Below, one piece after another: positions 1 to 40,902 of a DNA stretch of 40,902 nucleotides. The stretch covers positions 1 through 40,902 of the forward strand of contig JAPPBY010000018.1 of the NCBI GenBank assembly GCA_026702615.1, in the 5' to 3' direction. A program made the position numbers and the translations under genes. Under the pieces are notes generated by a model that saw only the letters and a list, made by a program, of their open reading frames with translations, was not told where the DNA came from and did no database searches. How positions within the stretch are numbered: position 1 is the stretch's first letter; every line of letters starts with the position of its first letter. The stretch comes from Chloroflexota bacterium (lineage in GTDB: Bacteria > Chloroflexota > Dehalococcoidia > Tepidiformales > Tepidiformaceae).

Positions 1-1
1 C

Positions 2-304
2 GCCTTCGCGCACCTGCCGATCTACGGGCTCGAGGACCTCGGGTTCGTCGGGCGGGGCGAGGCGGGCGCCTTCATCGAGGCGCGCAACACGGCCCCGGGC
101 GGCCCCCTGCCGGTCAACACGAACGGCGGCGGCCTGAGCTACATGCACTCGGGCATGTACGGGATGTACGCCCTGCAGGAGAGCGTCCGCCAGATGCGGG
201 GGACGGCTCCGGCGCAGGTGCCCGATGCGAAGATCAGCGTCTGCCACGGCGTGGGCGGCATGTTCATGGCCTCGGGCACGATCATCATGACGAACCAAGA
301 GTGA
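2..304 (+). CDS. Thiolase family protein, C-terminal part (5' end outside window)
   Basis: The open frame enters from the left edge and stops at 302-304. It gives about 100 residues. The segment GGPLPVNTNGGGLSYMHSG followed by GMYALQESVRQMRG is the C-terminal active-site region of thiolase-like (SCP2/acetyl-CoA acetyltransferase) proteins, and the end has CHGVGGMFMASGT, where the late thiolase cysteine/glycine loop lies. The family joins or cleaves acyl-CoA chains. It sits 42 nt upstream of an HpcH aldolase on the same strand, so both may serve one CoA-ester or hydroxy-acid catabolic route. Whether the nucleophilic cysteine exists cannot be seen because the N-terminal half is missing. Confidence 0.85.
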   Translation, partial: AFAHLPIYGLEDLGFVGRGEAGAFIEARNTAPGGPLPVNTNGGGLSYMHSGMYGMYALQESVRQMRGTAPAQVPDAKISVCHGVGGMFMASGTIIMTNQE

Positions 305-333
305 CTGGTGGCTAGTGACTAGTGGCTGGTGAG
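301..333. repeat. Short degenerate tandem of GTGACTAGTG-type units
   Basis: The gap between the thiolase stop and the aldolase ribosome binding site consists of variants of TAGTGACTAGTGGCTGGTGA. The same word family returns as an inverted cluster at 27701-27799, so it is a dispersed intergenic repeat and not chance. Confidence 0.55.
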
Positions 334-346
334 AAGGAGCGGGACG

Positions 347-1102
347 ATGCGCGAGAACACGGTGAAGGCTCGCTGGCGGGCAGGTGAGGTGGCCCTGGGG
401 AGCTGGCTCTCCCTGCCCAGCTCCCTCAGCGCCGAAATCATGGCGGGCGAGGACTTCGACTACGTCTGCATCGACATGCAGCACGGGGGCATCGACTACC
501 AGACGGCGCTGACGATGCTGCAGGCGATCAGCACGCGCGAGACGATGCCGTTCGTGCGCGTTCCCTGGAACGAGCCGGGCATCATCATGAAGATGCTCGA
601 CGCGGGTGCGATGGGGGTCATCATCCCCATGGTGAACAGCGTGGAGGAGGCGCGGGCGGCGGTGGCGGCCTGCCGCTACCACCCGGATGGAAACCGCAGC
701 TTCGGTCCCCTGCGGGCGACGATGTATGCGGGCGGGGACTACTTCGCCCACGCGAACGCGGAAGTCGCCTGCATTCCGATGATCGAGACCGAGCAGGCGC
801 TCGACAGCCTCGATGACATCCTCTCGGTGCCCGGCATTGACGCGGTCTACGTCGGCCCCGCGGACCTGAGCATCACGCTGGGGCTGCCGCCGGGGATGGA
901 CAACGGCGGCCGCTTCGAGCAGGAGCGGGTGCGCATCGCCGAGGCGTGCAAGGCGCACGGCGTAATCGCGGGCATCCACGCGAACGCGCAGCTCGCGGCG
1001 AAGCACGCGGCGGCGGGCTTCCAGCTCGTGACGATCAGCAGCGACCAGGGCGGCATGCGCGTCGCCGCGCGCGCCGACCTGGAGGTCGCGCGGGGCGGCT
1101 AG
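347..1102 (+). CDS. HpcH/HpaI family aldolase (4-hydroxy-2-oxo-acid aldolase type)
   Basis: This family cleaves 4-hydroxy-2-oxo acids to pyruvate and an aldehyde using a divalent metal. Hallmarks are the FDYVCIDMQHG segment with the catalytic base histidine, the metal-ligand glutamate in PMIETEQA, and the metal-ligand aspartate in VGPADLS. Length (251 residues) is normal. An in-frame GTG lies 18 nt upstream, but ATG 347 is preceded by GAAGGAG at 8 nt spacing, so ATG 347 is preferred. It follows the thiolase gene closely and is probably co-transcribed. The physiological substrate cannot be read from the sequence. Confidence 0.9.
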   Translation: MRENTVKARWRAGEVALGSWLSLPSSLSAEIMAGEDFDYVCIDMQHGGIDYQTALTMLQAISTRETMPFVRVPWNEPGIIMKMLDAGAMGVIIPMVNSVEEARAAVAACRYHPDGNRSFGPLRATMYAGGDYFAHANAEVACIPMIETEQALDSLDDILSVPGIDAVYVGPADLSITLGLPPGMDNGGRFEQERVRIAEACKAHGVIAGIHANAQLAAKHAAAGFQLVTISSDQGGMRVAARADLEVARGG

Positions 1103-1182
1103 CCGAGCGCCCCGAGGGTGGTCGGGTGAGCGCTTGAGGCCGGGCCTCATGCGTTTGACCGGGATGCGATGCGCATATCGCG

Positions 1183-1473
1183 CTATTCCGGGGAACGACT
1201 TGCCCGGTGGACGTGCTCTCGGAGCGCTCCATTGATGTCGGTCTGATATCCGCGACCACCGGGAGCATGGGCTTTGAACCACGCGACAATGTCCGCGTCG
1301 AGCCTGATCGTGATCTGCTTCTTGACGGGCCGGTAGAAGACTCCACGCCTGGCGTCCGACCAGTCGAGTATCTCCGGAACATCTGTCGTGTCGATCTGGT
1401 CGTCGGGCAGAGCCTCCAAAGCCCGCAGCTGTGCCTGCACATCGGGCGGCAGCTCAGTCATATCCTTCTTCAT
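1183..1473 (-). CDS. brnA: BrnA family antitoxin (DUF4415)
   Basis: BrnA binds and neutralises BrnT and represses its own operon through a ribbon-helix-helix DNA-binding end. The protein is 96 residues. The core DTTDVPEILDWSDARRG, then VKKQITIRLDADIVAWFK and GRGYQTDINGALREHV, is the classic BrnA pattern, with the RHH strand at KKQITIRLD. The ATG at 1473 lies inside the last codons of brnT in another frame, so the two genes overlap by 20 nt and are translationally coupled. A second possible start is Met5 (MTELPPD). The frame is intact. Confidence 0.9.
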   Translation of the reverse strand: MKKDMTELPPDVQAQLRALEALPDDQIDTTDVPEILDWSDARRGVFYRPVKKQITIRLDADIVAWFKAHAPGGRGYQTDINGALREHVHRASRSPE

Positions 1474-1744
1474 ACGCCGTCCTCTCATATCTGGTTGCCT
1501 TGCGTGCCGAGACAATGCGCCCGGTCTCTTGCCCGGTAACCGGGTCGATGTCTCGCCAGGTGTGGACCACCATGATGACTTGACCGCCCACCATCCCGAC
1601 GGTTCGCCACCGCTGCTCACTCAGTGACGGGTCTTCGCGGGTCGCAGACATGGGGTCGTCAAACACAAGAGCGGCAGCCTCGAAGCCAAGGTGGTGCCTT
1701 CGAAGGTTGGCCCTGTTCTTGGCTGGATCCCAAGTCCAACGCAG
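1454..1744 (-). CDS. brnT: BrnT family ribonuclease toxin (DUF497), apparent CTG start
   Basis: BrnT is a RelE-fold ribonuclease that blocks translation. The frame reads LRWTWDPAKNRANLRRHHLG, then FEAAALVFDDPMSATREDPS, GGQVIMVVHTWRD and RIVSARKATRYERTAYEEG, matching BrnT from its usual first residues to its end at the family's normal length (96 residues). No ATG, GTG or TTG stands at the expected start. The first codon at the normal N-terminus is CTG (1744-1742), placed 7 nt after an excellent GGGAGG and one codon after an in-frame TGA. A GTG at 1666 would remove the first 26 residues, including the WDPAK motif. The toxin is therefore intact in frame but weakly initiated. Confidence 0.85.
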   Translation of the reverse strand: MRWTWDPAKNRANLRRHHLGFEAAALVFDDPMSATREDPSLSEQRWRTVGMVGGQVIMVVHTWRDIDPVTGQETGRIVSARKATRYERTAYEEGYD

Positions 1745-1764
1745 TCGTCAGCCTCCCTTTGGCC

Positions 1765-1786
1765 ACTACACAAGTGTAGTTACACT
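1765..1786. promoter_or_regulatory. Nested palindromic operator of the brnTA operon
   Basis: ACTACACAAGTGTAGT at 1765-1780 is a perfect 7+7 inverted repeat. It overlaps a second one, AGTGTAGTTACACT at 1773-1786. They lie 21-42 nt upstream of the brnT start, where the RHH antitoxin BrnA would bind to autorepress. Binding by BrnA is inferred from position and from the known behaviour of the family. Confidence 0.65.
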
Positions 1787-1964
1787 ATTCCGGCGACGCA
1801 ACTCAGCCTGGCCCTCTTCGCACCAGGCAAACTCACCACAACCGCCCCCTCCAGCCACGCCGGTTAAGCCCCGGTTAGGGAGGGCGTGAGCGGGCCCACA
1901 GCGCTCCTTCGCAACCGCCACAACGAACTCCCGAGACCTTGTACGGTGGATCGGGAGGAGTGCC

Positions 1965-2390
1965 ATGTGGAAGCCCGCTCTCCTGCTGTCGATGAGCGCC
2001 CTGGTCGTGATGACGGTCCCGGCCCTGCTCCTTACGGTCGTCTTCGCCGATAGCGAAGTCGACTCCATTACCGGCACCGTGCGGTACCTGGACGGGGATG
2101 TCGATCTCCCCGTAGGCGCGTGCGTCGAGGTCGTGCTGGTCGACGTGTCCAGCGAGGACTCGCTGGCGATCGCGGTGGGGCGGCAGGTGATCGAAGACGC
2201 AAGCACCCTGCCCGTTGACTTCAGCGTGACCTACCGGAGCGACCGGCTGACGCCGGGCGCAGCGCATGAGCTCTGGATAGCGGTCCGGCACGAGGGCGAA
2301 CTTCTCTACACCACGAGCAGCGAGATCGAGCTCGAACGGTCGGTGGGGGATATCGAGGTGGCGGTGACGCCGCCGCTCGCGATGCCCTAG
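1965..2390 (+). CDS. YbaY/YscW-like secreted protein
   Basis: The protein has 141 residues with an N-terminal signal sequence (Lys3, then a hydrophobic stretch to about residue 28) but no lipobox cysteine. The mature part, starting with ITGTVRYLDGDVDLPVGA and continuing through a beta-rich ~100-residue domain (DFSVTYRSDRLTPG), resembles YbaY/YscW (PF09619), an all-beta domain often annotated as type III secretion lipoprotein chaperone but common in bacteria lacking such systems. A TACGGT -10 box (1942-1947) and GGGAGGAG ahead of the ATG support the start. It converges with the Rieske gene, the two stop codons sharing one CTAG (2387-2390). Function is unknown. Confidence 0.75.
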   Translation: MWKPALLLSMSALVVMTVPALLLTVVFADSEVDSITGTVRYLDGDVDLPVGACVEVVLVDVSSEDSLAIAVGRQVIEDASTLPVDFSVTYRSDRLTPGAAHELWIAVRHEGELLYTTSSEIELERSVGDIEVAVTPPLAMP

Positions 2391-3658
2391 GGGCCTGCTT
2401 CTCCAGCCGCCGTGCGGTCGGCGGCGACCTCCTCGAAGGACGTCGTGCGGGGGGCGACCTCGGCCCCGGAACGAACCCAGTAGGCGCGCCCGTTGCGGGC
2501 CTCGGCGGGCTCCTGGCCCTCGAGCAGGTTGCGGGCCATGCGCAGCATCATGCGGCGGAACTCGATGATGGCGACATCGGTCGTGCCGAGGTGCTCCTGC
2601 GTGCGGTCGTAGATGGGGCCCTGGCTGTCCTGGATGCAGGCGTCCTGCTCGGAGATGCCCTGCACCCCCGTGAAGCTGGCGGTGCGCTGCGCCTCGCGGT
2701 CGATGAGGTAGTCGTTGTCGCGGTTGCGGAGGGGGCGGTAGTCCTCGTCGACCATGGAGTGAATGCTGGCCTTGCCACCCTTGATGATGGCCAGCTCCTC
2801 CTCGGTGATGGGGCGGTCGGGGTTCCAGGTGTAGGTGTAGATCCAGCAGCTGTGGTCGTCGATGGGGACCCAGGTCTGGCCGTTGATGTTCTGGCCGCGC
2901 TCGGCGCCGGGGGCGAGGCTGTGGTTGGGGACGAGGAACTGGGTGATGCGCCAGTAGAAGCTGTCTTCCTCGGCGAAGCGAGCGCCGCCGATGACGAAGC
3001 CGGCGTCGGTGGGCTGCAGCGTGAACTTGGGCGAACCGTCGGCCTTCATGTAGTGGAGGGCCTTCGGGGCGTCCGGGGGGAGCTCGCCGACGAGCATGTG
3101 GAGGAAGGAGAAATGGGCGGTGTCGATGGCGCCCTCGACGGACTGCGCCCAGTTGCACTGCTGGAGCTTCTTGGAGACGTAGCGATGGCTCTCGGGAACG
3201 TGCGCCCACTCGAACTCGGGCAGCTCGGGGAGGGGCAGGTCGGGCGGGCCCAGGTAGGCCCAGATGTAGCCGCCCCACTCGCGCGTGGGGTAGGCGGCGA
3301 TCCCGACCTTGTCCCTGAACTGCGACTCGGGCGGCTCGGACGGCATTTCGACGCAGTTGCCATTCACGTCGAACTTCCAGCCGTGGTAGACGCAGCGCAG
3401 GCCGCACTCCTCGTTGCGGCCCCAGAAGAGCTCGGCGCGGCGATGGGGGCACCGCCCTTCAATCAGGCCGACGGTCCCGTTCGTGTCGCGGAAGGCGACG
3501 AGCTCCTCGCCGAGGACGCCGACGCGCACGGGCGGGCAGTCGGGGTCGGGGAGCTCGCTGGCGATGAGCACGGGCACCCAGAATCGCCGGAAGAGGTCGC
3601 CCATGGGCGTGCCTGGACCGGTGCGGGTCAGGAGCTCATTGTCGTTCGCGCTCAGCAT
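2387..3658 (-). CDS. Rieske [2Fe-2S] ring-hydroxylating oxygenase, large subunit (phthalate 4,5-dioxygenase-like)
   Basis: The protein has 423 residues. The Rieske centre ligands are C70-P-H72 and C89-x2-H92 (CPHRRAEL and CVYHGWKFD). The catalytic domain has EGAIDTAHFSFLH at about 175-187, giving the bridging aspartate (D179) and two iron-binding histidines (H182, H187). This arrangement is that of phthalate dioxygenase-type oxygenases, which hydroxylate aromatic acids or related rings and need a separate reductase; none is in the window. It lies 76 nt downstream of a DUF35/thiolase pair on the same strand, so it may share their catabolic pathway. A TACGTT box lies upstream, within the gap. 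Confidence 0.92.
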   Translation of the reverse strand: MLSANDNELLTRTGPGTPMGDLFRRFWVPVLIASELPDPDCPPVRVGVLGEELVAFRDTNGTVGLIEGRCPHRRAELFWGRNEECGLRCVYHGWKFDVNGNCVEMPSEPPESQFRDKVGIAAYPTREWGGYIWAYLGPPDLPLPELPEFEWAHVPESHRYVSKKLQQCNWAQSVEGAIDTAHFSFLHMLVGELPPDAPKALHYMKADGSPKFTLQPTDAGFVIGGARFAEEDSFYWRITQFLVPNHSLAPGAERGQNINGQTWVPIDDHSCWIYTYTWNPDRPITEEELAIIKGGKASIHSMVDEDYRPLRNRDNDYLIDREAQRTASFTGVQGISEQDACIQDSQGPIYDRTQEHLGTTDVAIIEFRRMMLRMARNLLEGQEPAEARNGRAYWVRSGAEVAPRTTSFEEVAADRTAAGEAGP

Positions 3659-3734
3659 TTCTTCTGAACCTGCCCGGCTGTCCGCAACGTAATCATGGCA
3701 CGCTCCTGCCGAGGGTGCTGGCGCCCGGAACGGG

Positions 3735-4265
3735 TCAGACCCCGTTGTACTCCTGCGGGTAGCGCCACGGGTTCTCAGGCTGCTCGGCGTCCTCGTCGAG
3801 CGTCCACATGGGCAGGGCGAGGCCCTCGGAAACGTCGGCGAAGACCATGCGCATGCGGCTGCCGATGCCGACCTGCTTCACGAGTTCGGGCGGGGCGAGT
3901 TCACCGTCGGGGGTGACGAGGTTGCCGGCGACGCGCAGGGCCTCGTGTTCGCTGGGCTCCCCCTTCTGGGTGTCGAGGTCGACGATGAGGATCATGTAGG
4001 GGGCGTGCTCGCGGAACTGAGTCTGGATGGCCTGGTGGACCTCGCCGTAGGAGTGCACGGTCCCCCTGGCCTCGACGGGCGTCCACTCGAACTCTCGGTT
4101 CTGGCACCAGGGACAGGCGGTCCCGGGCGGGTAGCGCAGGAGGCCGCAGTCCACGCACTTCTGCAGGCGGAAGTCGTGGTCGGCGCAGTAGCCGAAGTAG
4201 GCGACGTTCTCGTGGTCGATGTCGAGGATGCTCAGGTTCATCCCGCGGTATTCGCCTTGAGGCAT
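3735..4265 (-). CDS. Zn-ribbon/OB-fold DUF35 protein, partner of the thiolase-fold protein
   Basis: The protein has 176 residues. A rubredoxin-like Zn ribbon (CVDC at about 37-40 and CPWC at about 51-54) precedes an OB fold that starts near GTVHSYGEVHQ. DUF35 proteins form complexes with thiolase-fold enzymes, for example ChsH2-type partners of Ltp2 in steroid side-chain cleavage and acyl-CoA binding subunits elsewhere. The start at MPQGEY has AAGGGA upstream at suitable spacing; Met9 is an alternative. It begins 4 nt after the stop of the upstream thiolase-like gene, a tight two-gene unit. Confidence 0.88.
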   Translation of the reverse strand: MPQGEYRGMNLSILDIDHENVAYFGYCADHDFRLQKCVDCGLLRYPPGTACPWCQNREFEWTPVEARGTVHSYGEVHQAIQTQFREHAPYMILIVDLDTQKGEPSEHEALRVAGNLVTPDGELAPPELVKQVGIGSRMRMVFADVSEGLALPMWTLDEDAEQPENPWRYPQEYNGV

Positions 4266-4269
4266 GGCC

Positions 4270-5520
4270 CTATCCCTTCCGCATGACCATGGACGAGCCG
4301 GTGCCCGGCATCGCCCAGCCGAGGTTCATGGAGATGTTGGCGTCGCGGACCTGGCGGCAGGCCCCGCCGGAGTAGTCGTAGGTGTGCTGGCGGCGGCCCT
4401 GGTTATCGGTCGGGCAGTAGCAGTCGACCTCGCCGCGGAGCTGGCGCACGTTCTCGATGATCATGTTCATGCCGTGGGTGTAGCCCTCGCAGAGGTGGCC
4501 GCCGGAGGTGTTGTTGGGGCGCTCGCCGCCGAGGCGCATGATGCCGCTGCTGACGTAGTCGCCGCCCTCGCCCTTCTTGCAGAAGCCGTAGTCCTCGAGC
4601 TGGAGCATGGTGGTGAAGGTGAAGGCGTCGTAGGCGCCGGTCAGGTCGATGTCCTCGGGGCCGACGCCCGCGTTCGGCCAGATGATGTCCTTGATGTAGT
4701 AGCCGGCAACAGTCGAGATGGGGCCGTGTTGGAAGTGCATGTCGATGCGCGGCTTGCAGACGCGTCCGGCCACGGCAAGGATGCGAGCGGGGGTGTTGCG
4801 GTAGTCGTAGGCGCGCTCGGCGCGAGTGACGATGACGGCTGTGGCGTTGTCGGTCTCGACGCAGCAGTCGAGCAGGTGGAGGGGCTTCACGATCATGCGG
4901 CTGTTGAGCACGTCGTCCACGGTGAGGCGCTGCTTGTAGTAGGCCTTGGGGTTGTTGGATGCGTGCTCGCTGTGGATGACCTTGACCATGGCGACCTGCT
5001 CGGGAGTGGTGCCGTAGTCGTACATGTGGCGCATGAAGCTGGGGCTGAAGTTCTGGCCGGCGCTGAGCCAGCCGTAGGGGGCGGTGTGGACGGCATCTCC
5101 CCCGATGGGGGCGGCCGCGCGCACGCCCGTCCCGCCGATGCGGACCTGGGAGTAGCCGTTCATGGAGCGGAAGACGACGACGGTGTTGCACATGCCCGCC
5201 TCGATGGCGCCGATGGCAAGGCCGATGAGGGCCTCGCTGCTGGAGCCTCCGCCGTAGACATCCATGTAGAAGTTCAGGCGGATGCCGAGATCGCCGGCGA
5301 TCATGGGGGAGGGGGTGGAGTCGTTATTGGAGTACGACATCATGCCGTCGACTTCGGAGGCGGGGATACCCGCGTCCTCCATCGCGTTCTTGACGGCCCA
5401 GGTGCCGAGGGCGCGCGTGGTGAGGTTGGAGCCACGGGTGTAGGTGGTCTCGCCGACACCGATGATGGCGTACTTGTCACGCAGGTACTTGGGGGCGGTT
5501 GCGTCGACATCAGAGGTCAT
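4270..5520 (-). CDS. Thiolase-fold protein without the usual nucleophilic cysteine (Ltp2-like)
   Basis: The protein has 416 residues with the thiolase fold: KYAIIGVGETTYT at the start, then ALGTWAVKNAMEDAGI, a core ending AIGAIEAGMCNTVVV, and a C-terminal NTSGGHLCEGYTHGMNMI. The site that normally holds the acyl-accepting cysteine reads DVYGGGSSSEALIG, with serines and no cysteine. Such SCP2/Ltp-type proteins act as retro-aldolases with a DUF35 partner, which is encoded directly downstream here. An in-frame GTG lies 9 nt upstream, but ATG 5520 has GAGGGAG at 8 nt and is preferred. A TAGACT -10 box at 5555-5550 fits as promoter for the three-gene unit. Confidence 0.88.
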   Translation of the reverse strand: MTSDVDATAPKYLRDKYAIIGVGETTYTRGSNLTTRALGTWAVKNAMEDAGIPASEVDGMMSYSNNDSTPSPMIAGDLGIRLNFYMDVYGGGSSSEALIGLAIGAIEAGMCNTVVVFRSMNGYSQVRIGGTGVRAAAPIGGDAVHTAPYGWLSAGQNFSPSFMRHMYDYGTTPEQVAMVKVIHSEHASNNPKAYYKQRLTVDDVLNSRMIVKPLHLLDCCVETDNATAVIVTRAERAYDYRNTPARILAVAGRVCKPRIDMHFQHGPISTVAGYYIKDIIWPNAGVGPEDIDLTGAYDAFTFTTMLQLEDYGFCKKGEGGDYVSSGIMRLGGERPNNTSGGHLCEGYTHGMNMIIENVRQLRGEVDCYCPTDNQGRRQHTYDYSGGACRQVRDANISMNLGWAMPGTGSSMVMRKG

Positions 5521-5549
5521 GGAGCACACTCCCTCGCCGATTCCGACGC

Positions 5550-5602
5550 AGTCTAGCGGGGCGGGGTGGGCGGTGCAGGCAGCCGAACGTGTGTGCTAGA
5601 CT
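5550..5602. promoter_or_regulatory. Divergent -10 boxes between thiolase operon and PLD gene
   Basis: TAGACT reads leftward at 5555-5550 (30 nt before the thiolase-like start) and rightward at 5597-5602 (38 nt before the PLD gene). No convincing -35 is visible for either. Confidence 0.4.
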
Positions 5603-5640
5603 GCCGCCCCCAGCTCGTCTGAAGCCGGCTAGAGGACTTG

Positions 5641-6495
5641 ATGGTTCGACTCCTAAGCGGGCCGTGGCGGAGTGACCTCGCGGACGTAGCGTCATCGGCG
5701 CGAGAGTCGGTCCTGATCGCTACGCCCTTCATCAAGGAAGAAGAGGCAACGTGGCTTTGTGAGCAGCTGCGTCCCGGCGTCGAGGTGATCACTCTCGCCA
5801 ACATCAGCACAGACGCTGTTAGCGCCTCAGCGTTGGACCTGGCCGGCCTTCGACGACTCGCCGAAGCGTCTCCTGCCGCACGATTGGTGGCGCTGTCCAA
5901 CCTCCACGCCAAGGCGTTCGTAGCCGACGAGACCGCCGCCATCGTGACATCGGGCAACCTCACACGGTCGGCTCTCGACCGAAATATCGAGTACGGCGTG
6001 CTGTTCCACGAACCGGACCTTGTCCGGACCGTCCGCGGGGACCTCCTGTCGTTCGAGCGACTCGGCAGCCAAGTGGACGCCACAACACTTGCCGAACTGG
6101 ATCCGCTTGAAACTGAACTCCGAGAGGCGCGCGCCAAGGTGTCCGACAGCGCGCCACGTTCCACGCAGCAGCGATTCAGGGATGCCCTCCGTCAGGCGCG
6201 TCCGGCGTTCGCCTCCGTGCAGGTGGGCGACCGGAGCGCACACGCGGTGTTCGGCGACGCCATCCAGTTTGTCCTCGCCCGAGGGCCACAGACCACGAAG
6301 GCTATTGAAGAGGAAGTGAGGCAGCTCCTCCCAGATCTCTGTGACGACAGCGAGTACTTCTTCATCAAGGGCGTGCGGTACGGCAAGACGTGGAAGCGGC
6401 GCTTGCGGCACTCGCAACAGCATCTGAAACGGAGGGGCATCGTGGCCTACAACCCTCAACACCGAACATGGTCTTTGGTAAGGGAGGGTGATTAA
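5641..6495 (+). CDS. Phospholipase D-like (HKD) protein with C-terminal winged-helix-like region
   Basis: The protein has 284 residues. One HKD motif is present: H89-x-K91-x4-D96 (HAKAFVAD), followed by SGNLT at 104-108. Single-HKD proteins act as dimers; family members include nucleases (Nuc, BfiI-type) and other phosphoryl-transfer enzymes. The region from about 205 on (HAVFGDAIQFVLARG through RRLRHSQQHLKRRGIVAYN) looks helical and winged-helix-like, which would suit DNA binding, as in effector nucleases of restriction or defence systems; that is inference. ATG 5641 follows AGAGG; a TTG directly before it is an alternative. Base composition looks less GC-rich than the neighbouring metabolic genes. 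A small gene follows after 1 nt. Confidence 0.75.
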   Translation: MVRLLSGPWRSDLADVASSARESVLIATPFIKEEEATWLCEQLRPGVEVITLANISTDAVSASALDLAGLRRLAEASPAARLVALSNLHAKAFVADETAAIVTSGNLTRSALDRNIEYGVLFHEPDLVRTVRGDLLSFERLGSQVDATTLAELDPLETELREARAKVSDSAPRSTQQRFRDALRQARPAFASVQVGDRSAHAVFGDAIQFVLARGPQTTKAIEEEVRQLLPDLCDDSEYFFIKGVRYGKTWKRRLRHSQQHLKRRGIVAYNPQHRTWSLVREGD

Positions 6496-6496
6496 C

Positions 6497-6706
6497 GTGG
6501 CCGATGAGATTGACGGCATGAATGTAGAACTTCACTTGCTGATCCTCCGGGGCGGCGTCGAGCCGGAGATGTGGGGTCCCTACTCCAGCGACGCCAAGCG
6601 CAGAGAGGATGCGCGCGAGTACGCGACCGAGCACGACTCGGTCGTCCTTATCGATGCAGCCGGGCCGTTCGAAGTGGAGACCCTAAGCTTGTCTGAGTAT
6701 GCCTAG
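6497..6706 (+). CDS. Small protein of unknown function, downstream of the PLD gene
   Basis: The product has 69 residues (VADEIDGMNVELHLL to TLSLSEYA), acidic, without signal or membrane segment. The GTG at 6497 lies 9 nt after AGGGAGG, which sits in the last codons of the PLD gene; a GTG at 6488 would be too close to that site, and ATG 6518 is a further alternative. The 1-nt gap indicates one transcript with the PLD gene. I do not recognise a family. Pairing with an HKD protein makes a regulatory or immunity partner possible, without direct evidence. Confidence 0.6.
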   Translation: MADEIDGMNVELHLLILRGGVEPEMWGPYSSDAKRREDAREYATEHDSVVLIDAAGPFEVETLSLSEYA

Positions 6707-6726
6707 GCATCGACCTGTATGAGCCT

Positions 6727-7488
6727 TCACCGCGCCGTGTAGCCGCCGTCGACCGGGAGGGTGATGCCGGTGATGAAGGATGCGTCGTCGCTGGCGAGGA
6801 AGGCAGCGGCGGCGGCGATCTCTTCCGGTTCGCCGAGGCGGCCCAGCGGGTGCAGCGACTCGAGGAAGCCGGCGGCAGCCTCTTCGTCCTGGAGGGCCTC
6901 CTGGATCATGGGCGTGCGGATGTAGCCGGGGGCGATCGCGTTCACGCGGATGTTGTGGTCCGCGTAGATGAGCGCGAATTGGCGCGTCAGGCCGACGACG
7001 CCGTGCTTGGCGGCGATGTAGGCGCCGGAGCCATCGACGGGCGGGAACTCGGTCACGCGGCTGCTGACGAGGCCGACGAGGCCCGCGATCGAGGCGGTGC
7101 TGATGATGGCGCCGCCGCCGCGTTCGGCCATGAGGGCGCCGCCGTGGCGAAGGCCGTAGTAGACGCCGCTCAGGTTGACGGCGATGGTCAGGTCCCACTC
7201 GGCACGGCCGACGCCAGCGTTGTTGTAGAGGACGTCGAGGCCACCCAGCTCGCGGGCGGTCTCCTCGCAGGCGGCCCTGACCGCCTCCTCGTCGGTGACG
7301 TTGACCTGGAGGGCGGCGCTGGAGCCGCCGCCCTCGGCGATGGTGGCGGCGGTCGCCTGGGCGGAGGCCTCGTCGAGGTCGACGCACATGACGGCGGCGC
7401 CCTCGGCGGCGAAGCGCAGCGAGGTCGCCCTGCCGATTCCCGAGCCCGCCCCGGTAACAAGCGCGACCTTTCCTTCGAGCCGGTCCAT
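6727..7488 (-). CDS. Short-chain dehydrogenase/reductase (SDR, 3-oxoacyl reductase-like)
   Basis: This is a classical 253-residue SDR. It has the dinucleotide motif TGAGSGIG at 12-19, an acidic residue after strand 2 (VDLDE, favouring NAD), NNAG at 89-92, the catalytic serine in ISTAS (about 130-133) and YxxxK (Y157, K161 in SGAYIAAKHG). The C-terminus ends ITGITLPVDGGYT, as in FabG-like and glucose-dehydrogenase-like enzymes. The substrate is probably a secondary alcohol or oxo compound, unspecified. It is divergent from the ThDP enzyme gene, with which it may share a regulatory region. Confidence 0.92.
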   Translation of the reverse strand: MDRLEGKVALVTGAGSGIGRATSLRFAAEGAAVMCVDLDEASAQATAATIAEGGGSSAALQVNVTDEEAVRAACEETARELGGLDVLYNNAGVGRAEWDLTIAVNLSGVYYGLRHGGALMAERGGGAIISTASIAGLVGLVSSRVTEFPPVDGSGAYIAAKHGVVGLTRQFALIYADHNIRVNAIAPGYIRTPMIQEALQDEEAAAGFLESLHPLGRLGEPEEIAAAAAFLASDDASFITGITLPVDGGYTAR

Positions 7489-7520
7489 GAGCGTCCCCCT
7501 GGCCGCGGTCGCGGCGCCCG

Positions 7521-7530
7521 ATTGTAGGCT
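7521..7530. promoter_or_regulatory. Overlapping divergent -10 boxes of the SDR and ThDP genes
   Basis: ATTGTAGGCT contains TACAAT on the minus strand (7526-7521, toward the SDR gene) and TAGGCT on the plus strand (7525-7530, toward the ThDP gene). Sharing bases would make the two promoters mutually exclusive. Assigned by motif only. Confidence 0.4.
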
Positions 7531-7590
7531 CCCGGCGGGCCGCCCCGCGCGGGGCGTACGATGGCGGCCACCTCAAGCGGAGGGCACGGC

Positions 7591-9234
7591 GTGGCAGAAC
7601 TGAACGGCGGACAGATCATCGCGCGGCAGCTAAAGGCGGCCGGCATCGACACGGCATTCGGGGTGGTGGCGGGACCCATGATCGAGGTCATGGCGGCGAT
7701 GGAGCGGGAGGGGATCACGGTGGTGAACTGCCGGCACGAGGTGTCGGCGGGGTTCGCGGCCTCGGCCTGGGGCTGGGCGCGGGGGAAGCCGGGCGTGCTC
7801 GTGGTCGGGTCGGGACCGGGGATGACGAACGCGGTCACGCCCATGTACGTCGCCACGGAGAGCGCGATGCCGCTGGTGGTGCTGGGGGGCTCGTCGGCGG
7901 GGAATCAGCGGGGACTCGGGGCCTTCCAAGAGGCAGACCAGGTCGCGTTCGCGGCGCCCGGCTGCAAGTGGGCGACGCAGGTCGATAGCCAGGCACGCAT
8001 CGCGGAGTACGTCCACCTCGCCCTGGGGCGGGCCCTGAACGGGCGACCCGGGGCGGTCTACCTCGACTTCCCCGCCGAGCTGATTCGCACGCCGTTCGAG
8101 GAAGCGGACGTCGAGTGGCGCACGAGCGAGCCGGAAATCTCGCGGCCCCACCCGGACCCCGCCGCCCTCGAAGCGGTCGCGGACATGCTGGCGGAGGCGG
8201 AGCGGCCGCTCGTCATCATGGGGAAGGGCGCGGGCTGGGCGGAGGCGGGGCTGCCGCTGCAGCGGCTCGTGGACCGGGGCATCCCGTTCGTGTCGTCGCC
8301 GATGGGGCGAGGCTCGATTCCCGATGACCACCCGATGTTCATGAACGCCGCCCGCTCGGCGGCGCTGGGCGGGGCGGACGCGGTCCTGATGGTGGGCGGG
8401 CGCTTCAACTGGGTGTTCCAGTTCGGAAAGTCGCCGCGATTCGCCGAGGGCGCGCGCCTCGCCCACATCGACATCGTGGCGGAGGAGTTCTACAGCGGGG
8501 CGGACGTCGAGACGGGCATCGTGGCCGACTGCGCGATCGCCGTGGAGCAGCTCAACGGGCTGCTCGACGGACGCAGCCTGCGCGTCGCGAGCAGCGACTG
8601 GGTGGGGACGCTGCAGGAGTCGCGCTCGCGCAACGAGGCGAGCTCAGCGGAGGCGATGGCCTCGGACGAGGTGCCCATCAACCACTTCCGGCTGCTGCGG
8701 GACGTGCGGGACTGCCTCGACCGCGACGCGACGGTGACGGTCGACGCGGAGCTGACGATGGGCGTGGCGCGAGCGGTCATGCCGAGTTTCGGGTCGCGCC
8801 TGCGGCTGAACTCGGGCACGACGGGCTGCATGGGCACGGGTCTGCCCTACGCCATCGGCGCGAAGCTGGCTCGGCCGGACCAGCAGGTGGTGGCGGTGCT
8901 CGGCGACTACGCCTTTGGCGCCGCGGCCATGGAGGTGGAGACGGCGGCGCGCATCGGCTGCAACGTGGTCATCGTCGTGTCGAACAACGGGGGCATTGCG
9001 GGCCACTCGATTCAGGACCGGACGTTCGCGCCCGACGCGCCCCCCATCGCCGCCCTCCTCCCCGTCGCCTACGAGAAAACGGTGGAGATGGTGGGCGGCT
9101 GGGCGCGACGCGTCGAGGATCCGGCGGACATCGCGCCCGCCGTCCAGGAGGCGTTGGCGGCGAACACGGTCGCGCTGGTCAACGTGCTGACGGACCCGAA
9201 GGGCCGTCGGTCGGGGTCGGCGTACCTGGGGTAG
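7591..9234 (+). CDS. Thiamine diphosphate enzyme, oxalyl-CoA decarboxylase / 2-hydroxyacyl-CoA lyase-like
   Basis: The protein has 547 residues with the three-domain ThDP fold. The N-terminal pyrimidine-binding domain carries the activating glutamate E50 (NCRHEVSAGFA) and VVGSGPGMTNA. The C-terminal PP domain has GDYAFGAAAMEVETAARIG followed by VSNNGG, the GD...NN metal/diphosphate motif. The MEVETAARIGCNVVIVVSNN version resembles oxalyl-CoA decarboxylase and 2-hydroxyacyl-CoA lyase, more so than acetolactate synthase. The likely reaction is cleavage or decarboxylation of a 2-hydroxy- or 2-oxoacyl-CoA. GTG 7591 is chosen because GCGGAGGG precedes it by 7 nt and the family starts near LNGGQI; ATG 7561 would add 10 residues. 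Confidence 0.88.
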   Translation: MAELNGGQIIARQLKAAGIDTAFGVVAGPMIEVMAAMEREGITVVNCRHEVSAGFAASAWGWARGKPGVLVVGSGPGMTNAVTPMYVATESAMPLVVLGGSSAGNQRGLGAFQEADQVAFAAPGCKWATQVDSQARIAEYVHLALGRALNGRPGAVYLDFPAELIRTPFEEADVEWRTSEPEISRPHPDPAALEAVADMLAEAERPLVIMGKGAGWAEAGLPLQRLVDRGIPFVSSPMGRGSIPDDHPMFMNAARSAALGGADAVLMVGGRFNWVFQFGKSPRFAEGARLAHIDIVAEEFYSGADVETGIVADCAIAVEQLNGLLDGRSLRVASSDWVGTLQESRSRNEASSAEAMASDEVPINHFRLLRDVRDCLDRDATVTVDAELTMGVARAVMPSFGSRLRLNSGTTGCMGTGLPYAIGAKLARPDQQVVAVLGDYAFGAAAMEVETAARIGCNVVIVVSNNGGIAGHSIQDRTFAPDAPPIAALLPVAYEKTVEMVGGWARRVEDPADIAPAVQEALAANTVALVNVLTDPKGRRSGSAYLG

Positions 9235-9284
9235 AATTGGGCGCTTGCCTAAGCCCTTTAGGGGTATTCCTCCCGAGGTAGAAC

Positions 9285-10856
9285 ATGCCCGAGTCCTACA
9301 TGGTTCAACTCACCCTTCGGTCTGCCGACGATGGAGGACCGGTGGGTCGACAGCTCCTTCAGGCCGTGGCGGAAGAGGTTCTTCACTGGGCCACTGGGGC
9401 GGAGGGGCTGCCAGAAGGGTCTGAGTTCCCGCACCGCGGGGCGTGGACGAGCGCACGGTTGGGCACGTACGACGTTGTTGGCAGGGCTGACGAGGACTTG
9501 GAGTGGTGGGAGATTGAGTGGGTGAGGCCCGACGCCGAGAGGGACGCACTGTGGGTGAGTCAGATTCAACTGGCGACCAAGGGTAAAGACGTTGAAGGTC
9601 GGATTCGAGTCACGGGGCGTGCCCAGCCGGGGAAGATTACGCCGAAAATCATCTCAGTACGGCGACCGAACGTCGTCCCTCGGCTCGTTACGAGGTTTCA
9701 CGCCACGTACTACGGCGACCGCGTCGATGCGATGCCCGTCTCCCCTATCTCCGCACAACGGGTGGGGCGCTTGGTAGAGCGTCTTGAGGATCCTGAGCGA
9801 CGCCTCCCCCTAGTGCTCATCAGCGTGCCCCGCGAGGCCTCCAAGCCTCTCGTAGTACCAGAATACGCGGCTGACCAGTTGGCAGGCCTCGCCGAAGTTG
9901 CCCTACTTCAGGACGAGTCAGCGTCCTGGCAACTCACGGAGAGGGTGGGGAAGCCCCTCTCTTGTTTCTGGGGAGCCGTCCGGTTGTATTGGCCAGGTTT
10001 CATGCTAAAGACCGATGACCCCTACTCCCACCGCTTATGGCTCTCAAGGCGCATTGAGATGCAGGGGCCGCACGGAGTGGTCGACCAAATCTTCAACATG
10101 CTGTGCTCTAGAGTCGCGCGCGCAACAGGTGACATGACCCTCTGGAAGGAGGTGCGGGATGGCATCGTCGCGCGCACTGAAGCCGAGACACGCAGGCGAC
10201 TCCAGGAACTTGGGGCAGACAGTGAACTCCTTGCTCTAGCTGAGGAGGAAATCGAGGCGGCAATACTAGCTAGAGAACGCTCAGACAAACTCGAGGAAGA
10301 ACTCAAGGAAGCGCAGCAGCGGATCGGCAAGCTCGAAGAGGAGCTAGAAGCCCAACGCGAGCAGTGGACGCAGTTCCAAGCGTACTCCACGAGCCGTGTT
10401 GGAGAGGCTGAAGAGTCTCCCACGGTTGAGAGCATCTTGGGCGCCGTCGAGACGGCCCGCCAACTCCCAAATATTCGGGTTCTCGACAGCGCAGTTGACT
10501 CGGCCCGCAGATCACAGTCGAACAGAGGGCCCGACCTCTACAAGGTCTTCTGCGAGTTGGATCGCCTAGCCGTCGCATACCGCGGAGGGCTGGGGACAGG
10601 GGTCAAGGAGTGGCTCCGCGAGCAGCTCCCTAGTGTGCCGCACGAATACGCTTCCGATCTCAGCGACACGACGACTGGCAAGAGGGAACAGACCTACACA
10701 TTCGGCGGCATCTTCATGCCGAAGCATCTCAAGTTCGGAGGCGGCTTCAACACGCAGAACCTGCTACGCGTCCACTTTGAATTTGAGTTCGACGACGATC
10801 CTCCGCGTTGCGTCATTGGTCACGTCGGCGAGCACCTGCCGAACGAGATGTCGTGA
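9285..10856 (+). CDS. Unrecognised coiled-coil protein of an accessory island
   Basis: The protein has 523 residues in three parts. An N-terminal globular region (1 to about 130) holds WWEIEWVRPDAERDALWVSQ. A middle domain (about 130-260) has YYGDRVDAMPVSPISAQRVG, RRLPLVLIS and LSCFWGAVRLYWPGF. Next comes a charged coiled coil (about 297-367), then a C-terminal domain (about 430-523) with FGGGFNTQNLLRVHFEFEF and CVIGHVGEHLPN. No transmembrane segment, P-loop or nuclease motif is evident. ATG 9285 follows GAGG. Codon use includes more AT-ending and rare codons (CTA, AGA, ATA) than the neighbours, suggesting transfer. I cannot name a family; the architecture suggests a large assembly or defence-associated protein, with low certainty. 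Confidence 0.7.
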   Translation: MPESYMVQLTLRSADDGGPVGRQLLQAVAEEVLHWATGAEGLPEGSEFPHRGAWTSARLGTYDVVGRADEDLEWWEIEWVRPDAERDALWVSQIQLATKGKDVEGRIRVTGRAQPGKITPKIISVRRPNVVPRLVTRFHATYYGDRVDAMPVSPISAQRVGRLVERLEDPERRLPLVLISVPREASKPLVVPEYAADQLAGLAEVALLQDESASWQLTERVGKPLSCFWGAVRLYWPGFMLKTDDPYSHRLWLSRRIEMQGPHGVVDQIFNMLCSRVARATGDMTLWKEVRDGIVARTEAETRRRLQELGADSELLALAEEEIEAAILARERSDKLEEELKEAQQRIGKLEEELEAQREQWTQFQAYSTSRVGEAEESPTVESILGAVETARQLPNIRVLDSAVDSARRSQSNRGPDLYKVFCELDRLAVAYRGGLGTGVKEWLREQLPSVPHEYASDLSDTTTGKREQTYTFGGIFMPKHLKFGGGFNTQNLLRVHFEFEFDDDPPRCVIGHVGEHLPNEMS

Positions 10857-10882
10857 GCATTGGGGCGTACCCGGGGTAGGGG

Positions 10883-10888
10883 TACACT
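10883..10888 (+). promoter_or_regulatory. -10 box TACACT, leaderless spacing
   Basis: TACACT ends 7 nt before ATG 10896, so transcription would start at or next to the start codon and leave no room for a Shine-Dalgarno site. Confidence 0.55.
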
Positions 10889-10895
10889 TCCGCCC

Positions 10896-11405
10896 ATGAC
10901 TGATACGCCCACCCCGCACATCCGACTGGCGACCGACGAGGAGCTGCCGGAGGGGTTGCGTGGGCGTGGCGACGACTTCACGCGGGTGTTCGGGCACAAC
11001 TCGGCGCTGTTCGAGCGTTGGAACGAGTGGTACCGCCCGCTGATCCGGGACGGCGCCGTCTCGGCGCGTCTGAAGGAGATGGTGCGGCTGCGGGTCGCGC
11101 AGCTGAACGCGTGCGACTTCTGACAGGCCGCCCGGCTTCCCCTGTCAGGGGAAGGTGACACCCTCGAGGAGAGCACCGTCGGCAAGATTGCGACGTGGGG
11201 CGACCAGGACTTTACTGAGGCCGAGAAGGCCGCGTTCCACTACGCCGAGCGGCTGTTCGTGGACCACGCCAACATCGACGGCGAGCTGTTCGACGAGTTG
11301 GCCGAGCACTACACCGAGGAGCAGATCCTTGAGATCGGGTGGGCGGTCGTGAGCTACATGGGCTACGGGCGCCTGATTCACTCGTTCGGCCTGAAACCCT
11401 CCTGA
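10896..11405 (+). CDS. AhpD/carboxymuconolactone decarboxylase-like protein with in-frame TGA (candidate selenocysteine, CxxU)
   Basis: Read straight through an internal TGA at 11121-11123, the frame encodes 169 residues of a typical AhpD/CMD-fold protein. Before the TGA comes LKEMVRLRVAQLNACDF, after it QAARLPL; the C-terminal half has DQDFTEAEKAAFHYAERLFV, YTEEQILEIGWAVVSY and GYGRLIHSFGL. Family members carry a redox CxxC exactly here (normally NxCxxC). The TGA is codon 76, so the motif reads C73-D-F-U76. A strong hairpin follows at the spacing of bacterial SECIS elements. AhpD-like selenoproteins with CxxU are known. Likely role: peroxide or disulfide redox chemistry. A nonsense mutation is the alternative. 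The downstream hydrolase has its Shine-Dalgarno inside this gene's final stop. Confidence 0.82.
11121..11154 (+). promoter_or_regulatory. Candidate bacterial SECIS element after the in-frame TGA
   Basis: An 8-bp perfect stem, CTTCCCCT (11136-11143) with AGGGGAAG (11147-11154), closes the three-base loop GTC (11144-11146). Counting the T of TGA as 1, the loop G and U fall at 24 and 25. In the Escherichia coli fdhF SECIS the essential loop G and U are at 23 and 24. The bulged U of fdhF is not evident. SelB binding is inferred. Confidence 0.7.
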
Positions 11406-11417
11406 GGAGAACCGCAA

Positions 11418-12374
11418 ATGACCTTCGATTCCAGCGTCTTCGGCGAGGACGCCATCAGCCAGGAGACGCGCGAGTTCGTGGCCGCCTCGATGGCGATGCG
11501 CGAGCAGATGCCATCGATGGAGAACACGGATCTCGTGGAGCTGCGCCGCTTGATGGACGAGGGCGGCGGGGCGTTCCCCGTGCCCCCGCCCGTCGACCGG
11601 GCGGAGGACCGCACCGTGCCGGGCATGGGCGAGGGCGCCTCGATCCGCATCATCCGGCCGGAGGGGCGCGCGCCCACAGGCGTTTACCTCGACATCCACG
11701 GGGGCGGCTGGGTGATCGGGCGGGCGCGCATGAGCGACCAAGCCAACCTGGCGCTGGTCGAGGCGTTCGGCCTCGCGACGGTGAGCGTCGACTACCGGCT
11801 CGCGCCGGAGCACCCGTATCCCGCGGGTCCGGACGACTGCGAGGCGGCGGCGGTGTGGCTCGTCGAGAACGCGGCGGCGGAGTTCGGGACGGAGCGGCTC
11901 CTGATCGGGGGCGGTTCGGCGGGCGCGCACCTGGCGGCGGTCACGCTGCTGCGGATGCGGGACCGGCACGGCTACACGGGATTCATCGGGGCGAACCTGG
12001 TCTACGGTCCGTACGACCTCTCGATGACGCCGAGCCAGCGGCTGGGCGTGGGACCGGAGGGCGGCCTCGACCGGGCCGCGATCGATCGGTTCTACGAGAT
12101 GTTCATCCCCGGGGTGGATACGACCGACCCGGACGTGTCGCCGCTGAACGCGCACCTGCAGAACATGCCGCCGGCGCTCTTCACGGTGGGGTCGTACGAC
12201 CCGCTGCTGGACGACTCGCTGTTCATGCACGCGCGCTGGCTGGCGGCGGGCAACGAGTCCGAGCTGGCGGTCTACCCCGGCGGCCCGCACGGCTTCGACG
12301 CGGCGCCGATCCCGATCGGGCAGGAGGCGCGGGAGCGCGTCTTCGCGTTCATCGGGGAGCGGCTCGGCCAGTAG
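11418..12374 (+). CDS. Alpha/beta hydrolase of the hormone-sensitive lipase family (carboxylesterase)
   Basis: The protein has 318 residues. The oxyanion-hole motif HGGGW is at 94-98, the nucleophile serine S167 lies in GGGSAGAH, and the acid/base pair is D261 (GSYDPLLDD) and H291 (GGPHGF), the complete HSL-family triad. It hydrolyses short acyl or aryl esters; the natural substrate is unknown. No signal peptide is seen, so it is cytoplasmic. GAGGAG overlaps the TGA terminating the preceding AhpD-like gene (TGAGGAG), 12 nt before ATG, so efficient translation may depend on ribosomes finishing the upstream gene, and hence on reading through its internal TGA. Confidence 0.92.
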   Translation: MTFDSSVFGEDAISQETREFVAASMAMREQMPSMENTDLVELRRLMDEGGGAFPVPPPVDRAEDRTVPGMGEGASIRIIRPEGRAPTGVYLDIHGGGWVIGRARMSDQANLALVEAFGLATVSVDYRLAPEHPYPAGPDDCEAAAVWLVENAAAEFGTERLLIGGGSAGAHLAAVTLLRMRDRHGYTGFIGANLVYGPYDLSMTPSQRLGVGPEGGLDRAAIDRFYEMFIPGVDTTDPDVSPLNAHLQNMPPALFTVGSYDPLLDDSLFMHARWLAAGNESELAVYPGGPHGFDAAPIPIGQEARERVFAFIGERLGQ

Positions 12375-12377
12375 GGC

Positions 12378-13016
12378 CTAGCCCAACAGGACCTCTCGAC
12401 CGCCCGCGAGGGCGACGGCCGCGCGGACGGACGGCGCGGACGCGGAGGCGACGCTCACACCGGGAACCTCGCCGCCCAGCCAGTCGCGGATAGCGCCTTC
12501 GTCGCCGGCAAGTTCGACGCGGGCAAAGCCGGTCGGTCGAACGCGGTGGCGGGCGTCTCCGCGGGCGGGGTGCAGGTCGGGGGGAACCTGCCAGTCGATG
12601 AAGAACGTGCGGGAGGGGTCGGCCATGGCCTCGGCGAGGCCGGCGAGCCGCCAGGTAAGCGTCACACCACCGGGGGCGTCGCGGGACATGGGGAGGGGGC
12701 GCAGGCCGAGCCGCTCGGCGGTGGCGTCGAGGCCGGATGCGTCGGTGCGGAGGCAGAGGGCGGCGACGCGGTCGCCGGCGGCGGTCTGGTCGCGGAGCCA
12801 GGCGCCCATGGGGCTGGCGGCGGCCTCGTCCTCGTCGACGATGCCCATGATCTCGATGTAGGCCTCACCCAGCGGCACGATGCGGTTGCCGGTGCCGTGT
12901 CCGGCGTGCCTGCCGCCGGGCAACGACACGAGTCCGTGGTCGCGTTCGAGGCGTGCGGAGGTAGCGTAGATGTCGGCCGTGGCGAGGATGACGTGGTCGA
13001 TGGCGAGTGGCGTCAT
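12378..13016 (-). CDS. VOC superfamily glyoxalase-like protein (Glyoxalase_3)
   Basis: The protein has 212 residues and starts MTPLAIDHVILATADIYATS, the first betaalphabeta module of a VOC protein. HGTGNRIVPLGEAYIEIMGIVDE follows, with a possible metal histidine and glutamate, and then a less conserved second module. Glyoxalase_3-like proteins are mostly uncharacterised; some are lyases or dioxygenases acting on small organic acids. The frame is open further upstream, but ATG 13016 has a TACCAT box ending 7 nt before it, giving a leaderless start. It converges with the hydrolase gene across a 3-nt gap. Confidence 0.8.
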   Translation of the reverse strand: MTPLAIDHVILATADIYATSARLERDHGLVSLPGGRHAGHGTGNRIVPLGEAYIEIMGIVDEDEAAASPMGAWLRDQTAAGDRVAALCLRTDASGLDATAERLGLRPLPMSRDAPGGVTLTWRLAGLAEAMADPSRTFFIDWQVPPDLHPARGDARHRVRPTGFARVELAGDEGAIRDWLGGEVPGVSVASASAPSVRAAVALAGGREVLLG

Positions 13017-13023
13017 GCCTGCG

Positions 13024-13029
13024 ATGGTA
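13024..13029 (-). promoter_or_regulatory. -10 box TACCAT of the VOC gene
   Basis: On the minus strand TACCAT ends 7 nt before ATG 13016, the same leaderless spacing seen at several other genes in the window. Confidence 0.5.
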
Positions 13030-13093
13030 GAGAATTCGGGCGCGTCCAGGGCGGCGGCTTGCGGGGGCGGGCCGGGGGCGTCAGGATCAGGGT

Positions 13094-13405
13094 ATGAACG
13101 AAGAGATTTTCCGCGAGATCCAGACAGCGCTCGACCACGAAGAACCGGTCGTGCTGGCGACGGTCGCGCGGACGCGCGGCTCCACGCCGCGCAAGACGGG
13201 CGCGAAGATGGTGGTTCGCAGCGATGGCTCGTTTTTCGGCACCATCGGCGGGGGCTGCGGGGAGGCTGAGGTGTGGCAGGAGGCGATGGAGGTGCTGGAG
13301 GACGGCTCTCCACGCATCGTCACGGTCGACCTGACGGAGCCGACGGACGGCGAGGACAAGATCTGCGGGGGCGTCATGGACGTCTTCGTGGAACGGCTAA
13401 CCTGA
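13094..13405 (+). CDS. XdhC/CoxI N-terminal-domain protein (short)
   Basis: The protein has 103 residues: PVVLATVARTRGSTPRKTGAK, then GTIGGGCGEAEVWQEA, and an ending with GGVMDVFVERL. This is the N-terminal XdhC/CoxI domain. Full-length XdhC (about 270 or more residues) adds a Rossmann domain and sulfurates the molybdenum cofactor of xanthine or CO dehydrogenases. Here only the first domain exists, with a clean stop; single-domain members occur in nature. The cysteine in GGGCGEAE and the late IC (KICGGVM) are kept. No molybdoenzyme gene is in the window, so its partner is unknown. Confidence 0.85.
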   Translation: MNEEIFREIQTALDHEEPVVLATVARTRGSTPRKTGAKMVVRSDGSFFGTIGGGCGEAEVWQEAMEVLEDGSPRIVTVDLTEPTDGEDKICGGVMDVFVERLT

Positions 13406-13500
13406 GGCCGGCTCCACGGGTCGCTCCTGATCGATTAGCGCCGCGAGGGGTAGCGGCCGGCGGCAACCCTTACCGGGATTGCGCTTTCCCCCATTGCAGC

Positions 13501-13515
13501 ATCATGTACCATGAT
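13501..13515. promoter_or_regulatory. Small palindrome upstream of tatA
   Basis: ATCATGTACCATGAT is a perfect 6+6 inverted repeat with a TAC centre, 43 nt before the tatA start. It could be a regulator site or chance; nothing else supports a role. Confidence 0.3.
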
Positions 13516-13558
13516 TGAACTGATTCCCCGGCGTGAGCGGGGGGACGAGGAGGGCGTT

Positions 13559-13897
13559 ATGCCTGGTCCGCTGCTTATCGGTCCGCTTGGGCCGCTGGAG
13601 CTCGCCATCATCGTCGGCGTCATTGTCTTGCTCTTTGGCGTCGGGCGCATCAGCAGGATCGGCGGCGATCTGGGCTCCTCGATCAAGGAGTTCCGGCGCG
13701 CCGTTCGGGAGGACGACGAAGGGGAGGAAGAGGGCGCCACGGAGGAAGTGCAGGCGCAAGTCCAGCCGGAGCAGGCGGCGCCGCAACAGCCGGTTCAGCA
13801 GGCTGCCCCGCCCGCCCAGCAGGCCGCACCGCCGGCAGCGGCTCCGCCGGCCGACTCCGCCCCGCAGGGCGACAGCACTACCCGGAACGTCTTCTAA
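13559..13897 (+). CDS. tatA: Twin-arginine translocase subunit TatA/TatB
   Basis: TatA forms the membrane pore of the Tat pathway, which exports folded proteins such as cofactor enzymes. The 112-residue product has one membrane helix (PLELAIIVGVIVLLFG), the FG hinge (LLFGVGRISRIGG) and an amphipathic helix (LGSSIKEFRRAVRE), then an acidic stretch and a Gln/Ala/Pro-rich tail, disordered and typical of actinobacterial and chloroflexal TatA. ATG 13559 follows GAGGAGGG at 4-5 nt; an ATG at 13511 is in frame but would add a charged leader unlike TatA. It stands alone: no tatC is seen nearby. Confidence 0.9.
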   Translation: MPGPLLIGPLGPLELAIIVGVIVLLFGVGRISRIGGDLGSSIKEFRRAVREDDEGEEEGATEEVQAQVQPEQAAPQQPVQQAAPPAQQAAPPAAAPPADSAPQGDSTTRNVF

Positions 13898-13940
13898 CCA
13901 CCCTCGGGTCCGAACACCCAAACGAGTCCCACGCAACGTC

Positions 13941-14168
13941 ATGCGCAATCCAGTCCGGTTCCTGGCCCTTAGACTCCGCAATGGTAACGGGAGGCACTCG
14001 TCGGTCGAGGCATCTCCCACCGCGCCACGAGAGGCACGTGGACCCGCAGCTTCGGGGACCGAGGCGGATGCACAGCCGAACGAGACCGTCTGGTACGTGA
14101 ACGAGGTCTACCAGGACATCTGGGACAACGAAAAGGATGCCGTCTACGACGACCTGCCAGCTCGGTGA
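13941..14168 (+). CDS. Probable MazE-type antitoxin, N-terminal part uncertain
   Basis: The end of this frame, TVWYVNEVYQDIWDNEKDAV followed by YDDL, looks like the toxin-binding tail of antitoxins paired with MazF/PemK toxins (the WDNEEDAVYDDL pattern). The first 45 or so residues from ATG 13941 are basic and low in recognisable motifs, so the true start or an upstream lesion is unclear. It overlaps the 5' end of the MazF-like frame (ATG 14137), as usual for antitoxin-toxin pairs. Confidence 0.45.
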   Translation: MRNPVRFLALRLRNGNGRHSSVEASPTAPREARGPAASGTEADAQPNETVWYVNEVYQDIWDNEKDAVYDDLPAR

Positions 14169-14480
14169 CGTCCTCCTGCTGGAAGTCGCCTACACCGACC
14201 TGCGGGGAGCAAAAGGCGGCCCGCCGTCGTTGTCAGCAACGACGAGTACAACGAGACCGGCGCCGATGCGGTGATCGTGCCGCTCACTGCAAGCGCGACA
14301 CGTCTACGAATGGGTGACTACCAGATCGCGAGTTGGTCGAGCGCGGGCCTGGTACGACCTTCCGTCGCCAGAGCGAGACCCACGACGGTCGCGAGCAGCA
14401 GGATTGAGCGGAGGCTGGGCCGGCTTGCGACGGCGGACCTTGAGGGTGTGCTCGCCGGCTTGCGAGCGATTCTCGGCTGA
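14137..14480 (+). pseudogene. MazF/PemK-like endoribonuclease toxin, frameshifted
   Basis: Frame 1 from ATG 14137 gives QLGDVLLLEVAYTDLRG, the MazF N-terminus. The rest lies in the -1 frame: RRPAVVVSNDEYNETGADAV, then IVPLT, GDYQIASWSSAGLVRPS and IERRLGRL, through the stop at 14478-14480. The break lies between 14203 and 14214 (CGGGGAGCAAAAGG). One missing G in the G run, or a -1 slip on AAAA, would restore a continuous toxin of normal length. MazF is a sequence-specific mRNA interferase; this copy is inactive as written unless frameshifting occurs. Confidence 0.85.
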
Positions 14481-14502
14481 GTTGCGCGCGGCGCGAATAC
14501 AC

Positions 14503-14528
14503 CGAAGCCCCCGTTTCCGGGGGCTTCG
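14503..14528. terminator. Strong hairpin, probable bidirectional terminator
   Basis: CGAAGCCCCCG (14503-14513) and CGGGGGCTTCG (14518-14528) form a perfect 11-bp stem with loop TTTC, followed rightward by TGCTTTCT. It separates the MazEF remnant from the convergent MoaD-like operon and could end both transcripts. Confidence 0.7.
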
Positions 14529-14618
14529 TGCTTTCTACCGTCGCTCCTGAGGTCTGGCGGGCGGCCGACTAGCCCCCTCGCGGCGAGAACCGCGCGGAGG
14601 CAACGCCCGGAGCCGGCT

Positions 14619-14900
14619 TCAGGATGAACCGCCGGCGACGGCGGGGACGATGCTGACCTCGTCGCCATCGTTGATGGTGGTGGCGAGGCCGTCCTCGAAG
14701 CGGACGTCCTCGCCGTTGATGTAGACGTTCACGAAGCGGCGCAGCTCCCCTTCCTCGTCGAGCATCCGCTCGGCCACGCCCGGGAAGCGCGCCTCGAGGT
14801 CGGCGATGCAGTCCGAGAGCGAGCCGGTGACACCGTCGACGGTGGGCTGGTCGCCGGTGAGGGGGCGGAGGGGCTGGGGGATGAGGACCGTTGCTGCCAC
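14619..14900 (-). CDS. MoaD/ThiS-like sulfur-carrier protein ending GGSS
   Basis: The protein has 93 residues with the ubiquitin-like beta-grasp fold: VAATVLIPQPLRPLTG, SLSDCIADLEARFPGV, RFVNVYINGEDVRF and DGDEVSIVPAVAGGSS. Carriers of this family end in a diglycine that is thiocarboxylated. Here two serines follow it, so a peptidase would have to expose GG, as Mec does for CysO and HcyD for HcyS. GTG 14900 is chosen because GGAG lies 8 nt upstream. It is the last gene of a SAM-riboswitch operon with a NIL protein and a threonine-synthase-like enzyme, so it probably supplies sulfur for homocysteine or cysteine synthesis, not molybdopterin. Confidence 0.87.
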   Translation of the reverse strand: MAATVLIPQPLRPLTGDQPTVDGVTGSLSDCIADLEARFPGVAERMLDEEGELRRFVNVYINGEDVRFEDGLATTINDGDEVSIVPAVAGGSS

Positions 14901-14925
14901 GTGATGGTCTCCGTTCGTTGTGTGG

Positions 14926-15168
14926 TTAGCCTTCGATGACGTCGCCGGTAATGGGGTCCACACGGACGCCCCGGCTCTCGGCCCAGGCGACGCTGCGTGC
15001 GATCTCGTCGGTTTCTCCTTCGAGCTCGAGGATGACCCAGCCGGTGCTTTCGTCGACATCGGCCATGCGGATGTTGGTGATGACCTCGAACTGCTGCCCG
15101 ATGAGGTAGATCACGGGCTCCTTGATCAGGTCGGTCGGGAAAGTGAAGCGCAGGCGCTGGACAGCCAT
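14926..15168 (-). CDS. NIL-domain protein
   Basis: The protein has 80 residues forming a single NIL domain (ferredoxin-like fold): RLRFTFPTDLIKEPVIYLIG, TNIRMADVDESTGWVILELE and an ending with GVRVDPITGDV. NIL domains occur at the C-terminus of methionine ABC transporter ATPases and in the methanogen protein pair for sulfide-dependent homocysteine synthesis, so they track methionine/homocysteine metabolism. The ATG overlaps the stop of the upstream threonine-synthase-like gene (TGATG), giving translational coupling. Confidence 0.88.
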   Translation of the reverse strand: MAVQRLRFTFPTDLIKEPVIYLIGQQFEVITNIRMADVDESTGWVILELEGETDEIARSVAWAESRGVRVDPITGDVIEG

Positions 15169-16409
15169 CAGGCAGGTACCCCCTCGCGGTCCCCGTAGGC
15201 GGCCTCGAAGCTCTCCACGGTCGCGTCGATTTCGAGGGCCGGGCCGAGGCTATCGGCAACGGCCTCGGCGGTCTTGAAGCCCGCGCCCGTGATGAAGGCC
15301 ACCACAAGCTCGTCGGGGTCGATTCTACCGGCGGCGGCAAGCTGCTTGACGCTGGCGATGGTCACGCCGCCGGCGGTCTCGGCGAAGATGCCCTCGGTCT
15401 CGGCGAGCAGCTTCATACCGGCGACGATCTCGTCGTCGCTGACGGAGGCGCAGGCGCCGTTCGTTTCCTTCAGCTGGACGAGGCTGTAGTAGCCATCGGC
15501 GGGGTTGCCGATGGCGAGCGACTTGGCGATGGTGTCGGGCCGCTGCGGGCGGAAGTTCATGCTGCCCTCGGCCCAGGCGGTGGCGACGGGCGAGCAGCCA
15601 GTCGCCTGCGCGCCGCTCATGCGCGTGTGCGGCTCGTCGATGAGACCCGCCTTCGCGAACTCGTTCAGTCCCTTGAGGATCTTGACGAAGAGGGAGCCGC
15701 TGGCGATGGGCACCACGCAGTGGTCGGGCGCGCGCCAGCCGAGCTGCTCGGCGACCTCGTAGCCGAGGGTCTTCGAGCCCTCGGCGTAGTAGGGGCGCAC
15801 GTTGACGTTGACGAAGGCCCAGTTGCGCGTGCCGGCGAGCTCGGCGCAGAGGCGGTTCACGGCGTCGTAGTTCCCGGCGACCTTTACGAGGGTGGGGCTG
15901 TAGATGCTCGAACCGAGCACCTTGCCCGCCTCCAGGTCGTTGGGGATGACGACGACGGCCTCCATGCCGGCGGCGGCGGCGTGAGCGCTGACGCTATTGG
16001 CGAGGTTGCCCGTGCTGGCGCAGGCGAGCTTCTCGTAGCCGAGCTCGCGGGCGCGGGAGCTGGCGATGGCCACCACGCGGTCCTTGAATGACCAGGTGGG
16101 GTTGGCCGTGTCGTTCTTGATGTAGAGGTTGGGGAGCCCCAGCGCCTTGCCGAGGTTCTTTGCGTGGATGAGGGGGGTGAACCCCGCCCCGATGTTGATC
16201 GCGGCGTCCGCATCGCAGGGCAGAAACTCGCGATAGCGCCAGAGGTTGGCCGGACGCGAGGCGATGGTCTTGCGGGAAACGGAGGCCTTGATGCCGTCGT
16301 CGTCGTACAGGACCTCCAGCGGTCCGAAACAGAAATCGCAGACGTGGAGCGCTGCGAGGGGGTAGTCGCGGCTGCATTCGCGGCAGCGCAGGTTTTGTGC
16401 GTAAGTCAT
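15168..16409 (-). CDS. thrC: Threonine-synthase-like PLP enzyme under SAM riboswitch control
   Basis: The protein has 413 residues of fold type II. An N-terminal zinc ribbon (CREC at 9-12, CDFC at 24-27) precedes the catalytic domain; the PLP lysine is in NPTWSFKDR, the phosphate loop is ASTGNLANS, and the tail GGVTIASVKQLA and AFITGAGFKTAEAV is present. Archaeal-type threonine synthases make threonine from O-phosphohomoserine. This gene heads an operon with a NIL protein and a sulfur carrier, and a SAM-I riboswitch stands upstream. I infer it may add sulfur to O-phosphohomoserine to form homocysteine, in the way CysM uses CysO. Plain threonine synthase remains possible. Confidence 0.85.
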   Translation of the reverse strand: MTYAQNLRCRECSRDYPLAALHVCDFCFGPLEVLYDDDGIKASVSRKTIASRPANLWRYREFLPCDADAAINIGAGFTPLIHAKNLGKALGLPNLYIKNDTANPTWSFKDRVVAIASSRARELGYEKLACASTGNLANSVSAHAAAAGMEAVVVIPNDLEAGKVLGSSIYSPTLVKVAGNYDAVNRLCAELAGTRNWAFVNVNVRPYYAEGSKTLGYEVAEQLGWRAPDHCVVPIASGSLFVKILKGLNEFAKAGLIDEPHTRMSGAQATGCSPVATAWAEGSMNFRPQRPDTIAKSLAIGNPADGYYSLVQLKETNGACASVSDDEIVAGMKLLAETEGIFAETAGGVTIASVKQLAAAGRIDPDELVVAFITGAGFKTAEAVADSLGPALEIDATVESFEAAYGDREGVPA

Positions 16410-16446
16410 GCCTTTCTCTCGTGCATCGGGTGTCGCGGTGGTCGGA

Positions 16447-16462
16447 GCGCCCGAAGGGGCGC
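16447..16462. promoter_or_regulatory. Hairpin in the leader of the thrC-like operon
   Basis: On the minus strand GCGCCC-CTTC-GGGCGC forms a 6-bp stem between the leader peptide stop and the thrC-like start. It has no U tract. It could be part of an attenuation or translation-control device. Confidence 0.35.
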
Positions 16463-16500
16463 ACGCCAGCGCGAGGCGGTGTGGTCGCGAGGGTGGTCCC

Positions 16501-16545
16501 CTAGAGGACCAGGGACATGAACATTCGGCCCAGAGGTGCTGACAT
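16501..16545 (-). CDS. Possible 14-residue leader peptide (MSAPLGRMFMSLVL)
   Basis: Between the SAM riboswitch and the thrC-like gene, ATG 16545 opens a 14-codon frame ending in TAG. GAGGAGAGAAG sits directly upstream, one of the best ribosome binding sites in the window, which is unusual unless the frame is translated. Three of 14 residues are methionine. The frame ends 91 nt before the structural gene, with a hairpin between. This suggests a regulatory upstream ORF in addition to the riboswitch. Too short for homology; it rests on the Shine-Dalgarno and location. Confidence 0.45.
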   Translation of the reverse strand: MSAPLGRMFMSLVL

Positions 16546-16586
16546 CTTCTCTCCTCGTGCGCGGGCCGGGTCCTTGAGCACTGGCG

Positions 16587-16696
16587 CTCTCATCGTTCTC
16601 CCCTTCGGGGATTCCGGCTTTGGCACCTTGTCTCCTGGGAGACAGGTTGCCCGGGCTTCACGGGGCCGGTTCCCTCCACCCGTCTGGATAAGGGCG
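16587..16696 (-). promoter_or_regulatory. SAM-I (S-box) riboswitch
   Basis: On the minus strand the conserved S-box core is visible: CTTATCCAGA (P1/P2), then GGTGGAGGGA, CCGGCCCCGTGAAGCCCGG with GCAACC (kink-turn and SAM pocket), a P3 hairpin, GGTGCCAAAGCC, a P4 hairpin (CCCCGAAGGGG) and GATGAG pairing back to CTTATC to close P1. It stands about 180 nt upstream of the thrC-like gene and points to methionine/SAM-dependent repression of that operon. No clear terminator follows, so control may act on translation or on the leader peptide. The 16410-16809 stretch has no other gene beyond this leader. Confidence 0.92.
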
Positions 16697-16796
16697 GCAC
16701 GCAGGCACTACTTGACGGAAACGGTACATCCGATCGGGTTGTGAGGGAAGGGAGGGGGCCCGCGACGCGCCCCCGGTCGCGCCGGATCGAAGTCCG

Positions 16797-16802
16797 TAGA
16801 CT
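16797..16802 (+). promoter_or_regulatory. -10 box TAGACT of the zincin gene
   Basis: TAGACT ends 7 nt before ATG 16810, giving leaderless spacing. Confidence 0.55.
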
Positions 16803-16809
16803 CGCGGGG

Positions 16810-17178
16810 ATGGAACGCGAGCATTTCCGCGATCTGGTGCACGAGGCCGTCGAGTCCCTGCCGCGGGAGCTGCTGACGCGAATCCAGAACGTCGACATCG
16901 TGATCGAGTGGCGACCGACCGCGCAGGACCGGCACGCGGCGGGCATCGGACCGGGCAGCACCCTGCTCGGGCTCTACCACGGCGTCCCGCTACCGGACCG
17001 CGGGGAGAACTACAACCTCGTCCTGCCCGACAAGATCAGCATCTACCAGGGGCCGATCGAGTCCATCTGCCGGACGGACGACGAGGTGCGAGAGCAGGTG
17101 CGGACGACCGTTCTGCACGAGATCGGGCACTACTTCGGCATCGACGACGACCGGCTGCACGAGCTGGGAATGGGGTAG
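16810..17178 (+). CDS. Zincin-like metallopeptidase (PF06262 family)
   Basis: The protein has 122 residues ending in the minimal zincin active site: LHEIGHYFGIDDDRLHELG holds HExxH, and the aspartate/histidine shortly after can complete the site. The upstream part (FRDLVHEAVESLP, LLTRIQNVDIVIE, LLGLYHGVPLPDRG, LPDKISIYQGPIE) matches this short family of cytoplasmic metalloproteases, common in Actinobacteria and Chloroflexota and of unknown substrate. The frame is open further upstream to 16741, but the TAGACT box and the family length support ATG 16810. Confidence 0.85.
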   Translation: MEREHFRDLVHEAVESLPRELLTRIQNVDIVIEWRPTAQDRHAAGIGPGSTLLGLYHGVPLPDRGENYNLVLPDKISIYQGPIESICRTDDEVREQVRTTVLHEIGHYFGIDDDRLHELGMG

Positions 17179-17239
17179 TGAGGAAAGCGCCGCGCTCGCG
17201 CGGCTGAGTGGGGGAGTGGAGAACTCCGGCCGCGGGCCG

Positions 17240-18394
17240 CTAGTCGTCGAGGGCGCGGCGGGCGAGCTGCTCGAGGGCGCGGTCTTCGAGCGGGGGGTTG
17301 TGGAGGCCGGCGCGCACGTCGCGGTAGTAGCGCTCGATGGGGCGACTCTTCTGCAGGCCCACACCGCCGACGACACGCATGGCTTCGTCGACCGCCTCGA
17401 TGGCGTTGTTGAGCGCGTCGACCTTGGCGACGGCGACGCGGTCGGCGGCGGGCATGCCACTGTCCTCGCCCGACTCCCAGGCGGTGGCCGCGTCGGCGAT
17501 GAGGGCGCGGTTGCGTTGCAGGAGCAGGTCGATGCGGGCGACGCGGCGGCGGACGCCGGGGAACTCGGAGATGGCGCGGAGGCCGGTGGGAGTGCGCTCG
17601 CGGGCGAAGGCGACAGCGTAGTCGCGGGCGGCACGGGCGACTCCGGTGGTGGTGGCGGCCACGCCGAGGGCGAACCAGACCCCGCTCGCGCGGCCGCGGG
17701 GGCTGGGCGTGGCCTTGTTGCGGTAGCCGAGGAAGCGGTCCTCGCCGAGGCGCACGCCCTCCAGCACGAGGTCGTGGCTGCCGCTGGCGCGCATGCCGAG
17801 GGCGTCCCAGGTCTCGTCGATACGGATGCCGGGGTCGTCGCGCAGCACCATGAAGTCGGCGATGTCGGGGGCGCCGCCGTCGGGGGAGTCGAGGCGGGCG
17901 AGGACGGGCATGTACCAGAGCTCGGGGGCGAGCGTGACAAATGTCTTGCGGCCTTCCAGCACCCAGCCGCCCTCGACGGGTGAAGCAAGTGTGTCGGGGA
18001 TGCCGCCCCCGGCGGGGCTACCCAGCCCCTCCTCGGTGGCGGCGGTGTTGACGAGCCTGCCCTCTTCGACGGCGCCCCGGCAGAGCTCGTCGAACCACTC
18101 GGGCGGGTAGACGTGGGCCTCGCGTTCGGCGCCGAAGCGGATGAGGTGCATGTTGAGGGAGAGCGCGGTTGAGCCGTCGCCAGCGGCGAGCGCTTCCTGC
18201 ACGCGCACGAACCCGGAGAGGGGCAGCTCGAAGCCGCCGTGCGAGCGCGGCACGGTGAGCTTCATGAAGCCGGCTTCGCGCAGCTCGGCGAAGTTCTCGT
18301 GGGGGAAGGAGCCCTCGCGGTCGTGGCGGGCGGCGCGCTCGGCGAAGCGCTCGGCCAGGGAAGCGGCGAGGGCGACCCAGTCGGGCTCGGACAT
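17240..18394 (-). CDS. Acyl-CoA dehydrogenase-fold flavoprotein
   Basis: The protein has 384 residues with the acyl-CoA dehydrogenase domains in order: N-terminal helices (FAELREAGFMKLTVPRSHGG), a beta middle domain (TAATEEGLGSPAGGG, GWVLEGRKTFVTLAPE, ALGMRASGSHDLVLEGV) and a C-terminal helical domain (VVGGVGLQKSRPIERYYRDV). Near the end the sequence is RYYRDVRAGLHNPPLEDRAL, a form shared with class D flavin monooxygenase-like members (DszC/HsaA type), so dehydrogenase or monooxygenase activity is open. ATG 18394 has TAGACT 7 nt upstream. It is divergent from moxR. Confidence 0.85.
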   Translation of the reverse strand: MSEPDWVALAASLAERFAERAARHDREGSFPHENFAELREAGFMKLTVPRSHGGFELPLSGFVRVQEALAAGDGSTALSLNMHLIRFGAEREAHVYPPEWFDELCRGAVEEGRLVNTAATEEGLGSPAGGGIPDTLASPVEGGWVLEGRKTFVTLAPELWYMPVLARLDSPDGGAPDIADFMVLRDDPGIRIDETWDALGMRASGSHDLVLEGVRLGEDRFLGYRNKATPSPRGRASGVWFALGVAATTTGVARAARDYAVAFARERTPTGLRAISEFPGVRRRVARIDLLLQRNRALIADAATAWESGEDSGMPAADRVAVAKVDALNNAIEAVDEAMRVVGGVGLQKSRPIERYYRDVRAGLHNPPLEDRALEQLARRALDD

Positions 18395-18401
18395 GGCCCG
18401 C

Positions 18402-18407
18402 AGTCTA
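18402..18407 (-). promoter_or_regulatory. -10 box TAGACT of the acyl-CoA dehydrogenase-like gene
   Basis: On the minus strand TAGACT ends 7 nt before ATG 18394. Confidence 0.55.
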
Positions 18408-18441
18408 GCGGCTCGCCCGGCGGAGGCGAGCGATCCGTTGC

Positions 18442-18447
18442 TATACT
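18442..18447 (+). promoter_or_regulatory. -10 box TATACT upstream of moxR
   Basis: TATACT lies 36 nt before the TTG start, leaving a normal leader with GGAG. It is the likely promoter for the moxR-DUF58-transglutaminase operon. No clear -35 is seen. Confidence 0.5.
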
Positions 18448-18483
18448 CATCTTTCGCCGCCTGACCTGGCACGGAGCGAAGAC

Positions 18484-19434
18484 TTGGAAGAGCCGAAGCT
18501 CGTTTCCCAACGAATCATCGAGAACGTCGAGAAGGTCATCATTGGCAAGGACCGTGAGCTGCGACTCGCGATTACGGCCCTGCTCTGTGGTGGCCACATG
18601 CTCGTGGAGGACGTCCCCGGCGTGGGCAAGACCATGCTCGCGCGGGCGCTGGCCCTTTCGACCGGGTGCAGCTTCAAGCGCATCCAGTTCACGCCGGACC
18701 TGCTGCCCAGCGACGTGACGGGCGTCTCCATCTACAACCAGAAGTCGATGGACTTCGAGTTCCGCGCGGGGCCGATCATGGCCCAGATCGTGCTCGCCGA
18801 CGAAATCAACCGGGCTACGCCGAAGACGCAGTCCTCGCTGCTCGAAGCGATGGAGGAGCGGCAGATGTCGGTGGACGGCGTGACGCACGTGATGCCATCC
18901 CCCTTCATGGTGATGGCGACGCAGAACCCCATCGAGTACGAAGGCACCTTCCCCCTGCCGGAGGCGCAGCTCGACCGCTTCCTCATCCGCGTGAACCTGG
19001 GGTACCCGAGCGCGCAGGACGAGGTGACGGTGCTCGACGAGCAGCAGGTAAACCACCCCATCGACGCGTTGGAAGCGGTGACGGACGCGACCGAGATCCG
19101 GCAGCTGCAGCGGGCCGTGCGCGAGGTCTACATCGACCCGCTGATCAAGCAGTACATCGTCGGCCTGGCGGGAGCGACGCGGACCCACGAGAACGTGTAC
19201 CTGGGCGCCAGCCCGCGCGGGTCGATCGCGCTCTTCCGCACGTCGCAGGCGCGCGCCCTCCTGGAGGGGCGCGACTACGTGACGCCGGACGACGTGAAGG
19301 AGCTGGCCTTCGTGACGCTGGGACACCGCGTGATCGTGAGCCCGGGGGCTCGCGTGAAGGGGGCAACGGCCGCCGACGTGGTGGCCGACTGCCTGGCGCG
19401 CGTGCCCGTGCCGGGCGCCCGCGCCCGCGCCTGA
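18484..19434 (+). CDS. MoxR family AAA+ ATPase
   Basis: The protein has 316 residues. Walker A is [11 protein letters not shown] (about 39-49), Walker B LADEINRA, sensor 1 [20 protein letters not shown], and the C-terminal lid domain holds [17 protein letters not shown]. MoxR proteins are chaperone-like ATPases that help metal or cofactor insertion or remodel partner proteins, usually beside DUF58/VWA and transglutaminase-fold genes, as here. The start is TTG 18484, with GGAG about 8 nt upstream. The DUF58 gene begins 8 nt after the stop, so they are one operon. Confidence 0.93.
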
Positions 19435-19442
19435 GGTTTCCC

Positions 19443-20696
19443 GTGCTGTGGCGAGTGCTGGCGTGGCCCTTTGCGCCGCAGCGGCGCACGCTCACCGTGC
19501 TGCTCGTCATCCTCGTGGCGGCGGTGTTCATCGCCACGGGCACGGGCTTCTGGCTGCTCTACCGCATCGCCTACATCCTTGCGATGGGCATTCCCGCTGC
19601 GCTCCTTCTGGCCTGGCTGAACACGCGCGCCCTTGAGGTGCAGGTGGAGCGGCGAACGCTGCGGGGCCAGGTGGGGCAGGAGGCGGAAGAGCTGATCGAG
19701 GTCCGCAACCTGAGCTACATCCCCAAGATGTGGGTGGAGCTGGAGGACCCGAGCGAGCTCCCGGGGCACACGTCGAGGCGGGCGGTCGTCATCCCGAGCC
19801 GGGGGCTGCGGAGCTGGGTAGTGAGCACCACCCTGCAACGCCGCGGCCTCTTCGACTGGGGACCGCTGCGCGTGCGCGGGGGCGACCCCTTCGGCATCTT
19901 CTACACCGAGCGCGACTACGGGGTGCGCCAGCAGATCCTGGTCTATCCGCGGGTGGTGGACCTGCCCCGCTTCCAGACGCCGCCCGCGAGCCTTCCGGGC
20001 GAGGGCCGGTTCCGCCGCCGGACGCACTACATCACGCCGAACGCGAGCGGCATCCGTGACTGGGCCCCGGGCGATCCGCTGAGCCGCATCCACTGGCGCT
20101 CGACCGCCCACACGGGCGAGCTGATGGTGAAGACGTTCGAGCTCGACCCCACCAGCGATATCTGGGTGATCGCGGACATGGAGGGCGCCATCCAGGCGGG
20201 CGAGGGCGACGAGAGCACGGAGGAGTACACCGTCACGGTGGCGGCGAGCGTGGCCCAGCGCTACATCGCGGCGAACCGCTCCGTGGGGCTCATCTCCTTC
20301 GGCGAGGACTACACGGTGGTGGAGGCGGAGCGGGGGCAGCAGCAGCTCTCACGCATCCTTGAGTCGCTGGCGGTGGCGAAGGCATCGGGGGAGGCGCCCC
20401 TGGGGAACCTGCTCATCGAAGAGCAGCGGCGCTTCGGGCGCCACACGACGCTCGTGCTGGTGACCGCCTCGACGGACAGCAGCTGGCTTTCGCCGCTGCA
20501 GTCGCTTGTCCAGCGCGGCGTTCGCGCGTCCGTCGTGCTCGTCGACCCGAGCACGTTCGGGGGCGAGGGTTCGCCGCTGGTGCTGTACGGGGAGCTGACG
20601 GCGAGCGACATCCTGACCTACGTGGTAGCCCAGGGAGATGACCTCTCGTACGCCCTGAGCAGCACCGCCGTGGGGGCGGAAGCATGGCAAACGTAG
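19443..20696 (+). CDS. DUF58 membrane protein (MoxR partner)
   Basis: The protein has 417 residues. Two N-terminal membrane helices (TLTVLLVILVAAVFIATG and AYILAMGIPAALLLAWL) precede a beta domain and then the DUF58/VWA-like region with the signature GDPLSRIHWRSTAHTGELMV. DUF58 proteins work with MoxR ATPases; the VWA-like fold binds metal or partner protein. GTG 19443 has TGAGG 6 nt upstream. The 3' end overlaps the next gene by 13 nt. Confidence 0.9.
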   Translation: MLWRVLAWPFAPQRRTLTVLLVILVAAVFIATGTGFWLLYRIAYILAMGIPAALLLAWLNTRALEVQVERRTLRGQVGQEAEELIEVRNLSYIPKMWVELEDPSELPGHTSRRAVVIPSRGLRSWVVSTTLQRRGLFDWGPLRVRGGDPFGIFYTERDYGVRQQILVYPRVVDLPRFQTPPASLPGEGRFRRRTHYITPNASGIRDWAPGDPLSRIHWRSTAHTGELMVKTFELDPTSDIWVIADMEGAIQAGEGDESTEEYTVTVAASVAQRYIAANRSVGLISFGEDYTVVEAERGQQQLSRILESLAVAKASGEAPLGNLLIEEQRRFGRHTTLVLVTASTDSSWLSPLQSLVQRGVRASVVLVDPSTFGGEGSPLVLYGELTASDILTYVVAQGDDLSYALSSTAVGAEAWQT

Positions 20697-23047
20697 AGGC
20701 GGTCCGGGAGGCGACGATGAGCGGGCGGCTGCGCCGCTTCTTCATCGAGACGCCGCGCCTGCTGATGAGCTGGGAAGACTGGCTCACCTTCATACCGGCT
20801 CTCGTGGTCTACATCGCCATCGCCGTCGCGATCCAGCAGGCGGAATGGGTGCGGGACTTCCCTTCGCTCGTCCCGGCGGTGATCGGCGGGCTCATCATCG
20901 GGTTGCTGGCGTCGCGCACGCGCGCCAGCCACTTCCTCGTGCATCCGGTGGCGCTGCTGCTGGGACTCATGGTGATCACGCTGACGGCCACGCCCTACGG
21001 CGACGGCGGCTCGATCGCCGCGCGCGTCGAGGACGTAGTGGCGCGCATGAACGAGTGGGTGCTGGTCGTGCGTGAGGACGACGTCAGCAACGACAACCTG
21101 CCGTTTGTGCTGCTGGTGCACACGCTCGGGGTGTTCGTTTCCTACCTGGCGGCCTGGGCGGTCTTCCGCTGGCGAAACGCGTGGATCGCGGTGGCGCCGG
21201 CCTGCGCGGGGCTGCTCGTCATCATCGCCACCACCAGCGGGCGGCCCAGCGGCGCCTTCCTCATGTTCTCCTTCGGAGCGCTGCTGCTGATCTCGCGGCT
21301 GCACCTGCAGCGCGCCTTCGTGCAGTGGGACCGGGCGCGGGTCGAGTACCCCGAGTGGCTCAGCCTGCAATCCGCGCAGCTCACGCTGGTGCTCACGGTC
21401 GTGATGGTCGTGATCGCCTGGCAGGTGCCCCTGGGCAGGCAGGCCGACGCCATCGATACGACCATCGACTACGTGACCGACCCGATCGAGGCCGCCCTCG
21501 AACCGGTCAGCCGACTGTTCAACGACCTCGCCGGGAGCGGGGGGAACTTCCACAAGTTCGGCCGCACGCTGCCCATCCGCGGCGACGTGAGCCTCGGCAA
21601 GAAGGTGCTCTTCGAGGTGCGGGGCGAAAGCCTCGGGCTCGTTCGGGGCACGAGCTACGACGAGTACACGGGTTCGGGCTGGCGCTCTTCCGACCGCGAG
21701 GAGGAGGAGGTCAACGCGGGTGACCCGACCTCGGCCGAGATCCAGGCGCGCGCCTACCGCGAGCGCATCATCACGACGCTCGACATCGAGGTGTTCGACG
21801 ACGAGGAGACGCTGTTCTCGGTGGGGACACCGCTGGGGACCAACATCGACTCGGTCGCGGACCTGCCAGAGTCGTTCCCCGGGGACATCGAGCGCATACG
21901 CAGCCAGGAGGACCTGCAGGAAGGGGACCGCTACCGCGTGGCCGGCACGCTCAGCATCGCCACGCCGGACCAGCTGCGCGCGGACGGGGTCAACTACCCG
22001 GACTGGGTGCGCGAGCGCTACCTCCAGCTTCCCGACGACCTGCCCGACCGCGTCGGCGACGAGGCGGCGCGGGTAACCGAGGGCGTGACGAATCCGTACG
22101 ACCTGGCCAAGGCGATCGAGGCGTACATCCTGGAGTTCGAGCTCGACATGAGCGTGCGGTCCGCGCCCTCGCGCCGCGACGTGGTCGACTTCTTCCTGTT
22201 CGACCTGCAGCGCGGCTACTTCGACTACTTCTCGACGGCGATGACGGTGATGTTGCGGACGCAGGGCGTGCCGGCGCGCGTGGCGGTGGGGTACGTGCTG
22301 GACCCGGAGGATCTGAACGTGAGCACGGGCGTGTTCTCCGTGCGCAAGAACGACGCCTACTCGTGGGTGGAGGTCTACTTCCCCACCTACGGCTGGGTCG
22401 ACTTCAACCCGTCCGACGAGCTGACGCTCGTGGGTGGGGACCTCGGAACCCTCATCGGAGAGGTGACGAACCTGCCGTTCGACGAGGTGCCCGAGATACC
22501 CCTGCCACTGGAGACCATCGATGAAGACTCGATCGATCTCCTGGCCGACCTGCTGACGCCCATCGAGCTGGAGCGGGAGGAGGGGCCGCCCTGGACGATC
22601 ATCTGGAGCGTCGGGGGGGCGGTGGTGGCGCTGGTGGTGGTGTCGATGGGGGCGCGCGTCTTCTGGGTGTGGGGTCTGCGGGGCCTGAACGGGATGCCGC
22701 GGCAGTGGGGCGGCATCGAGCGGCTCGCAGGCTGGGCCGGGCTGCAGGCGGCGGAGTCGGAGACGGTGCGGCAGTGGGGCACGCGCCTCGGCGACGCCCT
22801 CGAGCACCCCGCCGAAGCCGCCACGCTCAGCACCGCATTCGAGGAGGCCCGCTATGGCCCGCCCGACCTGGAGCGCACGGACACCGACGAAGCGGGCGAG
22901 GCCTACCGCATCCTGCGGAACGCGCTGGCGGCGCGCATCTTCGGTCGCCGGTCGGCACGCAGGGACGAGGAGGAAGAGGAGGCGGAGGTGGAGGCTGCCG
23001 AGGATGAGAGTCTGGACGATGGCGTGGTCGACGAGGACGAGGCCTGA
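20684..23047 (+). CDS. Membrane protein with degenerate transglutaminase-like domain
   Basis: The protein has 787 residues. About seven membrane helices (35-250) precede a large soluble region containing a transglutaminase core (about 455-580), a further helix (WSVGGAVVALVVVSMGARVF) and a Glu-rich tail. The core has the family pattern, but the catalytic triad is lost: the cysteine site is F513 (RGYFDYFSTAM), the histidine site Y559 (NDAYSWVEVY) and the aspartate site N575 (GWVDFNPSD). It would thus be a binding or scaffold domain. It is the third gene of the moxR-DUF58 operon. It ends base-to-base against the convergent ychF (TGATCA). Confidence 0.9.
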   Translation: MANVEAVREATMSGRLRRFFIETPRLLMSWEDWLTFIPALVVYIAIAVAIQQAEWVRDFPSLVPAVIGGLIIGLLASRTRASHFLVHPVALLLGLMVITLTATPYGDGGSIAARVEDVVARMNEWVLVVREDDVSNDNLPFVLLVHTLGVFVSYLAAWAVFRWRNAWIAVAPACAGLLVIIATTSGRPSGAFLMFSFGALLLISRLHLQRAFVQWDRARVEYPEWLSLQSAQLTLVLTVVMVVIAWQVPLGRQADAIDTTIDYVTDPIEAALEPVSRLFNDLAGSGGNFHKFGRTLPIRGDVSLGKKVLFEVRGESLGLVRGTSYDEYTGSGWRSSDREEEEVNAGDPTSAEIQARAYRERIITTLDIEVFDDEETLFSVGTPLGTNIDSVADLPESFPGDIERIRSQEDLQEGDRYRVAGTLSIATPDQLRADGVNYPDWVRERYLQLPDDLPDRVGDEAARVTEGVTNPYDLAKAIEAYILEFELDMSVRSAPSRRDVVDFFLFDLQRGYFDYFSTAMTVMLRTQGVPARVAVGYVLDPEDLNVSTGVFSVRKNDAYSWVEVYFPTYGWVDFNPSDELTLVGGDLGTLIGEVTNLPFDEVPEIPLPLETIDEDSIDLLADLLTPIELEREEGPPWTIIWSVGGAVVALVVVSMGARVFWVWGLRGLNGMPRQWGGIERLAGWAGLQAAESETVRQWGTRLGDALEHPAEAATLSTAFEEARYGPPDLERTDTDEAGEAYRILRNALAARIFGRRSARRDEEEEEAEVEAAEDESLDDGVVDEDEA

Positions 23048-24145
23048 TCAGACGTTGAAGAGGACGTGGACGACGTCCCCGTCCTGCACCTGGTACTCCT
23101 TGCCCTCGGTGCGCTGCAGGCCGCGCCGCTTGGCCTCGGCTTCGCTGCCGCACTCGACCAGGTCCTCGTAGCGGATGACCTCGGCGCGGATGAAGCCGCG
23201 CTGCAAGTCGGTGTGGATCTTGCCGGCGGCCTCGGGGGCGGTCGCGCCTTCGGTGACGGTCCAGGCGCGGCACTCGTCGGGGCCGACGGTGAGGAAGCTG
23301 ATGAGCCCGAGCAGGGCGTAGCTGCGCTGCACGGCCTCGGCCATGCCGCTGTGCTCGACGCCGGCTTCGTCGCGGAACTCGGCGGCCTCTTCCTCGCTGA
23401 GCTCGTTCAGCTCCATCTCGAAGCGCCCGCCCATGACGGCGAGGTCACGGCCGGAGGCGCCGTGGGCCGCGCGCAGCTCCTCCTCGATGGCGAGCCGCCG
23501 GGGCAGGTCCTCCTCGCCCACATTCACGAGGTCGAGGAGAGGCTTGTCCGTGAGGAACTGGCTCCCGCCGAGGAGTCGGCGCTCGTCGGCGGAGAGCGCC
23601 ATCGCGCGGATGGGCGTTTCCGCTTCAAGCTCGCCACGCATCCGGTCGAGGAGGTCGCGCAGAGCCTGGAGCTGGCCTCGTTCTCCGGCCTTGAGGGTGC
23701 GCAGCTCGGGGTCGATGCGCTCGATACGGCGCTCGATCAGGGCGAGGTCGGCGAAGGCGAGCTCGAGGTCCATGATGCCGATGTCGCGGCCGGGGTCAAC
23801 GGAGCCCTCGGGGTGGGGAACGGACTCGTCCTCGAAGGCGCGCACGACATGGATGAGGGCATCGACGGCGGCGAGCTCGTTCAGGAAGCGCCCGCCGAGG
23901 CCCTCTCCCTGGCCGAAGTGCTCGCCGGCAGCGGGGAAGTCGACGTACTCGACGGTGGCGTAGGTGGACTTCTTCGGCTCGTAGATCTCGGAGAGGCGGT
24001 CAACGCGCGGGTCTGGGACGGCCACGGAGCGGATGTTGGGCTTGCTCGCGCCGCCGAAACCCCCGACGGGGGCAAGGCCGCGGGAGACGGCGTTGAAGAC
24101 CGTCGTCTTGCCCGCCCGCGGTAGCCCGATGATGCCGACCTGCAT
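23048..24145 (-). CDS. ychF: YchF/OLA1 Obg-like ATPase
   Basis: The protein has 365 residues. The P-loop is GLPRAGKTT (residues 7-15), a small variant of the usual GLPNVGKST. VEYVDFPAAG is switch II with the hydrophobic residue in place of the catalytic Gln, and LVNVGEEDL is the NKxD-equivalent that gives ATP preference. A coiled coil lies in the middle and a TGS domain at the end (AAGKIHTDLQRGFIRAEVI to QDGDVVHVLFNV). The family binds ribosomes and tunes stress and redox responses. TACGTT ends 6 nt before ATG. Confidence 0.93.
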   Translation of the reverse strand: MQVGIIGLPRAGKTTVFNAVSRGLAPVGGFGGASKPNIRSVAVPDPRVDRLSEIYEPKKSTYATVEYVDFPAAGEHFGQGEGLGGRFLNELAAVDALIHVVRAFEDESVPHPEGSVDPGRDIGIMDLELAFADLALIERRIERIDPELRTLKAGERGQLQALRDLLDRMRGELEAETPIRAMALSADERRLLGGSQFLTDKPLLDLVNVGEEDLPRRLAIEEELRAAHGASGRDLAVMGGRFEMELNELSEEEAAEFRDEAGVEHSGMAEAVQRSYALLGLISFLTVGPDECRAWTVTEGATAPEAAGKIHTDLQRGFIRAEVIRYEDLVECGSEAEAKRRGLQRTEGKEYQVQDGDVVHVLFNV

Positions 24146-24151
24146 CGGGGG

Positions 24152-24157
24152 AACGTA
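24152..24157 (-). promoter_or_regulatory. -10 box TACGTT of ychF
   Basis: On the minus strand TACGTT ends 6 nt before ATG 24145, compatible with a leaderless transcript. Confidence 0.45.
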
Positions 24158-24169
24158 CCCGCGCCAGGC

Positions 24170-24853
24170 TCAAGGGGGTAGGGGAGCGGCTGACGCGAAA
24201 GCGCACCGGGGAGCCAGATCGCAGTCGCCGCAGCGGGGGCGGCGCGCGAGGCAGAGTCGCTTGGCGTGGAGCACGACGAGCGCGTGGAAGCGCGCCAGGG
24301 CCGGAGCATCGCCGGGAAGCTCAGCGGCGAGGTACGCCTGCCAGGCGGCGTAGGAGTCGTCGGGCGGGGGTCCGAGAGCAAGGCGCGAGAAGAGGCGGCG
24401 CGTGTACGCGTCGACCACCACGGCCGGCCGCCCCGCGGCGTAGAGGGCGATGGCATCCGCCGTCTCCTGGCCGATTCCCCAGGTCGCGAGCAGCTCTGCG
24501 CGGAGGGCCTTCGCGGGCAGCGCAAGGAGCGTTTCGAGCGAGCCGTGCCGGGCGACGAGGTCGAGGAAGGCGCGCAGCTTGCGCGCCTTCGTGCGGAACT
24601 GGCCGCTGGGCCGGACCAGCTCCTCGATGGCGTCGTCCGGCAGCTCCGCCAGCCGGACCGGGTCGAGGACGCCGGCGTCACGCAGGCGGTCGACGGCGCG
24701 TTCGGCGTTGGTCCAGTTCGTGTGCTGGACGAGGATCGCGCCAACGGCCACCTCGAAGGGGTCGCTCTCGGACGTCCAGTGCCAACGCTCAGCGCCGTGC
24801 ATGCACTCGAGGGCCGCGAGGACGTCGGGAACGGAGGGCGGTGTGGCGGGCAT
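24170..24853 (-). CDS. Endonuclease III-like HhH-GPD DNA glycosylase (MagIII-type)
   Basis: The protein has 227 residues. The HhH element is TWGIGQETADAIALYAAGR, the catalytic aspartate lies in VVDAYTRRLFSRL, and the C-terminal cluster CLARRPRCGDCDLAPRC has Cys-x6-Cys-x2-Cys-x5-Cys for [4Fe-4S]. The lysine that makes EndoIII a bifunctional lyase (GVGRKTA) is glutamate here (GIGQETA), as in MagIII-like 3-methyladenine glycosylases, so a monofunctional glycosylase for alkylated bases is likely. It follows DUF402 on the same strand after 13 nt. Confidence 0.88.
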   Translation of the reverse strand: MPATPPSVPDVLAALECMHGAERWHWTSESDPFEVAVGAILVQHTNWTNAERAVDRLRDAGVLDPVRLAELPDDAIEELVRPSGQFRTKARKLRAFLDLVARHGSLETLLALPAKALRAELLATWGIGQETADAIALYAAGRPAVVVDAYTRRLFSRLALGPPPDDSYAAWQAYLAAELPGDAPALARFHALVVLHAKRLCLARRPRCGDCDLAPRCAFASAAPLPP

Positions 24854-24866
24854 TGTCGCCAGCCGG

Positions 24867-25397
24867 TCAGGCGATGCCGAGGCGGCGCTCTATGGCGGCG
24901 AGCTCGGGGAGGAGGCCGGCGGCGGCGCGGGCGATGACGCGCTCGGCGCGGGCGGCGGCGGCAAGCTCGGCCGGGCTGAAGGCGCCATCCGCGCGGAGCT
25001 CAAGGAACTCGTCGCGGTCCTCCTCGATGAGGACGTTCTCCGCGGTGAGCCACCAGTCCAGGGCGAGGTCGCGGTAGGCGACCTCGCCTTCGCGGATACG
25101 CACGCCAGCGACGGCGTCGAAGCGGTGGGCGATGATGCGGTCGGCATCGCGCATGCGGTAGACAGTGTAGGGACGGGCGCGCCAGAAGTAGCCGTAGGAG
25201 ACGGACCCAGGGGGGATGTCGATGGGCGTGCCGAAGACGGCCCCGCCCTGGCGCATGACGTAGCTGACCACGACGAGCGAGGCCGAGGCGTGCTCGAGGG
25301 CGCAGGTGTAGCGGCGCTCGCTGCCGTCGGGCTTGCGCTTGCGCTCGACCCAGGGAGTTCCGCGCGGGGCTGTCGATGGGTGTGCGTCGAGAGTCAC
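24867..25397 (-). CDS. DUF402 family protein
   Basis: The protein has 176 residues. GSVSYGYFWRARPYTVYRMR, followed by YRDLALDWWLTAENVLIEED and DRDEFLELRADG, is the DUF402 domain, which includes nucleoside phosphatases (Ntdp type) and FomD, acting on (di)phosphate substrates with acidic metal ligands (D, E residues in DLALDWW and EEDRDEF). The start is GTG 25397. It is the probable first gene of a two-gene unit with the DNA glycosylase. Exact substrate unknown. Confidence 0.82.
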   Translation of the reverse strand: MTLDAHPSTAPRGTPWVERKRKPDGSERRYTCALEHASASLVVVSYVMRQGGAVFGTPIDIPPGSVSYGYFWRARPYTVYRMRDADRIIAHRFDAVAGVRIREGEVAYRDLALDWWLTAENVLIEEDRDEFLELRADGAFSPAELAAAARAERVIARAAAGLLPELAAIERRLGIA

Positions 25398-25470
25398 GCG
25401 CCCATCATCGCGGAGAAGGAGGTCGCCGCGCGAGTTGTTAACACTGGCGTCGCCGGGGCGCGGGGCACGG

Positions 25471-25476
25471 TAGGCT
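25471..25476 (+). promoter_or_regulatory. -10 box TAGGCT of the lipoprotein gene
   Basis: TAGGCT ends 7 nt before ATG 25484, again leaderless spacing. Confidence 0.5.
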
Positions 25477-25483
25477 CTCTGGC

Positions 25484-26836
25484 ATGCATCGCGTCCTCGG
25501 AGGGCTTGTCGCGGCGCTGGTGCTGGCGCTGGCCGCGTCGTGCGGAGGGGGCGAGCCGCCTCCAGCGCCCATCCGCGCGCTCGAGGCGACCGCGGAGCGG
25601 GCCTACCTGGACGACCTGCCGCAGGCCAGCTCGGTCGTGCGGGTTCGCTTCAACCGGGCGGTCGAGCCGACCAAGCTGCGGGCGCTGAACGCCGCCTTCC
25701 GGCTGACCGCGCCGGAGGGCTCGCCGCTCACCGGCCACCCGCTCACGGAGATGCCCGTGGAAGGCGTCGAGCTGATCAGCTCGCGCGTCGTCGAGCTGAC
25801 CGTGGGGGCGCTGATCGTGTCGGGTTCGACCCTGCACGTCTCAACGGAGGCGCTCTCGGGCCCGGACGACGATGTCTCGGTCGTGGTGACGAGCGAGTTC
25901 ACGGAGCTGGGGGTGGTGCTGGCCGGGGGTGTGTTCGCTTTCGGCGATTTCTCGCTGGTGGAGCAACGGGACCCGGAAGCGCCCACCGCGTCCGATCGGG
26001 ACCCGTTCGCCGTACGCGCCGCCCTGGAGGAACACCTGGACGAGCGCGAGGCCTCGGCGGCGGTGCGGGAGACGGCCCTCTTCCTGTACGACGGCATGGA
26101 CCCCGAGGTGGTGGCGGCGCCGAAGCTGCGCGCGGCCCTGGCGGCGCTGGCGGGCACCTTCGCCGACGCGGCCGTGCGCTCCCTGCTCGGGCCGGACAAC
26201 TGCACGGGCGCCTCTGCGGCCTTCATCGGGTTCCAGGAGCCGCCGGGTGATCTCGACCTCGTGGCGCGGGTGACCTACGACGACGATGGCCGGCGCATCG
26301 TCTCAATCCGCCCCGACCTTGAGGCCGCGCCCTTCGAGCTGCTCATGCCGCTGCTCGCGCACGAGGCAGTCCACTGCGACCGGCAGGACAGCCTGACGGA
26401 AGAGATCGTGGCGAGCGCCATCGACGTCTTCCTCTACATCCACCTGCTCATCTCGCAGCCGGAACTGGCGCGAGACACCTCGCCCCTGGCGCGGAACTTC
26501 AACATCGAGGCGCTGGCGATGCTGAACAGCGGCCGCGCGATCCCGGAGTCGCTCGGCATCCTGCCGAGTCCGCACGGGCGTGAGGTGCTGCCGGACTCGG
26601 GCGTCGCGTACGGATCGTTCGTGGACGCCATCGCCGCCGCCTACGAGGACGACGTGGACGCAACGGCGCCGGTGGAGCCGGTGGCGCAGCAGTACCTGGA
26701 CGCGCTCGCGCAGGCGGTAGGGGCGCCGCTCGGGAGCGCGATCGACCTGAACTACGTGGACCTCTTGATAGGCCGGGCGACGACCTTCGAGGCTATCTCG
26801 AACCTGCTGGACCTGTTCGATCTGGCCCCCGGCTAG
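25484..26836 (+). CDS. Lipoprotein with HExxH motif, unknown function
   Basis: The protein has 450 residues. The signal sequence ends in the lipobox LAASC (C20). A beta-rich N-terminal part with VVRVRFNRAVEP resembles the bacterial Ig-like domains seen in cell-surface proteins. The C-terminal half contains LLAHEAVHCDRQ (HExxH at 293-297), with acidic residues soon after (LTEEIVASAID), so it may be a membrane-anchored zinc metalloprotease-fold protein. I recognise no named family. TAGGCT 7 nt before ATG supports this start. Confidence 0.8.
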   Translation: MHRVLGGLVAALVLALAASCGGGEPPPAPIRALEATAERAYLDDLPQASSVVRVRFNRAVEPTKLRALNAAFRLTAPEGSPLTGHPLTEMPVEGVELISSRVVELTVGALIVSGSTLHVSTEALSGPDDDVSVVVTSEFTELGVVLAGGVFAFGDFSLVEQRDPEAPTASDRDPFAVRAALEEHLDEREASAAVRETALFLYDGMDPEVVAAPKLRAALAALAGTFADAAVRSLLGPDNCTGASAAFIGFQEPPGDLDLVARVTYDDDGRRIVSIRPDLEAAPFELLMPLLAHEAVHCDRQDSLTEEIVASAIDVFLYIHLLISQPELARDTSPLARNFNIEALAMLNSGRAIPESLGILPSPHGREVLPDSGVAYGSFVDAIAAAYEDDVDATAPVEPVAQQYLDALAQAVGAPLGSAIDLNYVDLLIGRATTFEAISNLLDLFDLAPG

Positions 26837-26880
26837 TCCGCGCGCCGAGGGGCGCAGGCGCGCCATGGCAGGGATGGCTC

Positions 26881-26886
26881 TATCAT
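26881..26886 (+). promoter_or_regulatory. -10 box TATCAT of the small membrane protein gene
   Basis: TATCAT ends 7 nt before ATG 26894; this decides between the two nearby ATGs (26885 and 26894). Confidence 0.5.
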
Positions 26887-26893
26887 GACTTCC

Positions 26894-27358
26894 ATGAACA
26901 GCGTCCTGCGCTTCTTCCTGACCGTCGTGCTGGCGGCGGTGTTGATCGTCGTCATCTACCTCGTGGTAGCCGTGCTCGTGGACGGGTACTTCGGGGGGAA
27001 CATCTACCCGAACGAGGCCGAGCCGGGCACCTGGTCGGCCCCCGACAGCTGGAGCGAGTGGCGTGACATCGCCGTGGTGGCGCTCGGAATCCTCGTGGCG
27101 ATCGCCGGGGTTCTCGCCTGCATCCTGCTGGCGGTGCTCATCGGCGTGGCCCTCTCCGTGCGACGCGCGGTGAACCAGAAGGTCGTTCCCCTGCTCGACT
27201 CGACCCGCGACCTCGTGGACGAGGTGCGGGGCACCGCCGAGTTCGTGGGCGAGTCGGCGGTGACACCCATCATCCGAGTCTATTCGGTGGTGAGCGGCAT
27301 CCGGCGCGGTCTGGATTCGCTCGGCTCGCTGACCGGACGCTTCCGGGGCGGGTCGTGA
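26894..27358 (+). CDS. Two-helix membrane protein, unknown function
   Basis: The protein has 154 residues with two membrane helices (FFLTVVLAAVLIVVIYLVVA, then VVALGILVAIAGVLACILLA) joined by an acidic external loop with GNIYPNEAEPG. The cytoplasmic tail is amphipathic helical (KVVPLLDSTRDLVDEVRGTA, GIRRGLDSLGSLTGRFRG). No family is recognised. ATG 26894 is chosen by the leaderless -10 box; 26885 adds three residues. Its stop overlaps the start of the next gene (GTGA). Confidence 0.75.
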   Translation: MNSVLRFFLTVVLAAVLIVVIYLVVAVLVDGYFGGNIYPNEAEPGTWSAPDSWSEWRDIAVVALGILVAIAGVLACILLAVLIGVALSVRRAVNQKVVPLLDSTRDLVDEVRGTAEFVGESAVTPIIRVYSVVSGIRRGLDSLGSLTGRFRGGS

Positions 27359-27552
27359 GCTCGGGCGGGTCGCCGGACGACCCGGTCATCGGGGAGGGCG
27401 GTACCAGCCCCGACGAGGTGGTGGAGGAGCTCCGGCAGGCGGCGGAGGAAGCGATCGCCATCGCCCGCGAGGGCGCCCAGCAGAAGGAAGAGGAGCTGTG
27501 GGCGCGCTACCGCGAGCTGACGAAGGGGCGTCGCGAGCGCCGCAAGCGCTAG
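27355..27552 (+). CDS. Small charged helical protein
   Basis: The protein has 65 residues: a Gly/Pro-rich start, then one long charged helix (SPDEVVEELRQAAEEAIAIA to RRERRKR). The start GTG overlaps the previous stop (GTGA), so it is coupled to the membrane protein and may bind its cytoplasmic tail; that is inference. Family unknown. Confidence 0.6.
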   Translation: MSSGGSPDDPVIGEGGTSPDEVVEELRQAAEEAIAIAREGAQQKEEELWARYRELTKGRRERRKR

Positions 27553-27582
27553 CCCCCACAAGCCCGAGTCCCGCGCCCTTGC

Positions 27583-27588
27583 TACGCT
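27583..27588 (+). promoter_or_regulatory. -10 box TACGCT upstream of tRNA-Ser
   Basis: TACGCT lies 15 nt before the mature tRNA 5' end. The identical hexamer stands before the L10 leader at 39211. Confidence 0.45.
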
Positions 27589-27603
27589 AGCCCGACACCT
27601 CGC

Positions 27604-27693
27604 GGAGAGGTGCTGGAGTGGCTGAACAGGCACGACTGGAAATCGTGTAGGGGTGCAAGCCCCTCGTGGGTTCGAATCCCACCCTCTCCGCCA
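27604..27693 (+). tRNA. tRNA-Ser (anticodon GGA)
   Basis: The acceptor stem GGAGAGG pairs with CCTCTCC (27683-27689), followed by discriminator G and encoded CCA (27691-27693). The anticodon stem is CACGA/TCGTG with loop CTGGAAA, anticodon GGA, reading UCC/UCU. A long variable arm (GGGG-TGCAAG-CCCC) and TTCGAAT T-loop are present, as expected for serine. Confidence 0.97.
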
Positions 27694-27700
27694 GCCCTTT

Positions 27701-27799
27701 GGTGATTCGTGACTGGTGACTAGTGACTGGTCCCCATCCCACCCCGGAGGGGCGGGCGGGGGCGAGCCACTATTCACCAATCACGAATCACTAGTCACC
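27701..27799. repeat. Inverted cluster of GTGACTAGTGACTGGT-type repeats
   Basis: Between the tRNA and the purH end, GGTGATTCGTGA (27701-27712) and GGTGACTAGTGA (27715-27726) face TCACGAATCAC (27781-27791) and TCACTAGTCACC (27788-27799) across a G/C-rich centre of about 40 nt (GGAGGGGCGGGCGGGGGCG). A related direct array is at 301-333. It could be a dispersed palindromic element, and its hairpin may also act as a transcription barrier between the convergent tRNA and purH. Confidence 0.7.
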
Positions 27800-27807
27800 G
27801 GCCGCCC

Positions 27808-29373
27808 CTAGTGCCGGAAGTGGCGCGTGCCGGTGAAGACGAGCGCTACGCCGTACTTGTCGCAGCAGTCGATGCAGTCCTGGTCGCGCAGGCTGCCGCC
27901 CGGGTGGGCGATGGCGGCGACACCCGCCTGGCAGGCGCGCTCGACGGCATCGTTCCACGAGAACGGGAAGAACGCGTCGCTGGCGAGGGCTGCGCCCCGC
28001 AGCTCATCGCCGGCCTTCTCCATCGCGATCTCGACGCTCTTCACGCGGTTGGGCTGGCCGCTGCCCATGCCGAGGAGGCGGCCATCCTTGGCCAGCGTGA
28101 TGGCGTTGCTCTTGACGTGCTTCACGCAGCGCCAGGCGAAGCGCAGGTCGGCGAGCTGCTGCTCGGTGGGCTGCGTTTTCGAGACGACCTGGTAGTCGAT
28201 CTCCTCGGGAGCGATCTCGTCGGCGTCCTGGAGGAGCCAGCCGCCGCCCACCTGCCGCAGCGAGCGGCCCCCGCGCGAGCGGGGTCGGGACTCGAGGATG
28301 CGCAGGTCCTTCGACTTGCCCTTGAGCACGCGCAGGCCCTCCTCCGTGTACTCGGGTGCGATCACGATCTCGTAGAACATGCGCGTTGAGCCGTCGGTGG
28401 GGTTGCGGTACTCGCGCAGCTCGCGCGCGAGCTCTTCGTCGAGGGGGCGGTTGAAGGCGACGATGCCGCCGAAGGCGCTCACCGGGTCGGCGACGACAGC
28501 GAGGCGGTAGGCCTCGCGGAGGTCGTCGCGGGTGGCGGCGCCGCAGGGGTTCGTGTGCTTCACGATGACGCAGGCGGGCTCGGGAAAGTCGTTGACGGCG
28601 TTCCAAGCGGCGTCGGCGTCGAGGTAGTTGTTGTAGGAGAGCTCCTTGCCGTGGTGCTGCACGGCGGTGGCGATGCCGCCAAGAGCATCCTCGCCGAGCG
28701 AGCCGTCGCGGTAGAAGGCCGCGCCCTGGTGCGGATTCTCGCCGTAGCGCAGTCCTGCGACGCGCTCGAGGGGAACGCTCAGCTCGGGCGGGGACTCGTC
28801 ACCGTCCCAGAGCCACTCGGCGACGGCGCTGTCGTAGCTAGCCACGTGCTGGAACGCCTTCCAGGCGAGTCGGCGCCGAGCGTCGGCGTCGAGCCCGCCC
28901 GCGGCCAGCGCTTCGAGCGTTGCCGCGTAGTCGGCGGGGTCGGCAAGGACGATGACGTCCGCGTGGTTCTTGGCGGCGGCGCGCAGCATCGTGGGGCCGC
29001 CGATGTCGATGTTCTCGATGCCCTCGGCGAGGGAGGCGCCGCCCTCCTGCGTGACCACCGCGCGGAAGGGGTAGAGGTTGCAGGCGACGAGGTCAATGGT
29101 CCCGAAGCCGTGCTCGCCGAGAGCGGCGTTGTGCTCGGGCAGGTCGCGGCGGGCGAGGATGCCGGCGTGGACGGCCGGGTGGAGCGTCTTGACGCGGCCA
29201 TCGAGCATCTCGGGGAAGCCAGTGACCTGCTCGATGCCGGTGACGGGCACACCGGCCGCCTCGACGGCCCGCTTCGTGCCGCCGGTCGAGACGAGCTCCC
29301 ACCCGAGGGCATCGAGCCCGCGGGCGAAGTCCTCGATCCCGGTCTTGTCGTAAACGCCTAGAAGAGCACGCAT
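27808..29373 (-). CDS. purH: Bifunctional AICAR formyltransferase / IMP cyclohydrolase
   Basis: PurH does the last two steps of purine synthesis: formylation of AICAR (ZMP) with 10-formyl-THF, then ring closure to IMP. The 521-residue protein has the N-terminal cyclohydrolase domain (ALLGVYDKTGIEDFARGL, STGGTKRAVEAAGVPV, GRVKTLHPAVHAGIL) and the transformylase domain with IVKHTNPCG and the C-terminal IAHPGGSLRDQDCIDCCDKY. GGAGGTGA stands just before ATG. A ZTP riboswitch and a terminator control the leader, which fits because ZTP derives from the PurH substrate. Confidence 0.97.
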   Translation of the reverse strand: MRALLGVYDKTGIEDFARGLDALGWELVSTGGTKRAVEAAGVPVTGIEQVTGFPEMLDGRVKTLHPAVHAGILARRDLPEHNAALGEHGFGTIDLVACNLYPFRAVVTQEGGASLAEGIENIDIGGPTMLRAAAKNHADVIVLADPADYAATLEALAAGGLDADARRRLAWKAFQHVASYDSAVAEWLWDGDESPPELSVPLERVAGLRYGENPHQGAAFYRDGSLGEDALGGIATAVQHHGKELSYNNYLDADAAWNAVNDFPEPACVIVKHTNPCGAATRDDLREAYRLAVVADPVSAFGGIVAFNRPLDEELARELREYRNPTDGSTRMFYEIVIAPEYTEEGLRVLKGKSKDLRILESRPRSRGGRSLRQVGGGWLLQDADEIAPEEIDYQVVSKTQPTEQQLADLRFAWRCVKHVKSNAITLAKDGRLLGMGSGQPNRVKSVEIAMEKAGDELRGAALASDAFFPFSWNDAVERACQAGVAAIAHPGGSLRDQDCIDCCDKYGVALVFTGTRHFRH

Positions 29374-29406
29374 GGCTCACCTCCGTTGCTCCTCTGCCAG
29401 AGAAGC

Positions 29407-29436
29407 AAAAGGCCCGTCCGTCTGAACGGACCGGCC
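29407..29436 (-). terminator. Riboswitch-controlled intrinsic terminator upstream of purH
   Basis: On the minus strand GGCCGGTCCGT-TCAG-ACGGACGGGCC forms a hairpin (one mismatch) followed by TTTTG. Its 5' arm uses the GGGCC end of the ZTP aptamer, so ligand-bound aptamer and terminator are mutually exclusive. Confidence 0.8.
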
Positions 29437-29510
29437 CAGGCGAGCGGCCATGCTTGTGATTGCTCGGGCTCCCCCGCGGTACTCCGCGTATTCGCCAGTC
29501 ACCCGAGTGG
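29433..29510 (-). promoter_or_regulatory. ZTP riboswitch (pfl motif)
   Basis: On the minus strand the conserved pfl pieces are present in order: CGGGTGACTGGCG, the spacer GAATACGCGGAGTACCGC, GGGGGAGCCCGAGCAAT, and CCGCTCGCCTGGGCC, whose CGCCUGGGC is the pseudoknot/ligand end. ZMP/ZTP accumulates when folate-dependent formylation is short, and binding turns on purH. Confidence 0.9.
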
Positions 29511-29514
29511 AGTG

Positions 29515-29520
29515 AGGATA
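29515..29520 (-). promoter_or_regulatory. -10 box of purH (TGCTATCCT)
   Basis: On the minus strand TATCCT, preceded by TGC (extended -10 form), places transcription start at about 29508, at the beginning of the ZTP aptamer. Confidence 0.55.
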
Positions 29521-29570
29521 GCAGGCACTCCGAGGCATCCTCAAGAATAACGGCCGGGGGCTGGTCAAAA

Positions 29571-31556
29571 TTACTGGAGGTCGGCAGGGGGCCGGGCGCG
29601 GGCGTGGAGCTCGTGGCCCCAGCAGACGGCCTCGCCCGTGTCGCGGATGGCGCACGTGTGGATGGCGCCCGCATTCACGGAACGGAAGCGACCCTCGGGG
29701 GCATCGGTCTGGCCGTGGTTGTTCTGGCCCCAGCAGAGCATCTCGCCCTCTTCGCTGACGGCGCAGGCGTGGTGCTGGCCGGTCCCGACCCAGAGGAAGC
29801 GCCCCTCGGGCGGTACCGCCTTGCCGTAGTCGTTGGCGCCCCAGCAGACGAGCTGGCGTTCGCTGCCGAGGGCGCAGGCGAAGTCGCCGCCAGCGCTCAC
29901 GGCGCGGTAGTTGCCGGAGGGGACATCGAGCTGGCCGTGCCAGGCGCCTCCCCAGCAGACGAGCGCGCCCGAGGTTCTGACGGCGCAGGTGTGGGCGTGG
30001 CCGGCGCTGACAAAGCGGTAGCGACCGGACGGCGCATCCGCCTGGCCGAACTGGTTCAGGCCCCAGCAGCCGATCGTGCGCGAGTCGCGGAGGCCGCAAC
30101 TGTGGGCAAACCCGACACTGACCGCGCGGTAGGTTCCGGAAGGCGCGTCGGTGCTTCCGTCGATGTTCGCCCCCCAGCACGCCACCTCCCCTTCATCGTC
30201 CACCGCGCAGCTGTGCCAGGCGCCCGCGCTCAGTGAGCGGTAGCGCCCCGAAGGCGCGCTGGTGCGCCCGTTCTCGTCACTCCCCCAGCAGACCAGTTCC
30301 CCCGACGCCGTTCGAGCGCAGGAGTGGAGGTCGCCGGCGGCGACGGAGGCGTACGTCCCGGCGGGGGCTTCCGCGGCGCCGGAGTCGAAACGGTTCCCCC
30401 AGCAGACGCCGGCATGGGATTCGTCGACGGCACAGGCGTGGGCAGGGCCGGTGCTGATGGAGCGATAGGCGCCGGGTGGCGGGTCGGCGACAGTTCCGCG
30501 GCACAGGACCTCGCCGGCGTACCCGAGCGCGCAGGTGGCGGCGCCGCTCGCGGACACGGAGCGGTAGGGACCCGGTGACGCGTCTCCCCAGTGGCCCTCG
30601 CCCCAGCAGTCGAGCCGGCCGGACTCGCGCAGGGCGCACGTGTGGTCGGCGCCCGCGGCGATCGAGAGGTAGCGGCGGGAGGGCGGGTCGGACTGGCCAC
30701 GGGCGTTGTCGCCCCAGCACTCGACGCGTCCCGAGTTCCGCAGCCCGCAGGTGTGCGCGGCGCCTGCGCTCAGGGAGCGGAAGGTCCCGGAAGGCGGGTC
30801 GCCCTGGCCGTTGCCGTTGGCCCCCCAGCAGACCACTCCACCCAGGCGTGCGACGGCGCAGGTGTGGGCAAGGCCGGCGCTGACCGACCGGAAGCGGCCC
30901 CGCGGAGCGTCGGTCTGGCCGCTGAAATTGTCGCCCCAGCAGACGATCCGGGAGGCATCGGTCAGGCCGCAGGTGTGCCACTCGCCGGCGCTCAGGGAGC
31001 GGTAGTGGCCGGGCGGGACGTCGGTCTGGCCGCGCGCATTGTCACCCCAGCAGACGATCTCGCCGGACGCCTGGAGGGCGCAGGAGTGCTCGGCTCCCAC
31101 GGCGACCAGCAGGGCGCGGTCGGGTTCCGGGGTGGGCAGGGAGAGGGTGAGATTGCCATAGCGGTAGCGACCGTCGTCGGTCCGGAAGGTCAGCACGATC
31201 GGGACGGTGCCGACGTCGTACCAGTCGCCACCTTCGCGGCGGGCGCTGATGAAGTGGCGTCCGAGACCCGAGGCTGGCTGCCAGACGCGTATCTCGACTC
31301 CGGCCACGACTAGGTCGCCGTAGCGGTAGCTGCGCGAGGCGTTGAGGCGGGCGAGGTCGACGGGGACGGTGCCGAGGTCGCGCCAGAGTCCGTCCTCGGG
31401 GCGGACGCTCAGGGCGAGTTCGGTGGGGGAATCGACATCTTGCCAGAGCACGACCTGGAGCGGCGTGGTGGCGTTTGGCTGCGCGCCGGTGGTCTCGTGC
31501 GCCACGAAGGGGAGCGCGACGGCCGCCACGAGCACGGCCAGCAGCCATCGCTTCAC
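29571..31556 (-). CDS. Secreted RCC1-like repeat protein (14 repeats)
   Basis: The protein has 661 residues. A signal peptide (MKRWLLAVLVAAVALPFVAH) is followed by an N-terminal beta region with two SxRPEDGLWRDLGTVP-like segments (about 25-145). Then come 14 tandem repeats of about 37 residues, each close to RSVSAGxxHTCAVxxxGxVxCWGxNxxGQxDxP, running to the C-terminus. This is an RCC1/BNR-like beta-propeller pattern; 14 blades would make two seven-bladed propellers. Repeats 5 and 6 are degenerate. Nearly every repeat has two cysteines (HTC, CWG), suggesting disulfides outside the cell. The GTG start is 12 nt after the mnmA stop. Function is probably adhesion or ligand binding, unknown. Confidence 0.88.
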   Translation of the reverse strand: MKRWLLAVLVAAVALPFVAHETTGAQPNATTPLQVVLWQDVDSPTELALSVRPEDGLWRDLGTVPVDLARLNASRSYRYGDLVVAGVEIRVWQPASGLGRHFISARREGGDWYDVGTVPIVLTFRTDDGRYRYGNLTLSLPTPEPDRALLVAVGAEHSCALQASGEIVCWGDNARGQTDVPPGHYRSLSAGEWHTCGLTDASRIVCWGDNFSGQTDAPRGRFRSVSAGLAHTCAVARLGGVVCWGANGNGQGDPPSGTFRSLSAGAAHTCGLRNSGRVECWGDNARGQSDPPSRRYLSIAAGADHTCALRESGRLDCWGEGHWGDASPGPYRSVSASGAATCALGYAGEVLCRGTVADPPPGAYRSISTGPAHACAVDESHAGVCWGNRFDSGAAEAPAGTYASVAAGDLHSCARTASGELVCWGSDENGRTSAPSGRYRSLSAGAWHSCAVDDEGEVACWGANIDGSTDAPSGTYRAVSVGFAHSCGLRDSRTIGCWGLNQFGQADAPSGRYRFVSAGHAHTCAVRTSGALVCWGGAWHGQLDVPSGNYRAVSAGGDFACALGSERQLVCWGANDYGKAVPPEGRFLWVGTGQHHACAVSEEGEMLCWGQNNHGQTDAPEGRFRSVNAGAIHTCAIRDTGEAVCWGHELHARARPPADLQ

Positions 31557-31568
31557 CGCTGCGCCGCC

Positions 31569-32660
31569 TCAGTCACGCCACGCCCGGGCGATGGTGCCAC
31601 CACCCAGCACTTCATCGCCGCGGTAGAAGGCGATGGCCTGGCCGGGGGTGAGGGCGCGCTGGCGGCGGTCGAAGCGCACGGTGGCGGTGTTCGCGGAGGC
31701 GGCCTCGGTGAACGTGGCGGGGGCGGCCTCGGCCTTGTAGCGAGCCTTGGCCTCGACTGGATCGCCGAGGGCAGGAGGGGCTCCCGCCACCCAGTAGATC
31801 GAGTCGACGGCCACATGGTCGGCGTAGAGGTCGTCCTCCTCACCGATCGTGACGACGTTCGTGGCAGCGTCGATGGCGGTCACGTAGCGGGGTTCGCCGA
31901 GGGCGATGCCGAGCCCCTTGCGCTGCCCGACGGTGAAGCCGGTCACGCCCTCGTGGTGGGCGAGCACCGCGCCCTCGGCGTCGCGCAGCTCGCCGGGGCG
32001 GGGCTCGACGCGTTCGGTCACGAAGGCGCGGTAGTCGTTGCCCGGAACGAAGCAGATCTCGACGCTGTCCGGCTTCTCCGCGACATCGAGGCCCGTGCGC
32101 CGGGCGACCTCGCGCACCTCGTCCTTGCACAGCCCGCCGACGGGAAGCAGCAGCCTCGCGAGCTGCTCCTGCCCAAGCATGTAGAGCACATACGACTGGT
32201 CCTTGGATTCGTCGACACCCTTGAGCAAGCGGTGGGGAAGGCCGTCCTCGCCGTGGGCGACGCGGGCGTAGTGGCCAGTCGCGAGGAAGTCGCCGTCGAA
32301 GGCGGGGAGGCGGTCGAGGAGGGCGCGGTACTTGATGTGCTCGTTGCAGCGGGCGCAGGGGTTGGGGGTGCGGCCGGCGGCGTACTCGTCGACGAAGGGA
32401 TCGACGACGTGCTCGCGGAAGGCGTCCTCGAAGTTGAGGACGTAGTGGCGGATGCCGAGCTGCCCGGCGACGCGGCGGGCGTCGCCGATATCCTCGACGC
32501 TGCAGCACTGCTGGTGGCCGCGGAGCTGGTCGGGGCGCTCCTCGGTCCAGAGGCGCATGGTGACGCCCACGACGTCGTAGCCCTGCTCGACGAGGAGGGC
32601 GGCGGCGACGGACGAATCGACGCCGCCGGACATGGCGCAGACAACACGGGGGGCGCTCAT
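31569..32660 (-). CDS. mnmA: tRNA-specific 2-thiouridylase MnmA
   Basis: MnmA puts sulfur on U34 of tRNA-Lys, -Glu and -Gln. The 363-residue protein has the PP-loop AMSGGVDSSVAA (9-20), the first catalytic cysteine in TPNPCARCNEHIKY, the second in DSVEICFVPGNDYR, and the C-terminal beta-barrel ending TPGQAIAFYRGDEVLGGG. It uses sulfur relayed to the cysteine pair. The gene is divergent from rsfS with a very short shared 5' region. The RCC1-like gene follows, probably on the same mRNA. Confidence 0.96.
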   Translation of the reverse strand: MSAPRVVCAMSGGVDSSVAAALLVEQGYDVVGVTMRLWTEERPDQLRGHQQCCSVEDIGDARRVAGQLGIRHYVLNFEDAFREHVVDPFVDEYAAGRTPNPCARCNEHIKYRALLDRLPAFDGDFLATGHYARVAHGEDGLPHRLLKGVDESKDQSYVLYMLGQEQLARLLLPVGGLCKDEVREVARRTGLDVAEKPDSVEICFVPGNDYRAFVTERVEPRPGELRDAEGAVLAHHEGVTGFTVGQRKGLGIALGEPRYVTAIDAATNVVTIGEEDDLYADHVAVDSIYWVAGAPPALGDPVEAKARYKAEAAPATFTEAASANTATVRFDRRQRALTPGQAIAFYRGDEVLGGGTIARAWRD

Positions 32661-32668
32661 TGCTGTGC

Positions 32669-32674
32669 TATTCT
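32669..32674 (+). promoter_or_regulatory. -10 box TATTCT upstream of rsfS
   Basis: TGCTATTCT gives an extended -10 just outside the mnmA start. Its transcription start (about 32681) lies downstream of TTG 32660, so it rules that codon out as the rsfS start. Confidence 0.5.
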
Positions 32675-32710
32675 CCCAGAGACCGCGTCAGGCGGAATGG
32701 AGCGCGCGCT

Positions 32711-33058
32711 CTGGAACCCGAGCCCCTCGCCCACCGCGTCATCGACCTACTCTCCGAGCTGCAGGCTGAGGACATCGCGCTGCTGGACATCGGCAAGGCG
32801 TCGAGCTTCGCCGACTACTTCGTGCTGGCGACGGCGCACTCGCCGTTGCAGTTCAGCGCCATCGTGGAGCGGCTGGGCCATGAGCTCAAGGAGGCGGGGG
32901 TGCCGCCACGCCACCAGGAGGGGCGCAAGGAGAGCGGCTGGGTGCTGATCGACTTCGGCGACGTGATCGTGCACGTGTTCTCGCCGGAGAAGCGGGAGTA
33001 CTACCGGCTGGAGGAGCTCTGGGGGCGGACGACACCGGTGGTGCGGTTCACGGGGTAG
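32711..33058 (+). CDS. rsfS: Ribosomal silencing factor RsfS, apparent CTG start
   Basis: RsfS binds L14 on the 50S subunit and blocks subunit joining during starvation. The protein has 115 residues from CTG 32711: LAHRVIDLLSELQAEDIALL, then DIGKASSFADYFVLATAHSP, QFSAIVERLGHELKEAGVP, and GWVLIDFGDVIVHVFSPEKR with YYRLEELWG, all family hallmarks. The homologous N-terminus falls near here; the only in-frame conventional start (TTG 32660) lies above the -10 box. GGAG lies 8 nt before CTG. Non-canonical initiation is the best reading. Confidence 0.88.
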   Translation: MEPEPLAHRVIDLLSELQAEDIALLDIGKASSFADYFVLATAHSPLQFSAIVERLGHELKEAGVPPRHQEGRKESGWVLIDFGDVIVHVFSPEKREYYRLEELWGRTTPVVRFTG

Positions 33059-33066
33059 GGGCGGGT

Positions 33067-34560
33067 CTAATCGAGCCAGATGAAGCCGAGGAGTTCCCAA
33101 CGTAGTTCTGTCGATTGGTCCCTTGTGAAGCTCACCCCCCGGTACGCCCCCACAAGGACATCGCAGGCATCCAGCGCGGAGATGCTCTCGTAGCAGCGTC
33201 CCCAATTGGCGAGAATATTTGCGTTTTCCGCTCGCCAATGCTCCAAGTAGGCCTCTCGACCCAACGCCGTGTTCACGTTCGGTGGCACCCCTGTCACCTT
33301 GTCACTGGCCAGGTCGAGAGCGTTTTGGCTTGAGGCTGAACCCTCGAAGGCATAGTAGGGATGCATCCAATAGAAGTACCGGCCAGACAAGGGCCCAGCC
33401 CCGTGGACGAGTGTGTAGCCCTCCTCCGCCGTAATCGTTGCCAGAACGCGTTCCGTGCTGATCTCCACCACGGTGAGCGCTTCGACGACGGCGACCGCTT
33501 TGCCGTCACCGCCGCTATCTGTGGGGACTGTCTTCCGGACTACCCGCTCGTGGATGGCGTGGCGCAGGTCAGGTGACAGCCACACCTGCGTGTCGCGGTT
33601 ATCCGGCATCACATAGCTATCACCCTCAAGGGTCAGGACGATTCGACGCACCTCGTCCCTGAGTTCGTACGCGACCAAGAGCGCTTCTCCATCCCTGCTC
33701 CACCGCCGCAGTGCCAAGGCCCCCACAAACTGGAACTCGAGTCCAATGTCTTCCTGCGAAACACGAAGCACCTCATCACCAGATCGAAGGTCGAGAACGA
33801 TCACACTGTCGCCCACGTAGCGCCAGGCCGGTGGGGATAGCGTGAAGGCGATCTTCGAGCCATCGGGCGACACGATGGGGTCAGAGAAAGCAGAGGAGGT
33901 AGGGTCAGCCCGAAAGAGGACGGTCTCAACCTCTCCGTCGAGCGCAACGAGTTGGATACGGTCTTCGGTCCAGGCAACTAGCCGAGTTCCTGCCAGCGCC
34001 AGATCGTCGGAGATACCTTCCAGGAACCAACGTTCGCCTGTCCCCAGATCAAGAGCGGCAGCGCGGAACCGATACCTCGTTTCGTGCCCATGATCCATCC
34101 CCAGCTCGGCATCCAGCTCGGCCTTTTCGCTCTCCGTCAGGTCCACGATGTCTTCAACCAGAAGGACCGCCACCGGGCCCTCGATCTCTCCGACCCCTTC
34201 GATGTACAGCGGTTCCGGATCGCCCCGGACCAGCGCCAGCAGTACCAGGATGACCACGACCACGACCGCAATGCCCGCCACGACACCCACTGCCACTAGC
34301 GGGCGGAGGAGGAACGGGGCGAGCAACCAGCGGCGGCGGGGCGCGTCCTCTTCGCGCCAGGCGGCGAGCTGCTGGCGGTCGTCCAGCTCGAGCTTGGCGA
34401 GCATGTTCGAGACGTGGGTCTTGACGGTCTCGGGACCGATGCCGATGCGGACGGCGATCTCGGCGTTGGTGCCGCCCTTGCGCAACTCCTCGAGGACACG
34501 GCGCTCGGCGGGCGTCAGCAGGTCGGGGTGCGGGGGGCGTCCACGACGGCGCTCGGGCAT
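33067..34560 (-). CDS. Membrane-bound LuxR-type HTH protein with extracytoplasmic propeller-like domain
   Basis: The protein has 497 residues. The N-terminus is a LuxR/GerE helix-turn-helix (LTPAERRVLEELRKGGTNAE followed by IAVRIGIGPETVKTHVSNML). One membrane helix is at about 87-111. The rest is beta-rich, with TolB/WD-like repeats (FSDPIVSPDGSKIAFTLSPP, ALRRWSRDGEALLVAYELRD, VWLSPDLRHAIHERV). The HTH would be cytoplasmic and the propeller outside, so it looks like a one-component transmembrane regulator. A TACCGT box 6 nt before ATG suggests leaderless expression. It converges with rsfS. Confidence 0.83.
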   Translation of the reverse strand: MPERRRGRPPHPDLLTPAERRVLEELRKGGTNAEIAVRIGIGPETVKTHVSNMLAKLELDDRQQLAAWREEDAPRRRWLLAPFLLRPLVAVGVVAGIAVVVVVILVLLALVRGDPEPLYIEGVGEIEGPVAVLLVEDIVDLTESEKAELDAELGMDHGHETRYRFRAAALDLGTGERWFLEGISDDLALAGTRLVAWTEDRIQLVALDGEVETVLFRADPTSSAFSDPIVSPDGSKIAFTLSPPAWRYVGDSVIVLDLRSGDEVLRVSQEDIGLEFQFVGALALRRWSRDGEALLVAYELRDEVRRIVLTLEGDSYVMPDNRDTQVWLSPDLRHAIHERVVRKTVPTDSGGDGKAVAVVEALTVVEISTERVLATITAEEGYTLVHGAGPLSGRYFYWMHPYYAFEGSASSQNALDLASDKVTGVPPNVNTALGREAYLEHWRAENANILANWGRCYESISALDACDVLVGAYRGVSFTRDQSTELRWELLGFIWLD

Positions 34561-34566
34561 GGGGGA

Positions 34567-34572
34567 ACGGTA
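34567..34572 (-). promoter_or_regulatory. -10 box TACCGT of the HTH/propeller gene
   Basis: On the minus strand TACCGT ends 6 nt before ATG 34560. Confidence 0.4.
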
Positions 34573-34632
34573 GCAGCCGGGGACGGCGAATTACCTCCCC
34601 CGACCCGTGGGGCGGATGCGGGATGCGCAGCC

Positions 34633-34638
34633 TATACT
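34633..34638 (+). promoter_or_regulatory. -10 box TATACT upstream of the aldo/keto reductase
   Basis: TATACT lies 36 nt before ATG 34675, ordinary spacing for a transcript with a leader. Confidence 0.5.
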
Positions 34639-34674
34639 CGGCGGCGGTCGTCGAGAGTGGCGACAGGGGGAACG

Positions 34675-35607
34675 ATGGAGTACCGGCGGCTTGGACGGTC
34701 GGGCCTGCATGTCTCGTTGGCGGGACTGGGCTGCAACAACTTCGGCATGCGCATCGACTACGAGGCCGCCGAAAGGGTCACGAACGCGGCGCTCGATGCA
34801 GGCATCACGCTGTTCGATACGGCGGACGTGTACGGCCGCGGGGCCTCGGAGGAGATGCTGGGGCGGGCGCTGGGAGCGCGGCGGCACGAGGTCATCATCG
34901 CGACGAAGTTCGCGGCGCCCATGGGCGAGGGGCCGATGCACCGGGGCGGGTCGCGGCACCGCATCGTGGAGGCGTGCGAGGCGAGCCTGCGTCGCCTGGG
35001 CACGGACTACATCGACCTCTACCAGATGCACATGCCCGACCCGGACACGCCGATCGAGGAGACGCTGCGGGCGCTCGACGACCTGGTGCGGTCGGGCAAG
35101 GTCCGCTACCTCGGCAACTCGAACTACAAGGGCTGGCAGATCGCGGAGGCGCACTGGACGGCGGAGACGCACCACCTGACGAAGATGGTCTCGGCGCAGA
35201 ACCACTACAACCTGATGGAGCGGGCGGTGGAGGCGGAGGTGGTGCCGGCCTGCAACCACTACGGGCTGGGCATGCTGCCCTACTTCCCGCTGGCGAGCGG
35301 GTTCCTGACGGGCAAGTACCGTCCCGGGCAGGGAGCGGCGGAGGGGACGCGGCTGGCGGCGTGGGGTCGCGCCGACGCCGTGCTCACGGACGACAACTTC
35401 GCGGTGCTGGAGAAGCTCGAGTCGTGGGCGGAGGAGCGCGGCCACACGGTGCTCGATCTGGCGATCGGCTGGCTGTCGTCGCAGTCGCACGTGTCGAGCG
35501 TTATCTCGGGGGCGACGAAGCCGGAGCAGCTCGAAGCAAACGCGGCGGCGGTCGACTGGGTGCTGACGGTGGAGGAGGTCGAGGAGGTGGCGGCGCTGGT
35601 GGGGTAG
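34675..35607 (+). CDS. Aldo/keto reductase
   Basis: The protein has 310 residues forming the AKR TIM barrel. MEYRRLGRSGLHVSLAGLG begins it, and GITLFDTADVYGRGASEEML holds the catalytic aspartate and tyrosine. Catalytic lysine is in VIIATKFAAP and the fourth tetrad residue (histidine) in IDLYQMHMPD. The C-terminus has VISGATKPEQLEANAAAVDW for NADPH binding. It is probably an NADPH-dependent reductase of aldehydes or ketones (the YajO/IolS-like group). Physiological substrate unknown. ATG follows AGGGGG. Confidence 0.94.
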   Translation: MEYRRLGRSGLHVSLAGLGCNNFGMRIDYEAAERVTNAALDAGITLFDTADVYGRGASEEMLGRALGARRHEVIIATKFAAPMGEGPMHRGGSRHRIVEACEASLRRLGTDYIDLYQMHMPDPDTPIEETLRALDDLVRSGKVRYLGNSNYKGWQIAEAHWTAETHHLTKMVSAQNHYNLMERAVEAEVVPACNHYGLGMLPYFPLASGFLTGKYRPGQGAAEGTRLAAWGRADAVLTDDNFAVLEKLESWAEERGHTVLDLAIGWLSSQSHVSSVISGATKPEQLEANAAAVDWVLTVEEVEEVAALVG

Positions 35608-35663
35608 TGGTCAGGGCACGACATGGCGGTCATGCCATGATGGTGAGTGTCGGAGGCACGACG

Positions 35664-35891
35664 ATGATCAAGTCTGTCAGGGCACGGTTCCGGGGGGGAC
35701 TGTTCGAGCCACTGGACGAGGTTGATCTCGAAGAGGGGGCTGAGGTTCTCCTGACGCTGGAAGACGAGGTCTTCCAGAGCGAAGAGGAGGAGGACGCGGC
35801 GTTCGCGCGCGCTATCGCTGAAGGGATGAAGACGCCCTTCATGGACTCACAGGAGGTTCTGGACATCCTGAGAGACCGGGATGGAGATTAG
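35664..35891 (+). CDS. AF2212-like (PF01954) antitoxin
   Basis: The protein has 75 residues. KSVRARFRGGLFEPLDEVDL, then EEGAEVLLTLEDEV, is the small beta DNA-binding domain of AF2212-like antitoxins, followed by an acidic helical tail (SEEEEDAAFARAIAEGMKTP) that would bind the toxin. GGAGG precedes ATG 35664 by 7 nt. The last 11 nt overlap the toxin frame. The antitoxin is intact. Confidence 0.85.
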   Translation: MIKSVRARFRGGLFEPLDEVDLEEGAEVLLTLEDEVFQSEEEEDAAFARAIAEGMKTPFMDSQEVLDILRDRDGD

Positions 35892-36146
35892 GTACAGAAC
35901 CTCATTCGGTCGGGACCTGCGGCGAGAACGCAACTCCGACCTGCGCCGAAGGTCGAGCGGATAGTCGAGCAATTGCAGCGAGCGCCGTCCGTTGCCAGCG
36001 TCCCTAGCGTGGCCAGTAAGCGGGGCTACGCAAACCACTACCGAATCAGAGTCGGGGACTACCGCCTGGGCATCGTCGTCGACGGCGACACGGCCATCCT
36101 GGTTCGTTTCTTGCACAGGCGCGACATCTACCGCCACTTCCCGTAA
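35881..36146 (+). pseudogene. RelE/ParE-like toxin, frameshifted
   Basis: ATG 35881 starts MEIRYRTSFGRDLRRERNSD, a RelE/ParE N-terminus. At 35949-35951 (CCGAAGG) the frame is lost and would stop after 27 residues. In the -1 frame it continues KVERIVEQLQRAPSVASVPS, then KRGYANHYRIRVGDYRLGIV, VRFLHRRDIYRHFP and TAA at 36144. Restoring one A gives a typical 88-residue toxin. The family cleaves mRNA on the ribosome or poisons gyrase. Inactive as written. Confidence 0.85.
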
Positions 36147-36183
36147 GAGCCTGCACCCGGGCTATCCGTAGCGGGGCGGCTGG

Positions 36184-36189
36184 TACACT
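36184..36189 (+). promoter_or_regulatory. -10 box TACACT upstream of the zinc ribbon gene
   Basis: TACACT lies 35 nt before TTG 36225, with AAGGAG in the leader. Confidence 0.45.
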
Positions 36190-36224
36190 GGTTTGCAGAC
36201 CCGCAGGGAAGGAGCCCTGATCCC

Positions 36225-36587
36225 TTGGCCTACGCCGACAAGCAGATCATCTGCCGCGATTGCAACAACAGCTTCACCTTCACGGCCGGCGAGCAGGAGT
36301 TCTACGCGAACAAGGGGCTGATGAACGAGCCCTCGCGCTGTCCCGCGTGCCGCCAGGCACGGCGTTCGAACCGCAGCTCCCTGGAGGAGATGGACGGCTA
36401 CGTGCGCTACGGCAACTTCGCCAGCTTCGGCGGCAAGACGCCGCGCCAGATGCACCCCGCAGCCTGCGCCGACTGCGACCAGATGACGGAGGTGCCGTTC
36501 CAGCCGCGGGGCGACCGTCCCGTCTACTGCAGCACCTGCTACAACAAGATCCGGCCCCCCAGGCAGGAAGCGCCACCCCCGCGCTAG
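36225..36587 (+). CDS. Zinc-ribbon protein with four CxxC knuckles
   Basis: The protein has 120 residues. CRDC (10-13), CPAC (about 39-42), CADC and CSTC give two Zn ribbons around a conserved FTAGEQEFYANKGLMNEPSR segment, a combination common in Chloroflexota and Actinobacteria (zinc-binding domain PF13451 then a CxxC-type ribbon). The role is unknown; nucleic acid or protein binding is possible. The start is TTG 36225, with AAGGAG 10-11 nt upstream. Confidence 0.83.
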   Translation: MAYADKQIICRDCNNSFTFTAGEQEFYANKGLMNEPSRCPACRQARRSNRSSLEEMDGYVRYGNFASFGGKTPRQMHPAACADCDQMTEVPFQPRGDRPVYCSTCYNKIRPPRQEAPPPR

Positions 36588-36611
36588 CCGCCATCGCGGC
36601 GGAGGCGCCCC

Positions 36612-36887
36612 GTGCCCACCGACGAGATACGCCTGACCCAGCTCCGGAGGATGCTCCAGGAGCCGTTCGCCGATCTCGGTGCGGCGAGCGCAGCGATCGC
36701 CGCCGACCCGTGGGGTCTGGCGCAGGCGCTCGTGGCTGAGGCAGCGGCGAGCGACGACGTGTCGAGCATGGAGTCGGCGCGGGCCTACATCGAGGCGCGT
36801 CTCGAGGCGCTGGGGGAGGCGGTTCCGGTGGCGGCGGTGGAGGCGGTCAACGGGGCGGTGGAAGAGGCGCTGGCGGGGTGGGCGTAG
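36612..36887 (+). CDS. Small acidic helical protein
   Basis: The protein has 91 residues, Ala/Glu-rich and helical throughout (LTQLRRMLQEPFADLGAASA, SMESARAYIEARLEALGEAV). GTG 36612 has GGAGG at 6 nt. It follows the zinc ribbon gene by 24 nt on the same strand. Family unknown; no motif that assigns function. Confidence 0.6.
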   Translation: MPTDEIRLTQLRRMLQEPFADLGAASAAIAADPWGLAQALVAEAAASDDVSSMESARAYIEARLEALGEAVPVAAVEAVNGAVEEALAGWA

Positions 36888-36908
36888 CAGGCGCGAGCGC
36901 CGCCGCCG

Positions 36909-37466
36909 TCAGCTTCGCTCGATGACGCCGCAGGCGATGCGCCCGCCCGCCGTGCCGGAGTCCTCGCCGTAAGCGTCGGCCTTCTCGTGGATGATGACGG
37001 CGGAGCCATCGTCGTCGAAGAGCGAGCGGTCGTCGTCGCCGGCAAGGGAGATGTCATTCGTGAACACGTCGGCGCGGACGGTTCCGTCGGCGGCAACGTA
37101 GAGGTTGGGCAGATCGCCGGCGTGCTGGCCGGTGGAGAAGAGGAAGCCGTGGGTTTGATCGGTGGGGTTGAAGTGGCTGCCGGCGGCGGAGAAGTCGGGC
37201 GCACAGGCGCCGGTTTCGTGGATGTGGAAGCCGTGGCCGCCCGGGGGCAGGCCGCGGAGTTCGGCGCTCACGAGCACGCCCTGCGGACCCTGGGTCAGGG
37301 TGACCGTCCCCAGCGTCTCGCCGGCAGCGTCCATAATCACCGCGACGGCGGTGATGCCCACTCCGGCTTCCGGTTCCTTCTCGCCGTCGCCCCCACAGGC
37401 GAGCGACAGGAGAAGGGAGAGGGAGAGGGCGGCAGGAATCAGGACGAGCTTCCACAGGTAGGTCAT
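36909..37466 (-). CDS. sodC: Cu/Zn superoxide dismutase, lipoprotein form
   Basis: The protein has 185 residues. The lipobox SLAC (C24) anchors it outside the cell. Cu/Zn ligands are in GGHGFHIHETGACAPDFSAA (HxH, with the disulfide cysteine) and GSHFNP, then in HAGDLPNLYVAADG (histidine and aspartate), and the late VIIHEKADAYGEDSGTAGGR holds the last copper histidine; the second disulfide cysteine is in RIACGVIE. It removes external superoxide. TAAGAT ends 6 nt before ATG. Confidence 0.95.
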   Translation of the reverse strand: MTYLWKLVLIPAALSLSLLLSLACGGDGEKEPEAGVGITAVAVIMDAAGETLGTVTLTQGPQGVLVSAELRGLPPGGHGFHIHETGACAPDFSAAGSHFNPTDQTHGFLFSTGQHAGDLPNLYVAADGTVRADVFTNDISLAGDDDRSLFDDDGSAVIIHEKADAYGEDSGTAGGRIACGVIERS

Positions 37467-37472
37467 GCCCCC

Positions 37473-37478
37473 ATCTTA
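37473..37478 (-). promoter_or_regulatory. -10 box TAAGAT of sodC
   Basis: On the minus strand TAAGAT ends 6 nt before ATG 37466. Confidence 0.45.
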
Positions 37479-37587
37479 GGGAGGACGCGGGGTTTCCATG
37501 TGTAAGCGTGACCGTGGGGCGGTGAGGGCCGATACTGGCTCGCGCACTCTGCAAGAACCCCAACACCAGACGTCAGGGAGGCGTTTC

Positions 37588-38583
37588 ATGCCCCGACATC
37601 CGAACGAGGCGCTCTTCGAGGGCGAGCCGCCGATGCCCGTGATTCCATCCTGCGAGCACTTCGCGGGGACGGAGCAGCGCATCCAGAAGGCGTTCGAGCT
37701 ACAGAACGAGATGGGCGGCGTCTTCGACATCACCATGGACCTCGAAGACGGGGCGCCCACGGGCGAGGAGACCGAGCACGCCCAGATGGCGGCTCGGATG
37801 CAGAACAGCGAGTCCAACCACCACCACATGGCCGGCGTTCGCATTCACGATTACACCCACGAGCACTGGAAGGCGGATGCCGACATCGTCGTGGGCGAGG
37901 CGGCCGACAAGGTGGCCTACCTGACGATCCCCAAGTGCACCGAGGCGAGCCAGGGCGCGGAGATGATCGAGTACATCCGGGAGCGCACGCAGGAAGCGGG
38001 CGTGGACCGGGAGATTCCCATCCACATCCTCGTCGAGACGCACGGGGCGCTGCACGACGCCTGGGACCTGGCTGCGCTGCCCAACGTGCAGGTGCTCGAC
38101 TTCGGGCTGATGGACTTCGTCTCGGCGCACCACGGCACGATTCCCGCTTCGGCGATGCGCTCGCCGGGGCAGTTCGACCACCAGCTCATTCGGCGGGCGA
38201 AGGGCAACGTCGTAGCGGCGGCGCTCGCGCACGGCGTCGTGCCCGCGCACAACGTGACGCTCGAGCTGCGCGACGAGGACGTCATTTACGGCGACGCGCG
38301 GCGGGCCCGCGAGGAGTTCGGGTTCATGCGGCAGTGGTCCATCTACCCGGCGCAGATCGAGCCGATCACGCGCGCGATGGCGCCCGAAGCGCCGGAGGTT
38401 GCGCTGGGAGAGGCGATCATGCTGAAGGCCTACGAGGCGGACTGGGGTCCGATCCAGCACGAGGGCGACCTGCACGACCGCGCCACCTACCGCTACTACT
38501 GGGAGGCGCTGCAGCGCGCCCGGCTGATGAACGTGCCGCTCTCCGACGGGGTCGAGAAGCTGTTCTTCAGCGACGGGTCCTGA
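37588..38583 (+). CDS. HpcH/HpaI (citrate lyase beta/malyl-CoA lyase) family CoA-ester lyase
   Basis: The protein has 331 residues. The family TIM barrel shows FDITMDLEDGAPTG (acidic metal-site loop), HILVETHGALHD with the metal glutamate, VLDFGLMDFVSAHHG with the metal aspartate, and RQWSIYPAQIEPI, the malyl/citramalyl-CoA lyase-like C-terminal segment. It would cleave or form a 3-hydroxyacyl-CoA-type C-C bond. It is distinct from the aldolase at 347. ATG 37588 has CAGGGAGG upstream; the frame continues upstream but without family match. The phosphatase gene starts 8 nt after it. Confidence 0.87.
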   Translation: MPRHPNEALFEGEPPMPVIPSCEHFAGTEQRIQKAFELQNEMGGVFDITMDLEDGAPTGEETEHAQMAARMQNSESNHHHMAGVRIHDYTHEHWKADADIVVGEAADKVAYLTIPKCTEASQGAEMIEYIRERTQEAGVDREIPIHILVETHGALHDAWDLAALPNVQVLDFGLMDFVSAHHGTIPASAMRSPGQFDHQLIRRAKGNVVAAALAHGVVPAHNVTLELRDEDVIYGDARRAREEFGFMRQWSIYPAQIEPITRAMAPEAPEVALGEAIMLKAYEADWGPIQHEGDLHDRATYRYYWEALQRARLMNVPLSDGVEKLFFSDGS

Positions 38584-38590
38584 GCGCGCC

Positions 38591-39181
38591 ATGACGCTCT
38601 ACCTGATCCGTCACGGACTGGCCGCGGCCGGGCTCGACGACCTCGACCCGGGACTAGCGCCGCTCGGCCACGAGCAGGCGGCGGTCACGGCTCGCGCCCT
38701 GCGCAAGCTGACGCCTTCCCGCCTGGTGGTCTCGCCGCTGCGGCGCACGCGCGAAACCGCCGATCCGATCGCGGCGGCCTTCGGCCTCGAGGCCGAGATC
38801 CGCGAGGAGGTCGCGGAGGTCTTCGACCCGTCGCTCCCGCCCGAGGAACGCAAGGCCATCATCGGGCCGTTCATGGAGGGCGTCTGGAGCGAGCAGAACG
38901 AGACGCTGCAGGCGTGGCGACGGCGCGTCGTCGAGACGCTGGTGGACATTGGCGACGGCGTCGGAGATGTGATCGTCGTGAGCCACTACATCGCCATTTG
39001 CGTCGCGATCGGCGAGGCGACCCGCAACGACCGCGTGGTGCCGGTGAAGCTCGGGAACACGTCCATCACGAGCATCGATGTGGTCGGCGAGAAGCTGCTG
39101 CTGGTGAGCGCGGGCTCGACCGAGCACCTGCCGGACGAGCAGGTCACGGGCGTGGCGACGGCGCTGCCGGGCGGTCCGTAG
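38591..39181 (+). CDS. Histidine phosphatase (phosphoglycerate mutase-like) family protein
   Basis: The protein has 196 residues. LYLIRHGLAA gives the catalytic RHG, SPLRRTRETA the second arginine, the acid is in EIREEVAEVFDPS, and VIVVSHYIAI holds the second histidine. The likely role is a phosphatase of a small phosphometabolite or SixA/CobC-like phosphoprotein; substrate unknown. The 8-nt gap to the CoA-ester lyase suggests one transcript. The rplJ leader follows. Confidence 0.9.
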   Translation: MTLYLIRHGLAAAGLDDLDPGLAPLGHEQAAVTARALRKLTPSRLVVSPLRRTRETADPIAAAFGLEAEIREEVAEVFDPSLPPEERKAIIGPFMEGVWSEQNETLQAWRRRVVETLVDIGDGVGDVIVVSHYIAICVAIGEATRNDRVVPVKLGNTSITSIDVVGEKLLLVSAGSTEHLPDEQVTGVATALPGGP

Positions 39182-39210
39182 GCGCGCTTCCCCGTACCCG
39201 TGGCGCGTCG

Positions 39211-39216
39211 TACGCT
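39211..39216 (+). promoter_or_regulatory. -10 box TACGCT of the rplJ-rplL operon
   Basis: TACGCT places the transcription start at about 39223, at the head of the L10 leader. It is the same hexamer as before the tRNA-Ser. Confidence 0.5.
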
Positions 39217-39227
39217 TCGATGCGCAA

Positions 39228-39310
39228 GCGATTGCCGGAGACCGCAGGTCCCCCAGGGGGATAAGCCGCAAGCGGCGCCTGCCGAGGTGATGCGCGAGGC
39301 GAGCGCCTTT
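39228..39310 (+). promoter_or_regulatory. Ribosomal protein L10 leader
   Basis: GATTGCCGGAGACCGCAGG, then GTCCCCCAGGGGGATAAG, CCGCAAGCGG and CGCCTGCCGAGGTGATGC, is the conserved L10-leader layout: the ACCGCAGG and CCTGCCGAGGT arms enclose hairpins that mimic the L10(L12)4 site on 23S rRNA. The complex binds it and represses rplJ-rplL. Confidence 0.85.
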
Positions 39311-39363
39311 CCTGCGCGCCACTCGCATTCCTCTCTCCCCAACGCTGGACTGGAGTTTCGTTC

Positions 39364-39897
39364 GTGCCTGCCGCGAAAAAGGTGGCGCTTGTCGCCGATA
39401 TCAAGCAGGACCTCGAGCGCGCGGAGGTCGCGATTGGCAGCGACCACAGCGGGCTCGACGTGCAGGCCTTCCAGGCGCTGCGCCGGGCCCTGAGCCCCGC
39501 CGACGTGCGCATGCGCGTCGTCAAGAACTCGCTCACCAAGCTGGCCGCCGAAGAGGCGGGCCGCCCGGAGATGGCGGAGCTGCTGCAGGGTCCGACGACG
39601 CTGACGCTCGGCTACGGCGACCCGGTGGCGCCGGCGCGGTTGCTCATGGAGTACCTGCGCGCGGAGCGGGTCGACCTGCCCATCTACGGCGGCTGGCTCG
39701 AAGGGCGCGTCCTGAGCGCGGCCGAGGTCGAAGAGCTCGCGAAGACACCTTCGCGCGAAGAGCTCATCGCCCAGATCGCGGGCAAGCTGCGTTCGCCCGT
39801 CCAAAACCTTGCCGGCCTCCTGCAGGCCACGCTGCGCGATTTCAACGGACTGGTTGAGGCGCGCGCCAACCAACTCGAAGAGGGCGAAGCCGCCTAG
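39364..39897 (+). CDS. rplJ: 50S ribosomal protein L10
   Basis: L10 anchors L7/L12 dimers at the ribosome stalk base. The 177-residue protein has KKVALVADIKQDLERAEVAI, RRALSPADVRMRVVKNSLTK, a GPTTLTLGYGDPVAPARLLM segment and the C-terminal helix (LAGLLQATLRDFNGLVEARA) that binds L12 dimers. The start is GTG 39364. It is followed by rplL after 45 nt and regulated by the L10 leader. Confidence 0.97.
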   Translation: MPAAKKVALVADIKQDLERAEVAIGSDHSGLDVQAFQALRRALSPADVRMRVVKNSLTKLAAEEAGRPEMAELLQGPTTLTLGYGDPVAPARLLMEYLRAERVDLPIYGGWLEGRVLSAAEVEELAKTPSREELIAQIAGKLRSPVQNLAGLLQATLRDFNGLVEARANQLEEGEAA

Positions 39898-39942
39898 CGG
39901 CCGCCCACCAGACACGTCACACACCACCAAAGGGGAACTGCA

Positions 39943-40335
39943 ATGGCCACCAAGATCGAAGAAGCCCTGGACATCATCAAGGGCATGACGCTGCTCGAGC
40001 TTCGCGACCTGAACAAGGCGATCGAAGAGGAGTTCGACATCACCGCCGCGGCGCCGATGATGATGGCCGCTGCGGGCGCCCCGGCCGCCGGAGACGGCGC
40101 TGCCGCCGCCGCCGAGGAAAAGACGGAGTTCGACGTCGTCCTCAAAGACTTCGGCGAGAAGAAGATCAACGTGATCAAGGCCGTGCGCGAAGTCGTAAGC
40201 GGCCTGGGCCTGAAGGAAGCCAAGGAGCTCGTCGAGGGCGCCCCCGCGAAGGTCAAGGAAGGCATCGCGAAGGACGAGGCGGACGAGATCAAGGCGAAGC
40301 TGGAAGAGGCCGGCGCGACCGTCGACGTCGAGTAG
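39943..40335 (+). CDS. rplL: 50S ribosomal protein L7/L12
   Basis: The protein has 130 residues. The N-terminal dimerisation helices include [20 protein letters not shown], then comes an Ala/Gly/Pro hinge ([19 protein letters not shown]), and then the C-terminal factor-binding domain ([40 protein letters not shown]). It recruits translation GTPases. AAAGGGGA precedes ATG. No clear terminator is seen before the HicAB pair. Confidence 0.98.
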
Positions 40336-40383
40336 GGCACCGCGCTGTCGCGCGGCTCGGCCGACTGAGGTAACCGACACGGC

Positions 40384-40586
40384 ATGCCGAAGATTCGCGA
40401 CGCCATCCGGATGGTGGAGCGAGATGGCTGGCGTCAGCACGAACGCGCGGAAGCCACCGTCAATTCAGGCACCCATCGAAACCGGGCACCGTGACCGTCG
40501 CCGGACACCCCGGCGACGACGTGAAGCCCGGGACGTGGAACAGTGTCCTGAAGCAGGCAGGGCTCAAGGAACGGGGCAAGTCTTGA
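40384..40586 (+). pseudogene. hicA: HicA-like mRNA interferase toxin, frameshifted
   Basis: ATG 40384 begins MPKIRDAIRMVERDGW, the HicA N-terminus (KIREAIRLIEADGW pattern). After 40437-40440 (CAGCACGAAC) the match moves to the -1 frame: RTRGSHRQFRHPSKPGTVTV, then AGHPGDDVKPGTWNSVLKQA and GLKERGKS with stop at 40584. RGSHRQF carries the catalytic histidine. One added base restores a normal 67-residue HicA. Inactive as written. Confidence 0.87.
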
Positions 40587-40902
40587 AGTATCTCGTGGTC
40601 TATGAACGGGCGGCAGAGAACTGGTCTGCCTACGTCCCCGACCTGCCAGGGTGTGTTGCCACGGCTGAGACTCTCGACGAAGCAGAAGAGACGCTGCGGG
40701 AGGCGATCAGCTTCCACATCGACGGCGTGCGGGAGGCCGGGGAAGCGATACCCGAAGCTTCGGTACAGGTGGGGATGGTCGAGGCGCCAGGGGAGCCCGG
40801 AGCTCGATACCTCGTCGTGTACGAACACGGGCACAACGGCTATGAGGCCCATGCCCCCGACCTCTTGCCCGAATGCGAGACAACGGGGGCGACACTCGAC
40901 GC
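40583..40902 (+). CDS. hicB: HicB-like antitoxin with a repeated HicB module (3' end outside window)
   Basis: TTG 40583 overlaps the hicA stop (TTGA). The frame gives MKYLVVYERAAENWSAYVPD, then LPGCVATAETLDEAEETLRE and AISFHIDGVREAGEAIPE, the complete RNase H-like HicB domain that covers HicA. It does not stop there: after a linker (GMVEAPGEPGA) a second copy begins, RYLVVYEHGHNGYEAHAPDL and PECETTGATLDA, running off the window. A tandem HicB is unusual; the usual C-terminal part is a short DNA-binding domain. Confidence 0.85.
   Translation, partial: MKYLVVYERAAENWSAYVPDLPGCVATAETLDEAEETLREAISFHIDGVREAGEAIPEASVQVGMVEAPGEPGARYLVVYEHGHNGYEAHAPDLLPECETTGATLD

Follow-up and report, generated by a model that had tools for sequence, protein, structure and literature searches.

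AhpD/CMD-like selenoproteins with a CxxU motif have been known since 2005. Such CMD-domain or AhpD-like proteins were predicted in Sargasso Sea and GOS data, where they form the families COG2128 "AhpD-like 1" and pfam02627 "AhpD-like 2" (PMC1088965, PMC2398784), and AhpD-like/CMD selenoproteins appear in a review of 2026 (PMC13188914). Selenocysteine is also mentioned for published Dehalococcoidia genomes. AhpD of M. tuberculosis has a catalytic relay made up of Glu118, Cys130, Cys133 and His137, and it is an adaptor for AhpC that also has a peroxidase activity of its own (PMC3141380).

We analyzed a stretch of DNA of 40,902 nucleotides (the window), which is contig C31 of a 2.87-Mb assembly (G000; 95% complete) of an uncultured Chloroflexota bacterium that is probably marine or sponge-associated and whose nearest named relatives are Dehalococcoidia/Chloroflexi MAGs. 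Judging from the sequence comparisons described below, the following frame is almost certainly a genuine bacterial selenoprotein gene.

10896 to 11405, forward strand: AhpD/CMD-like selenoprotein gene, predicted to encode 169 residues with Sec76; stop codon TGA at 11403-11405
11121 to 11123, forward strand: in-frame TGA, predicted to be read as Sec76, the equivalent of AhpD Cys133

The frame starts with an ATG at position 10896 and runs through 75 sense codons to the TGA at 11121-11123 (codon 76), which is its only internal TGA. Another 93 sense codons follow before the stop at 11403-11405. The peptide around codon 76 reads CDF-TGA-QAAR, with the TGA at the second position of CxxC, and a match to the Pfam CMD family (PF02627; 32.8 bits, cut-off 23) extends from residue 38 to residue 117, with the TGA inside it. 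The original prediction, made from the letters of the window, held that the frame stays open for 93 codons past the TGA, that family similarity flanks it and that it replaces the second cysteine of the redox CxxC; the sequence with its translation, the Pfam match and the alignment with AhpD Cys133 agree with it on all three points.

With a CxxU in a PF02627 domain and a bacterial SECIS, the protein falls within the definition of the Sargasso/GOS families, whose members share with it the PF02627-type domain, the CxxU, a SECIS immediately downstream and a marine origin. Compared by family description, the group to which it belongs differs in being apparently Sec-only, in consisting of lineage-restricted Chloroflexota orthologues and in having the motif CxxUxxxR. 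The best NCBIfam match is NF053654 (GroundWater_YciW, "YciW-related (seleno)protein"), which is also matched by all 25 aligned homologues, but at 48.4 bits against a curated cut-off of 310, the protein is a relative of this family and not a member. The score against TIGR01926 (peroxidase-related enzyme; 25.8 bits) is likewise under the curated cut-off of 81.8.

The genome contains a complete set of genes for selenocysteine incorporation. A tRNA-Sec was detected in the same assembly (71 bits, over the cut-off; called SeC(tca) by ARAGORN), together with SelB (299 bits), SelA (516 bits) and SelD (347 bits), each over its curated cut-off. The fate of the prediction had been tied to the presence of selB and selC; selC, selA, selB and selD are all there. 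The SelD gene (G000:C8:40194-41129) has an in-frame TGA of its own, in the motif GCGGUASK, and in this it resembles the known selenoprotein SelDs, which carry UxxK (PMC13188914). The hairpin downstream of the SelD TGA differs from the simple +24 type of the AhpD-like genes described below.

Orthologues were searched for in 393 genomes of the class with a profile built from nine copies (E < 1e-60). This search yielded 18 orthologues, with protein identities down to 54%, and every one of them has exactly one TGA, always at the position of codon 76. SelA was found in 17 of the 18 genomes concerned versus 254 of the 393 genomes overall, and the 18th genome (81% complete) has a tRNA-Sec. Among genus-level copies, dN/dS is 0.104 for the part before the TGA and 0.093 for the part after it, and since purifying selection is thus equal on the two sides, the region past the TGA appears to be translated and needed. 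An isolated nonsense change followed by a degraded downstream sequence, which the original prediction had named as the outcome that would speak against it, is thus not what the close relatives display: they retain the TGA, and the frame past it is intact and under constraint.

No Cys form was present among the 18 orthologues. Cysteine does occur at the Sec position in more distant homologues, namely in L048, L049 and L059 (CDVC, CKMC and CGFC) and in actinomycete homologues, and this expectation of the prediction, a Cys at residue 76 in homologues, therefore holds outside the orthologous group, inside which all copies have the TGA. The Sec/Cys exchange accordingly rests on distant homologues. 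In a tree of Sec and Cys forms, the orthologous group is entirely Sec; because of long branches, the deep placement of the Cys rows is unsure. A search of 400 genomes drawn from the phylum (E <= 1e-25), a draw that left out most of the home family, returned the own genome alone. No relatives were found on viral contigs, and plasmid records gave distant homologues only, two of which were inspected (Embleya and Nonomuraea) and have Cys. Altogether, the orthologous group is apparently a lineage-restricted, Sec-only subfamily of AhpD/CMD-like selenoproteins.

A hairpin is present shortly downstream of the in-frame TGA.

11136 to 11154, forward strand: predicted bacterial SECIS hairpin, with an 8-bp stem (11136-11143 and 11147-11154) and loop GUC (11144-11146)

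The stem arms, CUUCCCCU at 11136-11143 and AGGGGAAG at 11147-11154, pair perfectly. The stem begins 12 nt and the loop 20 nt past the TGA, which places the loop G at +24 and the loop U at +25 (counted from the U of the UGA, so that the loop G is the 24th nucleotide); every detail that had been predicted for this hairpin proved exact. We then determined the chance frequency of stems of 8 bp or longer whose loop has a G at its first or second position. With the loop starting 16-37 nt from the codon, such stems were found at 3.9% of the window positions and in 3.4% of the sequences obtained by recoding the peptide synonymously, and with the loop starting at 22-26, at 0.9% and in 2.7%, respectively. 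Moreover, the local folding energy of the region does not differ from that of shuffled sequences (z 0.08), that is, there is no extra stability. Because of the chance rate of about 3% and a fold no stabler than shuffles, the hairpin in the single window sequence is weak evidence. No other TGA-interrupted coding-like frame in the window has a comparable hairpin, the best one reaching 6 bp.

Comparison among relatives gives a different picture. In 17 of the 18 orthologues, a stem of 7-8 bp carries the loop GUC at exactly +24. In the remaining one, L038 (G314:C84; the same gene as L025), an 8-bp stem is rebuilt as CCCCUGUC-GUC-GACAGGGG, with the loop 3 nt further downstream (+27) and GUC kept. 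L046 has two compensated pairs (C-G to A-U, U-A to C-G) and L047 has one. Within the gene, synonymous conservation peaks at the hairpin codons, where 81% of same-residue pairs have the identical codon versus 50% elsewhere. Stems of 7-8 bp are also present in eleven other TGA-bearing genes, of which nine are distant AhpD-like ones and two are paralogues from the own genome; these stems differ in sequence (for example CUGCUGC/GCAGCAG and UCUGCAUC/GAUGCAGA) and have a loop GGC or GGG at exactly +24. A G-loop stem at exactly +24 occurs by chance at 0.06% of the window positions. In a mixed alignment, 94.2% of the cells are paired versus 64.8 +/- 3.0% after shuffling, and the covariation score is 0.870 versus 0.274 +/- 0.045 for shuffled and at most 0.275 for slid versions. 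The three Cys homologues examined are without the hairpin. The conservation and covariation of the hairpin across relatives are far beyond chance. Hence, the hairpin is conserved in UGA-bearing relatives, as had been anticipated, and the argument that a random nonsense mutation would rarely be accompanied by such a hairpin stands on the comparative data, while for the single sequence it is weakened by the chance rate given above.

These results bear on two other readings of codon 76. The TGA interrupts the frame, and since chance hairpins of this size exist at about 3% of sites, the locus might be a CMD pseudogene truncated by the TGA or a case of recent nonsense mutation; however, the TGA is common to all orthologues, purifying selection is equal on its two sides, and the hairpin is conserved and covarying, and on these grounds, we rejected this explanation as vanishingly improbable. 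Alternatively, UGA might be read as another amino acid, such as Trp, through a variant code or leaky read-through, which in principle needs no SECIS. UGA also terminates this very gene (11403-11405), the aligned residue in homologues is Cys and not Trp, and the Sec system is complete and accompanied by SECIS-like hairpins; decoding by an alternative code was therefore rejected as well and is extremely improbable. Very likely, the best explanation of the whole is a selenoprotein gene with a SECIS-decoded UGA at codon 76, whose product is an AhpD-like thiol/selenol oxidoreductase. SelA would make Sec-tRNA-Sec using selenophosphate from SelD, and SelB carrying this tRNA would bind the hairpin with the GUC loop, which starts 12 nt past UGA 76, so that the ribosome would read this codon as Sec, a proposal based on homology and conservation.

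An AlphaFold2 model of the protein (mean pLDDT 90.5) has an all-helical AhpD-like fold and matches AhpD-like peroxidase-related structures along its whole length, among them an AhpD of D. radiodurans (6k40_A; Z 18.5). Three further codons correspond to positions of the active site of M. tuberculosis AhpD (PMC3141380).

11076 to 11078, forward strand: codon of Glu61, at the place of AhpD Glu118 and 12 residues before the first active-site Cys, assigned by alignment and spacing
11112 to 11114, forward strand: codon of Cys73, the equivalent of AhpD Cys130, assigned by alignment
11133 to 11135, forward strand: codon of Arg80, at the place of AhpD His137, assigned by alignment

Glu61, Cys73 and Sec76 thus supply the Glu and the CxxC/CxxU part of the AhpD catalytic relay, but instead of the His four residues past the second Cys there is Arg80, a residue that all 25 aligned homologues share, those with Cys as well. 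M. tuberculosis AhpD and P. aeruginosa PA0269 share with the protein the active-site helix hairpin and a Glu twelve residues before C-x-x-C/U (fold matches: Z 16.5 to 2o4d and 9.9 to 1gu9, M. tuberculosis AhpD), and differ from it in that the protein has Sec for Cys133/Cys51 and Arg for His137/His55. The debrominase Bmp8 (6ohi, 6ohj) is of the same fold and family, but its identity is about 19% and it has a Cys where the protein has Sec.

The genes surrounding the selenoprotein gene in the window are the following.

7561 to 9234, forward strand: ThDP-dependent lyase/decarboxylase-like gene, which in near relatives lies immediately before the selenoprotein gene
9285 to 10856, forward strand: HEC-07-like candidate defence gene of 523 codons (candidate anti-phage family; PADLOC E 4e-48)
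11418 to 12374, forward strand: alpha/beta-hydrolase (Abhydrolase_3) gene, starting 12 bp past the selenoprotein stop

In several genus-level relatives, the ThDP enzyme gene ends 13-19 bp before the selenoprotein gene and the alpha/beta-hydrolase gene starts just after it. This close flanking suggests an operon, in which the ThDP enzyme and the hydrolase would be probable partners of the selenoprotein gene. In the window, the HEC-07-like gene separates the ThDP enzyme gene from the selenoprotein gene; at this place, several close relatives have the 13-19 bp, and in two more the spacer measures about 470-517 bp. Because of the short spacer in close relatives, the HEC-07-like gene looks like a strain-specific insertion. 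A conserved operon was discarded as a guide to function, as these neighbours are shared by genus-level copies, whereas most orthologues at greater distance have other surroundings. No ahpC-type or peroxiredoxin partner was seen beside the selenoprotein gene in the window. Elsewhere in the window, a SAM riboswitch (16587-16694, reverse strand, 75 bits) and a ZMP/ZTP riboswitch (29427-29512, reverse strand, 58 bits) were detected.

What the all-helical AhpD-like product would do can be proposed from this comparison. Sec76 would most likely be the nucleophile that reduces a hydroperoxide or another oxidised substrate, and Cys73 would resolve it as a selenenylsulfide; we infer these attacking and resolving roles from the mechanism of M. 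tuberculosis AhpD. Glu61 and the invariant Arg80 may tune the protonation of Sec76, and a thiol reductant would regenerate the enzyme. An AhpD-like redox or peroxidase role, with an inferred substrate, is reasonably probable; a peroxidase activity as such is uncertain because His137 is replaced and no ahpC-type partner lies beside the gene. The protein might instead act mainly as a thioredoxin-like adaptor, carrying electrons to a peroxiredoxin or to neighbouring enzymes and not to small peroxides. Such a role has a precedent in the adaptor function of M. tuberculosis AhpD, but the lack of a neighbouring peroxiredoxin partner in the window and the different neighbourhoods in different lineages make it a possibility on the unlikely side. 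It could also be a selenoprotein without peroxidase function that acts, in the manner of Bmp8, as a Sec-dependent reductase, be it a reductive dehalogenase or another one; Bmp8 turns up among the fold matches (Z 15.4 and 15.3) as well as among the sequence matches. Some of the nearest relatives come from bins that, by their names, look sponge-derived, sponges being a habitat known for brominated aromatics, and the neighbouring genes at genus level encode a ThDP lyase and an esterase-like hydrolase and are not peroxide-stress genes. The AhpD-type peroxidase-related structures score higher, however, a common fold does not show function, and the orthologues include some from an ALOHA ocean bin and from genomes that do not have the ThDP/hydrolase neighbourhood; we consider this identity quite improbable. 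Improbable too, in our view, is the broader proposal of an AhpD-fold, Sec-only subfamily within a lineage-specific expansion whose Cys/Sec/Arg site catalyses a non-peroxide reaction, for instance a reductive dehalogenation or a reaction linked to the ThDP lyase and the hydrolase.

Five AhpD/CMD-like genes of the own genome contain an in-frame TGA, one per gene.

C31 (window): CDFU, hairpin at +24
C3:38235-38663: CRYU, hairpin at +24
C2:43298-43762: CGYU, hairpin weak
C38:4341-4781: CDFU, hairpin at +24
C34:16416-16796: CFTU, hairpin at +22

At G000:C2:43298-44255 and G000:C34:16416-17266, the TGA-bearing gene adjoins an AhpD-like gene without CxxC (CEAE or no Cys), an arrangement suggestive of pairs made up of an active and an inactive subunit. 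SelA and tRNA-Sec are both absent from five genomes of a sister genus (G060, G129, G141, G152 and G184), whose AhpD-like matches are free of stops; the one that was read, from G152, has the motif CGFC and shares 50% identity with the TGA-bearing paralogue C2:43298-43762 (CGYU). The use of TGA in the AhpD-like family thus follows the presence of the Sec system.

As CxxU AhpD-like/CMD selenoproteins had already been described, newness is limited to a lineage-restricted subfamily of a known kind. The original prediction had considered Sec in AhpD-like proteins to be known and the subfamily and lineage to be possibly new; its first half agrees with the literature (PMC1088965, PMC2398784, PMC13188914) and its second half is narrowed to this extent. 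In the literature searched, we found no prior description of the orthologous group, its restriction to one class (in these samples), the no-Cys pattern or the five-gene set, which leaves their newness unproven. That a single genome has five AhpD-like genes with a TGA is the more striking side result: with that many copies, uncultured Chloroflexota put selenium heavily into AhpD-like enzymes. Ordinary gene calling stops the frame at codon 75, and the gene and its relatives are therefore truncated or missed in annotation. With its fixed +24 loop, its varying stems and Cys versions in a Sec-less sister genus, the AhpD-like family is a natural test set for the rules of bacterial SECIS elements.

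Follow-up and report, generated by a model that had tools for sequence, protein, structure and literature searches.

A CMD-superfamily selenoprotein gene and its closely spaced esterase gene in a Dehalococcoidia genus: a plausible, partial dependence of the esterase on selenium

In the genome of a Chloroflexota bacterium, a gene for an AhpD-like selenoprotein is followed by the gene for an alpha/beta hydrolase at a junction in which the Shine-Dalgarno (SD) sequence of the second gene overlaps the stop codon of the first, and the two genes probably form a two-gene operon that is read from one message. The recoding of the in-frame UGA of the first gene as selenocysteine (Sec) is well supported by comparative sequence data, and a shortage of selenium might also lower the amount of the esterase. 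We regard this dependence as plausible in part, whereas its strict form, in which nearly all of the esterase would come from ribosomes that have read through the UGA, is not favoured. The pair lies in a window of 40,902 nucleotides (contig JAPPBY010000018.1 of assembly GCA_026702615.1, positions 1 to 40,902 of the forward strand), the genome of which is designated G000 and belongs to a genus of nine genomes (G000-G008).

The selenoprotein and its UGA codon

The AhpD-like gene occupies positions 10896 to 11405 on the plus strand, with an ATG at 10896 and a final TGA at 11403-11405, and encodes a protein of 169 amino acids. This protein scored 32.8 bits against the Pfam CMD model PF02627 (cut-off 23), which places it in the CMD superfamily, and 26.2 bits against the AhpD core domain TIGR00778, which is below the cut-off of 27.8 and keeps it outside AhpD proper. 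The active site of AhpD proper has a CxxCxxxH-type motif with the usual His; the corresponding stretch of the present protein reads CDFUQAAR, in which CxxU is present and an Arg stands at the expected His position. Identity to the other listed CMD copies of G000 was 23-31%, indicating a divergent subgroup, and the named relatives of the protein came from Dehalococcoidia/Chloroflexi MAGs. CMD selenoproteins with CxxU are known from marine metagenomes (PMC2398784, PMC13188914), and, as far as they are described in the relevant parts of these sources, the family and the CxxU motif are common to both; the protein in the present study differs from them in its divergent subgroup and in being paired with an esterase.

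Matches to the AhpD-like protein were found in 88 of 196 related genomes, with an ortholog at an identity of at least 68% in 16, namely, the nine members of the genus and seven genomes outside it. All 16 orthologs contain exactly one in-frame TGA, which is located at CxxU, a position of catalytic type, and corresponds to codon 76 of the gene in the window (11121-11123, plus strand). The machinery for Sec insertion is encoded in G000, with SelA (515.9 bits), SelB (298.7 bits), SelD (347.4 bits), and tRNA-Sec (71.1 bits) all scoring above curated cut-offs, and the SelD gene itself carries an in-frame TGA. SelA, tRNA-Sec, and SelD were also above their cut-offs in each of the 15 ortholog genomes covered by the 40-genome sets in which these three and the hydrolase were searched; G026 lies outside these sets.

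A SECIS-like hairpin is located at 11133-11157 on the plus strand (core stem 11136-11154, apical loop GUC 11144-11146), 12-36 nt downstream of the U of the UGA, and its sequence, CUUCCCCU-GUC-AGGGGAAG, hardly varies among 15 of the 16 orthologs. Bacterial SECIS-type hairpins have a G in the apical loop, as does the GUC loop found here. Synonymous differences among the orthologs were also reduced in this region (0.194 in codons 82-89 vs 0.429 outside codons 77-92). RNAalifold detected no base pair of the hairpin in which both partners had changed, and the single-sequence folding energy of the hairpin was not better than that of shuffled sequences (z 0.57). In G018 (L022), bases as well as amino acids after the UGA have changed, and an alternative strong stem that retains the GUC loop can form in another register, 3 nt further downstream; the SECIS-like stem seems to have been rebuilt there. 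The assignment of Sec to codon 76, which had been proposed from the letters of the DNA, is upheld by the retention of the UGA in 16/16 orthologs, the conserved SECIS-like hairpin, and the presence of genes for SelA, SelB, SelD, and tRNA-Sec.

The transcript and the junction with the esterase gene

The hydrolase gene extends from 11418 to 12374 on the plus strand and encodes 318 amino acids. Its product scored 170.8 bits against PF07859 (Abhydrolase_3), with 8q03 and 5jd5 as the closest solved sequences. Esterases of this hormone-sensitive-lipase (HSL) type carry the motifs HGGG and GxSxG, and the hydrolase has HGGGW and GGSAG, which identify it as a member of this family. The esterase gene directly follows the AhpD-like gene in all nine genomes of the genus and is the next gene in none of the seven orthologous loci outside it; in the six of these latter genomes that were covered by the hydrolase search, the best hydrolase match was on another contig. 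Relatives of the hydrolase at 52-58% identity are unlinked to any AhpD-like gene in G014, G017, G012, and G021, and no SelA match was found in G021. Since unlinked relatives exist, one of them in this genome, the esterase as such needs no Sec.

A -10-like box of the type TANNNT, TACACT, lies at 10883-10888 on the plus strand, 7 nt 5' of the AhpD-like start, and is a probable promoter of a leaderless mRNA. A box of this type ends 6-8 nt 5' of the start in all 16 orthologs, while the surrounding upstream sequence largely differs. The portion of PMC3160421 that concerns boxes such as this interprets them as leaderless-gene promoters, and states that operon genes further downstream usually need an SD sequence. 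In a sample of 435,902 bases of G000, in which a simple codon-usage gene finder called 390 genes, a TANNNT box lay 4-9 nt before the start in 28 of the 191 first genes, in 15 of the 90 genes behind intermediate gaps, and in none of the 100 genes with tight starts; the corresponding counts at a control site placed 30 nt upstream were 16, 5, and 2. This genome-wide excess is modest, and the argument for a leaderless start, which remains one from sequence, draws mainly on the conservation among orthologs.

None of the nine genomes of the genus has a TANNNT box within the 150 nt that end with the AhpD-like stop codon; a single match lies inside the AhpD-like/esterase spacer, in G008 only. The sequence-only reading had named an independent promoter before 11418 as an observation that would speak against it, and for TANNNT-type boxes within these 150 nt the outcome is in its favour; a promoter of another type, or one located deeper in the AhpD-like gene, may still be present. 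An independent sigma-70 promoter for the esterase was also considered and rejected. A consensus scan found neither such a promoter nor a terminator, and this result carries little weight because the scan also misses the conserved TACACT; the TANNNT scan is the better test. Collectively, these data suggest one leaderless mRNA that starts at the AhpD-like gene and runs into the esterase gene.

Upstream of the promoter box, an ORF of 523 amino acids (9235-10860) is located between a gene for a TPP enzyme and the AhpD-like gene, and had no Pfam or NCBIfam match. The end of the TPP enzyme gene appears to directly abut the AhpD-like promoter in G001, G004, G007, and G008, and the 523-aa ORF in the window is surrounded by near-identical flanks, GGCGTACC(T/C)GGGGTAG, which suggests that this segment is an insertion. 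Elsewhere in the window, a SAM riboswitch (75.3 bits, 16587-16694) and a ZTP riboswitch (58.1 bits, 29427-29512), both on the minus strand, scored above their gathering scores.

At the junction itself, the SD sequence GAGGAG (11404-11409, plus strand) shares its first GA with the AhpD-like stop codon, as had been noted from the sequence alone, and is located 8 nt from the ATG at 11418; the gap between the two genes, on the same strand, is 12 nt. An SD sequence precedes the esterase gene in 9/9 genomes of the genus and overlaps the AhpD-like stop in eight, with TGA in seven of these and TAG in G008; among the eight, the esterase starts with ATG, GTG, or TTG and the gap is 10-12 nt. Judged by its retention while the start codon, gap, and, once, the stop codon vary, the arrangement is more than a chance string. 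In G005, the end of the AhpD-like gene is longer and a 4-nt GTGA overlap replaces the SD/stop overlap, such that the gap in all nine genomes is between -4 and 12 nt and the same-strand, close spacing expected of coupled genes is found throughout. That the tightness of the junction outlasted this change of layout is a mild sign that it matters.

The same layout is not rare in this genome. In the sample described above, 239 of 382 neighbouring pairs were co-directional. The gap was between -4 and 20 nt in 96 of these 239, including 41 with an overlap of 4 nt, and of the 27 pairs spaced 5-20 nt apart, 6 had an SD run covering the stop codon, the AhpD-like/esterase pair among them; these counts are approximate because the gene finder splits the AhpD-like gene at its UGA. 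The overlap of SD sequences with stop codons between co-directional genes has also been reported as a general phenomenon (Palleja et al., 2009, PMC2784483), and the parts of that study concerning it share with the present junction TGAGG-type patterns, where the stop codon of the first gene also contributes to the SD of the second. Its overlaps are mostly at gaps of 5-8 nt, whereas the gap here is 12 nt and a Sec UGA lies upstream. The Sec gene and the esterase gene meet at an operon junction of an ordinary type.

A fusion of the two proteins through readthrough of the final TGA was considered and rejected. In G000, the esterase is in frame with the AhpD-like gene, the first bases of the stop and start codons being 15 nt apart, but the frame is not conserved, with a gap of 10 or 11 nt in seven of the eight other members of the genus and of -4 in the eighth.

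Initiation at the esterase start and the supply of selenium

The accessibility of the esterase start was estimated as the energy needed to unfold the region from -18 to +6 in contexts of 80, 120, and 200 nt, and compared with that of 95 other tight starts, bearing in mind that RNA folding is a weak proxy for initiation. In G000, the opening energy was 6.9 vs a median of 12.6 kcal/mol in the 80-nt context, 3.5 vs 13.1 kcal/mol in the 120-nt context, and 6.3 vs 13.5 kcal/mol in the 200-nt context. This start is unusually open in the folding model, and initiation independent of the AhpD-like gene appears likely in this genome. The openness is not conserved, as the 120-nt context gave values between 4.5 and 16.5 kcal/mol for the orthologs; in the genus, they were also low in the two shorter contexts in G003 and G004, and mostly ordinary in the other six (8.3-17.5 kcal/mol over all contexts).

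The model of coupling by unfolding, in which RNA structure hides the downstream start, does not fit these data. The predicted fold CTCC-TGA-GGAG (11399-11409, plus strand) may form a 4-bp hairpin across the stop and SD, but its exact CTCC is present in only three of nine members of the genus, and this small hairpin is not conserved. Since the CTCC/GGAG helix is exact in 3/9 only and the start is open in G000, there would be no conserved lock for a passing ribosome to open. Such a lock is dispensable in a model of re-initiation. A hidden RNA element at the 3' end of the AhpD-like gene was likewise rejected because synonymous differences there (0.496 in codons 162-169) are not reduced relative to those elsewhere (0.429).

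According to a review (Brown and Wade, 2025, PMC12548453), coupling is strongest at gaps of -4 to +3 nt and loses efficiency by about 3- to 10-fold as the gap approaches +40 nt; studies disagree on this, and exceptions occur in both directions. The spacing and SD sequence of the present junction fit pairs with measured coupling in the sections of that article on this subject; these sections deal with coupling without an upstream Sec codon, whereas here a Sec UGA lies upstream and coupling is predicted from sequence. The proposal that the esterase start is coupled to ribosomes finishing the AhpD-like gene is borne out in that the two genes form a close, conserved unit with a gap in the range of coupling, and is not supported as a claim of strict dependence, given the esterase's own SD and, in G000, its predicted open start.

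In the strict version of this proposal, the supply of selenium would control the esterase. The junction is tight in 9/9 genomes despite its changed details (SD/stop overlap in eight, GTGA in one), Sec insertion is supported, and the partner of a second Sec gene of the genus, described below, lies closer still, all of which agree with it. We nevertheless consider it unlikely in view of the SD and, in G000, the unusually open start of the esterase, the lack of a conserved sequestering helix, with synonymous sites at the AhpD-like 3' end varying freely, and the unlinked esterase relatives in other genera, including that in a genome without a SelA hit. The associated statement that selenium sets the ratio of the two products has to be inverted: under strict coupling, full-length AhpD and the esterase move together, and selenium shifts their ratio only as far as the esterase is partly independent. 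It is true only for truncated AhpD relative to the esterase, or if coupling is incomplete.

At the other extreme, the two genes would share a transcript alone, the SD/stop overlap would reflect genome compaction, and selenium would be without effect on the esterase. The frequency of such overlaps at comparable gaps in G000, their general occurrence, and the open start in this genome are in line with independent translation. Rho, however, is encoded in G000 (598.5 bits), and a premature stop in a promoter-proximal gene of an operon often brings about at least a degree of polarity, and this reading appears rather improbable to us. Rho might also act by itself, terminating the uncovered mRNA after codon 76 before the esterase gene is reached, in which case polarity would be transcriptional and not a matter of translational coupling; the presence of Rho and the approximately 280 nt between the UGA and stop that would be uncovered are consistent with this, but as the sole explanation we give it hardly any credence.

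The reading that we favour, with moderate confidence, combines these elements. A probably leaderless mRNA would begin at the AhpD-like gene and continue into the esterase gene, the esterase being translated from its own SD in part through direct binding of 30S subunits and in part by ribosomes that terminate at the AhpD-like stop and re-initiate 12 nt on. When selenium is short, ribosomes would stop at codon 76, the re-initiating share would be lost, and about 280 nt of naked RNA would be left, with possible Rho polarity. This predicts a partial fall in the esterase and not a switch.

A second selenoprotein gene pair and comparison with known systems

A second CMD selenoprotein gene with the motif CDFU is located in G000 at C38:4392-4778 on the minus strand (L110, G000:C38:1500-7500), and is followed by a gene for an AMP-binding enzyme (500 aa, 254.6 bits), the GTG of which lies 1 nt after the stop. 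The ligase gene was at exactly +1 nt in seven of the eight genus loci examined (including L117-L120, L122, and L124), with another neighbour in G002; the G005 row represents another paralog, of the kind on C3 of G000, and was excluded from this count. In the seven ligase loci, the stop codon of the CMD gene is TGA (three), TAG (three), or TAA (one), an SD sequence by our own criterion is absent before the ligase in five, and the opening energy of the ligase start was 8.7-18.4 kcal/mol. With its near-optimal spacing, scarcity of SD sequences, and fixed gap, this junction is the one at which Sec-dependent coupling, if it occurs, is most to be expected, and would be a better test than the esterase junction. 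A broader proposition, that a Sec UGA serves through termination and re-initiation as a selenium gate on neighbouring metabolic enzymes in this genus, such that the supply of selenium would control the esterase and AMP-ligase in addition to the CMD selenoproteins themselves, strikes us as very doubtful.

The possibility that Sec genes are specially placed before tight partners was examined and rejected. Two of the six Sec genes of G000 met in these searches (five CMD genes, the AhpD-like one included, and SelD) have such partners vs 96 of 382 adjacent pairs, which, with so few genes, revealed neither enrichment nor avoidance. Two adjacent CMD genes, one with and one without an in-frame TGA, are located at G000:C2:43298-44270, and similar tandem pairs are present in G001-G008.

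In the open-access literature, we recognised no paper measuring Sec-dependent coupling or its effect on downstream genes, and the passages on selenoprotein operons in PMC13188914 concern co-located selenoproteins, not polarity. If downstream genes follow Sec readthrough, selenium shortage would hit enzymes that contain no selenium, and the genus in the present study holds two natural junctions of different strength that are directly comparable.

The closest parallels are the fdnG-fdnH and fdoG-fdoH pairs of Escherichia coli K-12, which belong to formate dehydrogenases N and O, and in which a gene with a Sec UGA (at position 196 in the E. coli Sec formate dehydrogenase genes, according to the part of PMC3636253 concerned) is followed in one operon by a tight downstream gene, as it is here. 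By this analogy, a Sec gene with a tight downstream gene is an arrangement already known in kind because the gap behind both fdnG and fdoG is exactly 12 nt, the same as that between the AhpD-like and esterase genes. In the E. coli pairs, a G-rich SD lies at the TAA stop or 1 nt beyond it, whereas in the window the stop is a TGA embedded in the SD, and the E. coli partners are subunits of one enzyme, whereas the partner here is a separate esterase. A fall of the downstream product when selenium is short, if it occurs, would represent a hidden cost of Sec in operons that fdn and fdo of E. coli would have in common with this genus.
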